From Holophagae bacterium (GTDB lineage Bacteria; Acidobacteriota; Holophagae; Acanthopleuribacterales; Acanthopleuribacteraceae): a stretch of 64,000 bases of DNA. The stretch covers positions 248,001-312,000 of the forward strand of contig JAJCXM010000038.1 in the NCBI GenBank assembly GCA_029263455.1. The letters are read 5' to 3'. Positions 1-64,000 of this stretch are shown here, piece by piece (within the stretch, counting starts at the first letter, position 1; every line of letters starts with the position of its first letter). The position numbers and the translations under genes were made by a program. The notes beneath the pieces were generated by a model that saw nothing but the letters and a program-made list of their open reading frames with translations, ran no database searches and was not told where the DNA came from.

Positions 1-478
1 GCGACTGATCGGCATCGATCTGCAACATCACAGCAGCCAATTCCACTTGCGCGGCGACCAGCTGTGGATCGTCTTCTAACAGGGCTGTTAGCATTTGCTT
101 TGCTTGTTCATAGTTTCCGTCACGTCGTTGCTCGGCGGCTTGGCAGAGTCGCTCTTTCAGTGGATTGGGTAGGTGTTCCTCGAGCCAAGCCAAAACGCTG
201 CTCTTTGGCAAAGACCCGGTGAATTCTGCCGCTACTTCTCCCTTAACAACCAGTTTGACTGCTGGAATTCCAGCCACGCGATATTTCGACGCCACGTCAG
301 GTTGTTGGTCCGTATCGATTTTTACCAGACGAAAACGGCCGTTGCTTTCAGCTTCAACCTGGTCGAGCACGGGACCCAACGTGCGGCAGGGTCCGCACCA
401 AGGTGCCCAGAAGTCAACTAGAATCGGGGTATGATGACTCGCTTCGAGTACGTCTTTCTCGAGGTCGATAACGCTCAT
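1..478 (-). CDS. Thioredoxin-domain protein with TPR-like tail (CnoX/YbbN-like), 3' end outside window
   Basis: Reading the minus strand from the ATG at 478-476 gives MSVIDLEKDVLEASHH, then a thioredoxin fold with the active-site motif WCGPC around residue 31 and the cis-Pro region GIPAVKL. After the thioredoxin domain the sequence continues into a helical stretch (LCQAAEQRRDGNYEQAKQML) typical of the TPR-like tail of CnoX/YbbN co-chaperones. Those proteins bind unfolded or oxidised clients in the cytoplasm and can hand them to chaperones. A GGAGTGAAA sequence lies directly before the ATG. The gene runs off the left edge, so the full tail is unseen. It is transcribed divergently from signal peptidase I. 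A plain thioredoxin is less likely because coding continues about 50 residues past the domain. Confidence 0.85.
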   Translation of the reverse strand, partial: MSVIDLEKDVLEASHHTPILVDFWAPWCGPCRTLGPVLDQVEAESNGRFRLVKIDTDQQPDVASKYRVAGIPAVKLVVKGEVAAEFTGSLPKSSVLAWLEEHLPNPLKERLCQAAEQRRDGNYEQAKQMLTALLEDDPQLVAAQVELAAVMLQIDADQS

Positions 479-583
479 TTTCACTCCAGATGGCCCAAAA
501 AGAGGTCTAAGCATACAAGAAAAAAGAGCCATTCCCAAAACCTAGGGCCATCGGCTTACGTTTTTGATAGAATGACTTGTGTT

Positions 584-1144
584 ATGGAACCTCCTATCCG
601 GCGCCCAAATTTTGTAAAGAGGGTGCAACCTCGATCCTGGTTGCCTCAACGCGGCCTCGTTCTGTGCGCCTTGCTCTGGATTGGTATGACACTGGGATTC
701 CAGTTATCGTATGTGGAAGGCATGTCGATGGCTCATACGCTAGAAGATGGCGATCATCTATTGTTAGATCGTTTTAGTGTCAGACTTTCAGCCCTACAGC
801 ACGGAGACATTATCGTGTTCACATCTTATCGGCAGCCAGGCGAGCGATTCGTTAAGCGAGTCATCGCACTACCTGGCGAATCGGTGGAAATTCGGCAGGG
901 CCGGGTTTTTGTTAATGACGTAGCGGTACTTGACGAGTTTAGTTCGGCAACCGACCATTCAACTTTCTCTAGGCAGGCCGTACCAGCTGGATGTGCGTTT
1001 GTCTTAGGTGACAATCGCGCCAATAGCGAAGACTCTCGTGTTTGGGGCGCCATTCCAATGGATCAAATCGAGGGAGTAGCCAGATTCAGGTTTTGGCCTT
1101 TTAGCCGCCTTGGTTTTGTTAACGAAGAACCATCTGAAGGTTGA
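584..1144 (+). CDS. lepB: Signal peptidase I
   Basis: This is a type I signal peptidase (S26A), a membrane serine/lysine protease that removes signal peptides from Sec- and Tat-exported proteins. From the ATG at 584 the protein is 186 aa, with one N-terminal membrane segment (about residues 24-42), the Ser box EGMSMAHTL (catalytic Ser48), the Lys box ERFVKRVIALPGE (Lys91), and the late box VLGDNRANSEDSRVWG. The short length and single TM fit the compact form of the family. An upstream in-frame ATG at 572 is also possible. Starts at or before 476 would overlap the divergent thioredoxin gene and are unlikely. No clear Shine-Dalgarno precedes either candidate. Confidence 0.93.
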   Translation: MEPPIRRPNFVKRVQPRSWLPQRGLVLCALLWIGMTLGFQLSYVEGMSMAHTLEDGDHLLLDRFSVRLSALQHGDIIVFTSYRQPGERFVKRVIALPGESVEIRQGRVFVNDVAVLDEFSSATDHSTFSRQAVPAGCAFVLGDNRANSEDSRVWGAIPMDQIEGVARFRFWPFSRLGFVNEEPSEG

Positions 1145-1159
1145 TTAAGTTATCTGCCT

Positions 1160-1861
1160 TTAGATGATCCATTGGTAGCCAATCCATAAGATCGCCAGGT
1201 CTACACAAACGTGACTTAACCATGATGCCCAAAGTGATTTCGTCCGTTCAAATAATTGCGACCATGACCAACCTGCAAAGGCTACAGACATACCCATAAC
1301 CACTGCAATCACAGGATTGAAGAAAACCCAAAGAACGACCACGTGGTGAGCGGCAAATGCGAAGGCTGCCCAAAGGTGAGATTTGCGTCGTGATGTGACA
1401 CGTCGTAGCCCGCCCCACACGAACCAACGCCAATAAATTTCTTCGATTCCTGAATGGATAAAGGCTAGAAAGAAGCCAAAGAGCCAATAGCGGTCGGCTA
1501 TGCCTAGTTCCGTTACCTGTCGCTGAATGTGTACGTGGTATTGGGAGAATTGGCTTCCGACCATTCGTTCCAAACCGATGATGAGTAGCGAAGCCACGAC
1601 CCCAGTTCCAAGACCCAAAACAAGGTCGATTCGAGTCACAACCATTTTCGGTAACGGCAATTCGCGTTTAATGATTAGGAAGCAAACAATGAAAGGCCAA
1701 AGCAGGGTAAACAGTTTTGTTCCTGTATAAATGACCTGAGAGATGCCAGCAGGAAGTAAACCCGTAAAGTAGAGTAGGGCACCAAATGTGGGTAGAACCA
1801 TGGCCGGAACAATGACCCACAACCAGCGGGCTGGTTTTGTTTTCATGCTCTGTTCTATCAT
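1160..1861 (-). CDS. CPBP family intramembrane metalloprotease
   Basis: A multi-pass membrane protein of the CPBP/Abi (Rce1-like) family. The hallmark motifs appear in order: EEIYWRW (EExxxR type), an FAAHH motif in the next helix, and SHVCVDL in the last third. These supply the predicted metal-binding and catalytic residues inside the membrane. Family members process prenylated or membrane peptides, or act in bacteriocin immunity; the substrate here is unknown. At least six hydrophobic segments are visible. I chose the ATG at 1861. A TTG at 1894 would overlap the divergent gene at 1884, and a second ATG lies at 1846. There is no good ribosome binding site for any of them. Confidence 0.82.
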   Translation of the reverse strand: MIEQSMKTKPARWLWVIVPAMVLPTFGALLYFTGLLPAGISQVIYTGTKLFTLLWPFIVCFLIIKRELPLPKMVVTRIDLVLGLGTGVVASLLIIGLERMVGSQFSQYHVHIQRQVTELGIADRYWLFGFFLAFIHSGIEEIYWRWFVWGGLRRVTSRRKSHLWAAFAFAAHHVVVLWVFFNPVIAVVMGMSVAFAGWSWSQLFERTKSLWASWLSHVCVDLAILWIGYQWII

Positions 1862-1883
1862 AACTCGCGTTGGAGACAGATGA

Positions 1884-2540
1884 ATGCAACTCAAACTTGC
1901 CGAACTAACAGCGACCGAGATCGAGCGTTACACCTATATAAAATCATTCCAGAACAATAGGCTGCAAGAAACTTATGATGATTTCTTGCAACAACCTGAA
2001 TGGCATGGTGTCTGCCAATTCTTCTTTGGACGCATCTACAACACTGACGATACGCAAGCCAGAGATGATGGCCTGGCTAGGCTACATCAAAGAGTGCAAC
2101 GCGTTATTGGGGGGGAGGTCGTTATATGCATGGGATCTATTATTGAACTACAGCAACTGACCATTAAATTGGATCTGCAACTTCTGGCTAACCTGAGCCA
2201 ATTGCAAGCGCCTCGTAAATTTAGAACCGAAACATACGAGCAGGCATATGCCGCTGGCGCTAATTATGCGGCTCGCTGCTTGCAAATCGATTTAATCGCC
2301 AAGTCACTGCGATTGGGTTTCGATTTGTTTCAGCGTTTTGGAATAGGTCTTGCTTTGGGGAGCTTGCACGCTTTTCAACGTTTGAGAGGGGACGCCGCCG
2401 TAAGCGGCTTCCTTATGGAAGCTTACGAAATAATGAGCCGATTGAAACAAGTCGAACCCTTGGCCGTAGCCATTGAGCAACGTGAAATGACTCGGTTGGA
2501 TCGTATTTTCAGCAATGTTTCAAATGGCCGTAACATTTGA
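1884..2540 (+). CDS. Uncharacterised soluble helical protein, FFLEELY-motif-like
   Basis: A 218-aa, mostly helical, soluble protein with no signal peptide or membrane segment. Near residue 46 it has CQFFFGRIYNTDDTQARDDG. This resembles the FFLEELY motif, followed by a short Asp-rich turn, found in a family of uncharacterised proteobacterial proteins, so I suggest membership with moderate confidence. The function of that family is not known to me. The gene is divergent from the CPBP protease, with starts nearly touching, and ends 45 nt before the M16 protease start, so it may be cotranscribed with the protease. Confidence 0.6.
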   Translation: MQLKLAELTATEIERYTYIKSFQNNRLQETYDDFLQQPEWHGVCQFFFGRIYNTDDTQARDDGLARLHQRVQRVIGGEVVICMGSIIELQQLTIKLDLQLLANLSQLQAPRKFRTETYEQAYAAGANYAARCLQIDLIAKSLRLGFDLFQRFGIGLALGSLHAFQRLRGDAAVSGFLMEAYEIMSRLKQVEPLAVAIEQREMTRLDRIFSNVSNGRNI

Positions 2541-2585
2541 CTGTTTATGATAAGCTGCGCGAATTCGTTTTTTGGAGGAAGTCTA

Positions 2586-5393
2586 ATGTTGTTCGTTAAA
2601 TCCTGGTGTCTTGCCCTGGTTACACTGTCCAGCCTGATGGCAGGGGATGCGCCATATGAAGTTTATGATCCAGCTGTTAAAGTCGGCCGGCTCGACAACG
2701 GCATGACTTATTACATTAGGGCTAATTCGCGACCGGAAAAACGTCTTGAATTACGCTTGATGGTAAATGCGGGATCGATTCTCGAGGACGATGACCAACT
2801 TGGCTTTGCTCATTTTCTGGAGCACATGGCATTTAATGGGACGGAACATTTTGAGAAGGCCGCATTAGTCGACTATTTGGAGTCAATAGGTGTGCGATTT
2901 GGTGCCCACCTCAATGCGTTTACGTCGTTTGACATGACCGCCTATATGTTGCAGGTACCTACAGACAATCAAGAGCAACTGGAAAAAGGACTGCTCATAC
3001 TTAGTGACTGGGCATCGCGCGTCAGCCTTCATACCGATGAAATCGACTTGGAACGTGGCGTCGTTATGGAAGAATGGCGCCGTGGCCAAGGTGCCAACGA
3101 ACGTATATTGAAGAAACAATTCCCGATCATGTTGCAAGGGTCGCATTACGCGAAGCGCAACCCTATCGGAACCCCGGAGATACTCCAGAAGGGGTCACCT
3201 GACGCGCTGCGGCGTTTTTATAAAGATTGGTATCGACCGGAGCTGATGGCCGTGGTCGCTGTGGGTGATTTTGAGATCGAGTCCATGGAGAAACAAATTC
3301 GTGAACTGTTCTCAAAAATCCCCAAATCTGAGAACCCTCGCGAACGGCTTGAATACGACATTCCCTTTCATGAGGAAACACTCTTTAGCATCGCCACCGA
3401 TCCCGAGCTGACTCATGGTGCGATTTCAGTTATGTACAAACACGAACCTCAAAAACGCGAGAAAATCGAAAACATGCGTCGGGAGCTTAAGGAAAGCATG
3501 TTTTTTGGCATGTTTAACCAACGCCTGCAGGAACGGGCACGTCAAGCGCCGCCGCCGTTCTTGTATGGCTACGCTAGCGAATTGAACTTTGTGCGTTCTA
3601 TCGGTGGCTTCACATTGAACGTTTTCTCTGCACCAGATCAAATTGAAACCGCCTTAGCAGCAGTGCTCGAAGAAGCGCGACGTGTGCAGTTACATGGATT
3701 TACGGCCACGGAAGTTGAGAGACAAAAACAAGATCAGCTGAGATCTTTGGATAAAGCATATGAGGAACGAGACAAAACCGAATCTGGTTCCTACGCGGTT
3801 GCATACATGTTCCATTACCTCGAAGGAGGGCCGATCGTTGGCATCGAGAAGCGACGGGAGTTAGTTAATTCTTGGATCAATGATATTGCGGTGGAGGAAA
3901 TCAACGGTTTAGTCGAATACTGGATGCGTGATGAGAACCGTGTCATTACGGTAAGTCTTCCCGAAAAAGAAGGGGTCGAGGTGCCTACGGAGCAAACATT
4001 GGCCTCTGTTTTCGAGCGCATATCTAAGGCGGAAGTGGTCGCGTTTGAAGACGATGTGTCAAGCGAACCATTGATGGCCAAACCGCCTGTAGCTGGAACA
4101 ATCGTTGCCGAACACACCTACGAAGAAGTAGGCGTAACCCATTGGAAACTTAGTAACGGGATTGACGTCTATGTCAAACCGACAGATTTCAAAAACGATG
4201 AAGTCATTTTCACAAGTTTTCGTAACGGCGGTCATAGCTTAGTGAGCGATGACGCGTTTGGGTCTGCTGTGTATGCGGATGGCTTAATTGAGGAATCGGG
4301 TATCGCGAACTTCTCAATTATTCAGTTAGAAAAGATGATGGCCGGACAAGTGGTTTCTGTCTCCCCCTATATCAATGAAATTACGGAGGGTGTTAACGGG
4401 AACGCCTCACCCAAAGACATGGAAACAGCGATGCAGCTGATTCACCTGAGTTTCACTTCGCCCAGACGCGATGAAGCGGCTTTTTCTTCTTTGCAGGCGA
4501 AAATAGCTTCCAGCGTAGAGAACCGTCTTGCGCGTCCTGAAACGAGGTATCGCGATCAATTAACCAAGCTATTAACCCAGGACCATCCACGGAAGCGACC
4601 GCCTACAAAGGAAGCGATTGATAAGATTGATCTCGACACCGCCTTAAACTTCTATAAATCGCGATTTGAGAATGCGGATGGCTTCACCTTCAGTTTTGTT
4701 GGGAACTTAGAACTTGAGTCTTTTAAAAGCCTTGTGACGACTTATCTGGCCTCACTGCCAGGGAAGCCTGCCGAGTGGAAGTTCAATGATATTGGCGTTT
4801 ATCCACCTAAGGGGAAAATTACCGAAGTCGTTAAGGCTGGCAAGGAGCCCAAGAGTCAGGTGGCCATGATTTCGTCGGCTTCTAAAGAGTGGTCGGCATC
4901 GGCTAGTGATGAGTTGAAAGTGGCCATTGATGTCTTAAATCTCATGTTGAGAGAAAAACTTCGCGAAGAGATGAGCGGTGTTTACTCTGTTTATGCCTAT
5001 AGTCAAATTGACCGCGACCCTCACGGTAAATATACATTTGGCATCATGTTCAGTTGCGACCCCGACCGTGCAGAAGAACTGATCGCTGCGGCTAATGCTC
5101 AGGTCGACGATCTGCGCATCAATGGTCCTTCGCAGAAGAACTTGGACAAGATCAAAGAAATAATGCGCCGTTCACGGGAAACCGACCTTAAGGAAAATCG
5201 TTTTTGGCTCAATGGCATCACGCGTTGCGTGCGTTACGGAACACCTATAAACGAGTTGGTCGTAAGCGAGGCTTGGATTGACGGGGTAAATGCCGAGATG
5301 GTGAAACGGGTTTCCGAAACTTATCTGAGTCGTGAAAACCAACTGACAGTGATTATGCAACCCGAGGAAAGCGATTCAAAGGGCGAGAATTAG
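2586..5393 (+). CDS. M16 family zinc metallopeptidase (pitrilysin/PqqL-like), exported
   Basis: A 935-aa periplasmic or secreted insulinase-family protease. The ATG at 2586 follows a strong TTTGGAGGAAG ribosome site and begins a signal peptide (KSWCLALVTLSSLMAG). The inverted zinc motif HFLEH places His76, Glu79 and His80, and the following MAFNGTEHF and later GVVMEEWRR supply the usual downstream glutamate. Two M16 halves follow: an active N-terminal half, and a C-terminal half from about residue 510 that lacks HxxEH, as in PqqL-type single-chain enzymes. Such enzymes cleave peptides inside a closing chamber. The role here is probably peptide degradation in the envelope. An earlier in-frame ATG at 2547 lacks a ribosome site. 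Confidence 0.93.
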   Translation: MLFVKSWCLALVTLSSLMAGDAPYEVYDPAVKVGRLDNGMTYYIRANSRPEKRLELRLMVNAGSILEDDDQLGFAHFLEHMAFNGTEHFEKAALVDYLESIGVRFGAHLNAFTSFDMTAYMLQVPTDNQEQLEKGLLILSDWASRVSLHTDEIDLERGVVMEEWRRGQGANERILKKQFPIMLQGSHYAKRNPIGTPEILQKGSPDALRRFYKDWYRPELMAVVAVGDFEIESMEKQIRELFSKIPKSENPRERLEYDIPFHEETLFSIATDPELTHGAISVMYKHEPQKREKIENMRRELKESMFFGMFNQRLQERARQAPPPFLYGYASELNFVRSIGGFTLNVFSAPDQIETALAAVLEEARRVQLHGFTATEVERQKQDQLRSLDKAYEERDKTESGSYAVAYMFHYLEGGPIVGIEKRRELVNSWINDIAVEEINGLVEYWMRDENRVITVSLPEKEGVEVPTEQTLASVFERISKAEVVAFEDDVSSEPLMAKPPVAGTIVAEHTYEEVGVTHWKLSNGIDVYVKPTDFKNDEVIFTSFRNGGHSLVSDDAFGSAVYADGLIEESGIANFSIIQLEKMMAGQVVSVSPYINEITEGVNGNASPKDMETAMQLIHLSFTSPRRDEAAFSSLQAKIASSVENRLARPETRYRDQLTKLLTQDHPRKRPPTKEAIDKIDLDTALNFYKSRFENADGFTFSFVGNLELESFKSLVTTYLASLPGKPAEWKFNDIGVYPPKGKITEVVKAGKEPKSQVAMISSASKEWSASASDELKVAIDVLNLMLREKLREEMSGVYSVYAYSQIDRDPHGKYTFGIMFSCDPDRAEELIAAANAQVDDLRINGPSQKNLDKIKEIMRRSRETDLKENRFWLNGITRCVRYGTPINELVVSEAWIDGVNAEMVKRVSETYLSRENQLTVIMQPEESDSKGEN

Positions 5394-5417
5394 ATCAAAG
5401 CCCAGAAGAGTTGAATG

Positions 5418-5449
5418 GGCAGCCTGTTTCCAGTAGGTAACAGGCTGCC
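5418..5449. terminator. Strong inverted repeat after the M16 protease gene, terminator-like without U-tract
   Basis: GGCAGCCTGTT (5418-5428) pairs perfectly with AACAGGCTGCC (5439-5449) around a 10-nt loop, 25 nt downstream of the protease stop codon. The 11-bp GC-rich stem is what one expects of an intrinsic terminator, but no T-run follows. It could be a U-tract-independent terminator or an mRNA 3'-end stabiliser. Confidence 0.5.
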
Positions 5450-5799
5450 AATACTTGTCCACTGAAGCCTAAAAGCAGAGCCTAGGATTCGGTAGGTTTG
5501 GGACGGCTTTAAGGATAATATTTTAGTTACTCCACGCTTGTCATTTGCGGATTTTAATACTATTATTAGGCCATCCTTCACCGATCGATAGAATCTGAGT
5601 GAACCAAGAGTCATCTTTTGTCATTCTCATCTGCTGATAAGAACGTCGCCCAACTTTATTGGGCCGTTTCGACTCTGAATTGCACGCTCATGTCCCCAAA
5701 ACGAGATAGGATCGAGCGCTGTCAACGGGTGACCGGTTCGGCGATTAGGTGGAGAAAGTTTGTAATGGCTGTTAGCTGCCACTTCATAAGGAGGATGGT
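5450..5799. other. Long intergenic region before the Asp-box gene
   Basis: About 350 nt with no convincing gene. The short reading frames on either strand have no ribosome site or family likeness. It contains a small hairpin, GCCCAA(5648-5653)-CTTTA-TTGGGC(5659-5664), and ends with the AAGGAGG ribosome site (5788-5794) of the next gene. I could not match the conserved core of a c-di-GMP, cobalamin or other common riboswitch. A promoter for the downstream secreted protein must lie here, but I cannot fix it. Confidence 0.4.
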
Positions 5800-8304
5800 T
5801 TGAATCCTACTGCTGGTCCAGGAATTAAGATCCTAAAAATATGGCTGGCCATATCGATTGCGTGTTTGTTCTCCCTGTCGCCTAGTTTAGGGCAATCAAC
5901 AACAAAGATTAGTGATGGCCAAAAACCGTTAGAGACGGGAACGCCAGGTCAAATCGTGCCGAGATGGAAGCCCCTTTCTGAATTTCAGAAAGAGGAAAAG
6001 GCGAGCCGTTTGATTGGTGGTTCATACTCCGGTTCTGGGCCAGGCCCGGCGACGGGTGGCCAAGTAGAAGGCATGGGCGCGCAATCAAGCCCGGTGACGG
6101 GAGCGGTTGAGGCTTTTGCCATTCATCCTACCGATCCTGCCCAAATATGGATCGCGGCTATAAACGGCGGTATCTTTTACTCAAGCGACGCTACTGCAGC
6201 GAGTCCCACTTGGACGGCTCAGGGCGACGCATTTTCATCGATGTCCATGGCTGCAATCGAATTGGATCCGACAGATACGACGGACCCGCGTACGCTGGTG
6301 GCGGGTGTAGGACGCCGAAGTTCATTTGGGGCCAGAGGAGGCGCCGCAACAGGCGTTCTTAGAACGATGGATGGCGGCACCACTTGGACGCAGTTACCTG
6401 GCATGGCTGGTCGTCAAATTAGTGGCTTGGCCGCACGAGGCCCGACCATCGTAGCCTCGGTCAATACAGCGGACAGCTTTTTCTTTTCAGAAGTCGGGAT
6501 TTTCCGCTCGACGGATACCGGTGCGACTTGGACACAAATCAATGCGGCAGGCGGAGCAGGCACTGGATTACCCTTAGGTCTTTGTTTCGACTTGGCATCG
6601 GACCCAACGGATGCAACACGGTTATTTACGGTTATTTCATCCCCAGCTGTCGCTGGAAGCCAAGGAATCTACCGTAGCACCGATACCGGCGCCACTTGGA
6701 CCAAAGTGAGTAATATGGCCATGGACACCGATATCGCCTTGACATCACGCGTTGAGATCGCGGTCGGTAATGCGGGTGGCGCGACAGCCAACGTGTTTGT
6801 CGCCATCGTGAGTAGCGGCGCCTTATCTGGTCTTCATCTATCAAGTGACGCTGGTGGCACCTTCACGGCACTAGATTTACCTATGACCACCGAAGTGGGT
6901 GGTGCTGGTGGCATGGTTGGTATTCATCCAGGCACGCAGGGTGGCATCCATCTTTCATTAGCGGCGCACCCGACTGACCACGACGTTTGTTTTATTGGCG
7001 GCGATCGTCAACCGCGCGGTTTCATGGATCTAGGAAGCTTTCCAAATTCCATTGGCGCCGCTGATTTTTCCGCGCGACTCTTTCGTGTCGATGGCGGTGC
7101 CTTGGCTGGCTCTCAAGCGAGTCATATCACGCATTCAAATACGGCAGGCGGTTCTGCACCGCACGCAGACTCTAGAGAAATGCATTTTGATAGCAATGGT
7201 GACCTCGTGGAGTCGGATGACGGCGGTATCTACAGACACAGTGATCCTGATCTAACCACCGGTGACTGGGCTTCGCTCAATGGGGACCTGCCCGTCAACG
7301 AACAACACAATATGGCCTATGACTCTGTGGCGGATATCATTTTCTCAGGGAATCAAGACACGGGAACAACGGGTCAATCAAGCACGGGCTCAGCAACCTG
7401 GACATCGTATCTCACCGCTGACGGGGGGGACGTGGTCGTCGGACTTGGCGACACGATTGCTACAAACTCGATGCGCTATCATAGTTTCCAGTTTCTTAGC
7501 TCATTAAGGCGACGCGAATTTACTAGCGCCAATGCAATCGTCGGCACAACCACTCTAACTTTGACTCCGCTTGGTGGCGCTCCCCCCGTGTCGGCTCAGT
7601 TCTTCACGCCATTGGCCGTTAATGGGGCTGATCCTTTGCGAATCATCATTGGGGCCAGCAATGGCGTTTACGAGAGTGCGGATCGTGGCGCGTCGGTGTC
7701 ACTAATATCGGCTTTAGTCGTGAACTCATCGGGACGAGACCCCATCGCCTATGGCACGGCAGGCAACAATGATGTGCTTTATTTTGGTAGCGATGACGAT
7801 GTGTTTGTGCGCACAGCTGCACCGCCAACGGCGCCCGCTTTGTCTGCGGCTTATGCCGCTATGTCCGGCACTTCAGGCGACACCGTTGTGGGAATAGTGG
7901 TCGATCCCGCTGATGCCATGACGGCGTTTGTCATTGATACGGATCAGGTTTTTCAAACAACCGATGCCGGCGCTTCGTGGACCGAAATAACCGACAATCT
8001 GTTTAGCAGTTTTTCACCGGGTACATTGCGGTCGATCGAATACCTAAACGGAATGGTAGGCAAGGACGGTTTGGCCGTCGGTGCCAATGTTGGTGTCTAC
8101 GTCGCCCTCGAAACAGCGGCGGGAACACCTTTCACGGTTTGGGACACGTTGGGAACCGACCTGCCTAATGCGCCTGTCTTTGATTTGAGTTTCAGTAACT
8201 CGGATGACACCTTGGTAGCTGGCACATTGGGACGAGGTTCCTTTGTACTTACACCCGTTATTAGCTTGCTGCCTGTTGAGCTAATGAATTATGAAATTGA
8301 GTAA
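5800..8304 (+). CDS. Secreted Asp-box (BNR/sortilin-like) beta-propeller protein
   Basis: An 834-aa exported protein starting at TTG 5800, five bases after a perfect AAGGAGG. A signal peptide covers about residues 10-32 (IWLAISIACLFSLSPSLGQS). The body contains at least five clear Asp-box repeats of the S/T-x-D-x-G-x-x-W type, for example RTMDGGTTW, RSTDTGATW (twice) and QTTDAGASW, plus weaker ones. This predicts one or more sialidase/sortilin-like propellers. Such proteins can be glycoside hydrolases or binding scaffolds, and I see no catalytic set that decides. The C-terminus ends LLPVELMNYEIE, a short LPVEL tail resembling those just before sorting domains in some phyla. The PQQ gene follows 16 nt after the stop. 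Confidence 0.8.
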   Translation: MNPTAGPGIKILKIWLAISIACLFSLSPSLGQSTTKISDGQKPLETGTPGQIVPRWKPLSEFQKEEKASRLIGGSYSGSGPGPATGGQVEGMGAQSSPVTGAVEAFAIHPTDPAQIWIAAINGGIFYSSDATAASPTWTAQGDAFSSMSMAAIELDPTDTTDPRTLVAGVGRRSSFGARGGAATGVLRTMDGGTTWTQLPGMAGRQISGLAARGPTIVASVNTADSFFFSEVGIFRSTDTGATWTQINAAGGAGTGLPLGLCFDLASDPTDATRLFTVISSPAVAGSQGIYRSTDTGATWTKVSNMAMDTDIALTSRVEIAVGNAGGATANVFVAIVSSGALSGLHLSSDAGGTFTALDLPMTTEVGGAGGMVGIHPGTQGGIHLSLAAHPTDHDVCFIGGDRQPRGFMDLGSFPNSIGAADFSARLFRVDGGALAGSQASHITHSNTAGGSAPHADSREMHFDSNGDLVESDDGGIYRHSDPDLTTGDWASLNGDLPVNEQHNMAYDSVADIIFSGNQDTGTTGQSSTGSATWTSYLTADGGDVVVGLGDTIATNSMRYHSFQFLSSLRRREFTSANAIVGTTTLTLTPLGGAPPVSAQFFTPLAVNGADPLRIIIGASNGVYESADRGASVSLISALVVNSSGRDPIAYGTAGNNDVLYFGSDDDVFVRTAAPPTAPALSAAYAAMSGTSGDTVVGIVVDPADAMTAFVIDTDQVFQTTDAGASWTEITDNLFSSFSPGTLRSIEYLNGMVGKDGLAVGANVGVYVALETAAGTPFTVWDTLGTDLPNAPVFDLSFSNSDDTLVAGTLGRGSFVLTPVISLLPVELMNYEIE

Positions 8305-8320
8305 AGGAAAGGAGAACTCT

Positions 8321-9433
8321 ATGTTGAAGAAAGCAGCACTTTTCACGCTTCCTTGGCTCATGACCTGGGTCCTCGCAGCGCCGCAGCTTACAGAAAGTCA
8401 ACTTGCACGTACAAACGCGTCTTTTGAACTCCAACAAGGCGTCGTCGTGGATCCGTCGTCCTCCTCGATATTTGTCATGGGTGCCAATGGCGGCGTCGAT
8501 GCCTTATCGACGGTTACAGGGGACTTGCTTTGGCGTTATCAAGATGCCGCTCAACCCCTTGGTATTTATGGGGATTTGCTGGTAGCACGCGTTGAGTCGT
8601 CTCAGAATATCTTGGAATTGGTCTTAATCGACCCGGCCGAAGGTAATCTCGTCAATCAATCCACCATAAAAATCTCTCTGCCAGCCGATGTATTCACACA
8701 TATCAACGATGGCATGGGACGTCGTTTTACGGCCAATTCTCATTTCATCAACGATTCGTTCTTTGTCGATTGGAACTACAGTGAACGTTTGATCCAAGGT
8801 TTTTCGCCGGCGGAAGGGAGCCCGACAGAACTAGTTTCTGACGGCGCTTACGTGATTGATTTTGACCAGAACCAAGCTAGCCCCACAGGCAGTGGCGATC
8901 TACCCGTTAATCCGGCTGAAGTGCTTCCAACATCTGTCGCAAACTGGTTGGCAGCGAATAAGCCGTCCGTTGCGCCAATTAGGACGGGCCAAATCTTTGC
9001 GGCAACTTTTATTACCGGTACGGCTCCGCAGCTTCGCGCTGTGTTAAAGAGATGGGACGCAGCAACGGGTCAGGAATTGGCTGATGTGGTTCTGATTGAC
9101 CGCAGGCAAATTCTTCACTATGCGTCCGCCGATCGACAATCGATACTGATTACGACACGAAATCAGGCTGGCACCGGCGGCCAATACAAATGGGATTTAT
9201 TCGCCACTGAAAATGGCGAGTCACAAGGCTCTATCTTGGATGAATTCTCGCTTGGTGCATTCTTCATCGCAGACAATCTTGTGGTCGTTACTACGCCAGC
9301 CTATGCTCGCGTTGAGAATGGTCAGATGGTTGAATACCCAACGCGTTTACGCGCCATTCAACTTGATACCAGCACATTGGTCTGGGACTATCCCATACGC
9401 GATACCTCGTTTCAAGGTCCTTTTCCTCCCTAA
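8321..9433 (+). CDS. Exported PQQ-like beta-propeller repeat protein
   Basis: A 370-aa protein starting at ATG 8321 behind AAAGGAGAAC, with a signal peptide (AALFTLPWLMTWVLAAP). It has repeats of the BamB/PQQ propeller type, for example GVDALSTVTGDLLWRY near residue 50 and LRAIQLDTSTLVWDY near the C-terminus. This family provides binding platforms in the envelope, and no enzyme activity is implied. It ends naturally with DTSFQGPFPP. It sits directly downstream of the Asp-box protein and is probably cotranscribed, so both may be presented on the cell surface. The in-frame ATG at 8291 lies inside the end of the previous gene and has no ribosome site. Confidence 0.78.
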   Translation: MLKKAALFTLPWLMTWVLAAPQLTESQLARTNASFELQQGVVVDPSSSSIFVMGANGGVDALSTVTGDLLWRYQDAAQPLGIYGDLLVARVESSQNILELVLIDPAEGNLVNQSTIKISLPADVFTHINDGMGRRFTANSHFINDSFFVDWNYSERLIQGFSPAEGSPTELVSDGAYVIDFDQNQASPTGSGDLPVNPAEVLPTSVANWLAANKPSVAPIRTGQIFAATFITGTAPQLRAVLKRWDAATGQELADVVLIDRRQILHYASADRQSILITTRNQAGTGGQYKWDLFATENGESQGSILDEFSLGAFFIADNLVVVTTPAYARVENGQMVEYPTRLRAIQLDTSTLVWDYPIRDTSFQGPFPP

Positions 9434-9450
9434 CGGCAACGTCCAATTTA

Positions 9451-9483
9451 GGTCAACTCCTGGGATATGCCTTGGAGTTGGCC
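9451..9483. terminator. Inverted repeat between convergent genes, possible terminator
   Basis: GGTCAACTCC (9451-9460) pairs with GGAGTTGGCC (9474-9483), a 10-bp stem with one G-U pair and a 13-nt loop. It lies between the PQQ gene end and the convergent DprE2-like gene end. As at 5418-5449, no T-run follows, so its role as a terminator is inferred from position. Confidence 0.45.
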
Positions 9484-9542
9484 TATGACACGCCTTGGGA
9501 ATCGAGCGTGCTTGATTCGCGCACACTAAGAATTCGAAGCGA

Positions 9543-10277
9543 TCATAGTTGGGTTCGGTGAAACAGAAATCGTGGCACGCAGCGAATTATGAGCATAATC
9601 CAACGCCAGAACCAGGGTAAATAGACCACGGATCTGCCTGCGTCGATGGCATTCACCAGCGACTTGGCGATCGTTTCAGGTTCAACAAATAGGAAACCCT
9701 GTTTCAAATGGGCCGTCATGGGCGTGGCAACAAATCCTGGCCGAATGTCGGTAACACTGACGTCCTTGCCGTGCAGTTGGTGTTGGATACCTGCTAATAA
9801 AATGCTGAGACCACCTTTCGCGCTGCCGTAGATATTGTTACTCTGGCGGCCGCGTTCGCCGGCTACGGATGTAATGACGCCAAGACGACCTTTTTCCTGA
9901 CTCCTCAACAACTTGAGTAAGCGTAGCGTTAACAGAGCCGGACTATTGAAATTAGTTGTCCATTGCTGTTCAGATTGATTAATGTCATTTTCACAAGCTC
10001 GTTGGTCGGGTAAAGAGCCATGTGCGATCAATGCTCGATCAACGACGGAAAAATGCTGATTAATCTCGGCGAATAGTTGGTCATGTTGATCGGTTGCTGC
10101 CAAGTCAAAAACCTTGTACGTCACGTTACTTTGCGTACGTGTAGCTAAGTCGTGAGTCACAGCTACCAGTTTCTCTTGACTGCGAGCAATCAGCAGCAAT
10201 TTGTCTCCACGTTTTGCCCACACCTGTGCTGCTGCCTGCGCGATAGCTGAGGTGGCTCCGAATATAACCACATTCAT
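9543..10277 (-). CDS. SDR oxidoreductase, DprE2-like (2'-keto polyprenyl-P-pentose reductase)
   Basis: A 244-aa short-chain dehydrogenase. The N-terminus MNVVIFGATSAIAQ is the NAD(P)-binding glycine-rich loop. The active site shows TSVAGERGRQSNNIYGSAKGG with Ser, Tyr and Lys in SDR spacing. From memory this resembles the SVAGER-RxSN-YGSxKAGL stretch of mycobacterial DprE2, which reduces decaprenylphosphoryl-2-keto-ribose to arabinose using NADH. The ATG overlaps the TGA of the upstream DprE1-like gene (ATGA), so the two are translationally coupled. A hydrophobic tail (FWRWIMLIIRCV) suggests membrane association near the polyprenyl substrate. Confidence 0.85.
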   Translation of the reverse strand: MNVVIFGATSAIAQAAAQVWAKRGDKLLLIARSQEKLVAVTHDLATRTQSNVTYKVFDLAATDQHDQLFAEINQHFSVVDRALIAHGSLPDQRACENDINQSEQQWTTNFNSPALLTLRLLKLLRSQEKGRLGVITSVAGERGRQSNNIYGSAKGGLSILLAGIQHQLHGKDVSVTDIRPGFVATPMTAHLKQGFLFVEPETIAKSLVNAIDAGRSVVYLPWFWRWIMLIIRCVPRFLFHRTQL

Positions 10278-11575
10278 ACTGATGACTCCTCTTGTGTGAC
10301 GCGTTTCCAAAAGGACGAGTTAATGGCGGGATCTAAGAATTTGTTCATTTCTGTCCATCGAGGATAACTAGTTTGAAAACATTGTGCAGACATGCGGGCG
10401 TCCTTGGCCGGATAGAGCCGTCCGTTGTGCTGGAGCACATAATCGTCTAGCTCATTAAGAACCTTAAAAGCGTTAGTTGAGACAGGGATATCCATTGTCA
10501 GAGTAAAGCCAGACTTGGGAAACGAGAGCAATCCTTGTTGAGGCTGTGGACCGAATTCCTTGAGCACCGACAAGAACGAATACAAATGATCGGACACAAA
10601 ACGTTCCAAAATATGCGCGATCCCGTCCAGGTCAGGTAATACCACCTGATATTGCATAAACCCGCGCTCTCCATATAGCCGGTTCCAGTTGCCTATGGCA
10701 TCCAACGGATAGAAAAAGGAGTCAAAATTTTGTCGACCCTGCCAGGATTGGCGCAATTGCTGGCGATAATAGAGTTGATTGAATGTCTTAATGCTCCAAC
10801 GATTGAGTAACAGGTTTGGCGCAAGCACAGGGATGTTAATTTTAGCTTTCGAAAGAAAGGGAGCTTGCGGACGCTTGTCCACAGCGTGATTGCCTCGCAT
10901 GAATAAACCTCGACCTAACTTGCGCCCTTTCGACGCCGCATCAATCCAGGCGACCGTATATTCAAAATCTTGATCGGAAGCGCGTGTTAACCGTAAGAAT
11001 TCGGTTAGATTTCGAAAGCGAAGCCGCTCGAGATTAATCCAGACGCCTTCAACCGACTTAAGTTGCAATTCCACCCATAGAATGATGCCAGTTAATCCCA
11101 ATCCGCCAACCGTGGCTTCAAACCACTCGGCATTTTCATTTGCAGAACATTCTCTGACAGTCCCATCGGATCGCAGCAAAGCGAATCTTGTCACGTGCTT
11201 GGCAAAAGTGCCTGATCGGTGGTGGTTCTTGCCATGAATATCATTTGCCACAGCACCGCCAAGGGTGACGAATTTGGTTCCTGGCGTGACTGGCAGAAAC
11301 CAGCCGCAAGGTAGAGCAATCTGAATTAGATCATAAAGGCTGATACCAGCTTCGCATCGAAGCAACCCGGATTCGCGGTCGAAAGCTATCATGCGATTCA
11401 TCGAAGACATGCAGGTGACTCGGGCCTGATCGTGTAAACAAACATCTCCATAGCTACGACCGAGTCCCACCGCTAGTGTGGGTTGCTGCTTGAAACTGTT
11501 TCCTGCTTCGTGCTGCCAAAATACACGGTCCAGGGATTGCTGTGTCTTAGGGTATCGGCCCCAACTCTCCCACAT
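10274..11575 (-). CDS. FAD-binding oxidase, DprE1-like (polyprenylphosphoryl-ribose 2'-oxidase)
   Basis: A 433-aa flavoprotein of the VAO/PCMH fold. The FAD-binding stretch has GLGRSYGD, PGTKFVTLGGAVANDIHGKNHH, then TVGGLGLTGII. These match DprE1, which oxidises the C2 hydroxyl of decaprenylphosphoryl-beta-D-ribose. The C-terminal substrate domain has RGFMQYQVVLP and LYPAKDAR, whose Lys corresponds to the essential DprE1 lysine. The position taken by the benzothiazinone-reactive Cys387 in M. tuberculosis appears to be Thr (GFTLTMDIP). The start is ATG 11575, sharing one base with the stop of the HAD-UbiA gene (TGATG). A longer frame to 11734 would run inside that gene. It acts with the DprE2-like reductase downstream. 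Confidence 0.87.
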   Translation of the reverse strand: MWESWGRYPKTQQSLDRVFWQHEAGNSFKQQPTLAVGLGRSYGDVCLHDQARVTCMSSMNRMIAFDRESGLLRCEAGISLYDLIQIALPCGWFLPVTPGTKFVTLGGAVANDIHGKNHHRSGTFAKHVTRFALLRSDGTVRECSANENAEWFEATVGGLGLTGIILWVELQLKSVEGVWINLERLRFRNLTEFLRLTRASDQDFEYTVAWIDAASKGRKLGRGLFMRGNHAVDKRPQAPFLSKAKINIPVLAPNLLLNRWSIKTFNQLYYRQQLRQSWQGRQNFDSFFYPLDAIGNWNRLYGERGFMQYQVVLPDLDGIAHILERFVSDHLYSFLSVLKEFGPQPQQGLLSFPKSGFTLTMDIPVSTNAFKVLNELDDYVLQHNGRLYPAKDARMSAQCFQTSYPRWTEMNKFLDPAINSSFWKRVTQEESSV

Positions 11576-13023
11576 CAAAGGGACCCAAGCATGACAACCA
11601 GGACAAAAACGCCCACTAAATAACTTGCCGGATCGCGAAATGCGTAAACTAATGGGTCTTCCAACATGAGTCCTCGTTGAGCCTTTAGCCACACTCTTGA
11701 GAGCCAATAGATTAGAGCGGGACAAATAAGCCAAATCCCAAAAGGATTGTTATAGAGCTCATTGACTCCTGGACTATTGATATAGAGGGCAAGAACTAGT
11801 ACGGATATGTAGCCGTTGGAAATACCCATAACGCTTAACATGGGGCCATCGTTGATGTGGTAGCCGCGTCCGGCTGTTTGTACACGATTGGTTGTTTTGA
11901 GATGGTGGATCTCAGCAAAGCGCTTAAGTACAGCGAGTGATAGGAAGAAGAACAACGCAAAAGCTAGAAGCCACGGCGATATGGGTGTTGAGGTCGCTGC
12001 GCCCCCGGCCAACACACGTAACGTGAACAGACCCGCCAAAGTGATGACGTCAACCATGGCCAGCTGCTTAAGTACAAGGCTGTAAATAAGGGTAACGATG
12101 CCATATGTAACTAGATAACCTCGAAACTCGCTTGGTAGCCAGAGTGACAAGGTTAACGAAGACGCAAGGCATGAAATGGCAATCGTCAGTCCGGCCCATA
12201 TTGGAATGACCCCGCTGGCCATGGGTCGTGCTTTCTTGAGGTGATGCTGTCGATCGGCTTCTAGATCGACAAGGTCGTTGATCAAATACACGGCAGAGCT
12301 GGTTAACGAAAAACTCAGAAATGCTAGGCAGGCACTTAGCCAGGGCTGCAAATCGCTAAAGATGTGAGCCGTAACCAGAGGCACAAAAACAAGCGCATTC
12401 TTTGCCCAATGATGTGGACGCATGGCGCGGATTGCATGTTTAAAGCGATGTTGCTCCAGTGGCCAATAAATGGCGTGTGAATGCTTGAGCTGTCGCAGGC
12501 TACTAACGCCACGCGCGCCTATGGCCACCGCCGTTTTCGCTTCCTTCCAGATGGCTTGGTCGGCCTTGCTATCGCCTATGTATAGGAAGGGTTCTTGATC
12601 ACAATCGTCCCGGATCGCTTGTGCCTTTTTTCGGGCCTTAAGATTGAGATTGTTGTCACTGGCCAGCACGCAGTCGAAGACGTGATGTCTTTCGGCGACC
12701 GCCGTGGCTACTTTTACATTTGCAGCCGTTGCCATGACGATACGATGACCTGCCCGGCGACGTTCCTGCAGCCAGTCAACTAAATCTATCCGGAAAGGTA
12801 GGAGCTTGAAGTTAATTTGACCCCATTCGGCCAGTTTCGCTTTGATTCGTTGGCGACCTGAGAATAAAAGGATGGGCAACAGCATTAATAGCCAAGGTCG
12901 CTGTTTAAAGACAACCGCCACACACTCCCACATCGTGTCGCAAGGTGTTAAGGTTCCATCTAAGTCGACATAAATATGATGAGGTAGTTGATCTGCGGAC
13001 GCTATCAGTTTCTCGGTGACCAT
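11575..13023 (-). CDS. HAD phosphatase-UbiA prenyltransferase fusion (DPPR synthase-like)
   Basis: A 482-aa fusion. Residues 15-190 form a HAD domain: YVDLDGTLTP (nucleophile Asp20, Asp22), then MATAANVK and IGDSKADQAIW. Residues 196-482 form a UbiA membrane domain with RPHHWAKNALVF and the first Asp-rich motif NDLVDLEAD (249-257). The RP-x-x-W-x-KN sequence is characteristic of 5-phosphoribosyl-1-pyrophosphate:polyprenyl-phosphate transferases such as Rv3806c. I infer that UbiA makes polyprenyl-P-5-phosphoribose and the HAD domain removes the 5-phosphate, feeding DprE1/DprE2. The start ATG at 13023 directly abuts a perfect palindrome at 13024-13039 and has no visible ribosome site. Confidence 0.86.
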   Translation of the reverse strand: MVTEKLIASADQLPHHIYVDLDGTLTPCDTMWECVAVVFKQRPWLLMLLPILLFSGRQRIKAKLAEWGQINFKLLPFRIDLVDWLQERRRAGHRIVMATAANVKVATAVAERHHVFDCVLASDNNLNLKARKKAQAIRDDCDQEPFLYIGDSKADQAIWKEAKTAVAIGARGVSSLRQLKHSHAIYWPLEQHRFKHAIRAMRPHHWAKNALVFVPLVTAHIFSDLQPWLSACLAFLSFSLTSSAVYLINDLVDLEADRQHHLKKARPMASGVIPIWAGLTIAISCLASSLTLSLWLPSEFRGYLVTYGIVTLIYSLVLKQLAMVDVITLAGLFTLRVLAGGAATSTPISPWLLAFALFFFLSLAVLKRFAEIHHLKTTNRVQTAGRGYHINDGPMLSVMGISNGYISVLVLALYINSPGVNELYNNPFGIWLICPALIYWLSRVWLKAQRGLMLEDPLVYAFRDPASYLVGVFVLVVMLGSL

Positions 13024-13039
13024 ATGCGAAGTTTCGCAT
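13024..13039. promoter_or_regulatory. 16-bp perfect palindrome abutting the HAD-UbiA start codon
   Basis: ATGCGAA-GT-TTCGCAT lies immediately upstream of the ATG, where the ribosome site would be expected. It could be a repressor operator or an RNA structure that limits initiation. The divergent thioesterase gene is 137 nt away, so one site could serve both. Confidence 0.4.
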
Positions 13040-13175
13040 GGAAGCGCAAGTGGCTCAACTGCTTGGATGAAATGTTCGTCGATTTGTGTTTTTATGGCTT
13101 AGGTACAAGGGCATTGGGTTAGCCGGAATCGACCTCGCTGTTGAGAAAAGGGCTAGCTGCCGAAGGGAGATCAAC

Positions 13176-13649
13176 ATGGGACAAGAATTGAGTCTACAGG
13201 AGCGTTTTGCCCCACAAAACGCGTGTTTTGGTTGTGGACCCGCTAATGAAAAGGGACTCAGAATCCGGAGTTTCGTTAATCAGCAATCCGTCGTGGCCAC
13301 TTGGCAGGCTCAGCCTCATCACGAAGCGTTTCCTGGCGTATTAAACGGTGGCATCATTGGTGCGTTACTAGACTGCCATTCAAATTGGGCAGCGGCCTAT
13401 TTTTTGATGGATGCCAACCAAGACAAGGTTCCGCCTTGTACCGTAACGGCAGAATATCATGTGAAACTTCGCAAGCCGACACCGTCTGAGGCTGTTATTG
13501 AGCTAGAAGCGAGTTTGAAAGAGATTCAAGGCGCAAAAGCTTGGATAGAGGCGACGTTATCAGCCGATGGTGTGGTGACTGCCTCTTGTGATGGGTTATT
13601 TGTGGCTGTAAAACCCGGTCATCCGGCTTTTCATAGGTGGGCAGAATGA
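13176..13649 (+). CDS. PaaI/hotdog-fold thioesterase family protein
   Basis: A 157-aa hotdog protein. The start is ATG 13176 after AAGGGAGA; an upstream ATG at 13086 lacks a ribosome site. It has CFGCGPANEKGLRI near residue 19, then FPGVLNGGIIGALLDCHSNWAA, the usual helix start with the GG-IxxLLD pattern of PaaI-type acyl-CoA thioesterases. A C-x-x-C pair sits in the N-terminal motif, as in many uncharacterised members. It probably hydrolyses a small or aromatic acyl-CoA, but the substrate is unknown. The stop overlaps the start of the PLP enzyme (ATGA), so they are translationally coupled. Confidence 0.82.
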   Translation: MGQELSLQERFAPQNACFGCGPANEKGLRIRSFVNQQSVVATWQAQPHHEAFPGVLNGGIIGALLDCHSNWAAAYFLMDANQDKVPPCTVTAEYHVKLRKPTPSEAVIELEASLKEIQGAKAWIEATLSADGVVTASCDGLFVAVKPGHPAFHRWAE

Positions 13650-14797
13650 AACATAAAGGCTTCTCTACTAGGGCAGTGCACGCGGGTGAACCAAGGATAC
13701 AGGGCGCGTTAACCATGCCCATCTTTCAATCATCTACTTTTGAAACGCGCGACGGCGAAAGTTATGACGATATCCGTTATATTCGATTGAATAACACCCC
13801 AAGCCACGACGCGTTACATGCCAAGTTAGCAGCCTTGGAAAATGGTGAAGCGGCACTTGTAACCTCAAGTGGGATGGCCGCCATCACGACAACCCTATTG
13901 GCCATTATGGAGCCAGGAGCGCATGTCCTAGCGCAAACGGGTTTGTATGGTGGGACGAGTGCCTGGTTGACTAATGAATGTCCAAAATTGGGCTTTGACG
14001 TGACTCATATTTCTTGTTTGGATAGCAGCAAGTGGGAGAAGGCGCTCACGCCACAGAGTCGCGTCTTTTATTGTGAAACGATTTCCAATCCATTACTTGA
14101 AGTCGCCGACCTAGAAGAAGTGGTTTCGTTTTGTAAACGACATGGATTGCTACCGGTGATTGATAATACCTTTGCGTCTCCAGTCTTGTGCAATCCACTT
14201 GATCTGGGCTTCGAATTGGTGCTTCACAGCGCCACCAAATACCTAAATGGACATACCGACATCGTTGCCGGTTGTGTCATTGGCAGCCAAGCGCGTATCG
14301 ATCAGATAAGGCATAAGCTGAACCTTTTCGGGGGTACGTTAGATCCTCATGCCTGTTTCTTGCTGCAAAGGGGCATAAAGACACTTGAGCTGCGGGTCAA
14401 GGCGCAGAGCGAGAATGCGTCTGTGTTAGCTAACTGGCTGGCAGAGATGCCGCAAGTGCGTCGTGTGTATCACCCGAGTCTTACGACTCACGCCAGTCAC
14501 CAGAATGCTAAGAAATTTCTGCGCGGCTACGGGGCCATGTTGGCATTCGAGTTAGCCGACATTCGAGCAGCCAAACTCTTTTGCGATCGTCTAGAACTTG
14601 GCGTTTATGCCCCAAGTCTTGGCGGTGTAGAGACATTGGTAACCTTGCCCGTTTGCACGTCTCACGCAAGTGTTGACCCTGTACAACGGTTGGAGATGGG
14701 GATTGGTGACGGTCTTGTCCGTGTGTCAGTGGGTATTGAGGATATTTCCGATCTCAAGGATGATTTTCTAAGAGCTTTATCAGAGGTGGCATCATGA
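13646..14797 (+). CDS. Cys/Met metabolism PLP-dependent enzyme (trans-sulfuration family)
   Basis: A 383-aa PLP enzyme of the cystathionine gamma-lyase, gamma-synthase and methionine gamma-lyase family. It has STRAVHAGE and PIFQSSTF at the N-terminus, SSGMAAITTTLLA for phosphate binding, IDNTFASP, and the PLP-lysine motif HSATKYLNGHTDIVAG near residue 200. The sequence does not let me separate lyase from synthase: VTLPVCTSHASV at the C-terminus fits several members. The protein acts in the cytosol in Cys/Met interconversion. The gene is coupled by ATGA overlap to the thioesterase before it and the asparaginase-like gene after it. Confidence 0.88.
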   Translation: MKHKGFSTRAVHAGEPRIQGALTMPIFQSSTFETRDGESYDDIRYIRLNNTPSHDALHAKLAALENGEAALVTSSGMAAITTTLLAIMEPGAHVLAQTGLYGGTSAWLTNECPKLGFDVTHISCLDSSKWEKALTPQSRVFYCETISNPLLEVADLEEVVSFCKRHGLLPVIDNTFASPVLCNPLDLGFELVLHSATKYLNGHTDIVAGCVIGSQARIDQIRHKLNLFGGTLDPHACFLLQRGIKTLELRVKAQSENASVLANWLAEMPQVRRVYHPSLTTHASHQNAKKFLRGYGAMLAFELADIRAAKLFCDRLELGVYAPSLGGVETLVTLPVCTSHASVDPVQRLEMGIGDGLVRVSVGIEDISDLKDDFLRALSEVAS

Positions 14798-15765
14798 GTG
14801 TGTGTTTGTGGGTATGTCTATTTTCGTTTTGGGTCAATGATCCTCCTTTTGGATTAATCATTCATGGTGGTGCGGGTACGATTGAGCGTCATAAGATGTC
14901 AGCTGATTTGGATGCCGAATACCGCAGAGCACTTAAAACAGCTCTAGCTGCCGGTTACGAAATTCTACAAAAAGGTGGCTCCTGTGAAGCGGCCGCCATC
15001 GCCACCATTAAATCGATGGAAGATTCACCGTTATTCAATGCTGGGCGTGGAGCTGTCTTCACCAATAATGGTAAGAACGAATTTGATGCGTCCATTATGC
15101 TCGGAACGGGCGAAGCCGGTGCCTGCGCCGGAGTCCGTAACATAAAGAATCCGATTCTATTGGCCCAAGCGGTCATGAATTCTACGCCGCACGTGATGTT
15201 AGCAGGGGATGGTGCCGTCGCTTATGCACGGGAGCTGGGTCTTGAATTTGAGACGGATAGCTATTTTTTTACGGAAAAGCGATGGAAACAGCTCAAGAAG
15301 GCTAAGGTTAAAGAGAAAGAACAGTCGCACGATAATAAGTGGCGCAAATTTGGCACCGTTGGCGTGGTTGCATTAGATAAACAAGGCCACATGGCTGCAG
15401 CAACCTCAACAGGTGGACTGACCAATAAACAGTTTGGTCGCATTGGCGATTCACCCATCATCGGGGCTGGTACCTATTGTGACAACGAAACCTGTGGTGT
15501 TTCTGGCACTGGTCAAGGTGAATTTTTTATGCGCAGCGTGGTGGCGTACGATGTGGCGGCCTTGATCAAATATAAAGGGATGCGGCTTCAGGAGGCCGTG
15601 GACGAAGCTATTCGGAAGTTGAGTGACAAGAAAGGCTCGGGCGGTTTGATTGCCATGAATACAAAAGCTGAGATTGCTTTTTCAATGAACACCAAAGGCA
15701 TGTACCGTGGTTATCGAATATCCGACGGTCGCCACGTGGTGCAAATATACGGCGATGAACATTGA
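14794..15765 (+). CDS. Isoaspartyl peptidase / plant-type L-asparaginase (Ntn hydrolase)
   Basis: A 323-aa precursor of the Ntn-hydrolase asparaginase-2 family. It has IIHGGAGTI near the N-terminus, LFNAGRGAVFT and the autocleavage site KFGTVGVVALD, where Thr188 becomes the N-terminal nucleophile of the beta chain, followed by GRIGDSPIIGAGTY. The N-terminus (VCLWVCLFSFWVND) looks like a signal peptide, suggesting a periplasmic enzyme. It hydrolyses isoaspartyl dipeptides or asparagine. A Lys-rich insertion (KAKVKEKEQSHDNK) just before the cleavage site forms the usual variable linker. The start overlaps the preceding stop (ATGA). Confidence 0.9.
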   Translation: MSVCLWVCLFSFWVNDPPFGLIIHGGAGTIERHKMSADLDAEYRRALKTALAAGYEILQKGGSCEAAAIATIKSMEDSPLFNAGRGAVFTNNGKNEFDASIMLGTGEAGACAGVRNIKNPILLAQAVMNSTPHVMLAGDGAVAYARELGLEFETDSYFFTEKRWKQLKKAKVKEKEQSHDNKWRKFGTVGVVALDKQGHMAAATSTGGLTNKQFGRIGDSPIIGAGTYCDNETCGVSGTGQGEFFMRSVVAYDVAALIKYKGMRLQEAVDEAIRKLSDKKGSGGLIAMNTKAEIAFSMNTKGMYRGYRISDGRHVVQIYGDEH

Positions 15766-15808
15766 ACTGAGTAAGGAATTAGGGCGGCGGCCTTAACGGC
15801 ACTTAATT

Positions 15809-18343
15809 TTAGTTTAGGTCCTGTAAAGCTTCGATGGATGGACTGTGGCCTGCATCACTGCCAGCCAAAAGTAAGTGACGCGCTGATGACGTGTTGCCAA
15901 GTGAGAGCAACATCTGTGCGTATTCAAATTGCAATGCGATACAGTCAGGATGTGAGTCGCCTAATTGCTTTCGCATAATTTCCAGTGCCTCTTTGATTCG
16001 CGGTTCAGCTTGTTGTAACTGACCTTGCTCGCGCAATGACTCTGCGTATCGTTTTTGTGTGTTTGCAATATCAAATTCTGAGGATTCGGGTGCGGACCGC
16101 AGCTGATCAAGTATGGTAGTGAACGCTTTGTTGGCTTCATTGTATCTTTGCATGCCCGAAAGAATGGTGGCTTGAGTCACTCGAGCCCGAATGCTGTTCG
16201 GGTGTTGCGAACCCAGATTCTGTACGTAGTGCTTCATGACTTGGGTGTTCAAATCAAAAGCGGCGGTCATCTTATTTTGTTCAACCAATAGTCTGGCGAA
16301 TCGTGACTGAGACTCAAGCGTGTCAGGATGCTCCGGCCCTAAGATTTCCTGTTGTTTTGAAATGACTTCATCATAGGCTCGTTCTGCATCTTGAAAACGG
16401 CGTTGATATTCGAGTACGGTCGCAAAAACAAACATGGCCTTCAAGGTGCTGGGATGATCGGCGCCGTGCACATCACTGAATTTGGAAAGTACTTCGATTG
16501 CCAGTGATTCGGCTTTTTCAAAGTCACGCCGGTTAATGGTGAGTACGACTCGATTCATCATGTAGGCGAGCGTACTTGGGTGGCTGTCACCAAAAACGCC
16601 CTTTGCCGATTCCACTAATGTGTCCATCATGGGTGCAGCTTCACTTAATCGGCCCTGGTAAGTAAGGATCCCAACTAAGTTTTGCTGTGTATTGAGCGTG
16701 TCAGGGTGATCGGATCCAGCTAATAAAGTCAACGTGTTCAATATATTGCGAAAGAGGGCTTCAGCATCGGTCATTTTGCCTTGATAAAAGTAGACCGAGG
16801 CTAATTCTCCTTGTACTGCGGCGATTCCTTCTTCGGGTGTGGAACCCTCTTCTTTCAGTTCATCGATGACTTGTTCGTAAATTGTTTGCGCCTCATCATA
16901 GCGCCCAAGTCTCAGCAGTGAATCTGCAATGAGTTGCCGCGATTTGGTCAAACTCAGCGATTTCGTGTCGCGTTGTTCTAACTGTAAGAGAAGGGTTGAC
17001 TCGGCTGTGCTGAGGGCCTGTTCGAATGCGCCTGCATGGTTCAGAATACTGGACGAAAGTTGCTGGCTTTTTATAGTTTCCTGGTGTTGATTGCCCAAGT
17101 GAGTTCGGCGGATGTCAAGTGCTGCTTCAATGTGCCTGCGGGCGGATGCCGTTTCACCCAATGAGTCGTAAATCTCAGCGAAGGTGTGGTGGATGCTCGA
17201 TACGACAATAGGCTCAGTTGAATACGTATTTATGCGACGCTCCGCGTTACTCAATGCGTCGACGATGCGCACGTCGCGGCCTTGGGAGCGCGGATCGACC
17301 GATGAGAATACTTCATGCATGAACCGGCGCGTTGCCTCGGATTCCGCAACAGCTTTTAAAGCGGATTTTCGATCTTGATTGGCAGATTGAAGAGCCAATA
17401 GGGTGATTACGGTGCCAATGATCAGTGAAATAATTGCTGCAGCGCTTAGTGCTTGACGGAGACGGCGTTTGGGTTTGTCGATAATGAGTCGTATCTGGTT
17501 GGCAACATCTCCTGCTCTGGGCCTTAATGCCGGATTCGGATTCTTCATATCTTCAATTAATCTAGTCAGATCACGATTTAGGCCAACAACTGGTTTGGTT
17601 TCCGCTTGCATGGTTTTCCACAACAGCTGTGCACGGCTCAACTCGCGATCATGGGGAAACTCCTCGCAGAATAACCATTGCATTAATAAACCAAACGCAT
17701 AAACGTCACTGGAGACGCTGACCCGTTCGCCACGTGCCTGTTCTGGACTCATGAACATGGGTGTACCCATGATGAATCCTCGTTTTGTCCTGAATACGCC
17801 GTCAGATTCGTCGTCTGAGGACTCGGATAACTCCAGCGTTGGATCTGTATCTGCGTTTGAGTCAATCACGGGTAATGCAATTCCGAAATCCAGCACCTTT
17901 AGGTGACCCGACGTATCAATCATGATGTTTTCGGGCTTTAGATCGCGATGCACAATTTGCACAGAGTGGGCAGCGTGCAGTGCCTCTGCGATCTGTTCCG
18001 CTATCTGAAGTTTCTGAATTTGACTAAGTCGACGCGTGGCATAGCGCGTTAGACTTTCGCCCTGCACGAGTTCGAGAATAATGAAATCCGTTTGATCGGT
18101 GCGGATGTAGTCGTAAATACGACAAATATTTGGATGCTCGATCTGTGAGAGTGATTTGGCTTCTCGTTCGAATCTCCGCTTCGCGGTTTCGTCCATGTTG
18201 GTGTCAGCGGCGATTGCCTTTACGGCGACTTTCCGTTCAAGTGCTTCGTCGAAGCCGATATAGACGTCGCCCATACCGCCTCGCCCGATCAATTCGACAA
18301 GTCTAATTTTGCCGATGTGCTGCCCAACCAAAGTCATGTTCAT
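15809..18343 (-). CDS. Membrane Ser/Thr protein kinase with C-terminal TPR repeats
   Basis: An 844-aa Pkn/Hanks-type kinase. The kinase domain (residues 10-285) has the Gly loop IGRGGMGDVYIG, VAVK with Lys42, VHRDLKPENI with catalytic Asp134, DFG at 152-154 and GTPMFMSPEQ. A TM helix follows (about 299-318), then a long outer region of kinesin-light-chain-like TPRs with repeated LG-x-x-HP-x-x-L patterns such as LGSQHPNSIRARV and LGDSHPDCIAL. This architecture is common in Acidobacteriota and Planctomycetes, and probably senses or scaffolds proteins outside the membrane. The target is unknown. It is convergent with the asparaginase gene. A second ATG two codons in is possible. Confidence 0.93.
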   Translation of the reverse strand: MNMTLVGQHIGKIRLVELIGRGGMGDVYIGFDEALERKVAVKAIAADTNMDETAKRRFEREAKSLSQIEHPNICRIYDYIRTDQTDFIILELVQGESLTRYATRRLSQIQKLQIAEQIAEALHAAHSVQIVHRDLKPENIMIDTSGHLKVLDFGIALPVIDSNADTDPTLELSESSDDESDGVFRTKRGFIMGTPMFMSPEQARGERVSVSSDVYAFGLLMQWLFCEEFPHDRELSRAQLLWKTMQAETKPVVGLNRDLTRLIEDMKNPNPALRPRAGDVANQIRLIIDKPKRRLRQALSAAAIISLIIGTVITLLALQSANQDRKSALKAVAESEATRRFMHEVFSSVDPRSQGRDVRIVDALSNAERRINTYSTEPIVVSSIHHTFAEIYDSLGETASARRHIEAALDIRRTHLGNQHQETIKSQQLSSSILNHAGAFEQALSTAESTLLLQLEQRDTKSLSLTKSRQLIADSLLRLGRYDEAQTIYEQVIDELKEEGSTPEEGIAAVQGELASVYFYQGKMTDAEALFRNILNTLTLLAGSDHPDTLNTQQNLVGILTYQGRLSEAAPMMDTLVESAKGVFGDSHPSTLAYMMNRVVLTINRRDFEKAESLAIEVLSKFSDVHGADHPSTLKAMFVFATVLEYQRRFQDAERAYDEVISKQQEILGPEHPDTLESQSRFARLLVEQNKMTAAFDLNTQVMKHYVQNLGSQHPNSIRARVTQATILSGMQRYNEANKAFTTILDQLRSAPESSEFDIANTQKRYAESLREQGQLQQAEPRIKEALEIMRKQLGDSHPDCIALQFEYAQMLLSLGNTSSARHLLLAGSDAGHSPSIEALQDLN

Positions 18344-18451
18344 TCAACCCTGTTTGTAAATTAATGTTCATTCTATATGTTTACGACTCGATCACATAAA
18401 AATGCCAGCGATCAAGTCAGGTTTATGTGGGTGGCGCTTTGCCAATTACCC

Positions 18452-18754
18452 TCAATCTCTGACCTTGTGGCGAACCGAATCAACCTTATCTTGCATCGAT
18501 TGAACGCGATCGTTTCTTGTGCCAAGACGCACGCTTGTGGCCACTCGAGGTGCACCCATCTCATGCATTTGCTCGTGACATTGTCGCAACGCCGCCATCA
18601 CGACGTCCCATGGACCTTCAACATTTGTCCCATTTGCGTGTAATTGGCAGATCAGACCATGATTCGCAAATATACTCTGGCAGGCAGCAACGTAAGACGA
18701 TACCGATGTGCCAACGCCAATGGGAATGACACAAATGTCGGCAATGAGTTTCAT
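18452..18754 (-). CDS. MTH1187-family thiamine-binding protein
   Basis: A 100-aa protein starting MKLIADICVIPIGVGTSVSS, with LHANGTNVEGPWDVVM in the middle and EMGAPRVATSVRLGTR near the end. These match the MTH1187/YkoF-like (UPF0045, DUF77) family of small ferredoxin-fold proteins that bind thiamine or related compounds. The ATG is preceded by GAGGTGACCTT. It is divergent from the LuxE-like operon and shares the 158-nt promoter region with it. No TPP riboswitch is visible upstream. Confidence 0.85.
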   Translation of the reverse strand: MKLIADICVIPIGVGTSVSSYVAACQSIFANHGLICQLHANGTNVEGPWDVVMAALRQCHEQMHEMGAPRVATSVRLGTRNDRVQSMQDKVDSVRHKVRD

Positions 18755-18783
18755 AAGGTCACCTCACTTGTTCTCCTATCTTC

Positions 18784-18820
18784 CCATGAACTTGATGGAA
18801 GTGTTTGCGTATGTTCATGG
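18784..18820. promoter_or_regulatory. Inverted repeat in the divergent promoter region
   Basis: CCATGAAC (18784-18791) and GTTCATGG (18813-18820) are perfect inverted half-sites 21 nt apart, about 29 bp centre to centre, near three helical turns. The position between the thiamine-binding gene and the large plus-strand operon suits a dimeric or tetrameric regulator. Confidence 0.4.
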
Positions 18821-18830
18821 TGGAGGAGTT

Positions 18831-18883
18831 ATGTTTTCGCTAAAGGTTGATCTGTAGGTCTTAAGCAGCGTAACCTCTTAGAC
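18831..18883 (+). other. Possible 8-codon leader ORF followed by a small hairpin
   Basis: ATG 18831 follows GGAGGAG and encodes MFSLKVDL before TAG at 18857. It is immediately followed by GTCTTAAG and CTTAGAC (18858-18883), which can pair with one bulged T. This could be a leader peptide and attenuator for the downstream operon. It could equally be chance, since the peptide has no run of regulatory codons. Confidence 0.25.
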
Positions 18884-18912
18884 GAGAAACTATGTATTGA
18901 GGTGGAACTCGT

Positions 18913-19995
18913 ATGGCGGCAGTAACGCTTGAAGATCGTGTTTTAGAGGCTCGTTCTCGTTTGGATGCTCATGTTCGTGAAATGGTTACGTGGCATTTTT
19001 CGCCCGAGACCGGATGTCCGTTTTGGTTGAAGTATGCGCAAGCATTGAGTTTTGATCCCCGCGACAAGATTAACAGTTACGCGGACCTCAAATTGCTTGG
19101 ACATTTCCAAGACGAATGGTTACGTGGCGGACCGGTACGTCGGTGGCTGCCAAAAGGCTTGGCAGGCCAGGGCGTTTCCGTTTTTGAGACAGGCGGTTCA
19201 ACCGGGGTACCAAAGTACCGTATCAATATGAACGATTTCAGAACCGATTATGAAATGTTCAGCGATACACTTTCCGACACAACTTTTCCCAAAGGCTCGG
19301 ACTGGTTAATGCTAGGTCCAACAGGGCCTCGACGTTTACGTTTAGCCATTGAACATCTGGCTCAACACCGAGGCGGAATCGCATTTCACGTGGATTTGGA
19401 CCCACGTTGGGTCAATAAACTGATCAAGCGATCTGCTTTCCACGAGTTGGAGCTGTACAAGGAACATGTCACGGCACAGGCGCTAACCATCTTAAGAGCC
19501 AATGACAACGTTAAGTGCATATTTACGACCCCAAAATTGTTGGAGTCCCTTTGCCAAAAGATTGACCTGGTTCGTTACGGAATAACGGGGATCTTTTGTG
19601 GTGGGACAGAAATGAACGCTCAATTCCATCGCTTTGCCTTGGAAGAACTCGTTCCAGGCGTGGATTTTCGTCCTACGTATGGCAACACCTTAATGGGGCT
19701 GGCGTGCCACAAACCTGTGGTTCCCGAAGATGAGTTCAAGATTGCCTATTACCCTCCCAACCCACGTGCAGTCTTTGAAATTGTGGATCCTGACGATACA
19801 ACCAAGACAGTGGCCTATGGGGAAACAGGTCGAGTCATGTTGACCACATTGACCAAAGAGTTCTTTATTCCGCGATTTCTAGAACGAGATGAAGGCGAAC
19901 GTATGGCCCCGATTGACCTCTACCCATGGGACGGTGTGCAGAATCTGCGCTTGTTTTCTCGCCTACAGTCATCGGTGGTTGTAGGAGTCTATTGA
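18913..19995 (+). CDS. Adenylate-forming enzyme, LuxE / phenylacetate-CoA-ligase-like
   Basis: A 360-aa protein with the P-loop-like AMP-binding motif ETGGSTGVPKY at residues 92-102 and a later GRVMLTTLTKEFFIPRF region. It is about the size of LuxE acyl-protein synthetase (roughly 370 aa), which activates a fatty acid as acyl-AMP and passes it on for reduction. The next gene encodes a LuxC-like reductase, so a LuxE-LuxC-like acid-to-aldehyde pair is likely. The acid is not known. The ATG follows GAGGTGG. It is the first gene of the operon and its TGA shares one base with the next ATG (TGATG). The sequence could also be called a phenylacetate-CoA ligase-like protein. Confidence 0.75.
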   Translation: MAAVTLEDRVLEARSRLDAHVREMVTWHFSPETGCPFWLKYAQALSFDPRDKINSYADLKLLGHFQDEWLRGGPVRRWLPKGLAGQGVSVFETGGSTGVPKYRINMNDFRTDYEMFSDTLSDTTFPKGSDWLMLGPTGPRRLRLAIEHLAQHRGGIAFHVDLDPRWVNKLIKRSAFHELELYKEHVTAQALTILRANDNVKCIFTTPKLLESLCQKIDLVRYGITGIFCGGTEMNAQFHRFALEELVPGVDFRPTYGNTLMGLACHKPVVPEDEFKIAYYPPNPRAVFEIVDPDDTTKTVAYGETGRVMLTTLTKEFFIPRFLERDEGERMAPIDLYPWDGVQNLRLFSRLQSSVVVGVY

Positions 19996-21425
19996 TGCGC
20001 CATTTTCCAGTATTACGTGCGGGTAAGGCCTATCGTTCGGCAGCCCGTCACCAGGTTCGCCATTTTGTCACAGGCGAAATCCTGGGTGAGATGAGCATGG
20101 CAAATGCAGGTTTGATTGCTCGCGACTTGCGTGATGCGCCTCGTTGGGCGGCGACCTTGGGTGAAATGAGTATTCGAGAATTGTCTTCGATTTTTGACCG
20201 TGCCGCCGTGTTATTTGAAGAAGAAGCGCTGGCGATTGGCGATTGGGAGCAGTCGTTTTCCGATTACTTACACAATTTGAGCGCGACAACGGGCATGCCC
20301 ATGTCACTTTGTCGCAAGAACGCGCAAAAAGTAGTCATTGCAATGAAGGAAATTGTTCCCACATTGAAAGGATTGATGCGAGGTCTGGAACCTGAGATCT
20401 TAGATAAGTCTGCGGTTGAAACCGAGCAAGGATTCTTGAGCTTCAGGCGGGAGTCAACCTCGCTAGGAGCTATTCTTCCTAGTAACTCACCCGGGGTTCA
20501 TAGTTTGTGGCTTCCTGCCATCGCGTTGAAGACGCCTGTCGTTCTAAAGCCAGGACGGCAAGAACCTTGGTCGCCACATCGTATTGCGGCGGCTTTGCTG
20601 GCGGCTGGTCTTCCGGAGCAGGCAATTAGTCTTTATCCAACCGATCATAATGGCGCCCGCGAGATTCTATTAGGATGCGGCAGATCGATGCTTTTCGGCG
20701 ATGAGCGCACAGTCGCCCCATGGAAATTCGATCACCGTGTTCAGATCCACGGGCCTGGTTGGAGCAAATGGTTGATTGGCGAAGATTTAGTTGATCGGTT
20801 TTCTGACTACTTGAACGTCATGGTGTCATCCATATGTGAGAACAGTGGTCGATCCTGTTTGAATGTATCCAGTGTTTGGGTTCCTCGCCGTGGCCGCGAG
20901 GTAGCCGAATCGTTGGCAGAGCGCATGGCGGGTATCCATGCCTTACCACTTGATCACCCGAAAGCGGCCCTATCTGCGTTTGCACAACCACAAATTGCTC
21001 ACGCTATTTCGGCAATGGTCGATAACCTGCTACAAACGCCTGGGGCCGTGGATCTAACTGCGAAACATAGACCAAATGGACGGGTAGCAGAAGTAGATGG
21101 TGCAGCCTTCCTTTTGCCGACCCTCATCTGGTGCGAGCGCTCAGATCACCCTCTGATGCAAATGGAGTTCCTGTTTCCCTTTGCAGCGGTAGCCGAAGTG
21201 CCAAGTGATTTGGTCGTGGATGAGATGCAAGAGACATTGGTGCTTACCGCTCTAACTCAAGACGAGACTCTAATTAACAAATTGATGAATGCCCCCCATA
21301 TTGATCGTCTAAATATAGGCGCGATCCCGACTTTTCACATTCGGCGGGACCAGCCCCACGAAGGAAACCTGTTTGAATTCATCTATCGCCAGCGCGCTTT
21401 CCAAGTCGCAGGCTTGGAAGCTTAA
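19995..21425 (+). CDS. Acyl-CoA/acyl-protein reductase, LuxC-like (ALDH superfamily)
   Basis: A 476-aa aldehyde-dehydrogenase-fold protein. LPSNSPGVHSLW (161-172) replaces the usual ALDH cofactor loop, as in LuxC, and VVLKPGRQEPWSP holds the cofactor lysine. The active-site motif ENSGRSCLNVSS has the probable catalytic Cys288. LuxC enzymes reduce an acyl-enzyme thioester to aldehyde with NADPH. The start is ATG 19995, overlapping the previous stop. A longer frame back to 19926 lies inside the LuxE-like gene. Context (LuxE-like before, Fe-alcohol dehydrogenase after) supports an acid to aldehyde to alcohol sequence. Confidence 0.78.
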   Translation: MRHFPVLRAGKAYRSAARHQVRHFVTGEILGEMSMANAGLIARDLRDAPRWAATLGEMSIRELSSIFDRAAVLFEEEALAIGDWEQSFSDYLHNLSATTGMPMSLCRKNAQKVVIAMKEIVPTLKGLMRGLEPEILDKSAVETEQGFLSFRRESTSLGAILPSNSPGVHSLWLPAIALKTPVVLKPGRQEPWSPHRIAAALLAAGLPEQAISLYPTDHNGAREILLGCGRSMLFGDERTVAPWKFDHRVQIHGPGWSKWLIGEDLVDRFSDYLNVMVSSICENSGRSCLNVSSVWVPRRGREVAESLAERMAGIHALPLDHPKAALSAFAQPQIAHAISAMVDNLLQTPGAVDLTAKHRPNGRVAEVDGAAFLLPTLIWCERSDHPLMQMEFLFPFAAVAEVPSDLVVDEMQETLVLTALTQDETLINKLMNAPHIDRLNIGAIPTFHIRRDQPHEGNLFEFIYRQRAFQVAGLEA

Positions 21426-22560
21426 CTTGGAAGCATTTGATGTCCATCAGTCCATTCGCCTGGTATTCGGGCCTGGCTCGCTGAGTCGCGTTGGCGAGTT
21501 GGCGCGCGACCTGTCAGGTCGTCGTGTCTTACTGGTTTCGGACCCCGGCGTCGCCAAAGCTGGCTATGTTGCAGAAGCGCATCGATCTCTGAAACAAGAA
21601 GGACTGGATGTTTTTGACTTCACCGATGTTCACGAGAATCCGACGGATGAAGACGTAAACCGCGGTGTTGGAGCGGTTAAGAATTTCGCGCCTGATGTGA
21701 TCGTTGCACTGGGTGGCGGTTCCGCTATGGATTGCGCCAAGGGCATCAATTTTGTGTTGACCAATGGCGGGAATATGGAAGATTTTTGGGGTTTTGGGAA
21801 AGCAGATCAGCCGCTCTTACCCAGTATCGGCATACCGACAACAGCAGGGACTGGCAGTGACGGGCAATCCTATGCACTGATATCACGAACGTCTGATCAT
21901 AAGAAGATGGCTTGTGGCGATTTTAAGGTTCGCTTCAAAACGGTTATTCTTGATCCCGATCTACCTCGAACTGGCCCCGCCGATGTGATTGCGGCATCAG
22001 GGCTTGATGCCATTGCTCATGCGCTAGAAAGCTATGTGAGTACTAGGGCAAACCCCCTGTCTCGCATGTATGCATCGCATGCGTGGCGATTGTTGAACGG
22101 GGGTGTTGATCGCATTTTGGTGGACAAACAAGATATTGACGCTTGGGGCGAAATGCTATTGGGCGCACATTTTGCAGGCTGTGCCATTGAGGCGTCCATG
22201 CTCGGTGCCGCTCATGCTTGCGCTAACCCGCTGACGGCTCGCTATAACGTTAGTCATGGTGTTGCGGTTAGTTTAACGCTACCAGCCGTATTACGGGCAA
22301 ATGAAGGGAGTGTCGCAGATCGCTACCAGAAGTTGGCTCGTGATGTGGGGCTTTCCGGTGAATCGGCCGGATCTTTATTGTCTCGTCGGGTCGCGGAAAT
22401 CAAACAACGGTTTGGGTTACCAGCCAAGCTAGGGGAGTTGGTTCAAGTGAATGATTGGTCCGAGCTCATTGACGATGCTCTATCGCAATGGACTGGAACC
22501 TTTAACCCTAGGCCTTTAGACCGAGAACTGGTTACACAATTGTATGAGGAGATAGCATGA
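21373..22560 (+). CDS. Iron-containing alcohol dehydrogenase
   Basis: A group III (Fe-dependent) alcohol dehydrogenase. It has IRLVFGPGSLSRVGELA at the start, ALGGGSAMDCAKGINF for nucleotide binding, PTTAGTGSD, and metal ligands in GLDAIAHALESYVS and AHACANPLTARYNVSHG. It would convert the aldehyde made by the LuxC-like enzyme to an alcohol, or the reverse. The ATG at 21373 overlaps the previous gene by 53 nt. A TTG at 21427, just past the previous stop and opening LEAFDVHQSIR, is an equally good start. The stop overlaps the next ATG (ATGA). Confidence 0.87.
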   Translation: MNSSIASALSKSQAWKLNLEAFDVHQSIRLVFGPGSLSRVGELARDLSGRRVLLVSDPGVAKAGYVAEAHRSLKQEGLDVFDFTDVHENPTDEDVNRGVGAVKNFAPDVIVALGGGSAMDCAKGINFVLTNGGNMEDFWGFGKADQPLLPSIGIPTTAGTGSDGQSYALISRTSDHKKMACGDFKVRFKTVILDPDLPRTGPADVIAASGLDAIAHALESYVSTRANPLSRMYASHAWRLLNGGVDRILVDKQDIDAWGEMLLGAHFAGCAIEASMLGAAHACANPLTARYNVSHGVAVSLTLPAVLRANEGSVADRYQKLARDVGLSGESAGSLLSRRVAEIKQRFGLPAKLGELVQVNDWSELIDDALSQWTGTFNPRPLDRELVTQLYEEIA

Positions 22561-23621
22561 CTTGGCTTTGTCTTTTGTTTTTGACGGATTGGCCTATGTT
22601 TCGCGGAAACAGTCAACTGACAGGTTATGTGTCGGAGAAACTTGTCGAGTCACCGTCGCTTCTGTGGAGTCATCAAGTGGAAGAGGGTACCGAAAGCACG
22701 GCCGCCATTTTCGAGGGTACGGTTTTCGTTGGCGATCTGATGGGCAAGTTAACAGCCTTGGACCTGGAAACGGGCAAGCTGAAGTGGTCGTTTGCAACGG
22801 ACATGGAAATTAAGTCGTCTCCAAGTATTGTCGATGAATTGGTGATTATCGGAAATGAGAACGGCAAGTTAGTGGCGTTAAACCGCGTCAGTGGTGAGCC
22901 TGTTTGGACTTTTGAAGCCGAGGGCGCAATCGTTTCTTCGGTGAATCGGGTTGACGAACGTCTCTTTTTTGGATCCTACGACAATAGCCTCTATTGTTTG
23001 GGTTTAGATGGGAAGTTGCTGTGGCGTGTGGAGACCGATGGTTACGTGCACGGAACGCCAGCCATTGCAGGGCAGAAGGTGATCTTTGGCGGTTGTGATG
23101 GATTGGTACATGCAGTCCATGTAGAGACAGGCAAAGACGTGTTTTCCTTAAAAGCGGGCGGCTACGTGGCCGCAAGCGCGTGTATTGTGGGCGATCAAGC
23201 CGTCATTGCCCATTTTGAAAGTAAAATAATAGGCGTCGATTTGAAAAAACAAACCGTTAGCTGGACCTTTGCGGATGAAGTCAGGCAGCATCCCTTTTAC
23301 GCATCTCCTGCCAGTAATGGTGAGGTGGTTGTGGTCGCTGGGCGCGACAAGACCGCACGTGCATTGGAATTGGATTCAGGCCAACTTATATGGACGTATG
23401 AGTGTAGATCGAAAATGGATAGTTCCCCAGTCATTGCCGGCGACCGTGTTTATGTAGCCACGACTCGTGGCGAACTAATGGCCCTTGATATGGGCAATGG
23501 CGATCTTAAATGGTCGTATACTTCAGGCGATGGCTTCGTCGCATCACCCGCTATTGCCGATCAACGTCTTGTTATCGGTACACATAGCGGCACGATATTA
23601 TGTTTTGGAGAAAAGAAATGA
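22557..23621 (+). CDS. PQQ-like seven-bladed beta-propeller protein, probably exported
   Basis: A 354-aa protein with seven repeats of the type GKLTALDLETGKLKWSF, the last being GELMALDMGNGDLKWSY. This predicts one complete PQQ/BamB-like propeller. The N-terminus (MTWLCLLFLTDWPMFRG) looks like a short signal sequence directly before the WPMFRGN motif seen in exported planctomycete and acidobacterial members. The catalytic residues of quinoprotein dehydrogenases are not evident, so a binding or assembly role is likelier than alcohol oxidation. It is coupled by ATGA overlap to the alcohol dehydrogenase and to the radical SAM gene. Confidence 0.82.
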   Translation: MTWLCLLFLTDWPMFRGNSQLTGYVSEKLVESPSLLWSHQVEEGTESTAAIFEGTVFVGDLMGKLTALDLETGKLKWSFATDMEIKSSPSIVDELVIIGNENGKLVALNRVSGEPVWTFEAEGAIVSSVNRVDERLFFGSYDNSLYCLGLDGKLLWRVETDGYVHGTPAIAGQKVIFGGCDGLVHAVHVETGKDVFSLKAGGYVAASACIVGDQAVIAHFESKIIGVDLKKQTVSWTFADEVRQHPFYASPASNGEVVVVAGRDKTARALELDSGQLIWTYECRSKMDSSPVIAGDRVYVATTRGELMALDMGNGDLKWSYTSGDGFVASPAIADQRLVIGTHSGTILCFGEKK

Positions 23622-24952
23622 CATTACCCGAACCCGCAACAGGACGCAGCGATATTGTCGAAACAGAGGTCGGTTCTGTCTTCGTTTCAAATTACCCACC
23701 ATATTCCGCGTGGTCACCTTCGCATTTACCAGCATTGAAAAAAGTTTTAGCGTCTGCGGGCGACCAAAACGCTGATTTGGGCCTTTATGTCCACATCCCG
23801 TTTTGTCGGAAACGCTGTAAATTCTGTTACTTCAAGGTCTATACAGGAAAGAACAGCAACGAAATAAAGACATATATGGCGGGTCTGTTAAAGGAAGTTG
23901 ACACCTATGCTTCAAAACCAGTCTTTAAGGATCGACCGTTACGGTTCGTCTATTTTGGCGGGGGAACCCCGTCCTATTTAAGCGTTGCTCAACTCCGTGA
24001 TCTTGTTAGTGGACTTAGGAAGCGTTTTGATTGGGAGCAATTGGAAGAGTTCAGTTTTGAATGTGAACCAGGAACATTAACTAAGCCTAAAGTTTACGCT
24101 CTTAAGGACTTAGGCGTTACGCGCTTAAGTCTAGGTGTCGAGAATTTTGATGACGAGATCTTGAGTAATAATGGCCGAGCCCATGTGACGACTGAGATTG
24201 ACCGTGTTCTCCCTTGGATTAAAGATGCGGACTTCCCAATGTTCAATCTTGACCTCATTGCTGGCATGGTTGGCGAGACGAGCGAAAAGTGGTCCAAGAC
24301 CATCGATCGCACCATCGAAGTCGCACCTGACAGTGTCACTATTTATCAAATGGAGCTGCCATTCAATACGGTCTATTCGTCCGCTATCCGAGACGGTGAT
24401 GATCACGAACATTTCGCGAACTGGTCCACCAAACGACGTTGGAATCAAGAGGCTATGGAACGGTTAGAAGAGGCAGGCTACGTGCGTTCAAGTGCTTACA
24501 CCATGGTGAAGATGGAAAAAAAGGGGAGACCCTTTGTTTATCGCGACGCACTCTGGCGAGGCGCGGACATGATGGGAACCGGTGTAGCTTCGTTCTCACA
24601 TGTTGGCGGCATCCATTACCAAAACCTATCTTCATGGGGTGAGTACCTAGAAACGATAGATCGCGGCGAATTACCGTTACAGCGCGCATTAGAAACGAGC
24701 AATGAAGATAGATTTATTCGGCAGTTTATTTTGCAAATGAAGTTGGGTGAATTGCATGTAGCCCATTTTGTGGATAAGTTCGGCATGAACCCAGTCAAGA
24801 AATTTGAACATGAACTATCTCAATTACGCGAGCGTGATTTTCTTACATTCGATGATGAGCGTATTCAATTGACGATGAAGGGACTTATGCAAGTGGATAC
24901 GCTATTGCCTAACTTCTATGACGCACCCTACAAAGGTGCTCGCTATACCTGA
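23618..24952 (+). CDS. HemN-like radical SAM protein (coproporphyrinogen III oxidase family)
   Basis: A 444-aa radical SAM enzyme. HIPFCRKRCKFCYF gives the [4Fe-4S] ligands Cys63, Cys67 and Cys70. YFGGGTPSYL, EFSFECEPGTLT and VTRLSLGVENFDDEIL are typical of the HemN/HemW family. A HemN-type C-terminal domain follows. The start is ATG 23618 after TTTTGGAG, overlapping the previous stop (ATGA). In this operon, away from haem genes, coproporphyrinogen oxidation is not assured. Family members also act as haem chaperones, methyltransferases or cyclopropanases, so its substrate may be the product of the LuxC/E-like genes. Confidence 0.83.
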   Translation: MTLPEPATGRSDIVETEVGSVFVSNYPPYSAWSPSHLPALKKVLASAGDQNADLGLYVHIPFCRKRCKFCYFKVYTGKNSNEIKTYMAGLLKEVDTYASKPVFKDRPLRFVYFGGGTPSYLSVAQLRDLVSGLRKRFDWEQLEEFSFECEPGTLTKPKVYALKDLGVTRLSLGVENFDDEILSNNGRAHVTTEIDRVLPWIKDADFPMFNLDLIAGMVGETSEKWSKTIDRTIEVAPDSVTIYQMELPFNTVYSSAIRDGDDHEHFANWSTKRRWNQEAMERLEEAGYVRSSAYTMVKMEKKGRPFVYRDALWRGADMMGTGVASFSHVGGIHYQNLSSWGEYLETIDRGELPLQRALETSNEDRFIRQFILQMKLGELHVAHFVDKFGMNPVKKFEHELSQLRERDFLTFDDERIQLTMKGLMQVDTLLPNFYDAPYKGARYT

Positions 24953-24959
24953 GGTGATG

Positions 24960-25169
24960 ATGTCAAAAGCGAAAGTTTGGTGGGTTGCCGTGATCTTAAT
25001 GGCTACTTATGTTGCCCACGTAGATTTTGGATTGGGCCATATAACCGATCGATATTGGGGAATTCCCATTTCGCTTTGGTATCACATTGCGTATTGCGCT
25101 CTGGTTATGGCCGTTATGGCTTGGCTCGTTAAGTACGCTTGGCCGTTGAGCGACGAGGACGAGTCATGA
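24960..25169 (+). CDS. Small membrane protein, DUF3311-like
   Basis: A 69-aa protein with two TM segments (VWWVAVILMATYVAHVDFGL and LWYHIAYCALVMAVMAWLV) and the phrase GIPISLWYH, close to the GIPFFYWYQ signature of DUF3311. Such proteins sit next to SSS symporters and may be a small partner subunit. GAGG (24951-24954) precedes the start. ATG 24957 is an alternative. The TGA overlaps the symporter start (ATGA). Confidence 0.72.
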   Translation: MSKAKVWWVAVILMATYVAHVDFGLGHITDRYWGIPISLWYHIAYCALVMAVMAWLVKYAWPLSDEDES

Positions 25170-26629
25170 CCCTTGTCATCATTGCTATTTATATGATTTT
25201 GATCACGGCCGTTGGTGTGGCTGCCAACCGCATACTCAGCGGCACTGGCGAAGACTATTTCGTTGCCAGTCGCTCGATTGGTTCATTTGTGCTGTTGATG
25301 TCGCTTTTTGGGACTCACATGACGGCGTTTGCGATTCTGGGTGCTTCGGGCGAGGCTTATCACGAAGGGATAGGCGTTTTCGCGCTGATGGCCTCAAGTT
25401 CCGCCTTTATCGTGCCGTTCATTTTCTATTTGATTGGTACCCGAATTTGGAAGATTGGCAAAGATCATGGTTATTTGACACAGGTCCAATTCTTCAGGGC
25501 ACGTTGGCAATCTGACTCATTTGGATTGGCTTTATTTGTTGTCTTAGTTGCCCTCATGGTGCCCTATCTGCTCATAGGTGTGATGGGTGCTGGCATTACC
25601 TTTGCCCAGATTAGTGACGGAGCCGTTCCCCAATGGCTCGGCGGATTGATTGTGATCGTTGTCATTGCTGGTTATGTGTGTGCTGGCGGATTAAGAGGTA
25701 CCGCCTGGGTAAACACCATACAAACCCTAGTGTTTGGTGTGATTGGTGCCGTAACATTTTTTGTTATTAGCTCGCGAATGGGTGGACTTTCGGCCGTCAT
25801 GGAAGTTATTGCAGAGAAACAGCCCGAGCTCATGGCGCGAGGCTCACACCACTCTTGGATTCACGTGTTGAGTTACACATTCATACCTCTTTCTGTGGGT
25901 ATGTTTCCGCATATGTTTATGCATTGGCTGACCGCAAAATCAGGCAACGCATTCAAAAAGACGATCATTTATTACCCCGTTTGCATTGCCGTTGTTTGGA
26001 TTCCGAGCGTGTTGTTAGGCATGATGGGTGTGATTGATTTTCCCGGACTTGAAGGTCCCGCAGCAAACTCGGTTTTGGTGCGGATGGTCGGATTACATGC
26101 GCCCGGTATTTTGGGCGGATTGCTTGCTGCTGGCGTGTATGCGGCTATCATGTCTTCCCTTGATTCCCAATCACTATCAATGGGCACCATGTTTACGCAC
26201 GACATCGTCCGTCATTACGGGTTCCACGATCGGATGACCGAAAAACAGCAGATCATGCTTGGTCGACTATTTGTTCTATTGATTCTGGGCGTTACCTACG
26301 CACTTTCACTCGTCGTTAATCGCAGTATTTTTCGGTTGGGTATCTGGTCGTTCACCGGATTTGCCGCCTTGTTACCTTTGGTGGTGGCAGCGCTGTTCTG
26401 GAAGAGGAGCACGAAGGTCGGCGCTTGGGCATGTCTCGTGACAGCTGTTACAGGCTGGCTAGGCTTTTTTGTAGTTTCGGGAAAGATCCCAGGGTATTCT
26501 GTCGCCGATACTGGCGTTATGCCTGTTGTTGTAATCACTGGGGCTTCTGCCTTAGCCATGGTGATAGGCAGCATCTTTAGCCCTGTCCCCGCTTCGAATC
26601 CGCATGAATTCAAGCGTGAGCCCTCTTGA
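25166..26629 (+). CDS. Sodium:solute symporter (SSS family)
   Basis: A 487-aa transporter with about 13 hydrophobic helices. GEDYFVASRSIGSFVLLMSLFG at the start and GGLRGTAWVNTIQTL in the middle are typical of SSSF (PanF/PutP-like) proteins, which import small solutes with Na+. The substrate cannot be read from sequence. The start is ATG 25166, coupled to the DUF3311-like gene. The stop overlaps the TTG start of the glycosyltransferase. It may import a precursor for the operon's pathway. Confidence 0.9.
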   Translation: MTLVIIAIYMILITAVGVAANRILSGTGEDYFVASRSIGSFVLLMSLFGTHMTAFAILGASGEAYHEGIGVFALMASSSAFIVPFIFYLIGTRIWKIGKDHGYLTQVQFFRARWQSDSFGLALFVVLVALMVPYLLIGVMGAGITFAQISDGAVPQWLGGLIVIVVIAGYVCAGGLRGTAWVNTIQTLVFGVIGAVTFFVISSRMGGLSAVMEVIAEKQPELMARGSHHSWIHVLSYTFIPLSVGMFPHMFMHWLTAKSGNAFKKTIIYYPVCIAVVWIPSVLLGMMGVIDFPGLEGPAANSVLVRMVGLHAPGILGGLLAAGVYAAIMSSLDSQSLSMGTMFTHDIVRHYGFHDRMTEKQQIMLGRLFVLLILGVTYALSLVVNRSIFRLGIWSFTGFAALLPLVVAALFWKRSTKVGAWACLVTAVTGWLGFFVVSGKIPGYSVADTGVMPVVVITGASALAMVIGSIFSPVPASNPHEFKREPS

Positions 26630-27948
26630 GGATAGCCTATATCACTGCCGGTGCCGCCGGGATGTATTGCGGAAGTTGCATGAACGATAATGCACTTGCA
26701 GGCGAGTTGATGAAGTTAGGTCACGATGTGGTCTTGGTGCCCACCTATACGCCAACGCGAACGGACGGCATTAATCACAGCACCAAAAGGATCTTTTTTG
26801 GTGGCATTAACGTTTATCTTGATCAACGATATCGCTGGTTTCGTCGCGTCCCGAAATTTGTACGCTGGCTGCTAGATCGACCGATGCTTCTAAATGCTGT
26901 GTCCAGCATGAGTTCGGGCACTAAGGCCGAAGATTTGGGCGGCTTGACCGAATCGATGTTGCTAGGATCAAGTGGCCCTCACATGGAGCAACTCGACCAG
27001 CTTGCCAGCTGGTTGGAGGAGTCGTTCAAACCGGAAATTTTGCACATGACCAATTCGATGTTCTTGGGGATTGGCTCCTATCTGAAGGCGCGTTTAAAAT
27101 GTCCGGTGGTTTGTTCACTGCAAGGTGAAGATCTCTTTTTGGATGATTTGATACAGCCCTATCGCAGCAAGGTATTTGAGTTGTTGCGTAGCCAATCTAA
27201 GTCGATTGACCTACTTATAGCCACCTCCGAATATTATGCTAACTATATGGCTGAACACGTTGGTTTTGATCGAAACTCGATCGTGGTTGTTCCCCTTGGC
27301 ATTGAGACGGCCGGTTTGAAAAAATCCTCTGCTAACGCCCGCGAAAAAGTAGTGCTTGGCTTTTTTGCTCGCCAGAGCCCAGAAAAAGGGCTAGATCAAT
27401 TAATCGAGGCATTTATTGAAGCGCAGGATTCTCTTCCCCAAAAGCTCCATTTAAGAGTTGCAGGTTATGTTTCACCCAAGGACCAAAATTACCTTAACGA
27501 TGTAAAAAAGCGTATCTCTGATTGTGGACTAGAGAATGATGTCACCTTTCTCGGCGAGCTTGATCGCGCCGAAAAGATCCAGTTTCTGCAAGACCTTGAC
27601 CTTATTTCGGTGCCGACAAGATACGTTGAATCTAAGGGTTTGAGTATTCTTGAAGCGATGGCTGTCGGTGTGCCAGCCATTCAACCGGATCATGGTGTAT
27701 TCGGAGAAATGATTAGAGTCAGTGGCGGCGGTATTCTTGTAAAGCCGTTAGATCATAAAGACTTAGCGACGGCTATTGTTAGATTGGCTAAGGATCCGAA
27801 TGAAAGAAAACGTCTAGGCGAGCTTGGCCAACAAGGGGTCGAGACGCATTTCCATGTCACACAAATGGCGAAAAGTATGGTTGCGACGTACGAAACGGTT
27901 ATCCAAGGGGAAGGAATTAATGGAAATAACTATTCAAAACCTGTGTAA
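26626..27948 (+). CDS. Glycosyltransferase family 4
   Basis: A 440-aa GT-B glycosyltransferase. The N-terminus RIAYITAGAAGMYCGSCMNDNAL is the acceptor-side Rossmann start. The C-terminal half has FFARQSPEKGLDQLIEAF and the EX7E-type donor motif ESKGLSILEAMAVG, typical of GT4. It starts with TTG at 26626, sharing bases with the previous TGA. The sugar donor is likely a nucleotide sugar and the acceptor is unknown. Its place beside fatty-acid-reductase-like genes suggests a glycolipid product, which is inference. Confidence 0.87.
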   Translation: MRIAYITAGAAGMYCGSCMNDNALAGELMKLGHDVVLVPTYTPTRTDGINHSTKRIFFGGINVYLDQRYRWFRRVPKFVRWLLDRPMLLNAVSSMSSGTKAEDLGGLTESMLLGSSGPHMEQLDQLASWLEESFKPEILHMTNSMFLGIGSYLKARLKCPVVCSLQGEDLFLDDLIQPYRSKVFELLRSQSKSIDLLIATSEYYANYMAEHVGFDRNSIVVVPLGIETAGLKKSSANAREKVVLGFFARQSPEKGLDQLIEAFIEAQDSLPQKLHLRVAGYVSPKDQNYLNDVKKRISDCGLENDVTFLGELDRAEKIQFLQDLDLISVPTRYVESKGLSILEAMAVGVPAIQPDHGVFGEMIRVSGGGILVKPLDHKDLATAIVRLAKDPNERKRLGELGQQGVETHFHVTQMAKSMVATYETVIQGEGINGNNYSKPV

Positions 27949-28606
27949 GGACTATGAGGGCCCAAACGGTGCCATAAGAGTCCTTGATTCAATTAATTTA
28001 CAGGCAAGTGATGGCGACTCGATTGCGGTTATGGGTCCCTCAGGTAGCGGAAAAAGTACCCTTCTACATATTTTGGGTGTGCTTGATGCACCGACCTCCG
28101 GTGAAGTCCACTATGACGGGCAAAGTCCGTTTGCGCTTCGTGAACGTGAGCGTGCTTTGTTCAGAAATAAGCGCGTCGGTTTTGTTTTTCAGGACCATCA
28201 TTTATTACCTCAATTTTCGGTTTTAGAGAATACGGTGATCCCTGCGCTAGCCAATCGACGAATAAGTAAGTCCCTTCGCAACAGAGCAAACGAATTGCTA
28301 GAACAGGTGGGTTTAGCTCACCGGATAGACCATCGTCCCGGCGAATTGTCCGGTGGAGAACGACAACGTGTGGCCATTGCACGTGCCTTAATCAACTCAC
28401 CAGACGTACTGTTATGTGATGAACCCACAGGTAATCTGGATATGGAGACGGCAACCCAGGTCAGTGATGTCCTATTTGATTTGCATCGCAACGAACAAAC
28501 GATTTTAATGATGGTGACTCACAGTACGGAACTGGCTTCCAGATGTGCATCCCTGTATCAACTAAGAGTTGGAAAGCTGGATTTGGCTCGCGAAGCAACC
28601 GCATAG
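27920..28606 (+). CDS. ABC transporter ATP-binding protein, LolD/MacB type, without adjacent permease
   Basis: A 228-aa ABC ATPase with GPSGSGKST (Walker A), FQDHHLLPQFSVLENTVIPA (Q loop), LSGGERQRVAIARAL (signature) and CDEPTGNLD (Walker B). The DEPTGNLD form is typical of LolD, FtsE and MacB partners of FtsX-like permeases. No permease gene is adjacent. It is the last gene of the operon and the convergent prolyl oligopeptidase follows. The start is ATG 27920 after GGGGAAGGAAT, overlapping the glycosyltransferase by 29 nt. The permease is presumably encoded elsewhere. Confidence 0.88.
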   Translation: MEITIQNLCKDYEGPNGAIRVLDSINLQASDGDSIAVMGPSGSGKSTLLHILGVLDAPTSGEVHYDGQSPFALRERERALFRNKRVGFVFQDHHLLPQFSVLENTVIPALANRRISKSLRNRANELLEQVGLAHRIDHRPGELSGGERQRVAIARALINSPDVLLCDEPTGNLDMETATQVSDVLFDLHRNEQTILMMVTHSTELASRCASLYQLRVGKLDLAREATA

Positions 28607-28618
28607 CACCTCGACTGT

Positions 28619-28648
28619 CCGGCTTAAGAACTGAGTTAATTCTTCCGG
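28619..28648. terminator. Weak hairpin between convergent genes
   Basis: CCGG-(CTT bulge)-AAGAA pairs with TTCTT-CCGG across a 9-nt loop between the ABC ATPase and the convergent peptidase. It is placed where a bidirectional terminator is expected, but the stem is imperfect and lacks a T-run. Confidence 0.25.
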
Positions 28649-28694
28649 GGCAATGGCACAGATGCGATTGCTTCGCTGGTTCATCGTGTTTAGA

Positions 28695-30827
28695 TTAAGG
28701 TCTCGAGACCGATGCGAGTTCCGGTGGTGGCGTTAAATTCAAGGCCAAGCATAGGAATGCCAATTCATCGGCCCAGGTGTCTAGACTCGCCTCAGCTGTC
28801 ACACCATATTGATAATGACCACCACCCCAAATCGTGTGCAGGAGAATTGGGTTTGAACAGCCCTGCATCTCATTCATGCGAGCAATAAATTTGTAGCCAT
28901 GCATCGGAACCGTAGATTCGTCATTTTCGCCAATGACAATCATGGTGGGTGGATAACAGACGCCCTTCTTTAGGTTGTGATAAGGCGAAAATCGTTTTAG
29001 GTTTTCGAATTCCAACTCGTTTTCCGGCGACCCGTTGTTCCAGGTCCAATACTGTCCGCCTGTAAATCGGTCGAACCTCAGCATGTCCAATGCAGGCCAT
29101 TCAATTAGAGCTGCGCCAATAAGATCCGGTCTTTGGCAGAGCAGGGCGCCTGCTGTTGGTCCACTAGCGCTGCCACCGTTGATAGCAAGCATGGACTTTT
29201 GGGTGATCTTCTGTTCGATCAAGAATTCGGCTGCCGCAATGAAATCGTCAATGCCATTTTGCTTGTTTAGTTTAATGCCAGCATCGTTCCAGTCCTTCCC
29301 GTATTCGCCGCCGCCGCGTAATCCTGGCATGGCATAGATGCCGCCCATTTCCATCCAAACTACCATGTGCGGTTGGAACCAAGGGTAGGCGGACCAATTT
29401 CCGGCACCGTAACCGTACATGAAGACGGGACTAGGTTGATCTATGTTCAGTCCCTTTTTGTGCACCAAGAACATGGGAATAGCTGTGCCGTCTTTGGTTC
29501 GGTAAAAAACTTGGCGCATTTTGAAATCAGATGGCTCATAGGCAAGTTTGGGAGCACGAAAAGCGACACTTTTACCTGTTTTAGGGTCTAATTTGTAAAT
29601 AGTTCCCGGGTTAGCCAGGTTGCTAACGTTATAGAAAGCGAACTGTGTGTCACGATCACCAGGTGCAATCCAGATACTGCCACTTCTAGGGGGCTCAAGT
29701 TGATAACTATGATCACCATTTTCGTCATAAACATCGACGAATGGTACAGCGTCTTTACTGCGTGATACAAAAAAATGGTGGGCCGCGTAAGTCACGCCAG
29801 CTATGGGTCGATTGGACTCGTCAATCAACGGTTTGATGACCTGGGGCGTGGCGATATCAAAAGCGACCACGCGGCCGTTGGCAGCCTCGTGGGTCGTATG
29901 CGCGTAGATGGTGTTTTTGTTGGATCCGACTACGTTTAAGTTGGCAACAACGTCAGCGATGAGTATCGGGTGTTTGCTTGATTGTTCTAAATCGACAACT
30001 TGAATCGTGCGCCGATCCTTATAAGACCCGTTGACGATGAGCTTTTTTTGCGTGTCCAAGAGTTGATGGCTAAAGTACCAAAGGTCGTGCTGTGGGTGAC
30101 GATAAATCAATTCATCGTTCGATTGATCATCGCCCAATCTATGGCGATAGATGCCGAGCGGTTCAAGTTGCTCTTCCAATTGTCCGCCTTCTTGCGGCAA
30201 GCGAAGTTTGTCGTAATAGAAGCACTTCTCATCTTGTGACCAAGTGATAGCTGAGAAGGATGTTTGATAGCCAACGAGGACGTCATCCAGGTCCTTGCCG
30301 GTCTTAACGTTGCGGATTCTAACGGTCGCCCACCTGGAACCTTGTTGCGAAACGGCGTATGCCAATAGATGGCCTTTGGTGCTCGGACTAACCTGTCTGA
30401 TTTCGTGATCTTTAGGCAATTCTTTCTGATCGACTAGGGTCGTGGCTTTACCGTCCAGGCCTTTTTGTACAAGAATTTTTGATGTGGCGACACCAGGTAG
30501 CCGTTGCGAATAGAATAGGTTGCTTCTTTTTTGAATTGCCGCCCCGAATGCATGGAATTCAGATACTTTTTTGAGTCTGTACCTGAGTTTTGCTCGGTTA
30601 TTGGCTGACATCACCATTTGACGAGCGTGACGATCTTGGGCTTTGACCCATTCCTTCACTTCAGGGTCCTGCATGGCTTCCAACCATCGATAAGGGTCGA
30701 TCACCTCTTGGCCATGGTAGGTATCCATTTGTACCTGCTGTCGGGTTGGCGGTGCTTTTGTAAAATCATTAAAGTCGGTTTCTGGGCCTGAAATAGGAAT
30801 TAGAATAAAGAAAAACCAGTTTAACAA
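28695..30827 (-). CDS. Prolyl oligopeptidase family serine peptidase (S9A)
   Basis: A 710-aa S9A peptidase. An N-terminal hydrophobic stretch (LNWFFFILIPISG) is a likely signal or anchor. DTYHGQEVIDPYRWLE is the usual family start, followed by a seven-bladed propeller and the alpha/beta hydrolase domain. The nucleophile motif reads NGGSASGPTAG with Ser553, where most members have GGSNGG. The acid is in IGENDESTVP and the histidine in GGGHYQYG. It cleaves short proline-containing peptides, probably in the periplasm. It is divergent from the CadC-like regulator. Confidence 0.92.
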   Translation of the reverse strand: MLNWFFFILIPISGPETDFNDFTKAPPTRQQVQMDTYHGQEVIDPYRWLEAMQDPEVKEWVKAQDRHARQMVMSANNRAKLRYRLKKVSEFHAFGAAIQKRSNLFYSQRLPGVATSKILVQKGLDGKATTLVDQKELPKDHEIRQVSPSTKGHLLAYAVSQQGSRWATVRIRNVKTGKDLDDVLVGYQTSFSAITWSQDEKCFYYDKLRLPQEGGQLEEQLEPLGIYRHRLGDDQSNDELIYRHPQHDLWYFSHQLLDTQKKLIVNGSYKDRRTIQVVDLEQSSKHPILIADVVANLNVVGSNKNTIYAHTTHEAANGRVVAFDIATPQVIKPLIDESNRPIAGVTYAAHHFFVSRSKDAVPFVDVYDENGDHSYQLEPPRSGSIWIAPGDRDTQFAFYNVSNLANPGTIYKLDPKTGKSVAFRAPKLAYEPSDFKMRQVFYRTKDGTAIPMFLVHKKGLNIDQPSPVFMYGYGAGNWSAYPWFQPHMVVWMEMGGIYAMPGLRGGGEYGKDWNDAGIKLNKQNGIDDFIAAAEFLIEQKITQKSMLAINGGSASGPTAGALLCQRPDLIGAALIEWPALDMLRFDRFTGGQYWTWNNGSPENELEFENLKRFSPYHNLKKGVCYPPTMIVIGENDESTVPMHGYKFIARMNEMQGCSNPILLHTIWGGGHYQYGVTAEASLDTWADELAFLCLALNLTPPPELASVSRP

Positions 30828-30987
30828 AATGAGACTCCTTCATAGGATTTCGGTTCCGTTCAAATATGGCAGCTCGCTGACTGACAGTTATGGATCGCGC
30901 CTTAAATGTGGCTTAATTGGTCATGAATAGGTCGCAATGCCGATGTTTTTGGTCGTAGAGTAGTTCCTATATTGATGAGGTGGACAG

Positions 30988-32859
30988 GTGGATTGCGAAG
31001 GATTTGAGTTTGGCCCTTTTGACGTAAATTTTCGATCTGGAGAATTGCGTTGTGGAGATCAAGTTTCACAACTCCATGAGAAGCCTATGCGGCTCCTACG
31101 GGTCCTTCTTTTGAACGCTGGCCGCGTTGTCCTGCGGGAAGAGCTTCATGAGGAACTCTGGCCCGATGATCTGCATGTTGATTTTGATAACAACCTCAAT
31201 GCCGCTGTTCGTAAACTGCGAGATATTTTGGGTGACTCAGTGAAGTCACCGACTTACATTGAAACGATTCCCCGAAAGGGCTACCGCTTTATTGGCAAAG
31301 TAAGCCCGATGTCCAATCTGTCCCGGGTATCAATGCCCACATCTTCGTCAGTGATGAGAAAAGAGCGTAAGTCGCTTGGACTAGCACTGGTATTGGGTAT
31401 TTTGGCTCTGATATGGATGGCGAGGTCTGTTCGCAAACCACAAAAGGCCACATTACCTAGCAGCGGCACGGTCATGTTGGCTGTGCTGCCTTTCGAGAAC
31501 GCGACAGGAGATCCATCCAATTTGTTCTTGAGTGATGGTTTGTGCGAAGCGCTCATCTTCCATCTAGGACGAATCAGTCCAGACCGGCTTCGCGTCATTG
31601 CGCGCATTTCAGCCATGAACTATAGGGAAACCAATTTGAGTTTGAGCGAGGTTGCTGCTGATCTGAAAGCTGACTTTTTACTTGGTGGAAAATTGATCGC
31701 CGGCAAGGATTCACTGCGCCTATCGCTCGACTTGGTTCAAGTTAAGGATCAGAGCCAACTTTGGTCCGAAACCTTCAATTTCACTTATCAGGAACTAATG
31801 GATCTACAAGACCGAATATCTACTCAGGTTGCCAACACCATGGCCATTGAACTCCTGGATGGGGATCCATCTGCGAGGGCACGTGCTGGGACAATAAGTT
31901 CCGACGCATACCTGCATTACATTCGCGGCCGTTTTTCGTGGAACCAGTTCAATCAGGCTGGCTATCGTGATGCCATAGATCATTTTCAATCGGCACTCAT
32001 TAATGACCCGGAATACGCGCTAGCCTATGCAGGCTTAGCAGACGCATACAATCTTCTCGCATTTACGGACCGAAGCATTCAGCGTCATTCGTTTGAACAG
32101 GCAAAATCCAATGCGCGCCAGGCTCTATTGTTAGATCATGAATGTGCTGAGGCCCATAACAGCTTGGCTTTTGCGCTTCTTTACCAAGACCGCAATTTTG
32201 TGGAGGCCGAGCGCCACTTTCTTAGAGCGATCCATCTAAGTCCCGGATATGCCATGTCTTATCACTGGTTTGCTGGCCTATTGTCGGTGACACAACGTCA
32301 CCAAGAAGCGATAGATGCGTTGGATAAAGCGTTGGAGCTCGACCCAGTTTCCTTGTCTGTACGATCGGATCTGGGTTGGTATTACTTGTTTGCCGATCAA
32401 GATCAACAAGCTGAACACGCTTTTCGGCAAACATTAGAGCAGGAGCCCAACTATGGTTGGGCCAAGTTGGGTCTGTCACAGTCGCTCTTAAACATGAAAC
32501 GCTATGGCGAATTACGTGACTTCATTCTCGACGGATTGCCTGCTGACGTTACCGAAACATATCCATTCCTAATGGACGATCCACAACCGGCGATTTCAAA
32601 ATGGTTTGAGCAAGGCATGAAACAACTAGTCAATGAGGAAACACCGCAAGCTCTGGACTGTGCAATCGCTTGTGCTCAGGCAGGGGAACTGGATGAAGCG
32701 ATGGCATGGCTGGAAATAGCGAATTCTGCCGATGATACCTGGCTTGTCTTTTTGAGGGTCGATCCACGATTTGACGTACTGCATGGTCTCAACCGCTTCG
32801 AACAATTAGCCGATATTCTTGGCTTGCCACATGCCTCAGAAGATAGAAAAAGGATGTAG
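30988..32859 (+). CDS. CadC-like transmembrane regulator: wHTH, TolB/FlgO-like domain and TPRs
   Basis: A 623-aa protein starting at GTG 30988 after GAGGTGGACAG. Residues 1-100 are an OmpR-type winged helix (FGPFDVNFRSGELR, then IETIPRKGYRFIG). A TM helix lies near 130-147 (LALVLGILALIWMA), then a TolB/FlgO-like domain (VMLAVLPFENATGDPSNLFLSDG) at about 160-300 and several TPRs from about 310. This is a one-component membrane-bound transcription regulator type common in Acidobacteriota: the outer part senses and the wHTH binds DNA. Its targets could include the divergent peptidase gene or itself. Confidence 0.9.
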   Translation: MDCEGFEFGPFDVNFRSGELRCGDQVSQLHEKPMRLLRVLLLNAGRVVLREELHEELWPDDLHVDFDNNLNAAVRKLRDILGDSVKSPTYIETIPRKGYRFIGKVSPMSNLSRVSMPTSSSVMRKERKSLGLALVLGILALIWMARSVRKPQKATLPSSGTVMLAVLPFENATGDPSNLFLSDGLCEALIFHLGRISPDRLRVIARISAMNYRETNLSLSEVAADLKADFLLGGKLIAGKDSLRLSLDLVQVKDQSQLWSETFNFTYQELMDLQDRISTQVANTMAIELLDGDPSARARAGTISSDAYLHYIRGRFSWNQFNQAGYRDAIDHFQSALINDPEYALAYAGLADAYNLLAFTDRSIQRHSFEQAKSNARQALLLDHECAEAHNSLAFALLYQDRNFVEAERHFLRAIHLSPGYAMSYHWFAGLLSVTQRHQEAIDALDKALELDPVSLSVRSDLGWYYLFADQDQQAEHAFRQTLEQEPNYGWAKLGLSQSLLNMKRYGELRDFILDGLPADVTETYPFLMDDPQPAISKWFEQGMKQLVNEETPQALDCAIACAQAGELDEAMAWLEIANSADDTWLVFLRVDPRFDVLHGLNRFEQLADILGLPHASEDRKRM

Positions 32860-32922
32860 ACAACATCGCTTCGTGTCGCCGTAGGGCAATTCATTTAAGA
32901 CGTCTGACTGGCGCCTAGCTAT

Positions 32923-34434
32923 CTAGATCTGAGTTGCAATGCACGTGATAATTAGTGTGAGCTCAGTCATATCCAATATGCCGTTGCTATTGCTGTCCGG
33001 AATCAAAGTAGGGGCCAGCGTCCAATTAGGAAGTACCATGTTCAGGTCGTTCAGATCTACACCATTACCCATGCCAGCGATATCGTAAATCGTTTCGCAG
33101 CCACAGGAAGGTGGAGGATTGGGTTCACAATGGCGAATGGGATTTGGTGAATCGATATAGATATTTTTTCCAAGATTTAGCATCGCACCGTTAAAACAAA
33201 TGACTGAACTCATATCGCGAATATTAATAAACGTATTGGCGTCACTACATTCCTGATTACCTAATGTAGCGCTTATCCCACCTCCGTTGAGACGAATGCC
33301 CGTAGGCATATCCAGATGACCCGATTCCATTTGCATGATATTGCGGTGGATTTGGGAGAGGATAGTTGATGTGGAAATGGTTGAATTGTAGGACAACGCA
33401 GTATGGTTATCATCGAAGGTGGAATCATACACATCGACTGAACCAGACCCTATGAATATTCCGTTGGTTGTATTTGATACAAAGACACAGTTGGCAACCA
33501 ATCCATCGCCGACAAAATTGATAAAGAACTCGATTCCATTGCGACCTGTCACAGGCGGGTCTCGAGGAACCGGTCCATTTCTGGAAAATTCGCTATTTGA
33601 AATCAGAGTCGTCACATCTCCCTCAATTCCAAGTCCGTTCGAGAGATTATCGGAGGCCGAGCTTCCGGACATATTGAAAATAATGGGACTGGAAGCCGCT
33701 ATCTTCATACCAGTATCCAGGTTGTTGTCGAATTCACAATCCGTAATGTCGAGCATATTCGCTGTGAAGATAACCATCCCACGTCCATACTGGGCGTTGC
33801 ACGGACCGCAAGCACCAGTCCCGTTGCCATTGAATGTAGTTTGATTTGCCGTTACTGACGCCACCCCCGTTTGAGCAACGAATCCGGCACTAAATTGAGA
33901 CGCGTCAATCTGACATTCGTTTAGGCTGATATTGGCAAAAGCTCCCATGAATTCGACGACTAGAATACCTTCGTGTGAGGTATTAAAAGTGGAAATCCGA
34001 GTCAATGTTAAATCCGCACCTTTGACAACAACACCGCGTCCAGATGCTGTCAGGTTTTCAACCGCTAAGTCAGTAATGACGATGGCTGTACTTAGTTGAA
34101 CCAACACCCCATTGGTGCTTACCGGGCGAATCAATGTATTGGCGATTCCTGCACCGATGATTGTAAGATCCGCTTTCTGATGAATGGTGACAGTTTGGTT
34201 GTAGGTTCCGGGTCCAATAAGAATGTTGTCAAATGGTTGAGCTACATCTACTGCCATTTGGATGGATCCAAATGGGTCGATTTGAGTGCCAGTGCCCGTG
34301 CCGCCAACAACCACATAAATATCGGCACTCAGAGCAGGAATCGAGATCAGCATGACTAACGTGATTAGCTGGTTAATCTTGAGCAGATCGCGCCTTACTC
34401 TTGTTTGAATCGGTACCGCGCTATTGGATAGCAT
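32923..34434 (-). CDS. Secreted right-handed beta-helix protein with C-terminal dockerin-like repeats
   Basis: A 503-aa exported protein. The ATG at 34434 follows GAAGGACC and a signal region is present (INQLITLVMLISIPALSA). YVVVGGTGTGTQIDPFGSIQ and ILIGPGTYNQTVTI are the DUF1565/pectate-lyase-like entry to a beta-helix. Repeated short parallel-helix coils follow. The C-terminus has two EF-hand-like segments, GNGVDLNDLNMVL and DSNSNGILDMTELTL, like dockerin type I calcium repeats. It may bind or cleave polysaccharide, but no catalytic set is clear. It lies 179 nt downstream of the operon ending at 34614 and may be separately transcribed. Confidence 0.8.
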   Translation of the reverse strand: MLSNSAVPIQTRVRRDLLKINQLITLVMLISIPALSADIYVVVGGTGTGTQIDPFGSIQMAVDVAQPFDNILIGPGTYNQTVTIHQKADLTIIGAGIANTLIRPVSTNGVLVQLSTAIVITDLAVENLTASGRGVVVKGADLTLTRISTFNTSHEGILVVEFMGAFANISLNECQIDASQFSAGFVAQTGVASVTANQTTFNGNGTGACGPCNAQYGRGMVIFTANMLDITDCEFDNNLDTGMKIAASSPIIFNMSGSSASDNLSNGLGIEGDVTTLISNSEFSRNGPVPRDPPVTGRNGIEFFINFVGDGLVANCVFVSNTTNGIFIGSGSVDVYDSTFDDNHTALSYNSTISTSTILSQIHRNIMQMESGHLDMPTGIRLNGGGISATLGNQECSDANTFINIRDMSSVICFNGAMLNLGKNIYIDSPNPIRHCEPNPPPSCGCETIYDIAGMGNGVDLNDLNMVLPNWTLAPTLIPDSNSNGILDMTELTLIITCIATQI

Positions 34435-34613
34435 AGTGGTCCTTCTATTTGAGACGTAGTCGCGAACCTCTGTATTCGGATGATAAAGCGATGATATTGC
34501 TCAAGAGAAATTCGTCTACTCTCCACTTTAGATGAGTGCGGGTGTGCACACAAGCCATCGCCAGCGTGATCTACATTACCAAGACAACTATTTCCAAGCA
34601 TCGACATGGATCG

Positions 34614-35174
34614 TCAGCCTAGATTTTCGTGCTCGTTAAGTCGTTGATAGGCTTCATCGGCAATGGCGTTGAATCTACGTTTGAGCCTTGCATCTGCGTG
34701 AGCGCAATTGGCAACCACCTTCGCAGCCCAATCAATATATTTTCGACGCCGATCGGTACTCCAGTTTGAAGGAGGTGAATGGGTTACGTCTTCGACGTTC
34801 GATATTTTGTCGGCCAGCTTCACAAACGCGGCACCCTTTGTCAGGTGAGCGGCATGTTCGATCTGCAATTGTTTACGGTCGTGTTTAGGCAGCTGCTTAT
34901 CGTCGGTGACTTCCTGAACCATCTTACATACACGTTCACCGAACAATCGGACCAGTTCCTCAACCGATGTATCCGTGTCTTCAAGCGTGTCGTGAAGGAT
35001 GGCTGCGGCCAGGATCTCAGCGTCCTTGACGTTAGCGATGTCGGCGATGAGTCGAGCGACGTAAACAGGATGATTGATGTAAGGGGACGCACCAACGTCT
35101 TTACGGCGTTGATCCTTGTGTTTTCGCGCTGCAAAGTCGATTGCCGTTAGCAGCAACGCATAATCGTTCAACAT
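34614..35174 (-). CDS. HD-domain (p)ppGpp hydrolase, MESH1/SpoT-hydrolase-like
   Basis: A 186-aa single-domain HD protein. It has ARKHKDQRRKD, PYINHPVYVARL (His35), AAAILHDTLEDTD (His61-Asp62, Glu65-Asp66), FGERVCKMVQEVTDDK, then VKLADKISNV. This is the Mn-dependent ppGpp 3'-pyrophosphohydrolase layout of SpoT and MESH1, without synthetase, TGS or ACT domains. It degrades alarmones or related nucleotides such as NADPH in MESH1. It is the last gene of the long minus-strand operon, 12 nt after PPK2, with a GAGAGG ribosome site. Linking it with PPK2 suggests control of nucleotide alarmones. Confidence 0.86.
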   Translation of the reverse strand: MLNDYALLLTAIDFAARKHKDQRRKDVGASPYINHPVYVARLIADIANVKDAEILAAAILHDTLEDTDTSVEELVRLFGERVCKMVQEVTDDKQLPKHDRKQLQIEHAAHLTKGAAFVKLADKISNVEDVTHSPPSNWSTDRRRKYIDWAAKVVANCAHADARLKRRFNAIADEAYQRLNEHENLG

Positions 35175-35186
35175 GACCTCTCACAA

Positions 35187-36062
35187 CTAACCGTTTTCTT
35201 GTAGTACCTTACCTAAGCGTTTCATCTCTGCCAATTCATCGGCGGAAAGCTTGGGGTACTTGAGGTTCAATGACTTGAGGGTGTCGACTACAATCTTTGC
35301 AACCGACATGCGCATATAGCTCTTACTATCTGCAGGAATCGCATACCAAGGCGCCCAAGGCCTCGATGTTTGGCTTAATGCATCCTCATAGGCAGACATG
35401 TAGGTATCCCAATGTTCTCGTTCCTTGACGTCACCAGCGGCAAATTTCCAGTTCTTTTCCGATTCTTCTATTCGGGCAAGAAAACGGTCCCGCTGCTCAT
35501 CTCGCGAGACATTTAGCCAAAACTTGATGACGACGGTTCCATTGCGCGCCAGATGTTTTTCGTGATCTCTGATGGATTCATATCGATGGTCCCACACCTT
35601 TTTTGAGATACAATCGGTGGGCAGTTTTTGATATTCCAAAATGCCTGGATGAACGCGAACGATAAGTACTTCTTCATAATAACTGCGATTGAATATGCCA
35701 ATGCGGCCGCGTTCCGGCAACCTTTTAGCAGTACGCCATAAGAAATCGTGGTCTAACTCTTCGTCGGAAGGTTTCTTAAACGAGAATACTTGGCAGCCCG
35801 CTGGATTTATGCCGCTCATCACGGCTCGAATGGTGCCATCTTTACCTGCCGCATCCATGGCTTGAAAAACCAATAGAACGGCGTGCCTATTGTCGGCGTA
35901 CAGTTGGTGTTGCAGTTCTGATAACTCGTTGGTGAGTTTTTCGAGTTGTAGTTCTTTCTCTTTTTTCTTGGGTGCGTCTTTGGGCGGCGATGTAGGTGAC
36001 TTCGCAACCTTGAAACGTCCGTTGAATGGCACCAAATAGGGACTATCTATCGCTTCAAACAT
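35187..36062 (-). CDS. Polyphosphate kinase 2 family protein (PPK2)
   Basis: A 291-aa single-domain PPK2. Walker A QAMDAAGKDGT (67-77), the downstream RGRIGIFNRSYYEEVLIVRVHP, and the lid region with DHEKHLARNG are all present. PPK2 enzymes phosphorylate nucleoside mono- or diphosphates with polyphosphate, or make polyP. The subclass is not certain, but the charged N-terminus and single domain fit class I or III. The ATG follows GGGAGGAATCC, 12 nt after the AAA+ gene. It is part of the PspA/ABC/AAA operon. It might supply NTP or GTP to that system, or counterbalance the MESH1-like hydrolase next door. Confidence 0.9.
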   Translation of the reverse strand: MFEAIDSPYLVPFNGRFKVAKSPTSPPKDAPKKKEKELQLEKLTNELSELQHQLYADNRHAVLLVFQAMDAAGKDGTIRAVMSGINPAGCQVFSFKKPSDEELDHDFLWRTAKRLPERGRIGIFNRSYYEEVLIVRVHPGILEYQKLPTDCISKKVWDHRYESIRDHEKHLARNGTVVIKFWLNVSRDEQRDRFLARIEESEKNWKFAAGDVKEREHWDTYMSAYEDALSQTSRPWAPWYAIPADSKSYMRMSVAKIVVDTLKSLNLKYPKLSADELAEMKRLGKVLQENG

Positions 36063-36074
36063 GGATTCCTCCCG

Positions 36075-37802
36075 CTAACTCCGACTCAAATACCACTTCA
36101 ACTCTTCAATCTGTTTATTGATTTCAACATCGCTCATAGCACGCAACCGTTCAGGTAATAGTTTTGGGTAGGAACAGTGAAGTGCGGCGATTAGCGATTG
36201 ATATTCGCGTTGTGTCTTAATGGATTTACTGGCGTACCAGCCACTCAAAACATCAAGCACCGTGATCTCCGGTTTCTTTCGTCGCTGGGCCATAACTTCC
36301 GCCACAAGGTTACGGTAGTCGCGCGCTGAATAATAATCTGTTTCCTCGACGATCTCTTCGATCGATTTACCTAAATTAATACTCTTTCGTTTAAACATTT
36401 CTTTGACAAAGGCTTCACGGGTTTCGCCTTCTAAATCGAAAATGGGTACTTGAATCGGAGCACGGCTTTTGATATCAGGATCCAATTCGTCAGGTCGCGA
36501 GGTCATCATGCCCCACAACACTTTGCCCAAGTTTTGAGGGTTGCCCATCATCTTGATGATGTTGCCAGACAAACGCATCTCGGTCTGGTGCGTTCCACCA
36601 GAATGCACACTCCCGAAGGCAGTGTGCGCCTCATCAACGAGGATGAGGATTTTACCGAAGGTGCTGATATGCCAGCGTAATAATTCAAAGAAACGATCTG
36701 TTTCCCCGAAGAACGATCCGCGAATGCCGGCCAATTCAATAACTACGCGACCGGACTCGGCGGCATAGGCTTCCAGTTGATATGTTTTTCCTGCGCCATT
36801 TGGTCCCGAAACCAGAATGGCTGAAACGGCTGTATCCACATCTTCACAGCGTTCAAAGATGGATTTGAAGATGGCGCCTGTTTCCTTGTAGCCAATGATG
36901 TCTTTAGACGTGTGTGCCGGATACTTGACCCGAATGATGTCGCCCAATTCCGCTTGTAGGATTTCATTGACCTGGCTGACCACCAGTTCTTTTGTGATGG
37001 CGGTGGAAGTCCTACGTGCTTCTTCGAGCATGTCTTTTAAGTGGGTGAGTTTGAGGCCCGCCGTATTCTCAATATAACGACCCTTGCCATTCTTGAATCG
37101 AATCTTGGGACCTTCACCATTGAACCAGTTCACGAATGCTTCACGATCGTTCTTATCTGGTAATTGGATTTCGTAATGCGTGCAATGGGGTAGGGCGTTA
37201 ATTTTGTGATTGATTTCGGACTTCACGTCGTTGGCCAATACCAAGAGGTCGGGACTATGTGTGAAATTAGGATGATTTACCCAAGAAAGAAAAACCACCA
37301 GACGTTGCCGGTCTAGGTCACCTAAACGACCAAAATCGCCAGTGGGAAACAGGGCCCCTGCATATTGAAACAGCACGCATAGAGGCTTGATGTGGGATTC
37401 AACTTTTCTGACACGGCAAAATGCCTCCTGCATGCCTCGTAAGAGAACAAGTGCTGGAAGCGGGCTATGGCGGCTGGAATCGATAAGTCGAGACATCTGA
37501 TCGCGACGATCTTTGGGGACAACGACGCCGTCTTTTGATTCGCAGATGCGAATTACCTCCATCTCGGTAGGTTTATCGGGAAATGAAATTCCGCCGGCTA
37601 TATCCATACGTACGACGTTGAATTTTTCCCGTAGATAGTCAACCAGAGTCATCTCGAAAGCAGAGAATGATTCCTTGTTTTGGTTCCAAAAGAGCCCATG
37701 TGTGTCACCGGTTAGCATGACGATATTTTTGCGCCGTAGTTGGTAGGCTCGGCTCAGGGCTTCAATGAATTCAGGTCGTTCTTTGGTCTTTTTGGCTGTC
37801 AT
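36075..37802 (-). CDS. AAA+ ATPase (Vps4/CDC48-like clade), two modules, second active
   Basis: A 575-aa AAA+ protein. The N-terminal part (about residues 10-220) resembles a degenerate AAA module or binding domain (VMLTGDTHGLFW, then LVVFLSWVNHP). The C-terminal AAA module has Walker A GPNGAGKT (333-340), pore-like GIRGSFFGETDRFF, Walker B ILILVDEA (385-392), sensor MMTSRPDELDPDIKSR with a likely arginine finger, and a lid after about 460. This classic AAA layout remodels protein assemblies. It overlaps the ABC ATPase gene by 32 nt. Because a PspA-like (ESCRT-III family) gene is in the same operon, I infer a Vps4-like role on that polymer. Confidence 0.85.
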   Translation of the reverse strand: MTAKKTKERPEFIEALSRAYQLRRKNIVMLTGDTHGLFWNQNKESFSAFEMTLVDYLREKFNVVRMDIAGGISFPDKPTEMEVIRICESKDGVVVPKDRRDQMSRLIDSSRHSPLPALVLLRGMQEAFCRVRKVESHIKPLCVLFQYAGALFPTGDFGRLGDLDRQRLVVFLSWVNHPNFTHSPDLLVLANDVKSEINHKINALPHCTHYEIQLPDKNDREAFVNWFNGEGPKIRFKNGKGRYIENTAGLKLTHLKDMLEEARRTSTAITKELVVSQVNEILQAELGDIIRVKYPAHTSKDIIGYKETGAIFKSIFERCEDVDTAVSAILVSGPNGAGKTYQLEAYAAESGRVVIELAGIRGSFFGETDRFFELLRWHISTFGKILILVDEAHTAFGSVHSGGTHQTEMRLSGNIIKMMGNPQNLGKVLWGMMTSRPDELDPDIKSRAPIQVPIFDLEGETREAFVKEMFKRKSINLGKSIEEIVEETDYYSARDYRNLVAEVMAQRRKKPEITVLDVLSGWYASKSIKTQREYQSLIAALHCSYPKLLPERLRAMSDVEINKQIEELKWYLSRS

Positions 37803-38727
37803 GGTCTTGATCTGATCCCCATTCTGCTGCTGATACGGTTTGATAGGCGTCGGCGTGGCTCAAGTCGAATTCGTGGATGTGCTGTGCGAAATCGGGATCG
37901 AGACCGCGGCGTCTGACATCCTCTAGCATGGCAGCCAATTCGGCTGAATTCTTGAAGCTTGTTGGCTTGGGATGGCCGCCAGGAATGGCGCGATCAGTTA
38001 CGATCTTCGATCCCTCGTTATCTTCTTTAGCGGTTTTGTAGAATTGAGAAAGGACGATTAGGCGACTGCCCAAGAACAATGCCTCAACTAAGTCGTGGGT
38101 GACGAAGAAGACGGTCATTTTTGTCCGTTCCCACTGCTCAAGGATGAACAGTTGCATATCGGTACGTGTGTTGTCGTCCAAGGCCCCAAACGGTTCGTCC
38201 ATCAATAGGATTTTCGGTTCCATGATCATGGCTTGCGCAATGGCAACGCGCTGACGCATACCGCCAGAAAGTTGATGAGGATATTTGTTGAGGTCACTGC
38301 CAAGACTCATTCGGTCCAGCATTTCCTGTGCTTTTTCTTTGTTATGACGCCGGTGTTGCGCTAATTTGGCGCGACGGACGTAACGACTCACGAGGCCAAA
38401 CTCTTCAGCCTCTAAGCCGAAAACAACATTTTCAAGCACCGTCATGTGCGGGAACAAAGAATATTTCTGGTACACAATACCGCGATCGCGATCGGGTCCC
38501 GTAACAGGCTTTCCAGCAATTTCGATATGCCCCTTCGTGGGTAATTCAGATCCCAATATGAGGCGTAACAACGTAGACTTCCCGCAACCACTTGGTCCCA
38601 GAAGGGTTACGAATTCGCCCTGGCGGACCTTAAGGTCCACATCGTTGAGGATCATACGCATGCGGCCCTGGTCCGGGTATGCCTTATAAACATTGTCTAC
38701 GTGGAGAATCAATGGCTGATCATTCAT
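37771..38727 (-). CDS. ABC importer ATP-binding protein, SsuB/TauB type
   Basis: A 318-aa ABC ATPase. It has GPSGCGKST (Walker A), IVYQKYSLFPHMTVLENVVFGL (Q loop), LSGGMRQRVAIAQAM (signature) and LLMDEPFGALD (Walker B), the form of nitrate/sulfonate/taurine importers. It has a C-terminal extension beyond the usual 260 residues. The start is ATG 38727, sharing one base with the permease stop (TGATG). A frame starting at 38811 lies inside the permease gene. Together with the permease and SBP upstream it forms a complete importer. Solute class not determined. Confidence 0.92.
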   Translation of the reverse strand: MNDQPLILHVDNVYKAYPDQGRMRMILNDVDLKVRQGEFVTLLGPSGCGKSTLLRLILGSELPTKGHIEIAGKPVTGPDRDRGIVYQKYSLFPHMTVLENVVFGLEAEEFGLVSRYVRRAKLAQHRRHNKEKAQEMLDRMSLGSDLNKYPHQLSGGMRQRVAIAQAMIMEPKILLMDEPFGALDDNTRTDMQLFILEQWERTKMTVFFVTHDLVEALFLGSRLIVLSQFYKTAKEDNEGSKIVTDRAIPGGHPKPTSFKNSAELAAMLEDVRRRGLDPDFAQHIHEFDLSHADAYQTVSAAEWGSDQDHDSQKDQRTT

Positions 38728-39536
38728 CAGGATTCCCCTCGCCATGTGTATCTTTTTTCGATCCAGAGTCTCAATAACGCGTCCGCGGTAAACGCCAGCA
38801 CGCTCATCCAAATGACATACGGAATGATGATGTCCATGGCAATGTATCGTCGAACCACAAATATTCGGTATCCAAGACCAGCGGATGCCGCCAACGATTC
38901 GCCGGCAATGAGGAATAAGATCATCGCCTTGAAATTCAAACGGATCGTATCAAGCACGCCCGGGATGATTTGAGGCAGGACGATTCTGTATGTGATTTCA
39001 AAGTCAGATGCGGCCAACGTGAAGCCTTTGATGGTCTGTTGCTTCGGGATTGCTTTTGCACGCAAATAGGTATCCAACACGATCGTTGGAAACACGCCTA
39101 ACAGAATCAAAGCAACCTTTGAGGTTTCGCCTAACCCAAAGACAATGAATAGGATAGGCAGAAGCGCTAACGCCGGAATTTTGTCGACAAACAACATGAA
39201 TCGCAGAAATAGATGTTCAAGGTACGGGAATACACCCATATACAGTCCAAGTAATACGGCCAAAACCAAAAAAGCGAGACTGAGACCAAAACGTTTTGCA
39301 CTAGCTTTTGAGTCCAACAACAATCGGTACTCATCATTGCGGTCAGGTTCAAAGGCCGTCCGGCTGAAGCCGTCCCACATTTCGCTGAATGTGGGAACGA
39401 CTTTGTCTTTGGGGTTCTCTTTGTGTCGACTGTGCGCGGTGTATGCATAGGCAATCACGCATAGAACAAACAGCGATGCAGACAAACTCCATGCGGCAGC
39501 TCGGCTTGGCCGAGCCGTTATCTTAAAGAACCCCAT
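38727..39536 (-). CDS. ABC importer permease, SsuC/TauC type
   Basis: A 269-aa membrane permease with about six TM helices. The cytoplasmic EAA-like loop reads TLAASDFEITYRIVLPQIIPGVLDTIRLN, with the conserved Gly. IPALALLPILFIVFGLG is typical of the SsuC/TauC/NrtB family. It forms the channel of the importer made with the ATPase at 37771-38727 and the SBP at 39548-40600. It starts 11 nt after the SBP gene stop. Confidence 0.92.
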   Translation of the reverse strand: MGFFKITARPSRAAAWSLSASLFVLCVIAYAYTAHSRHKENPKDKVVPTFSEMWDGFSRTAFEPDRNDEYRLLLDSKASAKRFGLSLAFLVLAVLLGLYMGVFPYLEHLFLRFMLFVDKIPALALLPILFIVFGLGETSKVALILLGVFPTIVLDTYLRAKAIPKQQTIKGFTLAASDFEITYRIVLPQIIPGVLDTIRLNFKAMILFLIAGESLAASAGLGYRIFVVRRYIAMDIIIPYVIWMSVLAFTADALLRLWIEKRYTWRGES

Positions 39537-39547
39537 AATCGGTATTC

Positions 39548-40600
39548 CTACAACTTGCCTTCGGCCGCTAGTTGCATGAAGGTGGCGTCATAGCGCATGC
39601 CGATGGACGACTTGTCGCCTTGAACACTACCATCTGGATAAGCGATGCCTACCACATCAACCGACCGAGCGTTTTCGCCAAGCAAGCCATACCTGAAACA
39701 GAATTGACGGACCAAATCCATCTTTTCTTTCAGCTCATCGCTCCTGGTGTAATCAACGGCCGCTTGCGCGTTATAGAACATAGCCGTGGTTTTAAGTTGA
39801 TTCTTGAATTCAACGGTCGAGCAACCGGCTGAATTGGCCATGACAGCGAGTGCCTTTTCGGCATCGGCCCCGCGCTTAGACATGGTGTCCATGACTTCAT
39901 ACCAAGCGCCTGTTAGAGCTTTAGCCAGTTTGTCGCTTTTCTCCATGACCTTACTGCGTACGACCATCATGTCGATGATTTCTCCAGGAATATCAGCTGA
40001 TGTGAAAATCTTATTCACGCCGGGCGTTTGTTCGATTTCCATAACGATCGGGTTCCATGTGATCACAACTTCTTGTGAGGTATCAGAAATGAAGATTGGC
40101 CCAATATCGCTATCCGACGTATTGATCAGCGATACGTCTCGCTCTTTTATATTATTTTTCTCAAGGCAACGCGCTAACAAGTAGTGCGATACAGATAGCT
40201 CCACCAAACTAACCTGTTTCCCTTTGAGACCCTGAATGTCGACGTCATTACGAGTGAGAATGGCGTCGTTGCCGTTTGAGTAGTCGCCCACAATGATGAC
40301 GGTACTGTCAATGCCTGAGGCAGCTGGCATATCGAGACATTCCATGTTTGTCATGACACAGGCATCGATTTGTTCAGAGACATACGCTTCGACTGAAGGA
40401 ATATAGTCCATGCGGATGAGTTCAATATCAATATCGTATTTGTCAGCCCACTTTTTGAGGACCCCTGAATGGCCCGCGTAGTCCCAAGGCATCCAACCAA
40501 CATAAATTGACCAAGCAACCTTGTATTTCTCTTTTGCCATAGCTGGCAAGGCCGTAAATGCCAATGCGACAGCTATAGCCATCCATATTTTATTGCGCAT
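39548..40600 (-). CDS. ABC transporter substrate-binding protein (NMT1/SsuA-like)
   Basis: A 350-aa periplasmic SBP. The ATG at 40600 follows AAGGAG, and the signal peptide ends in TALPAMA|KEKYKV. YKVAWSIYVGWMPWDYAGHSGVL is the NMT1/TauA opening, and the type II SBP fold continues through LKGKQVSLVELSVSHYLLARCL. It binds a small organic or sulfonate-type ligand and delivers it to the adjacent permease. The ligand is unknown. The frame extending upstream to 40699 overlaps the PspA-like gene and is not used. Confidence 0.91.
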   Translation of the reverse strand: MRNKIWMAIAVALAFTALPAMAKEKYKVAWSIYVGWMPWDYAGHSGVLKKWADKYDIDIELIRMDYIPSVEAYVSEQIDACVMTNMECLDMPAASGIDSTVIIVGDYSNGNDAILTRNDVDIQGLKGKQVSLVELSVSHYLLARCLEKNNIKERDVSLINTSDSDIGPIFISDTSQEVVITWNPIVMEIEQTPGVNKIFTSADIPGEIIDMMVVRSKVMEKSDKLAKALTGAWYEVMDTMSKRGADAEKALAVMANSAGCSTVEFKNQLKTTAMFYNAQAAVDYTRSDELKEKMDLVRQFCFRYGLLGENARSVDVVGIAYPDGSVQGDKSSIGMRYDATFMQLAAEGKL

Positions 40601-40610
40601 ACAAAACTCC

Positions 40611-41441
40611 TTAGATCTTAGGTCGATCGTCTTCCTTTTCTTTGGTCTCAACTTTTTGCTCACTTTCGCCGCCATCACGTTCGGCTTTGCGGGCTGCAAG
40701 CATCTGGTCTAGTTTGGTACGAGCGGTCGATTCGCGACCGGCCTTTTGGTAGGCTTTGTCTTGCACCTTAACGTCCGCACCAGCAAGTTTCTCTGTGATT
40801 CGTGCTTTGGCAGTCAACTCACGATTGGCTTTAAGAACCGATGAGATAGGTCCGCGATCGATACTAGTTTCAAGTCCTTGCAAACGATCGTTGAGTTCTA
40901 CGATTTGTTTTGCGGATACGAAATCGGCGACCGCTTCTGCTTTTTGGGTCGGTAACTTTTCTATTTCGCGTTGCATCTCTTGTAGTTGCAGCATGTAACG
41001 TTCCATGGTTGCACTTGTATCTTCAACGTCTTTATTAAGCCGTGCTTGCATGGACTCGATCTCATCAACACGACTCTGAAATCGTTCAAATGCTTGAGCA
41101 TGCTTGTCGTATTCCGTTTGATTGCCATCGGCTTGTGCCTGTTCAGCCAGGTTCAATGCACCTTCACGTTTTGAAAGTAGAGCATCTTCTTCGGTGTTTA
41201 GGTCTTCAAGACGTGCACGTTTCTCTTCCAAAACGGTTTCGACTTGGGCGATGGCGTCACGTAGCTTTTGGTATTGGGCGACCATGTCGTCTTGGTGCAT
41301 ATCAAAGGCTGCAGAAATACCGTCAACCGAGCCTGTAAATTGGGCGTCCGCTGCACCAAGTATGTAGCGTGCCTTGCGCCAGTTCCAATAACGAAAATAT
41401 CGAAAAATGGCCCGAATGATGCCAACTCTTTGTTCACTCAT
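40611..41441 (-). CDS. PspA/IM30 (ESCRT-III family)-like coiled-coil protein
   Basis: A 276-aa, almost entirely helical, highly charged protein. The N-terminal segment IIRAIFRYFRYWNW is amphipathic, followed by long coiled coils with QVETVLEEKRARLEDL and QSRVDEIESMQARLNKDVED. This matches the PspA/IM30/Vipp1 layout of an amphipathic helix plus helical hairpin that polymerises on membranes. The match is by architecture and not by a unique motif. The charged Lys-rich tail is an extension. The ATG 41441 overlaps the upstream stop (TGATG) after GGGAGGAA. In this operon it may be the structural polymer acted on by the AAA+ ATPase. Confidence 0.72.
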   Translation of the reverse strand: MSEQRVGIIRAIFRYFRYWNWRKARYILGAADAQFTGSVDGISAAFDMHQDDMVAQYQKLRDAIAQVETVLEEKRARLEDLNTEEDALLSKREGALNLAEQAQADGNQTEYDKHAQAFERFQSRVDEIESMQARLNKDVEDTSATMERYMLQLQEMQREIEKLPTQKAEAVADFVSAKQIVELNDRLQGLETSIDRGPISSVLKANRELTAKARITEKLAGADVKVQDKAYQKAGRESTARTKLDQMLAARKAERDGGESEQKVETKEKEDDRPKI

Positions 41442-42418
41442 CAAATTCCTCCCGCAAATAGTAAATGGTTGAAGCCAAACACCATCAATGGCTGTCTATT
41501 CTGTTTTTTTTTACTTGCATTCATATACATCTTGTCTTCATCGCTAGGGCCACCGCTTTCGATTTCCCTCAATTTATTTTCAACCCGTCGGGCGGCCGCG
41601 ACAGCTTGTTCTAATTTATGAACCGTGTCGCCGTGTACAACAAGCTCCCCTTTGTCTAGTAGCTGCGATACTTCCAACATGGTGGTTTCTAAAGCTGCCT
41701 CAATCACCTCACTTTGCGCAAGGTACTGATGCATTTGATCTGTTTTCTGTTTATGCAATTCAAGTCGAGTTTGGTGGCTATGGACTTTGGTTCGAATGGC
41801 GTCGATTTGGGTCTGGTTGTATCCCGGGCGACTTTGCAATCGTCGAATGTCGGCTGACCAAGCAACGATCTCTTTCTTAAGCAAGCGAATATCAAATTTA
41901 TCGAGCAAGCGGTGAGTATCCAGTGCGGCGCGTAAGCACGCGAGCCCTTCCTTATAGCTTTGCTCGGCCATGATTAAGAATTTCTGGACGTTTGGGCGTT
42001 CCGCCGCATTAGCTTCGTCTATCAGGAAGTCCCGCAGCTTTTTAAAAGCCTGCGCCAGTTCGCGCGACTCCTTGGCACCTTCACGAAATGAAGCACGTGC
42101 ACACTCGCGATGAAGCGCCTCAGCCATCTTCGAGTGGTCTTGAAAACGGTCCCGCTTCATGCGATCGACGAGTTTTTTGGCAATCTTGTCATAACGAAAA
42201 AAGTATTGGTAAACAAAAGAGCCAGCGGCCAGGATTCCACTTGCAACTAAGACAGCAAATGATGGACGGTCAAAACTGATCATCAGCATGTACAAAGCAC
42301 TTACGACGGAGGTCGCAGCTGGGAATATTGTCGTGGGGAATTGGATTGCTTCCTTGAAGACAAATCTTTGAAGTTGGCCCTGGGTCGGCTTGCCTTTGGA
42401 CCTATTCGAATCAGTCAT
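41441..42418 (-). CDS. Uncharacterised two-TM coiled-coil membrane protein
   Basis: A 325-aa protein with two adjacent TM helices near residues 32-48 (FPAATSVVSALYMLMIS) and 53-74 (FAVLVASGILAAGSFVYQYFF). A large cytoplasmic helical region with coiled coils follows (LHRECARASFREG, then LRLLKKEIVAWSADIRRLQ-type heptads). I do not recognise a named family. It lies between an SBP-OmpA gene and the PspA-like gene, coupled to both by one-base overlaps (TAATG and TGATG). It could be the membrane anchor or receptor for the PspA-like polymer, which is inference from position. Confidence 0.7.
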   Translation of the reverse strand: MTDSNRSKGKPTQGQLQRFVFKEAIQFPTTIFPAATSVVSALYMLMISFDRPSFAVLVASGILAAGSFVYQYFFRYDKIAKKLVDRMKRDRFQDHSKMAEALHRECARASFREGAKESRELAQAFKKLRDFLIDEANAAERPNVQKFLIMAEQSYKEGLACLRAALDTHRLLDKFDIRLLKKEIVAWSADIRRLQSRPGYNQTQIDAIRTKVHSHQTRLELHKQKTDQMHQYLAQSEVIEAALETTMLEVSQLLDKGELVVHGDTVHKLEQAVAAARRVENKLREIESGGPSDEDKMYMNASKKKQNRQPLMVFGFNHLLFAGGI

Positions 42419-43965
42419 TAAAGGGAATTCCCTTCCACTGCAATAAACTCAACACGTGATTGTCGATATTGGAAAGCGCGAAGTGATTCACCCGGTTTCT
42501 GTGCCGGTGGAATGTTGGAGCCGACACCCTTAGCGTGCACACGATTTGCCTGGAGGCTATGAACAGCCTTTAAATATTGCAACACAGACTGAGCACGTTC
42601 AAGAGAAAGTTTTTTGTTTTCAGCTTCATCACCGCCTGGCCCCGTATGCCCACGGATGATGATGCGATAGTTTGGGTAGTTATGCTGCAGGAGACTGGCG
42701 ATTCGGTCGACCGTATCTTTTCCCTCCTGAGTCAGCAAATTATTCCAACTTTGGAAGGTGATGGGCTCAACTCGAAAGACGCCAACCTCGCCCAAACGAT
42801 CCCATTCTGTGCTTGAAAGCTCATCAAAATCGACAAGCCCTCGATGAGCCGCAACGGCTGCTGTTCCTTGGGACTTAAATAATTGTTCGATAAACGTGCT
42901 GTTGGTTATTAGATACGGATTTCCGGAAAGGGGATCGGAGGTTACTTTACCTGTCCGCATGAGAACATCCGTGTTCGCGATGATAGTGGTGATCATGCCG
43001 TCTTTGGCAGGTCGATCCGCACGTGTCGTTATGCCAAACAGATCGCTACAATTCTCGTTTAAGTCAAACCAGTCGATTTTTTCGATGATAGCTTCGATTT
43101 CTTTGCTTTTCAGATCGGTGGAGCGACCCATTTCGTCTAACATCAATTCACGGTTGTTGTTATAGACACTGATAGTACGGAAATAGTGTTTAAGGAAGTC
43201 GGCGGCAAGATCGGGCTTTCTTTTTAAGAATTCGCGGTTAAATACAAAAACGTCAACAATGTAGCCGGAAAACTTATCGGAGCCCCAAATATAGTTCATG
43301 CCTGGAAGGCGCATCGCGCGCGAGAGATCTGGTTCCCACAATACGAAAACATCGCCTTGGTTCTTTTCTGCCAGTTTAAATACTTCCCTTGAACCGCCCA
43401 CCTCGACTCGCCAATTCTGATCCTGTCTTAGTTGTGCCAGGTCAAAGTCGGCAATGGTCAAATCAATGAGAAATTCACTTGGGGAATCCGAGGTGTAGAC
43501 AATGCGGAGACTTGCGTCATTGAGATCATTAATTTTTTTTGTCGGTAAACGATCGGCGTAACCAACTATCCCGTCCGCGCCTTTCGATTCACTGATACCG
43601 GCAACAATCACGCCCGGGTATTGATGTGCCTTACCGTGGGTCAGGTACGAATTGACGGGAAGCACAATACAGTCGTATTCGCCGGCCGAAAATTTGGCTA
43701 AGCGATCGGCGTAGGCACCGCCGTCATCGGTGAATTGAATGCCAATGCCGTCTCGGGATGCCGCTTTGCGCATGGATGGCGAAGTCATGAACCAATATCC
43801 CAAGAAATTGTCACCACCTATGCGAATAGTTCCTTTGGAATGAGAGGCGTCGGATGTGCCAATTTGGTTCTGCTCAAATATAAGCGGCATCGCGAGCTTC
43901 CAAGCAAGTAAACCCAGCCCTCCAATGAGGATAAGTAATATGGCTCCGGCCGTCGTCTTTCTCAT
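42418..43965 (-). CDS. Membrane-anchored SBP-OmpA fusion protein (second copy)
   Basis: A 515-aa protein with an N-terminal TM anchor (GAILLILIGGLGLLAWKLAM), a periplasmic substrate-binding domain from about residue 45 (KGTIRIGGDNFLGYW), and a C-terminal OmpA-like domain (YRIIIRGHTGPGGD, then LSLERAQSVLQYLK and YRQSRVEFIA). OmpA domains bind diaminopimelate in peptidoglycan through an Asp and an Arg. Here the usual GHSD/GHTD Asp is Gly (GHTGP) while the Arg in QSRVEF remains, so wall binding may be weakened. The gene's TAA shares a base with the next ATG. It may hand ligand to the importer or act as sensor. Confidence 0.85.
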   Translation of the reverse strand: MRKTTAGAILLILIGGLGLLAWKLAMPLIFEQNQIGTSDASHSKGTIRIGGDNFLGYWFMTSPSMRKAASRDGIGIQFTDDGGAYADRLAKFSAGEYDCIVLPVNSYLTHGKAHQYPGVIVAGISESKGADGIVGYADRLPTKKINDLNDASLRIVYTSDSPSEFLIDLTIADFDLAQLRQDQNWRVEVGGSREVFKLAEKNQGDVFVLWEPDLSRAMRLPGMNYIWGSDKFSGYIVDVFVFNREFLKRKPDLAADFLKHYFRTISVYNNNRELMLDEMGRSTDLKSKEIEAIIEKIDWFDLNENCSDLFGITTRADRPAKDGMITTIIANTDVLMRTGKVTSDPLSGNPYLITNSTFIEQLFKSQGTAAVAAHRGLVDFDELSSTEWDRLGEVGVFRVEPITFQSWNNLLTQEGKDTVDRIASLLQHNYPNYRIIIRGHTGPGGDEAENKKLSLERAQSVLQYLKAVHSLQANRVHAKGVGSNIPPAQKPGESLRAFQYRQSRVEFIAVEGNSL

Positions 43966-43985
43966 GCGGTTCCCTTAAGACTGCA

Positions 43986-44726
43986 TCATGGATTCTGCTC
44001 GAATGACTGCACGTCAAACGAGGGTAATTCTGCCAGAGTCTGTTCAAGCCCGTGTGCTAGGTCTTCGAAACTATCAGCCGCGCGATAAGAAGTGGCATAG
44101 CTCCGTAGTGGGTGATTGGAATCTACGCAAAGACCTATCGCGTAGATAGGAAACCCATGTTCCATGGCATAAATCGAAGCCTGAGGTATTGAGTCTGCAA
44201 TGCCGTCCGTTACGACTACAATGCGATACTCACCGTAACCCAATTGTTTCTTGTACTGGTGCACTAATTGATTTGTCGCATAAACAATCGATTCAGAGAG
44301 TGGCGTTCCTGATCCTGCGTAAACGGCATTCAGTTTTTGGACAAAGTCTCCGCGATTGCCCTGGCCCAAGGGGACAGCCTCCCGCTCGCCATTATTATCA
44401 AACACATATAGACCAATATTGATGTCATCTGGGATCTTAGCTAGAAACTCCGTCACCGCCCATTGTGCACCTTGTAGTTTGGTCGCAAACGACGCATCGC
44501 CACTGCAATCGCCGTCAGGTGCATCTGCCATACTGCCACTGCCGTCAAAAACAAAATAGAAGTTACGTGTCAGCGATACTTGGGCGTCTGGATCCGAATC
44601 GTTCAGGGCAATTTCTGTGCGTTTGATATTGGCTAGAACTTGTGAAAGCTGTTGGGTAGATGTTTCAGAAGAATGGTTGGAGCCACACATGGTAAGAACG
44701 AGGCAGATGCCAACGAGATATCTCAC
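43986..44726 (-). CDS. VWA-domain protein, probable lipoprotein
   Basis: A 246-aa exported protein from GTG 44726, three bases after the preceding stop. A short signal (YLVGICLVLTMCGSN) ends at Cys14 with a lipobox-like LTMC, atypical at -1. The VWA domain has the MIDAS motif FVFDGSGSM, plus GSGTPLSES and VVVTDGIADS, so the metal site appears intact. VWA domains form metal-dependent protein contacts. It lies between two SBP-OmpA genes and could bridge them or bind a partner in the envelope. Confidence 0.85.
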   Translation of the reverse strand: MRYLVGICLVLTMCGSNHSSETSTQQLSQVLANIKRTEIALNDSDPDAQVSLTRNFYFVFDGSGSMADAPDGDCSGDASFATKLQGAQWAVTEFLAKIPDDINIGLYVFDNNGEREAVPLGQGNRGDFVQKLNAVYAGSGTPLSESIVYATNQLVHQYKKQLGYGEYRIVVVTDGIADSIPQASIYAMEHGFPIYAIGLCVDSNHPLRSYATSYRAADSFEDLAHGLEQTLAELPSFDVQSFEQNP

Positions 44727-44729
44727 GCG

Positions 44730-46433
44730 TTAATCCAACGGCACAAATTCATCGAGTTCAGCCTCGATCTGTTTTATACGGAATACCACCCTGCGGTTGG
44801 CTGCCCATTCGTCTTTAGTGCGCGGAGGATTAAATTTCGGAGTGGAAATACCCATGCCAACAGATACGAACTGCGATTCATCAACCTTCATGCCTTTTCC
44901 CTTACAGTAGGCAAGGAAGCTTGTTCTAACTGATTGAGAACGCTCGAGCGACAAATTCTTTGCTTGTTGCTGCATTTGCGAGACTTCGATTGCGGGCTTA
45001 CCACCTTGTTTCGCTTTTAGAATCCCTAATGGATCCGAATGGCCCTCAACGATAATTAGCGCGCCCCCGTATGTCTCGGCAATCTCGAGTGCCTTTTGGA
45101 AATCACCTGCGTAACGAGAATCGCTAAATTCACTTTGGTTGGGGTCAAAGTTGATTTCGATTTGAAATAACGTGCCTTCCTCAGCCCAAGATGTGGATTC
45201 TACCGAAATGCGTTGCTCTACCTTAGATGCCACTTTTTGGCTGTCAAATTTGGGCTTGCTAGGTATCGCTTTAGCTTTCGAAAGACCTTTTGCTAACTCG
45301 GTGTAATCCCAATTGGCGTCATTTATCTTTACGCGGCCCTTCATCAAGCCCATGTCTTTGAAGTTCTTTTGAATTTCGTCTGTCACACGACTTAACGATC
45401 GCGTTGTCCCTTTTCCTGAAAAGAAAGAGACGTTGCCGTCAAAACCGACAAATTCACAGTCCGCCAAAAGGGCTTCGACGTCGGGCACGGCTTGCGGTGC
45501 GCCCAATAGGAGGTCTGCCGATCGGCTCATCAGCTGTTGGTAATCGGATTGGCGTGAACTCTTATTGGTCATCAAGTCTGCCAGCTGTTCCTGGCCCTTC
45601 ATTAAGGCATGCGTGAATTTCAGCATCTTAGAAGGATTCTTCTCAAAATAATCGGAACGTACAGCGTAGACATCGGCAATAATTCGGCTAGCTGTTTTAG
45701 TACTTAACAGGATGCGAGCACCTTTGACGGAACCCGATGAGCCCGTCCCCACATTGCCTCCTGATGTCAGGTTCAAGGCATCAGGAATAATGCACATAAT
45801 GGCGTCTAATGAATCATCAGCCAGGAATGCACTTACAGGGTCAACAATTGTGCCACTGTCTTGTACGGGCAAAGTTAGGTCAGGCAACCATTTGAACTTG
45901 ACGTCATTCAGAGAAACTCGGGCCGATGTCAGGAGATTCGCAGCATAGTCCATATGAGGACCGTAAAGCTGAAGACCAATCGTATCGCCTTTAAGTTGAC
46001 TTGGCTTTTTTGCCTTGCGAACTACCATGGCGTCTCCGCCATTGGACCAGGTCATTTGATATATAACGACCAAATCCAATCCATTGTCCTTAAAAACTTC
46101 GGCAGCCGCGTTGACCATACCCAATGTTCCGCGTATTAAAGGCGTCTTACCTTCAATGCAGTCCTTGACTTGGCTGGTGAAATCGTTCTGAACCACCAAT
46201 TCAACATTTAGGCCTTCGTCTTTGAATAAACCGGCGGAATCAGCGTAGATTGTTGCCACATCGCCGCCCCAAGTGATGAGCGGAACTTTGATCGTCCTAT
46301 CATCAACGCTCTTTTTCGAAGCGCTAACCGCTTCACTCATTGGCTTTGGCTCAAGATACGACAGCTTTTGCGCCAGACTTGGCAGCGTTGTTAATCCGGC
46401 AAAAATCGCGAGAAGGTATGCTCGTTTGACCAT
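44730..46433 (-). CDS. Periplasmic SBP-OmpA fusion protein (first copy)
   Basis: A 567-aa protein from ATG 46433 after AAGGAGGGAG. Signal peptide is LLAIFAGLTTLPSLA|QK. Residues 48-300 form an NMT1-like SBP (VPLITWGGDVATIYADSAGLF), and residues 425-560 an OmpA-like domain: IEINFDPNQSEF, VEGHSDPLG (wall-binding Asp present), LSLERSQSVR and ANRRVVFRI (Arg present). It therefore likely captures a small ligand and is fixed to peptidoglycan. It is the first of the eleven closely spaced genes, directly downstream of the FHA kinase gene, and the predicted promoter at 46529-46557 precedes it. Confidence 0.88.
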   Translation of the reverse strand: MVKRAYLLAIFAGLTTLPSLAQKLSYLEPKPMSEAVSASKKSVDDRTIKVPLITWGGDVATIYADSAGLFKDEGLNVELVVQNDFTSQVKDCIEGKTPLIRGTLGMVNAAAEVFKDNGLDLVVIYQMTWSNGGDAMVVRKAKKPSQLKGDTIGLQLYGPHMDYAANLLTSARVSLNDVKFKWLPDLTLPVQDSGTIVDPVSAFLADDSLDAIMCIIPDALNLTSGGNVGTGSSGSVKGARILLSTKTASRIIADVYAVRSDYFEKNPSKMLKFTHALMKGQEQLADLMTNKSSRQSDYQQLMSRSADLLLGAPQAVPDVEALLADCEFVGFDGNVSFFSGKGTTRSLSRVTDEIQKNFKDMGLMKGRVKINDANWDYTELAKGLSKAKAIPSKPKFDSQKVASKVEQRISVESTSWAEEGTLFQIEINFDPNQSEFSDSRYAGDFQKALEIAETYGGALIIVEGHSDPLGILKAKQGGKPAIEVSQMQQQAKNLSLERSQSVRTSFLAYCKGKGMKVDESQFVSVGMGISTPKFNPPRTKDEWAANRRVVFRIKQIEAELDEFVPLD

Positions 46434-46528
46434 ATCGCTTTCTCCCTCCTTGTGGTATCCAGTCCTAATGCTAACTCGAAAGAATTAAGCAGTTTTTGCG
46501 TGATGTGTTTCCTTCGAAGTGTTTATGC

Positions 46529-46557
46529 ATCATAACCCGTCATGACTTGCTGAGCAA
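46529..46557 (-). promoter_or_regulatory. Possible sigma-70-like promoter before the SBP-OmpA operon
   Basis: On the minus strand TTGCTC (46557-46552), 17 nt, then TATGAT (46534-46529). The -10 is a 5/6 match and the -35 is 3/6. It sits about 95 nt before the start codon at 46433, within the 221-nt gap after the kinase gene. It would let the operon be expressed apart from the kinase. Confidence 0.35.
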
Positions 46558-46654
46558 CTGACGAACGGCTGTAATTTGTTGCGTAAATAGGCTTCGCAAT
46601 ACAAGTCGACGCGCCCAACGAAGATCTGGGAATGGGCCGTGTGAAAGTGATTGC

Positions 46655-48493
46655 TTAGTCCGGCAAATAGAGCAGCGATCCACCGACTTGACCAAACCAG
46701 AGCTGATCGTTGGGATGAACCTCAATTTCCTGTACGACTTGAACCTTATTGTGGAAGGTGAGGTTCAAGCTTCCTTCATCCCTAAGCGTTACTTTCTTAC
46801 CCTGGACATTAATGATTGCGTGCCGACGAGAAACGGATGCGCTGGGAACACGAATATGGGCGTCTTGAGTTCGGCCAACTACATTATCGCCAGGCTGTAA
46901 GGGAAAGCGATGATTTTGCCCATTCTTGCCGTAAATCACCAGGTAATAACCACTTCGACTCTTTTCGGGAAGAGGGCCAAAATGGGTTGGAAGACCTTTG
47001 CCCGCAGATAATTCGGTACCGCCTAGAATTTCTATGGGCGTGGTTTGATCGAGTTTATTCTGCGACGCATTACGCGTACGCAGCATATGCATCATTTCTT
47101 TGAACAGGGCGACTTCTTCTTCGAGAACGGCATTCAAACCCTGAAGCAGTTTCAAATTAGACTCGGCCACCGTTACATTTCCATCTTGTACAGCTTTGCG
47201 GAATTTCTGTCGTGCTTGGCGTACCTGCTCATCAACCTTACGGTGAGCGTCCAATCTGTCGTGGTACAAGCGAGTTAGCTGATCGTGGTCTTCTGGCGTT
47301 GCATTGCCGAGTTGAGACAAGCGTTCATAGTGAAGTTGGGCTTTCTCTAAAACTTTGGCTTGTAGTGCTTCGTCAAAGTGGTGTCGTTCCTCATTGATAC
47401 ATTCATCCAACATGCGTCGTTCCCGGGAAAGGGTTGCACCGAGTTGTTCTAAGTGATGGAGTTGTTCTTTTGCCTGGTCAAACTGACCTAAATCCAAACT
47501 AGAACGAAATTGGTTTCGAGCTGTCTCAATACGGTCACTGGGCGCGTCATGAGTGCCTGAGGCATCAGTTTCGAAATCAAATCGTTTACTCGATTTTGCT
47601 TTTGTCTTGATTCGGAACATAGCGCTCAAGCTACCCGAAAACTCACCCGCACTTTGATAACGCTGTTCTTTGTTCAGGTGCAGGGCCTTGGCCATGAATA
47701 CATGAAACGCACGTGGGTCCAATCCGAAGACAGGGTCCGGATCAAGCAAAGCTGGTTCACCACTCACAATGCGGTAGATGATCTGACTCAACGATTGCCC
47801 GGGGAACGGTGTTTGACCGGTCATCAATTCATGGGTCATGATGGCCAGGGCGAAGAGATCTGCTCGGAAATCGACGGTCTCATTGAGCATTTGTTCAGGA
47901 CTCGCGTATTTGACCGTCCCTAAGAATTGACCGGTTTTGGTCATCTTATCTTCAACTAACTTGGCTACACCGAAATCGAGGATCTTGATACGGCCTTTGT
48001 CGGTCAACATGATGTTTTGGGGTTTGATGTCGCGGTGGACAATGCCTTCATTGTGCGCTGCTTCAAGGGCCGCACAGATTTGGCCGACCATGTCGATCAC
48101 GGACGCTGCGGTGATTTCTTTCCGGCGCTTCATTTTTTCCGCCATGGACTCACCGGAGACTAATTCCAGCACAATGAAAGGCGTGTCGTCTTGTTCCCCC
48201 ATATCGTAGATGACAACGATATTGGGATGATGAATTTTGCCGCCTATTTGGGCTTCTCTAAAAAATCGTGCTTTGAATTTGAGCTGATCTTCTATGGTGT
48301 CCAGCACTTCCATGCGAATGGTTTTGATCGCAACTTTACGTTTGAGCACTGGGTCATTGGCGCAATACACCTTACCCATAGCGCCTTCACCTAGCACTTT
48401 CTCCAGTTCATAACGGCCGATGTTTTGTAGTTCCATAAGAATATTGGGTCGAATGTCGACCGTTAGACCTTCACGGGTGTTGTAAGCGTTCAT
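46655..48493 (-). CDS. Ser/Thr protein kinase with C-terminal FHA domain
   Basis: A 612-aa protein from the ATG at 48493 (an ATG at 48436 or a TTG at 48556 is also possible; none has a clear ribosome site). The kinase domain has VLGEGAMGKVYCA, VAIKTI (Lys57), VHRDIKPQNI (Asp155), DFG (173-175) and GTVKYASPEQ. A coiled-coil middle follows, then an FHA domain near 520-610 (PGDNVVGRTQDAHIRVPSASVSRRH), which binds phosphothreonine. No TM segment is seen, so it is cytosolic. It lies upstream of the eleven-gene operon on the same strand and is the likely phospho-relay regulator of it. Confidence 0.9.
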   Translation of the reverse strand: MNAYNTREGLTVDIRPNILMELQNIGRYELEKVLGEGAMGKVYCANDPVLKRKVAIKTIRMEVLDTIEDQLKFKARFFREAQIGGKIHHPNIVVIYDMGEQDDTPFIVLELVSGESMAEKMKRRKEITAASVIDMVGQICAALEAAHNEGIVHRDIKPQNIMLTDKGRIKILDFGVAKLVEDKMTKTGQFLGTVKYASPEQMLNETVDFRADLFALAIMTHELMTGQTPFPGQSLSQIIYRIVSGEPALLDPDPVFGLDPRAFHVFMAKALHLNKEQRYQSAGEFSGSLSAMFRIKTKAKSSKRFDFETDASGTHDAPSDRIETARNQFRSSLDLGQFDQAKEQLHHLEQLGATLSRERRMLDECINEERHHFDEALQAKVLEKAQLHYERLSQLGNATPEDHDQLTRLYHDRLDAHRKVDEQVRQARQKFRKAVQDGNVTVAESNLKLLQGLNAVLEEEVALFKEMMHMLRTRNASQNKLDQTTPIEILGGTELSAGKGLPTHFGPLPEKSRSGYYLVIYGKNGQNHRFPLQPGDNVVGRTQDAHIRVPSASVSRRHAIINVQGKKVTLRDEGSLNLTFHNKVQVVQEIEVHPNDQLWFGQVGGSLLYLPD

Positions 48494-48658
48494 TCTACTG
48501 AATGACGGTAAACGACTCAACCTAGGCTTGCTACAATCGTGATGAGGTTGATTCAACAGACGGCTGAATCTTGGCTTGATGTTTCAATCAATGACATTCA
48601 TGCGTTAGAATGCGTCGGTTTGTGAAATCCGCTGTCGATGCCCATTAGGAGGAGTCAA

Positions 48659-50059
48659 ATGACTGAATTGAAGGTGAATACAGTTGTCATAGGGTCGGGT
48701 CCTGGTGGCTATGTGGCAGCGATTAGGCTAGCCCAACTCGGCGTAGACACCCTTATGATAGAGAAAGAGAATTATGGCGGGGTTTGTCTTAATGTTGGCT
48801 GTATTCCTTCCAAAGCCCTTATTCATGTGGCTCGATCATACGAATCCCTTGGGGGAATGAGTGGTCTGGGTATTGAAGTTGAAAAGCCAAAGATAGACTT
48901 TAAGAAGACTCAGGAATGGAAGTCAGGTGTAGTTAAACAATTAACGGGTGGAATCAAGATTCTCGTCATGAAGAATGGCGGCAAAGTGCTCTTGGCCACG
49001 GCTGAAATGGTTGATGCACACAATTTGATCGCGCGTGCAGAAGATGGCTCAGTTACCAAGGTTCAATTTGAGCATTGTGTGTTAGCGACGGGATCTTCGC
49101 CCATCCACATCCCTATTTTCCCAATTGGCGGCCGTATTTTGGATTCCACTGGGGCGTTAGCTTTGCCAGAGATTCCCAAAAAGCTCGCCATTATTGGCGG
49201 CGGCTATATTGGCTTAGAACTAGGCTCCGTTTACCACAAACTTGGCTCGCAAGTGACTGTTATTGAGATGATGGAAACCGTTTTGCCTGGGTTTGATGCT
49301 GACGTTGTCAAGGCCATGCAGAGAAAGCTCAAGAAAGACAAGGTTCGTGTGCTCACTTCCGCTAAAGCGAAGGCATATAAAGAAACGAAGGCCGGACTAC
49401 AACTTACGGTGGAACACAAAGGACAAGATGAAGTCCTGGATTGTGACTACCTCATTGTCAGTGTAGGTCGTCGACCAAACTCAAAAGGATTTGGTCTTGA
49501 GAAAACGGACGTCAAGGTCAATGAGCAAGGCTTTGTCGATGTGGATCGTCAGATGAGAACCAATCTGCCGCATATCTTCGCCATCGGCGATTTGGCAGGT
49601 CAACCCATGCTGGCACACCACGCTTCTTACCAGGGTGAAATCGCTGCTGAGGTTATTGCCGGTCACCATGCTGAAGACCTGGCCAAAACATGTGCCGCGG
49701 TTGTGTTTACTGATCCTGAGATTGCTACCGTTGGTATGAGTGAGATTGAGGCCAAAGCAAAAGGCCTGAAAATCGTTGTAGGCCAATTCCCGTTTGCGGC
49801 ACTTGGCAAAGCTAAAGCTCAGGCCGATACAGATGGTTTTGTGAAGATCATTGCTGTAGCTGAGACCGAGGAGGTTCTGGGCATGGTCATTGTGGGTCAC
49901 AACGCGGGTGATCTTATTGGCGAAGCCCTGCTTGGTATTGAAATGGGCGCGTTTTTGGATGACTTCAGCCAATCTATTCATCCACATCCAACCCTAACAG
50001 AAGCCATAATGGAAGCGGCTAAGAAGGCCAAGGGCGCCGCGATCCATGTCTTGAACTAA
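48659..50059 (+). CDS. lpdA: Dihydrolipoyl dehydrogenase (E3)
   Basis: A 466-aa flavoprotein disulfide reductase. It has VIGSGPGGYVAAIR (FAD), the redox disulfide GVCLNVGCIPSKALIH with Cys43 and Cys48, IIGGGYIGLELGSVY (NAD), IFAIGDLAGQPMLAH, and the C-terminal SIHPHPTLTEA holding the catalytic His. This is the E3 of 2-oxoacid dehydrogenase complexes, reoxidising dihydrolipoamide with NAD+. The start is ATG 48659 after TTAGGAGGAG. A frame from 48638 precedes the ribosome site. No E1/E2 genes are nearby. ubiX begins three bases after its stop. Confidence 0.96.
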   Translation: MTELKVNTVVIGSGPGGYVAAIRLAQLGVDTLMIEKENYGGVCLNVGCIPSKALIHVARSYESLGGMSGLGIEVEKPKIDFKKTQEWKSGVVKQLTGGIKILVMKNGGKVLLATAEMVDAHNLIARAEDGSVTKVQFEHCVLATGSSPIHIPIFPIGGRILDSTGALALPEIPKKLAIIGGGYIGLELGSVYHKLGSQVTVIEMMETVLPGFDADVVKAMQRKLKKDKVRVLTSAKAKAYKETKAGLQLTVEHKGQDEVLDCDYLIVSVGRRPNSKGFGLEKTDVKVNEQGFVDVDRQMRTNLPHIFAIGDLAGQPMLAHHASYQGEIAAEVIAGHHAEDLAKTCAAVVFTDPEIATVGMSEIEAKAKGLKIVVGQFPFAALGKAKAQADTDGFVKIIAVAETEEVLGMVIVGHNAGDLIGEALLGIEMGAFLDDFSQSIHPHPTLTEAIMEAAKKAKGAAIHVLN

Positions 50060-50062
50060 ATA

Positions 50063-50626
50063 ATGAAACGCAAAATTGCCATCGCCTTAACAGGCGCCAG
50101 TGGCGCGCCCTACTTTGTAAGATTAGTGGAGCGACTGGCCAAGCAGGAAGACCTGGAGATTTGCTTACTTTCATCAGAAGCAGGTCGACGGGTATTAAAT
50201 GATGAGTGTGGGTTTTCCTGGAAATCCTACGCCGTTGCAGGTGTCACTAAGGTTAACGAATTGGATATCGGTCATTCCATTGCCTCGGGTTCAACGATGC
50301 TGGATTCGATGGTGGTTTGTCCGTGTAGTATGAGTACCTTGAGTGCCGTTGCGTATGGATTGACAGAAAACCTCATTCACAGAGTGGCGTCTGTTCAACT
50401 GAAAGAGCGTAGACGTTTGATACTCGTTCCTCGGGAGTTACCGCTTTCGTTGGTGCATATTCGTGCGTTATCGGCGGCATGTGAGGCAGGTGCCCAAATT
50501 ATTCCTGCAAGCCCTAGTTTTTATCTGAAGCCCGAATCGGTGTTAGATATCGTGGATACGGTGGTGGATAGGCTCATCGATCAACTGCAGATCAATGATG
50601 GGGCAGTGAAGAGATGGTCGCCTTGA
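50063..50626 (+). CDS. ubiX: Flavin prenyltransferase, UbiX/MqnM-like
   Basis: A 187-aa UbiX-type enzyme. It has IAIALTGASGAPY, VVCPCSMSTLSAVAYGLTENLIHRVASVQLKERR in parts, LILVPRELPLSLVH and IIPASPSFYLKP. It makes prenylated FMN for UbiD-type decarboxylases. It overlaps the UbiA-like mqnP gene by 13 nt, a pairing typical of futalosine-route menaquinone genes in which a UbiX/UbiD pair decarboxylates the naphthoate. I see no UbiD in the window. Confidence 0.93.
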   Translation: MKRKIAIALTGASGAPYFVRLVERLAKQEDLEICLLSSEAGRRVLNDECGFSWKSYAVAGVTKVNELDIGHSIASGSTMLDSMVVCPCSMSTLSAVAYGLTENLIHRVASVQLKERRRLILVPRELPLSLVHIRALSAACEAGAQIIPASPSFYLKPESVLDIVDTVVDRLIDQLQINDGAVKRWSP

Positions 50627-51477
50627 GAGTTGCGTTATTTGAGACGCTGACAATGATCAAGATCGAACATAGCGTTTTTGCTTTGCCATTCGCGCTTGCC
50701 TCTGCTTTTCTTGCTGCAGGGGGTTTGCCAGAATGGCGAATCTTGGGTCTCGTCGTCATCGCCATGATCGCTGCAAGATCCGCCGCCATGGCTTTTAACC
50801 GTTTCCTCGATTCGGAAATTGACGGACAAAACCCGCGCACAGCGATGAGGTCTATTCCTGCTGGCCGTTTAAGTCGATCATTCGCGCTTGGCTTCACGTT
50901 GGTCTGTTTAGCGCTCTTCGTATTTATTTGCGCTCGACTTAATCCGCTCGCTTTAGTTTGTTCGCCGTTGGTTATCTTGGTGCTCCTCGGCTACAGTGCA
51001 ACCAAACGATTTACGCGCTATTCTCATTTTGTTTTGGGACTCGCACTTGGTTTAGCACCAGTAGGTGCATGGGTAGCGGTGACGGGTCAGTTGCACTGGG
51101 ACCCTGTCTTGTTGGGATTGGCCGTCGCAGGTTGGACGGCAGGTTTCGATATGATTTACGCCTGTCAAGATATCGAGTTTGATCGAGAAGTAGGTCTCCA
51201 TTCAATCCCCGCTCGCATAGGTGTCAAAAAGACACTACTTTTGTCACGATCCCTTCATTTGGCCATGATCTGCCTGTTGGTCTACCTGGGTTTGCATTGG
51301 TCTTTTCATCCGGTGTATTGGGTAGGAATGACGATCGTGGGTCTGTGCATCATATATGAGCACTATTTAGTTTGGGACGGCGATTTGTCCAAGGTCGATA
51401 TGGCCTTTTTCACGATGAACGGTGCGATCTCATTGATATTTGGAGCCGCAACCATGACGGCCGCCGTGCTGGCGTAA
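50614..51477 (+). CDS. mqnP: UbiA-family prenyltransferase, MqnP-like
   Basis: A 287-aa membrane prenyltransferase. The first Asp-rich motif is AFNRFLDSEIDGQNPRTAMR, with NPRT as in MqnP (4-hydroxybenzoate polyprenyltransferase-like). The second is YACQDIEFDREVGLHSIPARIG. About eight TM helices are present. It attaches a polyprenyl chain to an aromatic quinone precursor, probably in the futalosine menaquinone pathway, given the ubiX neighbour. UbiA in ubiquinone synthesis is the alternative. The ATG lies inside the end of ubiX. Confidence 0.85.
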   Translation: MVALRVALFETLTMIKIEHSVFALPFALASAFLAAGGLPEWRILGLVVIAMIAARSAAMAFNRFLDSEIDGQNPRTAMRSIPAGRLSRSFALGFTLVCLALFVFICARLNPLALVCSPLVILVLLGYSATKRFTRYSHFVLGLALGLAPVGAWVAVTGQLHWDPVLLGLAVAGWTAGFDMIYACQDIEFDREVGLHSIPARIGVKKTLLLSRSLHLAMICLLVYLGLHWSFHPVYWVGMTIVGLCIIYEHYLVWDGDLSKVDMAFFTMNGAISLIFGAATMTAAVLA

Positions 51478-51516
51478 TTTGTCATAGTTTTCACGTATCA
51501 ATGTTAAGCCGACGGA

Positions 51517-52452
51517 CTATTTTTTATGGGCGACCAATTCGATAGTGGCCCCACGCCTCATTAGTGATTCCAAAATGGAAAGCACAAGAGCAGGTGTCGC
51601 CAGTGCAGCTCCGGCGAGTTTATGGCCACTGACACTGTGTTTGCCATGGCCCTTTAGTTGCTCATACAAGACTTCGCGTGGTTGTGTGAAGCGGTTCATC
51701 CAGCTCTGAATAAAGCCAAATGGGTTCTGCTCGAATGAAAAATGGCGAATATTTTTCAACACAAAACCTCGTCGATCAAGCTCGCTTAATAGGCCCTTGG
51801 CTGTGGGAATGAATAGGTGTCTTGGTGGATCTAGATGGAACCATAAGGGGCCTGCCATCATTGCTTGCCAGCTAGCCGCATTTGGCAGCGACAGGAATAA
51901 GTACCCACCTGTCTTCAAAAGTGATTCAATCTTGTCAAGTGTGCGTTGCGGCTGAGGCAGATGCTCAAAGACATGCCATAAACAGATCGCATCAAATTGT
52001 TGACCCTTAAAGTCCACCTCGTCGAAGGCGCCGATATGCAAATTCAACCCTTTAACTTGTGCCGCGCGTTTAGCTGAGTTGCCTTCCAACTCAATGCCAT
52101 CGGCCTTAAAGCCTTGCCTGATTAATTGGGCAAGAAAACGGCCATTGCCACAACCCACATCAAGGATGTGTTGGGAAGGCTTCAGCAGGCGCGCCACGCG
52201 ACGGGCTCTTGCTTCACGAAACCATTGAACTAGGTGTTCAATTGGTCCGGCAAACTTGGATTCACCTTCACCATAATAGTCGTCTTTATAGGCAAGGTTC
52301 AGCTCTTCAGCGGTTGGTTGCGGATTCAAAAATAGGCAACCGCATTGGGCACACCGAAAAACAAAAAAAGTCTGGTCTAGCCTTGACTGTGTTTCAAATT
52401 TAAATCGGGCCGATTGCGCTTCACAGAAAAAGCATTTTTTCGACTCATCCAT
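51517..52452 (-). CDS. Class I SAM-dependent methyltransferase with N-terminal zinc-ribbon-like motif
   Basis: A 311-aa protein. It begins CFFCEAQSARFKFETQ then RCAQCGCLFLNPQPT, a CxxC pair and a second CxxC typical of the zinc-finger-like start of many bacterial surface-glycan methyltransferases. The SAM motif is HILDVGCGNGRFLAQL and ICLWHVFEHLPQPQRTLDK follows. A C-terminal hydrophobic stretch is present. The substrate is unknown, though envelope sugars are plausible as the divergent neighbour is a GT2. Starts at ATG 52452. Confidence 0.85.
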   Translation of the reverse strand: MDESKKCFFCEAQSARFKFETQSRLDQTFFVFRCAQCGCLFLNPQPTAEELNLAYKDDYYGEGESKFAGPIEHLVQWFREARARRVARLLKPSQHILDVGCGNGRFLAQLIRQGFKADGIELEGNSAKRAAQVKGLNLHIGAFDEVDFKGQQFDAICLWHVFEHLPQPQRTLDKIESLLKTGGYLFLSLPNAASWQAMMAGPLWFHLDPPRHLFIPTAKGLLSELDRRGFVLKNIRHFSFEQNPFGFIQSWMNRFTQPREVLYEQLKGHGKHSVSGHKLAGAALATPALVLSILESLMRRGATIELVAHKK

Positions 52453-52558
52453 TGCGCTTCCAAACCCTTAGCCTCATGTAGTCAGCATACTCGAAAGCAG
52501 GCTCGAGGTCGAGTTTGGCACTTGCTATGGCATAATGGGGCCTTGTTTAGGAGTAAAC

Positions 52559-53344
52559 ATGTTTAACCAGAAGCGGGTCGTGGTAGTTATGCCTGCCTTT
52601 AATGCGGAGCGCACCCTGAAACGTACCTACGACGAAGTCATGGAACAGGGCGTCGTCGATCACATTATTTTGGTAGATGATGTAAGTAGCGACAGCACAG
52701 TTGAATTGGCCAACAACCTTAAAGACGTAACCGTCATCGTGCATGAGCGTAACCGTGGCTACGGTGGAAACCAGAAAACATGTTATCAAGCCGCGTTGCA
52801 AGCAGGCGCGGACATTGTGGTTATGGTACATCCAGATTATCAATATACGCCTAAACTGATTCCATCCATGGTCGCATTGATCGGCAACGGACTATACGAT
52901 TGTGTTTTGGGGTCGAGAATCTTAGGCGGGCATGCGCGTCGACAGGGTATGCCTGGGTGGAAGTATTTGGCAAATCGCTTGCTGACCCTTACTGAGAATC
53001 TGATGATCGGCGCGAAACTCTCTGAATACCACACCGGCTATCGAGCGTTTTCTAAGACTTTATTGCAGAATTTGGCGCTTGAACACAACTCCGACGATTT
53101 CGTTTTTGATAATCAAATGTTGCTGCAGATCCATTGGACGGGCGCGTTCATCGCCGAAATTAGCTGCCCAACAAAGTATTTTGCAGAAGCTTCGTCGATT
53201 AATTTTAGACGTAGCGTGATTTATGGATTTGGCTGCCTGATAACAGCACTCGACTTTTGCCTGTGTCGTTGGCGCTTCAAGAAGAGTCGACGTTTCCCGG
53301 AGGATTTGTGCGGGAACCTGAGGCCACACCTAGAATCCAACTAG
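52559..53344 (+). CDS. Glycosyltransferase family 2
   Basis: A 261-aa GT-A enzyme from ATG 52559 after AGGAG. It has VVVMPAFNAERTLKRTY, LVDDVSSDST (donor binding), VHERNRGYGGNQKTCY and VMVHPDYQYTPKL in place of the classic DxD, then GSRILGGHARRQGMP. No TM helix is clear. The closest functional relatives are undecaprenyl- or dolichyl-phosphate sugar transferases and other GT2. It overlaps the downstream TMTC-like gene by 37 nt, so it may make the lipid-linked sugar used by it. Confidence 0.86.
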   Translation: MFNQKRVVVVMPAFNAERTLKRTYDEVMEQGVVDHIILVDDVSSDSTVELANNLKDVTVIVHERNRGYGGNQKTCYQAALQAGADIVVMVHPDYQYTPKLIPSMVALIGNGLYDCVLGSRILGGHARRQGMPGWKYLANRLLTLTENLMIGAKLSEYHTGYRAFSKTLLQNLALEHNSDDFVFDNQMLLQIHWTGAFIAEISCPTKYFAEASSINFRRSVIYGFGCLITALDFCLCRWRFKKSRRFPEDLCGNLRPHLESN

Positions 53345-55335
53345 GACAGGCTTTGACGTTTAGATGGCTTTCGTGCCTATTGGTTTTGGCCGTTCTAGCG
53401 GCTTATTTGCCTTTGGCTCAAAATGATTTTATCCACTTTGACGATGGCGATTATGTTTTCGCAAACCAGGTGGTCGTTCAAGGGCTGACATGGGAAGGTA
53501 TTGCCTACGTATGGCAACATCCCATGATCGACAACTATCACCCATTAACCATGATGTCTCACATGTTAGATGTCAGTCTGTTTGGGTTGAACGCGAGATA
53601 CCACCACATGGTGTCTCTGCTTTGGCATTTGCTGGTAGTTTGGTTGTGGTTCTATGTGCTCTCGAAATGGACAGGCCAAAGAGACCTCGCTTTTGTCGTT
53701 GCCTTGTTGTTTGGTGTCCATCCAATTAATGTTGAAACGGTGGCTTGGGTTTCTGAGCGCAAGAGTCTGTTAAGTACTTTTTTTCTGCTGATCACGTTGC
53801 TAGGTTACCAACGCTGGATGAAAAAGCGCCACTGGAAAGACTTTGTGCTGCTCCATTTATCCTTTGCAGCGGGGCTACTTTGTAAAGCTATGATCGTGAC
53901 ATTGCCCTTCTGTTTATTGCTTATCGATATTTGGCCCTTGCGAGGTCGTAGCGACTGGTCGTTTAAACGTCTTGCCAAGCTTGTAACAGAAAAATCGATC
54001 CTAATCTTAATGGCTCTGGGCATGAGCCTATTGACGCTGTTAATCCAGACTGAGTCGGCTAGTTCAGGTAGAGCTATGCTCGAACGGCTTTTTCACATGC
54101 TAGCGAGCTTTGCCATTTATATAGGCAAGCTTATTTGGCCGCATCCATTAGTTGTGATGTATCCATATGAATCACAAGGCTTTCTGATCGCGCTGATCGG
54201 TTTCTTGATTTTCGCACTGGGGACAACCGCTTTACTGATGCGACGCAAACACATATTGCTGATCGCATGGTTCTGGTTTTTAGGCGTGCTGATACCTGTA
54301 TCGGGTATTGTGCCTATTGGCTACCACCTCGTGGCAGATCGATACCTATATCTGGCTATGATTGGCTTTTGGGCGGTGCTGGTATGGATTACGTGTTCTC
54401 CTTCCGGCGGGAAGGCACCTGTTCTCTGGCATGGAGGTCACCAACGCCGCCATATCACTAAAACTGTTAGTCAACGCTTGAAGTCCCACATCGAAAAGCG
54501 ACCAATCAGTGTTCGTGGAACCAAAGTATTGAGGCTGGGCTTGTTCAACGGTTGGATGATTCGGCTTTGGCTGCTGGTCTCCTTGCTTTTTGCGGGAAAG
54601 ACGTTCACACAAACGCAGCTCTGGAAAGACTCAAACACAATATTTCCTTATACACTTCAGCACAGTGGTCCCAATCCCGTTATTGCCATTAACTATGTCC
54701 AAACCCTGCTGAATCAAGGTCACTATCAAGAAGCGGCTCCGTGGCTGAAGAAGTTAGCCGGCTGGTTGCCTGACTCTGCCCGAGTCAAGTCATTGCAAGG
54801 ATGGTGCGACGTTAATCTCGGATCAACCGAACGCGGTATTGACTATCTGAAAGAATCACTCTTAATTAACCCGAACGTCGAATATGGCCTTAACTACCTG
54901 GCCGACGCTTATCGCCTTGCCGGGTTACATTCCCTGGCAGCCGAACAGGATGGAGAAATCCTTAAGCGCAATCCTCAGGACACTAACACGCGCATCAAAC
55001 GCGCTATTGCCTTGTCGGAGTCAGGTGATAAAGAGCTGGCTGAAAGTGAATTCATATTAGCCATTCAGTTGGAACCCGGCTCCAGCTTTGCTTGTCTTAA
55101 TTACGCAATCTGGCTAAACCAACAAAATCGTTGGCACGAATCGCTGACCTATTTTGAATTGGCCGATAAACTGAATGCTTCACGTATGAGTCAATTAGGC
55201 TTGGCAACTGCACACCTCGAATTGGAACAATACCAATCGGCTCAAATCATATTGCAAGACCTACTTCGAGATGACCCCAAAGACATGCAGGTGTTGAAGC
55301 TTCTTCAACGAATTAGATCAGAACAGCCGGACTAA
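53308..55335 (+). CDS. TMTC/PMT-like GT-C membrane protein with C-terminal TPRs
   Basis: A 675-aa protein from GTG 53308, four bases after GGAGG (the TTG at 53257 is further inside the GT2 gene). Around ten hydrophobic helices are present, with FIHFDDGDYVFANQ in the first periplasmic loop, the Asp-Asp motif of GT-C transferases, and HPINVETVAWVSERK, typical of TMTC-like bacterial proteins. TPRs follow from about residue 450 (YQEAAPWLKKLAGWLPDSARV and later). It likely transfers a lipid-linked sugar to protein or glycan in the periplasm. It overlaps the convergent sulfurtransferase stop by 4 nt. Confidence 0.85.
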   Translation: MREPEATPRIQLGQALTFRWLSCLLVLAVLAAYLPLAQNDFIHFDDGDYVFANQVVVQGLTWEGIAYVWQHPMIDNYHPLTMMSHMLDVSLFGLNARYHHMVSLLWHLLVVWLWFYVLSKWTGQRDLAFVVALLFGVHPINVETVAWVSERKSLLSTFFLLITLLGYQRWMKKRHWKDFVLLHLSFAAGLLCKAMIVTLPFCLLLIDIWPLRGRSDWSFKRLAKLVTEKSILILMALGMSLLTLLIQTESASSGRAMLERLFHMLASFAIYIGKLIWPHPLVVMYPYESQGFLIALIGFLIFALGTTALLMRRKHILLIAWFWFLGVLIPVSGIVPIGYHLVADRYLYLAMIGFWAVLVWITCSPSGGKAPVLWHGGHQRRHITKTVSQRLKSHIEKRPISVRGTKVLRLGLFNGWMIRLWLLVSLLFAGKTFTQTQLWKDSNTIFPYTLQHSGPNPVIAINYVQTLLNQGHYQEAAPWLKKLAGWLPDSARVKSLQGWCDVNLGSTERGIDYLKESLLINPNVEYGLNYLADAYRLAGLHSLAAEQDGEILKRNPQDTNTRIKRAIALSESGDKELAESEFILAIQLEPGSSFACLNYAIWLNQQNRWHESLTYFELADKLNASRMSQLGLATAHLELEQYQSAQIILQDLLRDDPKDMQVLKLLQRIRSEQPD

Positions 55336-56135
55336 ATCATGTATGAACACCATTGGCTCCAGCTTCCCGGGTAGAGTCTGGCACTTTTACCGGCCTGATG
55401 TAACGCCAGGATATCCACACAAGCCGTTACGCCGGATCCACAATAGACAATTGGATCCTTGTCGATATCGGCCCAGAGCGATTCTAACTCTCGTTCCTGA
55501 TGGAAGTGACCCAAGTCATCCGTCATCGATTTCCAAGGTACATTGATGGCTCCCGGAATGTGGCCTGCAATAGGATCTATAGGTTCCTCTAACCCCAAAT
55601 AACGAGGTTCCTCGCGCGCATCTATTAGGCTGCAGCCACCTTGCTTAGAAACCAATCGTACGGTCTCAATATCCGCCGTCATATGCTGGTTGGTAGTAGC
55701 AACCCAATGGCTACGAGGAAATTCGACTTGAGCACTGCTGAGCGGGAGATTAGCCGATCGCCAAGCCTGCCAGCCACCTTCAAGCACGCGAACATGCTCG
55801 AGGCCGTAATAACGGCACAACCACCAGAGACGCGAAGCGAAGGCACATCGACTGGCATCATATATGACAATTTGACTGTCCTTATCAACACCACACCTCT
55901 GCATGAGCGTTTGGAAATCGCCTTTCAAGGGCAGGGGGTGGCGTCCAGAATGTGGCGTTTTAACCCCTGAAAGGTCTTTGTCTAAGTGTAGGTATTGTGC
56001 TCCTGGCAAGTGAGATTCAACGAACAGTTGAAATCCAGCGTCCGTGTCTGAAAGCGCAAAACGGGTGTCGAAGAGCCTAAGATTAGGGTCATTTAACATC
56101 ATGTTCAGGTTCTTGACTGAAATAGTGGCCTGCAA
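55332..56135 (-). CDS. 3-Mercaptopyruvate/thiosulfate sulfurtransferase (tandem rhodanese)
   Basis: A 267-aa two-domain rhodanese. The start is TTG 56135, six bases after AAAGGAGG. The longer frame with ATG 56168 would place the ribosome site inside the protein. N-terminal domain: RLFDTRFALSD, HLPGAQYLHLDKDLSG. C-terminal domain: LIDAREEPRYLG, GHIPGAINVPW and the active-site loop YCGSGVTAC with Cys232. CGSGVTA is the mercaptopyruvate form; thiosulfate enzymes usually have CRKGVTA. It probably acts in the cytosol to give persulfide sulfur. Confidence 0.9.
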   Translation of the reverse strand: MQATISVKNLNMMLNDPNLRLFDTRFALSDTDAGFQLFVESHLPGAQYLHLDKDLSGVKTPHSGRHPLPLKGDFQTLMQRCGVDKDSQIVIYDASRCAFASRLWWLCRYYGLEHVRVLEGGWQAWRSANLPLSSAQVEFPRSHWVATTNQHMTADIETVRLVSKQGGCSLIDAREEPRYLGLEEPIDPIAGHIPGAINVPWKSMTDDLGHFHQERELESLWADIDKDPIVYCGSGVTACVDILALHQAGKSARLYPGSWSQWCSYMI

Positions 56136-56283
56136 TTTTGCCTCCTTTGATAGGAAGATTGCCACCATCTTAGCGCTTCTCGACCTCCATTTTCTGCTGC
56201 TCATGATGAAAATCACGGTCGCCTCAATAATCGATGTCTCGGCTCTAGGTAACTATGACTCGCTAGCTTCACGAGCTTTTCTA

Positions 56284-57333
56284 CTATTCCGTGATAAATT
56301 TCAGAAAATTACCATGATGTAAGCTAGACAAGTGGTAGTCGTCGTTCTCCACGATAATCAGATCAACCCGCTTGTTCCTACTCGCCAGCTCTTTAACGCG
56401 ACTATTCGTTCTACGTCCGTATTCATCATTCCCAGCAACAACCAACTGGACTGGAAAATCGAAGCCGGAAGCTAAGTCGCCGTCATCCCAGCGCTCCCAA
56501 TGCCAAGCACTCAAAGTAGTCAGGGATAAGAAATACTCACGCGACATGCCTGCATATGTGGAGGCTGCGCGAGCGCCATTCGCATAACCAGCCAAATGGT
56601 ATTTGTTGGACTTAATATTAAATGTCTTTCGAATTTCGTCGAGCATGTCATTGAGGGCATGGTGAGATGGGTGAGTCATCCAGCCCCGGTCTGGGGCAAT
56701 GGGATAGACAATGATCCACTGCTGACTTTGGCCGGGCCCAACCAGATGTTGAATGGACCAATCGGCTGAGTGTATTCCGTTTCCTGGTCCAAACAAAAGC
56801 ACAGCAGGATATGTCTTTTGTTTGTCATAACCCTTAGGCGTGATGACCCTATAACCGAGTTCAACGCCGTTGTGGGCTTTAAAATCAGTGTATTCGTTTT
56901 GGGGTGGCATGGTTATTGGGTGAGCGGCTCGTAATTTATCCAAGTCTGGATCGGACTGCATAAGATCAAAATCGAGAAATCCGGCCTTAATTGCTGCTTG
57001 TAATGCCCGATTGGCTTCATCGACTTGCCCAAGAATCGACAACGCACAGGCTTCGTTGTAATAGGCTGTTGGAGCCGTCCAACTTGATCGCGAGGCTTTG
57101 CGGTTTGCTTCAATGGCCAACTGGTAGTCGCCTTTAATATGGTGAGCCTGTGCCAGGGACGACCACAAATCAGCGTTATGTTCATTTACTGCTAAGGCGG
57201 TAGTCAGGAGCTTTATGGCGCCGTCGTAATCACGATTGCGTATTAGCTGATTTGCCTGTCTATTCGTGTCTTGCGCGTCTAGCGCTACCGTGAGGGCAAA
57301 AAGAACGCCAATCACCTTAAAAATGTTTGTCAT
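56284..57333 (-). CDS. Exported TPR plus alpha/beta-hydrolase-like (PHB-depolymerase/LpqC type) protein lacking Ser nucleophile
   Basis: A 349-aa protein from ATG 57333 after GGGAGG, signal peptide VIGVLFALTVALDAQ. Residues 25-130 are TPRs (DYDGAIKLLTTAL, then GDYQLAIEANRKA). Residues 150-349 resemble PHB-depolymerase-type esterases (LGYRVITPKGYDKQKTYP). The elbow reads HLAGYANGARA, so Ala251 replaces the nucleophile Ser of GxSxG. The region NDDYHLSSLHH could contain the His. It may be an inactive hydrolase that binds a ligand, or use another residue. Confidence 0.78.
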   Translation of the reverse strand: MTNIFKVIGVLFALTVALDAQDTNRQANQLIRNRDYDGAIKLLTTALAVNEHNADLWSSLAQAHHIKGDYQLAIEANRKASRSSWTAPTAYYNEACALSILGQVDEANRALQAAIKAGFLDFDLMQSDPDLDKLRAAHPITMPPQNEYTDFKAHNGVELGYRVITPKGYDKQKTYPAVLLFGPGNGIHSADWSIQHLVGPGQSQQWIIVYPIAPDRGWMTHPSHHALNDMLDEIRKTFNIKSNKYHLAGYANGARAASTYAGMSREYFLSLTTLSAWHWERWDDGDLASGFDFPVQLVVAGNDEYGRRTNSRVKELASRNKRVDLIIVENDDYHLSSLHHGNFLKFITE

Positions 57334-57625
57334 ATGCGGCCTCCCAAGTCTGTCAATAATAGCTATACTCGATTTATAGACAAGCGTTTGCAGGGCTGGG
57401 ATGAGTGGCAGTGTACGGGACGATCGGTCGAAATCGACGGGATCGGACCTGTATGGCGAATAAAACAAAGTCATTTTCTCGGCCCAATACAAATACCCAC
57501 TTCAGTTGGAATTATGCGTTTAGTCTGATCATGCTGATTAACTGATAAGATAACCTCCTCGCGTCGACGCTGGTTTGTCGTACGCACAGCCTCATATCAA
57601 CACGCTAATTATTTGAAGGGTTTAC
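57334..57625. other. Divergent intergenic region
   Basis: 292 nt between the TPR-esterase and MTHFR-like genes. It has a perfect 10-bp palindrome GCGTCGACGC at 57561-57570, 56 nt before the MTHFR-like ATG, and no convincing ORF. No promoter pair is clear. Confidence 0.3.
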
Positions 57626-58756
57626 ATGCCGTTAAGACTCGACAGTGATCAACCATCTCGACGGCAATCATCCGACCAGCGCTGGTCGTTGAGTCTTAGG
57701 GACTGTTTTGAACGTCGGATTCCTGTTACCTGTGTCGAATTCAATCCGCCGGTTGTGGAAAGCGCAGATAAGCAGGGGAGCCATTACTGGCGATTCCTTG
57801 AACAAATGTCAGCTGATGATATGCGCATTATCAAGTCGCTAAAAAAGAAGTACCGCTATGTAAAGGACAACTTGGATCGAGGTCATTTTCTCTCAATTAC
57901 GGATTCGGCCGCACGTCAGAGACGCATCCATAACTTAAGTATCGTGCGTCTGTTTACTGATCCAGTTTTCACCATGAGACATTTTGGCCAGCCGGCCTTG
58001 GCTTTTGAACCGTCTCGCACAATTCTACATTTAACGCGCAATCACACCATCTCGTGGACCGAGAGGTTCTTACGTCACTGCGATCGCCATGGCTACAGCA
58101 ATTTGTTGATCATTACAGGTGATCCGTTGCCGGATATGAACTTGCCAACGGTTGATGCCGAATCTGCACTCTTGATGTCCGAATCGGATCGTGGAACGCA
58201 CAGAATCAAAAACTCAATTGAACTTGTCAAATGGGTCAGAGAAAGGGATCCGAAGCTTTATGTGGGCGTAGCACATAACCCTTTTCGTGGGCAATCGGCC
58301 CTGAAACACTATCTGCGTAAATTAGAAGTAGGCGCGCAGTTTGCCGTGACACAGCCGGTCGCTTACTACACCGAATCCTGGCGATTCATGCAGGCATTTG
58401 TGGATGCGATTAAAGACGAACCGCACAAGATCCCGCTTGTTTTGGGCGTTTTCAATTATTTTGTTCGTTCTGACTCGCAAGGCGTGGATGATGAAGAATT
58501 TCGAACCAAGAATGCGTTCTGGAAAAAACTATTTGGGTTTGTGCCGCAAGGGGTACGAGAAGACTATGATCGTGGCTTGGATGGACTTGAGATTTTGGCC
58601 CGTTCTATACAAAAGCTTAAGCAACTGGGCTATTTCCACGTCGATGTGATGAACGCCGAACGCATGGGCCATCGTATTATTGAAAAAACTCGGCGAATTG
58701 TTCATGAAGGGGATCGCCTAAATGGAAGTTTACGCGATCGGATTGTTGAAGCTTAG
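57626..58756 (+). CDS. Methylenetetrahydrofolate reductase-like TIM-barrel protein, divergent
   Basis: A 376-aa protein from ATG 57626 with weak GAAGGG. Its middle follows MTHFR order: TCVEFNPPVVES near the start, ILHLTRNHT, LLIITGDPLPD, VGVAHNP, LRKLEVGAQFAVTQPVAYY. These correspond to the FAD and folate-binding strands of the MetF family. The length is above the roughly 300 residues of bacterial MetF, with an extra N-terminal segment and C-terminal helices. It may reduce methylene-THF or a related pterin, or a changed substrate. No methionine genes are adjacent. Confidence 0.72.
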   Translation: MPLRLDSDQPSRRQSSDQRWSLSLRDCFERRIPVTCVEFNPPVVESADKQGSHYWRFLEQMSADDMRIIKSLKKKYRYVKDNLDRGHFLSITDSAARQRRIHNLSIVRLFTDPVFTMRHFGQPALAFEPSRTILHLTRNHTISWTERFLRHCDRHGYSNLLIITGDPLPDMNLPTVDAESALLMSESDRGTHRIKNSIELVKWVRERDPKLYVGVAHNPFRGQSALKHYLRKLEVGAQFAVTQPVAYYTESWRFMQAFVDAIKDEPHKIPLVLGVFNYFVRSDSQGVDDEEFRTKNAFWKKLFGFVPQGVREDYDRGLDGLEILARSIQKLKQLGYFHVDVMNAERMGHRIIEKTRRIVHEGDRLNGSLRDRIVEA

Positions 58757-58757
58757 A

Positions 58758-59204
58758 TCATCCCCTAAAAATGGATGCCACTTTGTTGCTGGACGCGAAA
58801 AGATTAACTAATTCTATCTTGACGATCGTTCCTTGGTGGAAACCCACAGAACGTCCAGTTAGATGATTACAGAGATCATCAACTAAGGGCAGATGAGAGA
58901 TCAAAATCGTGGGCATCTCCACCTGAATCAGATCCGCCAATAACTGGTCCACCTGTGCGGACGGTTCGAGCGATGGTAGTGCAATTTTGGGAATATTAAG
59001 TACTTGAGCAACAATGTCAGCGGTTTGCTGTGTTCTTACATATGGTGAATGGTAAACAGATAAGATGGATTCATGAGCTTCGACAAGTAACCTGGACCGA
59101 TCGGCAACCAATGTCACACCCTCCGGAGTTAAAGGACGATTGCGGTCTAGTCCAATGAGGGCAGTCGCAGCTATGCCGTGGCGCATAATGTATAGGTGAT
59201 TCAT
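58758..59204 (-). CDS. sixA: SixA-like phosphohistidine phosphatase
   Basis: A 148-aa histidine phosphatase. It has LYIMRHGIAA (RHG at 8-10), LTPEGVTLV, VYHSPYVRTQQTADIV and LISHLPLVDDL with the second His. SixA removes phosphate from phosphohistidine on His-kinases or the PTS protein NPr. It is the last gene of the GldAFG-like ABC operon, coupled by ATGA overlap to the DUF4340 gene. No PTS gene is visible in the window. Confidence 0.87.
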   Translation of the reverse strand: MNHLYIMRHGIAATALIGLDRNRPLTPEGVTLVADRSRLLVEAHESILSVYHSPYVRTQQTADIVAQVLNIPKIALPSLEPSAQVDQLLADLIQVEMPTILISHLPLVDDLCNHLTGRSVGFHQGTIVKIELVNLFASSNKVASIFRG

Positions 59205-60058
59205 GGGTCGGCCTCCTCCACGAGCGTTTGCAAGATTTCCACAAATCCGTCGCTGAAAAGGAAACAGATTGACGCGTCACTCCGAGAACCCTTCCACAGG
59301 TCGTCTCGCCATATCGACAACTGCATAGGCTGAGCGCCGACATCAACCAAGACCTCGAATTGAGGTTCTGCAGGTACCGCGCATTTTTGCCACAAGATAT
59401 TGGCTGCTTTTAGTTCAACGATATTGTTAGGTAGGCTGATGCTGTCTTGATCCCGCTTCCAATGTCGCCATTCATTGCCAGCTCGTATCGAGATGCCCTG
59501 GATAGACGACGGCACCATTCGCCAGACATAGGTATCAGCCCACGTGCTTCGAGATGTGATGGGAATCAGATCAATGGTGACAAATCTGACTTCAGGCTTG
59601 TCTCGGAGTCTTACGTATGTCGATCGATGATCGAGCCCTGGTTTGCCAACATATATGCGACTCAATTCGACAGAATTCTTGTCTTTTACAATAATGACGC
59701 GTGCTTGTGCGTCCACGCCATATTTCTTATGGGAGTTAACGTTCTCGCTGATGATTGATCCGCGCGGCGTGGTCAGCAGCGTATCCACTAGAAGCTGGAC
59801 ATATAAATCATTAGCCAGGTGGTTGTCGTGAAAAGGTAAACGCCACTTTCCGTCAACCAGGCGAATGGTTTCTCGGCCTTGAGGCAATTCTAGTGAAATC
59901 TCTGCAATGTCTGCCTCATCAATCCCAACCAGCAACGGCTCTTGGAAGTCGCTGAAATCCTTTTCTTGTTGTCTCTGATCTGCTTGACGTAACCAAGCGT
60001 AGAGCATCAGCAAACTAAGGAGGACCAGGATAAATGGCAGGTTACGTTTCATTTTCAA
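59201..60058 (-). CDS. DUF4340 membrane-anchored protein
   Basis: A 285-aa protein with one N-terminal TM (LPFILVLLSLLMLYAWL) and a soluble beta-rich body. DADIAEISLELPQGRETIRLVDGKWR in parts, then TTPRGSIISENVNSHKKYGV are DUF4340 features. This family occurs beside GldG-like proteins and ABC transporters, where it is thought to be an extracytoplasmic auxiliary part. ATG 60058 overlaps the GldG-like stop by 17 nt. Confidence 0.83.
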   Translation of the reverse strand: MKMKRNLPFILVLLSLLMLYAWLRQADQRQQEKDFSDFQEPLLVGIDEADIAEISLELPQGRETIRLVDGKWRLPFHDNHLANDLYVQLLVDTLLTTPRGSIISENVNSHKKYGVDAQARVIIVKDKNSVELSRIYVGKPGLDHRSTYVRLRDKPEVRFVTIDLIPITSRSTWADTYVWRMVPSSIQGISIRAGNEWRHWKRDQDSISLPNNIVELKAANILWQKCAVPAEPQFEVLVDVGAQPMQLSIWRDDLWKGSRSDASICFLFSDGFVEILQTLVEEADP

Positions 60059-61619
60059 TATATCTACTCAACTTGCGCCTTTTCCGTAACCAAGCTCTGC
60101 ATAAGGCCCATACCAATACTAAACTGGGGCCGATAATCACACTTAACCACTTAAGTTGATTCCGTTCGTTTTCATTCACGTCTTTTAGCGGCCTGAATGA
60201 TGTTTCTCGCCTTGGAATATCGGCCAACTCATGGTCACCCAGCATATGAGTGACCACGTTATTCAGAAAAGCGGTGGTCGAGGGGTTTTGAAAGTGACCT
60301 AAGATGTGTTCGGTGGAAATCAGTAAGAACGATGATTTATTTGATTGTGTGATGTAGTCGGTTGCCTCTTTTTTGCTTGTATCACTAAAAAAACTCGTCA
60401 AGCTACCGCTATAGGCAACCCCTAGCAAATAGCTCTCAAAGGCATGGGGACCTGGAACGCGTTCGGGATCGAGAACAAAACTCTTTTCTAAAAGCCACGA
60501 TTGATCCGATGATTTTGCGACCCTTATGAAATTAGGGTTTTGTTTTGCAGACTCCGTCAACTGAATTTGTGAAGGCCAGGGTACCAATAGGCTGTTCATA
60601 CTTTGGGTTGGCCCATAGTCTGCGTCGAAGCCTTGTGACTCGGGTGAAATCAGTGGGAATAATGGATACTGAATGACAACCGGGCGGTTGTCGATCGTCT
60701 GTCGAATCACTTGTGCTTGTGAGTCGGCAACCAGATTGCGCTCCACACGTAACCCGAGATGTTCCAAGAAGTCGTCGAAGCGGGAAGGAGGAATCTCGCT
60801 GGCTATCAATCTCAATGGATCAACAGACACGCCTGGCGCCAAGAAAATGATAGGTTTGCCACTCATCATGAATTGGTCGATGGTGTAGACCTGATCGTCT
60901 TGCAACGTGTGTACGCCCCAAAGAATGACTAGATCCGCCGGTTGCAAGACAAAATTGGGGTCTTGTGCCGTGTCATGATGACTCAAATCGAAGGATTCAC
61001 CCAGCGATTTGGCCAGCTCTGCCATATCCTTATCCATGCTGTGTCCAAGAGAGGACTGACCGCTTAAAGTACTTAATCCGGGCCCAACGAATTTGACGTT
61101 AGGTCGACTGGGGTTGACCATTCGAGCGATAGCGGAAGTCATGTCGTATTCAAAATTCTGGAGGTCGCCGACGGATGGGAAAACTTCAGTTTGATCTTGG
61201 TAGATAAGCGCAAAACCGAACCACACTTCAGCCAACTCCATGCGCCCGCTTTCGGTAACATTTGCCTTAACTTTTTGTAGTCCTAACGCGTAGGCTTGTC
61301 TTTCCAAATCTTCGTTGCCAGTCGGGTCAATGTATTCGACTTTCAAGAGACCTTGCCCAGCTTGTTCATATTCTGAGAAAAGGTCATTGAGATAACGAAC
61401 AACCGGTGAAAAGGCGATTGGCATATTTTGACTGAAATATACTTTGACATGTAACGGTGCTTCGAGCCGTTTAAGGATTGTTTTCGTGGACCCAGAAAGG
61501 GTATATAGGTTGTGTTCGGTAAGATCAATACGCCAATAAGCATAACGGCTGATACCCATCACGGCGACTAGGATGGCAATCAGAAACCCCCAACGTAACC
61601 AACCGGCAGCCGTACTCAA
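60042..61619 (-). CDS. GldG-like ABC auxiliary protein
   Basis: A 525-aa protein from TTG 61619, sharing bases with the permease TGA, after GGAGG. N-terminal TM (FLIAILVAVMGISRYAYW), then RIDLTEHNLYTLSGSTKTILKRL, the GldG/ABC_transp_aux opening. A large periplasmic Rossmann-like region follows (VKFVGPGLSTLSGQSS, then PADLVILWGVHTL), and a C-terminal TM (LKWLSVIIGPSLVLVWALCRAW). With the ATPase and permease it forms a Gld-type exporter; in Bacteroidota these act in gliding, but the role here is unknown. Confidence 0.87.
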   Translation of the reverse strand: MSTAAGWLRWGFLIAILVAVMGISRYAYWRIDLTEHNLYTLSGSTKTILKRLEAPLHVKVYFSQNMPIAFSPVVRYLNDLFSEYEQAGQGLLKVEYIDPTGNEDLERQAYALGLQKVKANVTESGRMELAEVWFGFALIYQDQTEVFPSVGDLQNFEYDMTSAIARMVNPSRPNVKFVGPGLSTLSGQSSLGHSMDKDMAELAKSLGESFDLSHHDTAQDPNFVLQPADLVILWGVHTLQDDQVYTIDQFMMSGKPIIFLAPGVSVDPLRLIASEIPPSRFDDFLEHLGLRVERNLVADSQAQVIRQTIDNRPVVIQYPLFPLISPESQGFDADYGPTQSMNSLLVPWPSQIQLTESAKQNPNFIRVAKSSDQSWLLEKSFVLDPERVPGPHAFESYLLGVAYSGSLTSFFSDTSKKEATDYITQSNKSSFLLISTEHILGHFQNPSTTAFLNNVVTHMLGDHELADIPRRETSFRPLKDVNENERNQLKWLSVIIGPSLVLVWALCRAWLRKRRKLSRYIENET

Positions 61620-62311
61620 CTTGACCTCCAGCGTTGGCTCACAATGATGCGTTCATTTAAGGCAAGAAAGCCAATGATTAGACAACAAAAATAGGTCAAG
61701 TCTCGCGTGTCCAGTAAACCGCGTGCAATTGAAGCAAATCGCCACTGTAGGTTGGCTTCCGAAATCAAGAACAAAGTGAGAAAAGCAAGCACAACTAAGC
61801 TACTAATAAAGGCCGTTATTTGATGTTGAGTAAGGGATCCAACACATAAGGCAACGGCCAAGCAAGCAGCCGACAAAAGGCCTGCGCCGACATAACCACC
61901 TATAACTGGCCCCCAATCCAGATCACCAATTTGATCAATTAGTATCGGTACTACCAAGGTGCCCAAAATAACCAACCAGATGGGGATCAATGAGCCTAAG
62001 AACTTACCCAATACAAGCGCCCGAGCAGGAATGGGATAGGTGAGCATGAGTTCAAGCGTGCCCAATCGACGTTCTTCAGACCAGGCTCGCATGGCGAATG
62101 CCGGAACGAAAACCATTGTGAAATACGGCATGATGGACATAAACGAACGCAAATCGGCTGTTTTGTTAAGGAACACATTCAACGGACCAAAGCTCCAGAA
62201 GATGGGATAGGAAACAGCCACCATGAGGGCGATGGCAAACACATAAATCAGCCCTGTATTCATCCCGTGAGCCATTTCTTTTCGTGCAATAGTCCATGCC
62301 CCTTGCATCAT
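61616..62311 (-). CDS. ABC-2 type permease, GldF-like
   Basis: A 231-aa membrane protein with about six TM helices. MAHGMNTGLIYVFAIALMV, then AWSEERRLGTLELMLTYPI, the typical cytoplasmic loop EERRxGTLExLLTxP of GldF/ABC-2 permeases. It pairs with the ATPase gene, sharing ATGA overlap, and precedes the GldG-like gene. Confidence 0.91.
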   Translation of the reverse strand: MMQGAWTIARKEMAHGMNTGLIYVFAIALMVAVSYPIFWSFGPLNVFLNKTADLRSFMSIMPYFTMVFVPAFAMRAWSEERRLGTLELMLTYPIPARALVLGKFLGSLIPIWLVILGTLVVPILIDQIGDLDWGPVIGGYVGAGLLSAACLAVALCVGSLTQHQITAFISSLVVLAFLTLFLISEANLQWRFASIARGLLDTRDLTYFCCLIIGFLALNERIIVSQRWRSS

Positions 62312-63228
62312 GGTTCATTCCCCTCTACTAAGCAGCGAAAAGCACGATCTAGCGATGCCCGTTCAACATAAACTTGGCGCATGTCCCATTGCGCTTGTTT
62401 TGCTAGATCCAATAAACGACTCAAGTCGTCTTGTGGTTGCTGGGATTGAATCCATAATTGGGTTGGCGCGTTCTCGTCCGTTTCACAATCAAATCCCTCA
62501 GCTCTGATCAGATTCTTGAGCTCAGAATCGGGCGCGCACTCAACCCCAATGCGTCGCTCATTGTCAAATTCGGCAAATGCTTGAGGTTTGCCCTCAAAAC
62601 GCAGTTGACCTTCGTGAATAACAACAACTTTGTCGCATATGGCGGGAACATGTTGCAGGATGTGTGTACTTAACAGGATCGTCTTATTTCTTCCCAATGC
62701 TTGGATCAAGTCGAGGATGTCTTGAACCTGGATCGGGTCTAGACCCGTTGTAGGTTCGTCGAGCACCAAGACATCAGGATCGTGGATTAGTGCCTGGGCC
62801 AAGCCCACTCTTTGCTTATATCCTTTTGATAACTGCGAGACATGCCGGTTCAAGTGTTTACCGAGGCCGCAAGATGCAACTACAGATTGGATCCTGGTCA
62901 GGCGCAACGACGTCTTGATGTGATGGGCGGCAGCAGAAAACTCCAAACACTCGATCACGCTCATATCGGGATATAGAGGGGTAGATTCCGGCAAATAACC
63001 TACGCGTTGATGGCGTTTGAGGTCATAAAGGTCCTGACCATCAAGGTTGACAACTACATTTCCTTTGTCAGGTTTCAAGAAACCCATAATCATGCGCATT
63101 GTAGTGGTCTTGCCAGATCCGTTGGGACCAAGAAACGCGGCGATTTGGCCAACGTCAACAGAAAAACTTAGATCCCTAACCGCGACGATGGACCCGAACG
63201 ATTTATGAGCATCCTGAACCCTAATCAT
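62308..63228 (-). CDS. ABC transporter ATP-binding protein, GldA/NatA-like
   Basis: A 306-aa ABC ATPase. It has FLGPNGSGKTTTMRMIMGFL (Walker A), YLPESTPLYPDMSV (Q loop), QLSKGYKQRVGLAQAL (signature) and VLVLDEPTTGLDPIQ (Walker B), and a C-terminal domain as in the ABC-2 exporters. It is the first gene of a five-gene operon (ATPase, permease, GldG, DUF4340, SixA), each coupled by overlap. It is divergent from rsmB. Confidence 0.92.
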   Translation of the reverse strand: MIRVQDAHKSFGSIVAVRDLSFSVDVGQIAAFLGPNGSGKTTTMRMIMGFLKPDKGNVVVNLDGQDLYDLKRHQRVGYLPESTPLYPDMSVIECLEFSAAAHHIKTSLRLTRIQSVVASCGLGKHLNRHVSQLSKGYKQRVGLAQALIHDPDVLVLDEPTTGLDPIQVQDILDLIQALGRNKTILLSTHILQHVPAICDKVVVIHEGQLRFEGKPQAFAEFDNERRIGVECAPDSELKNLIRAEGFDCETDENAPTQLWIQSQQPQDDLSRLLDLAKQAQWDMRQVYVERASLDRAFRCLVEGNEP

Positions 63229-63325
63229 GAATCTCTGGTATCCGCAATATGCCCACCGTTACGCATTTGATTCCAAGAACGGGTCGTGGTTGATATCATG
63301 GGAACCTTTCGAAGAAAGAGGTTTA

Positions 63326-64000
63326 ATGAATTTCGCCAACAGTTCACGTGAACTTGCCATTCTATGTCTGTGCGACGTTGAAAACAAGCGCTTGCTGGTC
63401 AATGAGGCCTTGGAAACACTCGCACATAGTCTTGATCAAAAGTCATTGGCGTTCGCCCACGAATTGATCATGGGTACGTTAAGATTTGAACCGGGCCTGA
63501 AAGCATGGGTGGGTCAATTCGTATCAAAGTGGGATAAACTTCCGGCCCGTTGTCGCTGGTTACTGCTCCTTTCTGCCTATCAATTGGCAGAAAGTCGATC
63601 TCCAGATTATGCGGTGCTTAATGAAGCGAACAAGCTCGCGCAACGACTGAGAATTGCTGGACTAAAACCGTTGGTGAATGCTGTTTTACGCAAACTGACA
63701 CGTCAAGGGAGTGCTTTTTTTACCGACATGGAATCGATGAACAAACTTTTCCCAGAGTGGCTGAATAAGTCGTTGATGAGGTGTTTCCCTGTCGAAAAGG
63801 TGCATGCGATCGCCGCAGGGTGGTCAAATCGTCCGCTTCACTATGGCTGGAAGCCAGGATTAGCAGGCGATCACCCGCAGCTTCCGCATGCGCGTAAGAT
63901 TGATCATCTTAACGAGTCATTGGATGACGGCTATTACATACAGAATTTAAGCTCGCAGGCTATTTGTGAATTGGCGCGAGTGTGTCAGCCGAATAATGTG
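63326..64000 (+). CDS. rsmB: 16S rRNA m5C967 methyltransferase, NusB-like N-terminus, 3' end outside window
   Basis: The frame from ATG 63326, after AAAGAGG, gives SSRELAILCLCDVENKR and LAFAHELIMGTLR, then LLLLSAYQLAES and YAVLNEANKLAQRL, the NusB-type RNA-binding domain of RsmB. It continues GLKPLVNAVLRKLTRQG, then YIQNLSSQAICELA, the start of the RNA methyltransferase core. The SAM-binding and catalytic Cys are beyond the window. Confidence 0.9.
   Translation, partial: MNFANSSRELAILCLCDVENKRLLVNEALETLAHSLDQKSLAFAHELIMGTLRFEPGLKAWVGQFVSKWDKLPARCRWLLLLSAYQLAESRSPDYAVLNEANKLAQRLRIAGLKPLVNAVLRKLTRQGSAFFTDMESMNKLFPEWLNKSLMRCFPVEKVHAIAAGWSNRPLHYGWKPGLAGDHPQLPHARKIDHLNESLDDGYYIQNLSSQAICELARVCQPNNV

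Follow-up and report, generated by a model that had tools for sequence, protein, structure and literature searches.

Genes at the locus

The analysed window is a stretch of 64,000 nucleotides from a Holophagae bacterium (contig JAJCXM010000038.1, positions 248,001 to 312,000). Three minus-strand open reading frames are confirmed between positions 9543 and 13023 of this window, and these encode a HAD-UbiA fusion protein, a DprE1-like oxidase and a DprE2-like reductase (Table 1). The HAD-UbiA and DprE1-like genes overlap by 1 nt (TGATG) and the DprE1-like and DprE2-like genes by 4 nt (ATGA), as stated in the original prediction, which described genes coupled by overlaps of 1-4 nt. A longer open reading frame that starts at a TTG codon (11734-10274) is an upstream extension of the DprE1-like frame and lies inside the UbiA gene.

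Table 1. Features of the operon and of the glycosyltransferase and flippase genes considered (window positions unless a contig is named; domains in residues of the fusion protein)
Feature	Position	Strand	Assignment, basis or residues
HAD-UbiA fusion, 482 aa	13023-11575	-	Polyprenyl-phosphate phosphoribosyltransferase and 5'-phosphatase (phosphoribose phosphatase), predicted
HAD domain of fusion	residues ~14-185		D20 nucleophile
UbiA domain of fusion	residues ~195-480		N249, D250, D253, D257, R368, E371
DprE1-like FAD oxidase, 433 aa	11575-10274	-	NF053785 and M. tuberculosis DprE1 structures
DprE2-like SDR reductase, 244 aa	10277-9543	-	Nearest solved relative M. tuberculosis DprE2; Ser137, Tyr150, Lys154
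TPR-bearing GT-C-like protein	53257-55335	+	TPR models, PF13231 at 25.5 bits; outside the pathway assignment
GT-C, 707 aa	C22:267799-269922		Candidate D-Araf transferase
MATE/Wzx-like protein	C22:266380-267792		Candidate flippase, 6 nt from the C22 GT-C

The HAD-UbiA fusion protein

The first protein of the operon matches the NCBIfam HAD-UbiA model NF006088 with 555 bits against a cut-off of 351, and the match pairs residues 14-479 with profile positions 11-477. The domain order is HAD followed by UbiA, a full-length match to the ORF15 / NF006088 type, and both Pfam domains (UbiA, PF01040; HAD, PF12710) exceed their cut-offs. The nearest solved relative is the decaprenyl-phosphate phosphoribosyltransferase of M. 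tuberculosis (8j8j, E=1e-32). All of the expected motifs, N-D-x-x-D-x-x-x-D, R-x-x-E and the HAD nucleophile Asp, are found in the protein, and N249, D250, D253 and D257 are invariant across nine homologues. In Citrobacter youngae ORF15, the residues tested by Kelly et al. (2024) were D18 in the HAD domain and N247, D248, D251, D255, R366 and E369 in the UbiA domain, of which R366 and E369 proved non-essential (PMC11127046). Adding 2 to each of these positions gives the matching residue of the window protein listed in Table 1.

Since the UbiA superfamily is broad and the genome holds four further members, the domain might prenylate some other substrate (a quinone, heme or a secondary metabolite) beside an unrelated oxidase and SDR. 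This reading is highly improbable and is rejected by model scores and the tree: NCBIfam decaprenyl-phosphate phosphoribosyltransferase models give 127-138 bits, whereas models for heme O synthase and 4-hydroxybenzoate prenyltransferase give about 30 or less, and in a small tree (with Rv3806c entered as residues 17-203 only) the domain groups with Rv3806c and the enzymes of relatives, apart from the four paralogues in the genome. It is also opposed by the conservation of the PRPP-site residues and by the presence of DprE1/DprE2 as partners. Clustering of UbiA with enzymes for other substrates had been named in the original prediction as grounds for abandoning it, and the tree shows the opposite placement.

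The epimerase pair and the proposed pathway

The DprE1-like protein aligns with M. tuberculosis DprE1 structures at an E-value of about 7e-79. Its K391 aligns with Lys418 of the mycobacterial enzyme, the catalytic, active-site lysine, and T360 replaces Cys387, the target of benzothiazinones. This DprE1 homologue with its active-site Lys adjoins a DprE2-type SDR carrying Ser-Tyr-Lys, which matches M. tuberculosis DprE2 (21gq_C) at E=6.5e-26. The NCBIfam equivalog cut-offs are reached by neither protein: NF053785 gives 379 bits against a curated cut-off of 500 for the DprE1-like enzyme, and for the DprE2-like enzyme NF053786 gives 164 bits against 250 and NF005489 gives 265 against 267. The DprE1 cut-off is passed in only 5 of the 347 sampled genomes of the phylum.

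The identities of the three enzymes can be assigned with confidence from sequence because of the family models, solved relatives, catalytic residues, the tree and a gene order that is kept in two relatives. With a probability of about 0.85, the three genes form a single translationally coupled operon that produces polyprenyl-phosphoryl-D-arabinofuranose. In the proposed pathway, the UbiA half of the fusion would use PRPP to form polyprenyl-phosphoryl-ribose-5-phosphate, and the fusion's HAD half would strip the 5'-phosphate to leave polyprenyl-phosphoryl-ribose. The DprE1-like enzyme would oxidize this product at C2, and the DprE2-like enzyme would reduce the 2-keto intermediate with inversion to give polyprenyl-phosphoryl-D-arabinose. 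The donor would then be flipped and used by a GT-C transferase at the outer face of the inner membrane. The order of the steps is predicted from characterised families, and the flippase, transferase and acceptor are inferred. This course from PRPP through dephosphorylation to DprE1/DprE2 epimerisation had been anticipated, and the sequence features support it well.

A product other than D-arabinose (ribose itself or another C2/C3 epimer of the polyprenyl-phosphoryl pentofuranose) would follow from a shift in the specificity of the oxidase/reductase pair. That the DprE1 and DprE2 models score under their curated cut-offs would fit such a shift, as would the use of an identical entry step for Ribf or Xylf systems in C. 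youngae (PMC11127046), but the Xylf system employs a GalE-like SDR epimerase (ORF13) instead, and here the operon has both epimerase halves side by side and conserved, and their nearest solved relatives are the mycobacterial pair. We regard such a product as improbable and retain D-arabinose.

Conservation and distribution

A congener (G001; 54/55/54% identity) and a second genus (G004; 46/51/48% identity) have the three genes in the same order. In the congener the operon adjoins the same cystathionine-synthase-like neighbour and therefore looks like a resident chromosomal operon. More distant relatives carry UbiA and HAD as separate genes or have a non-adjacent HAD gene. A search of genome contigs returned distant relatives only, mainly from Bosea, in which the UbiA domain is unfused and adjoins DprE1. 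Among the phylum's 347 sampled genomes, 73 carry DprE1-like genes, often together with DprE2 and with no UbiA gene alongside, and DprE1-DprE2 pairs of this kind are seen in several families (for example at L117, L119 and L132). Downstream of a UbiA-DprE1 pair, two relatives carry a gene of equal length, 607 aa (L053 11858-13681 and L054 12033-13856). The L053 copy, which is the one scanned, matches an MptE-like model (PF01973), and a link to a glycosylation target is possible.

Cell envelope and search for flippase and transferase

LpxC is present in the genome, in line with the original prediction of a likely Gram-negative cell. A complete arn (L-Ara4N) operon, ArnB-ArnC-ArnA-ArnD-ArnT, lies upstream of the window at a distance of about 37-44 kb (L059 7994-14654; G000:C38:203994-210654), and together LpxC and this operon indicate that the cell produces LPS. 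A second ArnT-like GT-C is encoded on the opposite strand, near but outside the arn operon (L059 5011-6795; C38:201011-202795), and is 38% identical to the ArnT of that operon. Sequence makes it very probable that the three genes make membrane-lipid-linked D-arabinose, a sugar donor known chiefly from M. tuberculosis, in an LPS-making bacterium.

No flippase or transferase gene is found in the operon or adjoining it, where the three-component pentofuranose system has a linked MATE-type flippase and GT-C. Of the Emb/Aft-type arabinosyltransferases and the GtrA-type flippase of the mycobacterial arabinan pathway, the genome search covered Emb, AftA and GtrA (PF04602, PF12250 and PF04138), and it gave no homologue of these three. 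The window was originally described as having no arabinosyltransferase. It does hold a GT-C, preceded by a DPM1-like GT2 (52535-53344), but this is of the TPR type and is not favoured as an arabinosyltransferase, and the window offers no specific candidate. These two genes (52535-55335) are probably another polyprenyl-phosphate-sugar glycosylation pair.

The genome search for GT-C arabinosyltransferases that had been suggested as a check gave no Emb or AftA homologue, but it did yield a plausible unlinked GT-C and flippase on contig C22, which we tentatively name as the best partner candidates for the donor of the operon. This GT-C gene stands before the MATE/Wzx-like gene, and GT2, GT4 and WecA-like genes come next. 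The protein has no Pfam match above cut-off, and its profile finds no match among PDB sequences. The GT-C-flippase pair is also present in the congener and in G002, and in the latter a paralogue, a 693-aa GT-C that is 40% identical to the C22 protein over 685 aa, lies directly upstream of UbiA-DprE1-DprE2-HAD. Across the phylum, the C22 GT-C family occurs in 30 of 347 genomes and shares 4 of these with DprE1, where about 6 would be expected. Because the wider family does not track DprE1, its link to the D-Araf donor operon is suggestive only, and the C22 protein remains a candidate rather than a proven partner. In two distant genomes (G129 and G085), both with Rv3806c-like genes, the homologue is preceded by a DPM1-like GT2, so the donor of the C22 GT-C may be a hexose.

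The chance that the donor is instead used by the product of another of the roughly 15 GT-C-like genes, such as the second ArnT-like protein, falls only a little short of even. Fifteen genes in the genome match PMT_2 (PF13231) and two proteins are ArnT-like, one belonging to the arn operon, yet only the C22 family is seen beside DprE1/DprE2 in a relative. The most far-reaching proposal, in which the unlinked chromosomal D-Araf donor operon feeds the undescribed C22 GT-C family to decorate a WecA-initiated surface glycan, is rather unlikely.

Relation to known systems

The HAD-UbiA fusion has been characterised biochemically in C. youngae ORF15 (Kelly et al., 2024; PMC11127046). The O1/O2 system of that organism resembles the window operon in its N-terminal HAD fused to a UbiA-type PPPRS, with catalytic residues at offset 2; it is complete with a MATE-type flippase and GT-C, and Araf-containing glycan systems of this type are accompanied by DprE1/E2 homologues (PMC11127046). 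Its genes, however, lie together in an O-antigen locus making Ribf (O1) or Xylf (O2) (PMC11127046), whereas the window has the donor genes by themselves, with any flippase and GT-C encoded elsewhere. The phosphatase of P. syringae B728a forms a C-terminal fusion (PMC11127046), not an N-terminal one as here. The synthase, oxidase and reductase belong to the same families as those of the mycobacterial DPA pathway (Rv3806c, Rv3807c, DprE1, DprE2), but describing the operon as the mycobacterial route with its phosphatase fused is inaccurate, since mycobacteria use a separate, non-HAD phosphatase, Rv3807c (PMC11127046), and Emb/AftA homologues are absent here.

The novelty implied for a Gram-negative route and a fused phosphatase also gives way to prior work in Citrobacter (PMC11127046), Pseudomonas (PMC12369383) and Azorhizobium (PMC2443382). 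The pilin glycosylation pathway of the Gram-negative Pseudomonas paraeruginosa (PSPA7_6245-6251, TfpW) shares polyprenyl-linked D-Araf in an LPS-making bacterium, and differs in its separate phosphatase and in a GT-C gene that adjoins the pilin gene (PMC12369383). For Azorhizobium, a D-arabinose route was proposed via noeCHOP, whose noeC, noeH and noeO were likened to D-arabinose precursor genes of M. tuberculosis, but these genes belong to a nod operon and act on Nod factors (PMC2443382). The fused first enzyme with its PRPP entry route (PMC11127046) and the pathway in LPS-making bacteria are already published, so the window operon adds a sound but unremarkable further case. Its transferase, apparently unlinked, and its acceptor are less settled than its enzymes.

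Implications

The operon extends a recently defined lipid-linked pentofuranose route to another lineage, one in which DprE1-like genes are common. Both DprE1 and DprE2 serve as drug targets in tuberculosis, so natural homologues without the benzothiazinone-target cysteine are useful comparators. A concrete GT-C/flippase pair is named as a candidate for testing, and if the C22 reading were true, the phylum would gain a hitherto unreported D-arabinose-containing envelope polymer.

Follow-up and report, generated by a model that had tools for sequence, protein, structure and literature searches.

In some soil and marine bacteria, two related receptors appear, from their sequences, to share the jobs that one protein normally does. 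Both are fusions of a periplasmic-type binding protein (SBP) with an OmpA-like domain, and they are referred to below as SO1 and SO2. As judged from the aligned proteins, SO1 always has the putative wall-gripping residue of the OmpA-like domain without a membrane anchor, while SO2 has a predicted membrane anchor and always lacks that residue.

Gene content of the two-fusion operon

The window, a 64,000-nucleotide stretch of contig JAJCXM010000038.1 from a Holophagae bacterium, was found to carry SO1 and SO2 on either side of a VWA gene, all on the minus strand. The initial annotation had reported this arrangement, and its genes and coordinates were right, with domain matches in agreement. The three genes belong to a nine-gene minus-strand operon which runs from 46433 down to 36075 in the order SO1-VWA-SO2-membrane coil-PspA-like coil-free SBP-permease-ABC ATPase-AAA. 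The initial annotation had overlooked this wider system with its PspA-like and AAA proteins, as well as the tie of the VWA gene to the pair. These genes, together with the next one downstream, are as follows:

44730..46433, minus strand: SO1, 567 aa; periplasmic SBP (NMT1/SsuA/TauA class) with a C-terminal OmpA-like domain and a cleavable-type signal
43986..44726, minus strand: VWA protein, 246 aa; PF00092, with the MIDAS motif DGSGS intact
42418..43965, minus strand: SO2, 515 aa; SBP with an OmpA-like domain and an inner-membrane anchor
41441..42418, minus strand: membrane coil protein; two N-terminal hydrophobic segments and a coiled-coil tail, with a homolog in the Vibrio form
40611..41444, minus strand: PspA/Snf7-like coiled-coil protein
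39548..40699, minus strand: free SBP, TIGR03427
38727..39536, minus strand: ABC importer permease, BPD_transp_1
37771..38811, minus strand: ABC importer ATPase; Walker A GPSGCGKST and signature LSGGMRQR, both intact
36075..37802, minus strand: AAA ATPase of the CDC48/Vps4/spastin class; Walker A GPNGAGKT, Walker B ILILVDEAH
35187..36062, minus strand: PPK2 polyphosphate kinase, the next gene downstream of the operon

PPK2 was present in the window and in its closest relative only, and is probably outside the module. Positions 34614-36062, immediately after the operon and again on the minus strand, hold PPK2 together with a small HD-type hydrolase-like gene. Just upstream of SO1, also on the same strand, lies a gene for a Ser/Thr kinase with an FHA domain (46655-48556); the closest relative has one as well (69%), and none was found directly beside the other operons. 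No Rfam match to a guanidine or other riboswitch was obtained in the window.

The OmpA-like domain of SO2 matched Pfam above the cut-off (6.8e-16), and that of SO1 gave a weak match below it (0.0029; 18.3 bits against a cut-off of 27.2). The SBP half of SO1 matched NMT1 (7.5e-9), that of SO2 matched TIGR03427 (8.7e-10) and also resembled SsuA-type structures, and the VWA protein matched PF00092 (9.9e-11). The free SBP was a clear member of TIGR03427, the putative urea ABC transporter SBP family (471.9 bits against a cut-off of 333.9), whereas SO1 and SO2 are only distant relatives of that family; no solved relative of the free SBP was found by sequence search. The SBP fold and the conserved motifs of the class (S-x-G-x-D and others) were present in SO1, SO2 and the free SBP, each in its own conserved version, so that three binding domains for one importer, as had been proposed, is a fair reading. 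Low in confidence though they were (mean pLDDT 54.7 and 48.4), the models of the two fusions resembled SsuA/TauA/THI5-type structures; they served for fold class only, and a structure-based comparison of the pockets was dropped.

The assignment of the window coil protein to PspA is weak on its own: a direct Pfam PspA match was obtained only with a distant ortholog, and in the PDB the profile of the coil protein hit nothing but unrelated coiled coils, and these weakly. In the simpler modules, which have a single fusion, a true PspA (Pfam over the cut-off) fills the role of this protein.

Operons of this kind have already been described from comparative genomics. The main text of Ravi et al. (2024; mSystems, PMC11237479) reports PspA/Snf7-AAA-ABC operons with a PBPB-OmpA protein (example OGG56892.1) and proposes for this simpler operon a link between membrane remodelling and transport. 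All of its parts were found in the window operon, namely the PspA/Snf7-like protein, AAA, ABC ATPase, permease and SBP-OmpA fusion. However, that main text deals with one fusion, whereas there are two here, opposite in anchor and in pocket residue, along with a VWA protein and a free SBP. It makes no mention of the split, the Asp loss, VWA or TelA, and set against it the two-fusion split with VWA appears to be new. In the literature searched, nothing relevant turned up on the TelA form described below or on OmpA domains without the Asp.

Pocket residues and membrane anchors of SO1 and SO2

In A. baumannii OmpA (AbOmpA), diaminopimelate binding needs Asp271 and Arg286 (PMC6572160), and in PorE a peptidoglycan fragment is held by Asp, Asn and Arg side chains (PMC7192894). 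The two fusions have the fold and the motif G-H-[ST]-x...N...LS..R in common with OmpA/Pal/MotB-type peptidoglycan-binding domains (PF00691), but the SO2 family is without the Asp, and in the SO1 family extra residues separate Asp from Arg and the pocket Asn is missing. Alignment to solved OmpA domains (3td3) placed Asp467 of SO1 (EGHSDP) in the AbOmpA Asp271 column, and Arg286 was aligned with Arg498 (LSLERSQSV). The Asp and Arg attributed to SO1 by the initial annotation were thus both present; the Arg had been sought in NRRVVF, which the 3td3 alignment ruled out as its source, and lies in LSLER instead. In SO2, the column in which solved domains carry Asp was occupied by Gly442 (RGHTGPGG), just as had been noticed at first, and Arg286 corresponded to Arg457 (LSLERAQSV).

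This difference was strict across the two families. Asp was present at the Asp271 column in 13 of 13 SO1-type proteins and in none of 14 SO2-type proteins, from Acidobacteriota through to a Vibrio plasmid, which makes its absence from SO2 a conserved one. The replacing residues in the 14 proteins were Gly (7), Ala (4), Arg (2) and Ser (1). No other Asp was found in the SO2 pocket on alignment to the solved structures; a substitute was ruled out because the alignment is gap-free and the nearby Asp446 position is variable, being Ser in L047 and L048. Of 29 other OmpA domains taken as a control from this class and from neighbours, 22 had Asp and 7 had Ser. A lone loss of the Asp is unremarkable in the light of these seven domains; the strict distribution between SO1 and SO2 is not. 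The domains with Ser represent another OmpA-domain family of the class, in which Ser stands for the wall-binding Asp (GHTSS.G...LS.RRA; L017, L019, L021, L024, L030, L033 and L035).

The rest of the pocket was kept in all 14 SO2-type proteins: the Arg (Arg457), the Asn seven residues before it (Asn450) and, in a gap-free alignment, the canonical 15-residue spacing from the Asp column to the Arg. Some residual binding by SO2 is therefore possible. One may go further and suppose that with its Asn and Arg SO2 continues to bind the wall, or else a modified wall peptide, the change at the Asp merely tuning affinity or specificity; the Asn and Arg side chains that hold diaminopimelate in PorE would fit this. 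We consider it unlikely, however, since Gly, Ala, Ser and even Arg take the place of the Asp, which suggests a loss of constraint, and since AbOmpA needs Asp271 for binding; the LS..R motif is perhaps kept for the general fold.

SO1-type proteins retained the pocket Arg in 12 of 13 cases, but the spacing from Asp to Arg was 31 or 74-75 residues against the canonical 15 (a 16-residue insertion between Asp467 and Arg498 in the window protein), and the Asn was absent at its place seven residues before the Arg. With this insertion and the absent Asn, it is likely, though not certain, that the OmpA domain of SO1 grips the cell wall.

The anchors were distributed in the opposite way. As the initial annotation had it, SO2 begins with an N-terminal transmembrane helix, which is absent from SO1; the signal-like N-terminus of the window SO1 ends in SLA-Q. 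The helix was found in those SO2 proteins whose N-terminus is complete, as well as in the single fusions, and the N-termini of SO1 proteins were signal-like.

Distribution of the pair and its single-fusion relatives

The order SO1-VWA-SO2-TM coil-coil-SBP-permease-ATPase-AAA was identical in relatives from several Acidobacteriota lineages, including Aminicenantes bins, and the same gene order was carried by two far more distant loci, L056 and L057. One relative (G003) is Sulfidibacter corallicola, a species of the Acanthopleuribacteraceae (Holophagae), to which the genome of the window belongs as well. The two-fusion set was nevertheless rare, being found in 5 of 297 Acidobacteriota genomes sampled and in 3 of 142 from the class to which G326 belongs. 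A search of 296 genomes of Bacteroidetes, the phylum of L049, run without a positive control, gave no match, a result of little weight.

A second form was found on Vibrio plasmids, for which plasmid records are the whole of the evidence. On Vibrio alfacsensis plasmid pSEA2 (L050 9948-19310) the order was ATPase-SO1-VWA-SO2-TM coil-TelA-SBP-permease. Where the window has its PspA-like protein, the Vibrio form has TelA (Pfam 4e-50), and no AAA gene was seen near the pSEA2 module. What is recorded on Vibrio plasmids as 'phosphate ABC transporter substrate-binding/OmpA family protein' is the SO2 ortholog, alike over its whole length (30% identity) and in position. V. rotiferianus and V. penaeicida also have plasmids with matches to SO1- and SO2-type genes.

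In every locus showing all three genes, VWA separated SO1 from SO2; it was seen only alongside SO1-type genes and was not found with single fusions. The protein is likely to be a lipoprotein in several orthologs, and the lipobox of the window copy is imperfect. It accompanies the pair and is thus the best candidate for a bridge within it. On Vibrio coralliilyticus plasmid p380 (L058 9869-12914), an SO1-type gene and a VWA gene were found alone, without SO2 or an importer, and the SO1-type protein there has lost the pocket Arg too (NHSLILAEL).

Single SBP-OmpA fusions were present in 35 of 396 Acidobacteriota genomes sampled. Their usual order was PspA-fusion-permease-ATPase-AAA in the 12 neighbourhoods analysed; L116 and L122 differed, and the PspA or AAA gene was not detected in L119 and L121. 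Neither a further SBP nor a VWA gene was detected in these 12 neighbourhoods with the module profiles. One single-fusion module, L117, had a membrane coil homolog (3862-4758) between ATPase and AAA. The single fusions combined the Asp (29 of 29 readable) with a membrane helix. A thirtieth, L102, was rejected as an Asp-less case, being a frameshifted gene in two frames (G230:C12:13849-15422). Given that one protein has both features together here, the anchor and the wall grip look as if split between SO1 and SO2.

A tree of the OmpA domains recovered SO1 as one group and SO2 as another (100/100 and 99/97) among the single fusions, with the state of the Asp changing once. The whole-protein tree likewise gave one group for each, with SO2 joining the free SBPs on long branches. 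As the Asp loss is one event, the 14 SO2 proteins are not independent cases; they show instead an Asp-less state that has long been maintained. The simplest history would start from single fusions, after which SO1 lost the membrane anchor and SO2 the Asp, in an order that is uncertain because the stems and deep branches of the trees are long.

The single loss event also favours an explanation by ordinary drift, in which the Asp disappeared from a domain kept for protein contacts and no division between SO1 and SO2 took place; the other Asp-less OmpA family of the class, with Ser in 7 of 29 control domains, speaks for the same. Yet the split is strict in both directions (13 of 13 against 0 of 14), is accompanied by opposite anchors and by the VWA gene, and is common to Acidobacteriota and Vibrio, and we hold drift alone to be improbable.

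A model for the division of attachments

The fusions most likely serve the importer, given that no SBP other than the single fusion was found next to it in the simpler modules. A different function was also considered, with SO1 in the wall and SO2 in the membrane acting mainly as sensors that report the state of the ligand or the envelope to the PspA-like/AAA remodelling pair, the ABC proteins being the transducer. The PspA-like and AAA genes are constant companions of the fusions in Acidobacteriota, the importer already has its free SBP, and in one genome (G280) an SO1-VWA-SO2-coil-AAA block occurs without adjoining importer genes, all of which would suit such sensors. However, this block is cut by the contig end on the SO1 side, so that importer genes may have been missed; G280 also has a five-gene module of PspA (Pfam over the cut-off), single SBP-OmpA fusion, permease, ATPase and AAA. 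The lack of an AAA gene near the Vibrio form, and the apparently normal importer whose only SBP is the single fusion, also tell against sensing as the main function, which we regard as possible but rather doubtful.

We favour the model in which SO1 and SO2 are receptors of one ABC importer and share out between them the attachments of the single fusion; in its full form we give it about an even chance. It takes the Asp split, the difference in anchors, the gene order, the association with VWA and the intact importer motifs directly from the sequence, and from there we infer which fusion binds the wall and which has stopped doing so, that ligand is bound, that VWA acts as a bridge and that the system is coupled to PspA/AAA. 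The N-terminal helix of SO2 would keep it at the inner membrane, and as its OmpA domain would no longer grip diaminopimelate firmly, the protein could work beside the permease instead of being fixed to the wall. SO1, without a membrane anchor, would be held by the wall through the Asp/Arg pair of its OmpA domain. The two may then hold ligand at different places, as had been suggested from the window alone. The VWA protein, as companion of the pair, would most likely bridge SO1 and SO2 by a MIDAS-type contact. The importer would receive the ligand state of SO1 and SO2 and pass it on to the PspA-like/AAA pair on the cytoplasmic face of the inner membrane. Through this pair the set may be linked to membrane maintenance, in line with the proposal of Ravi et al. 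for the simpler operon. In a bolder form, SO1 at the wall and SO2 at the membrane, joined by VWA, would sense how far the wall lies from the membrane, or the condition of the wall, and via the importer would switch a PspA/AAA system of ESCRT-III/Vps4-like kind at the inner membrane; we consider this a long shot.

The simpler operon has been proposed, in the main text of Ravi et al., to join solute uptake, peptidoglycan contact and PspA/AAA remodelling, with no handle on the mechanism. A natural pair that separates the membrane anchor from the wall-binding residue would make it possible to test directly which of the two attachments is required. The two-fusion operon also singles out the VWA protein as a specific partner, and its second form has TelA for the PspA-like protein.
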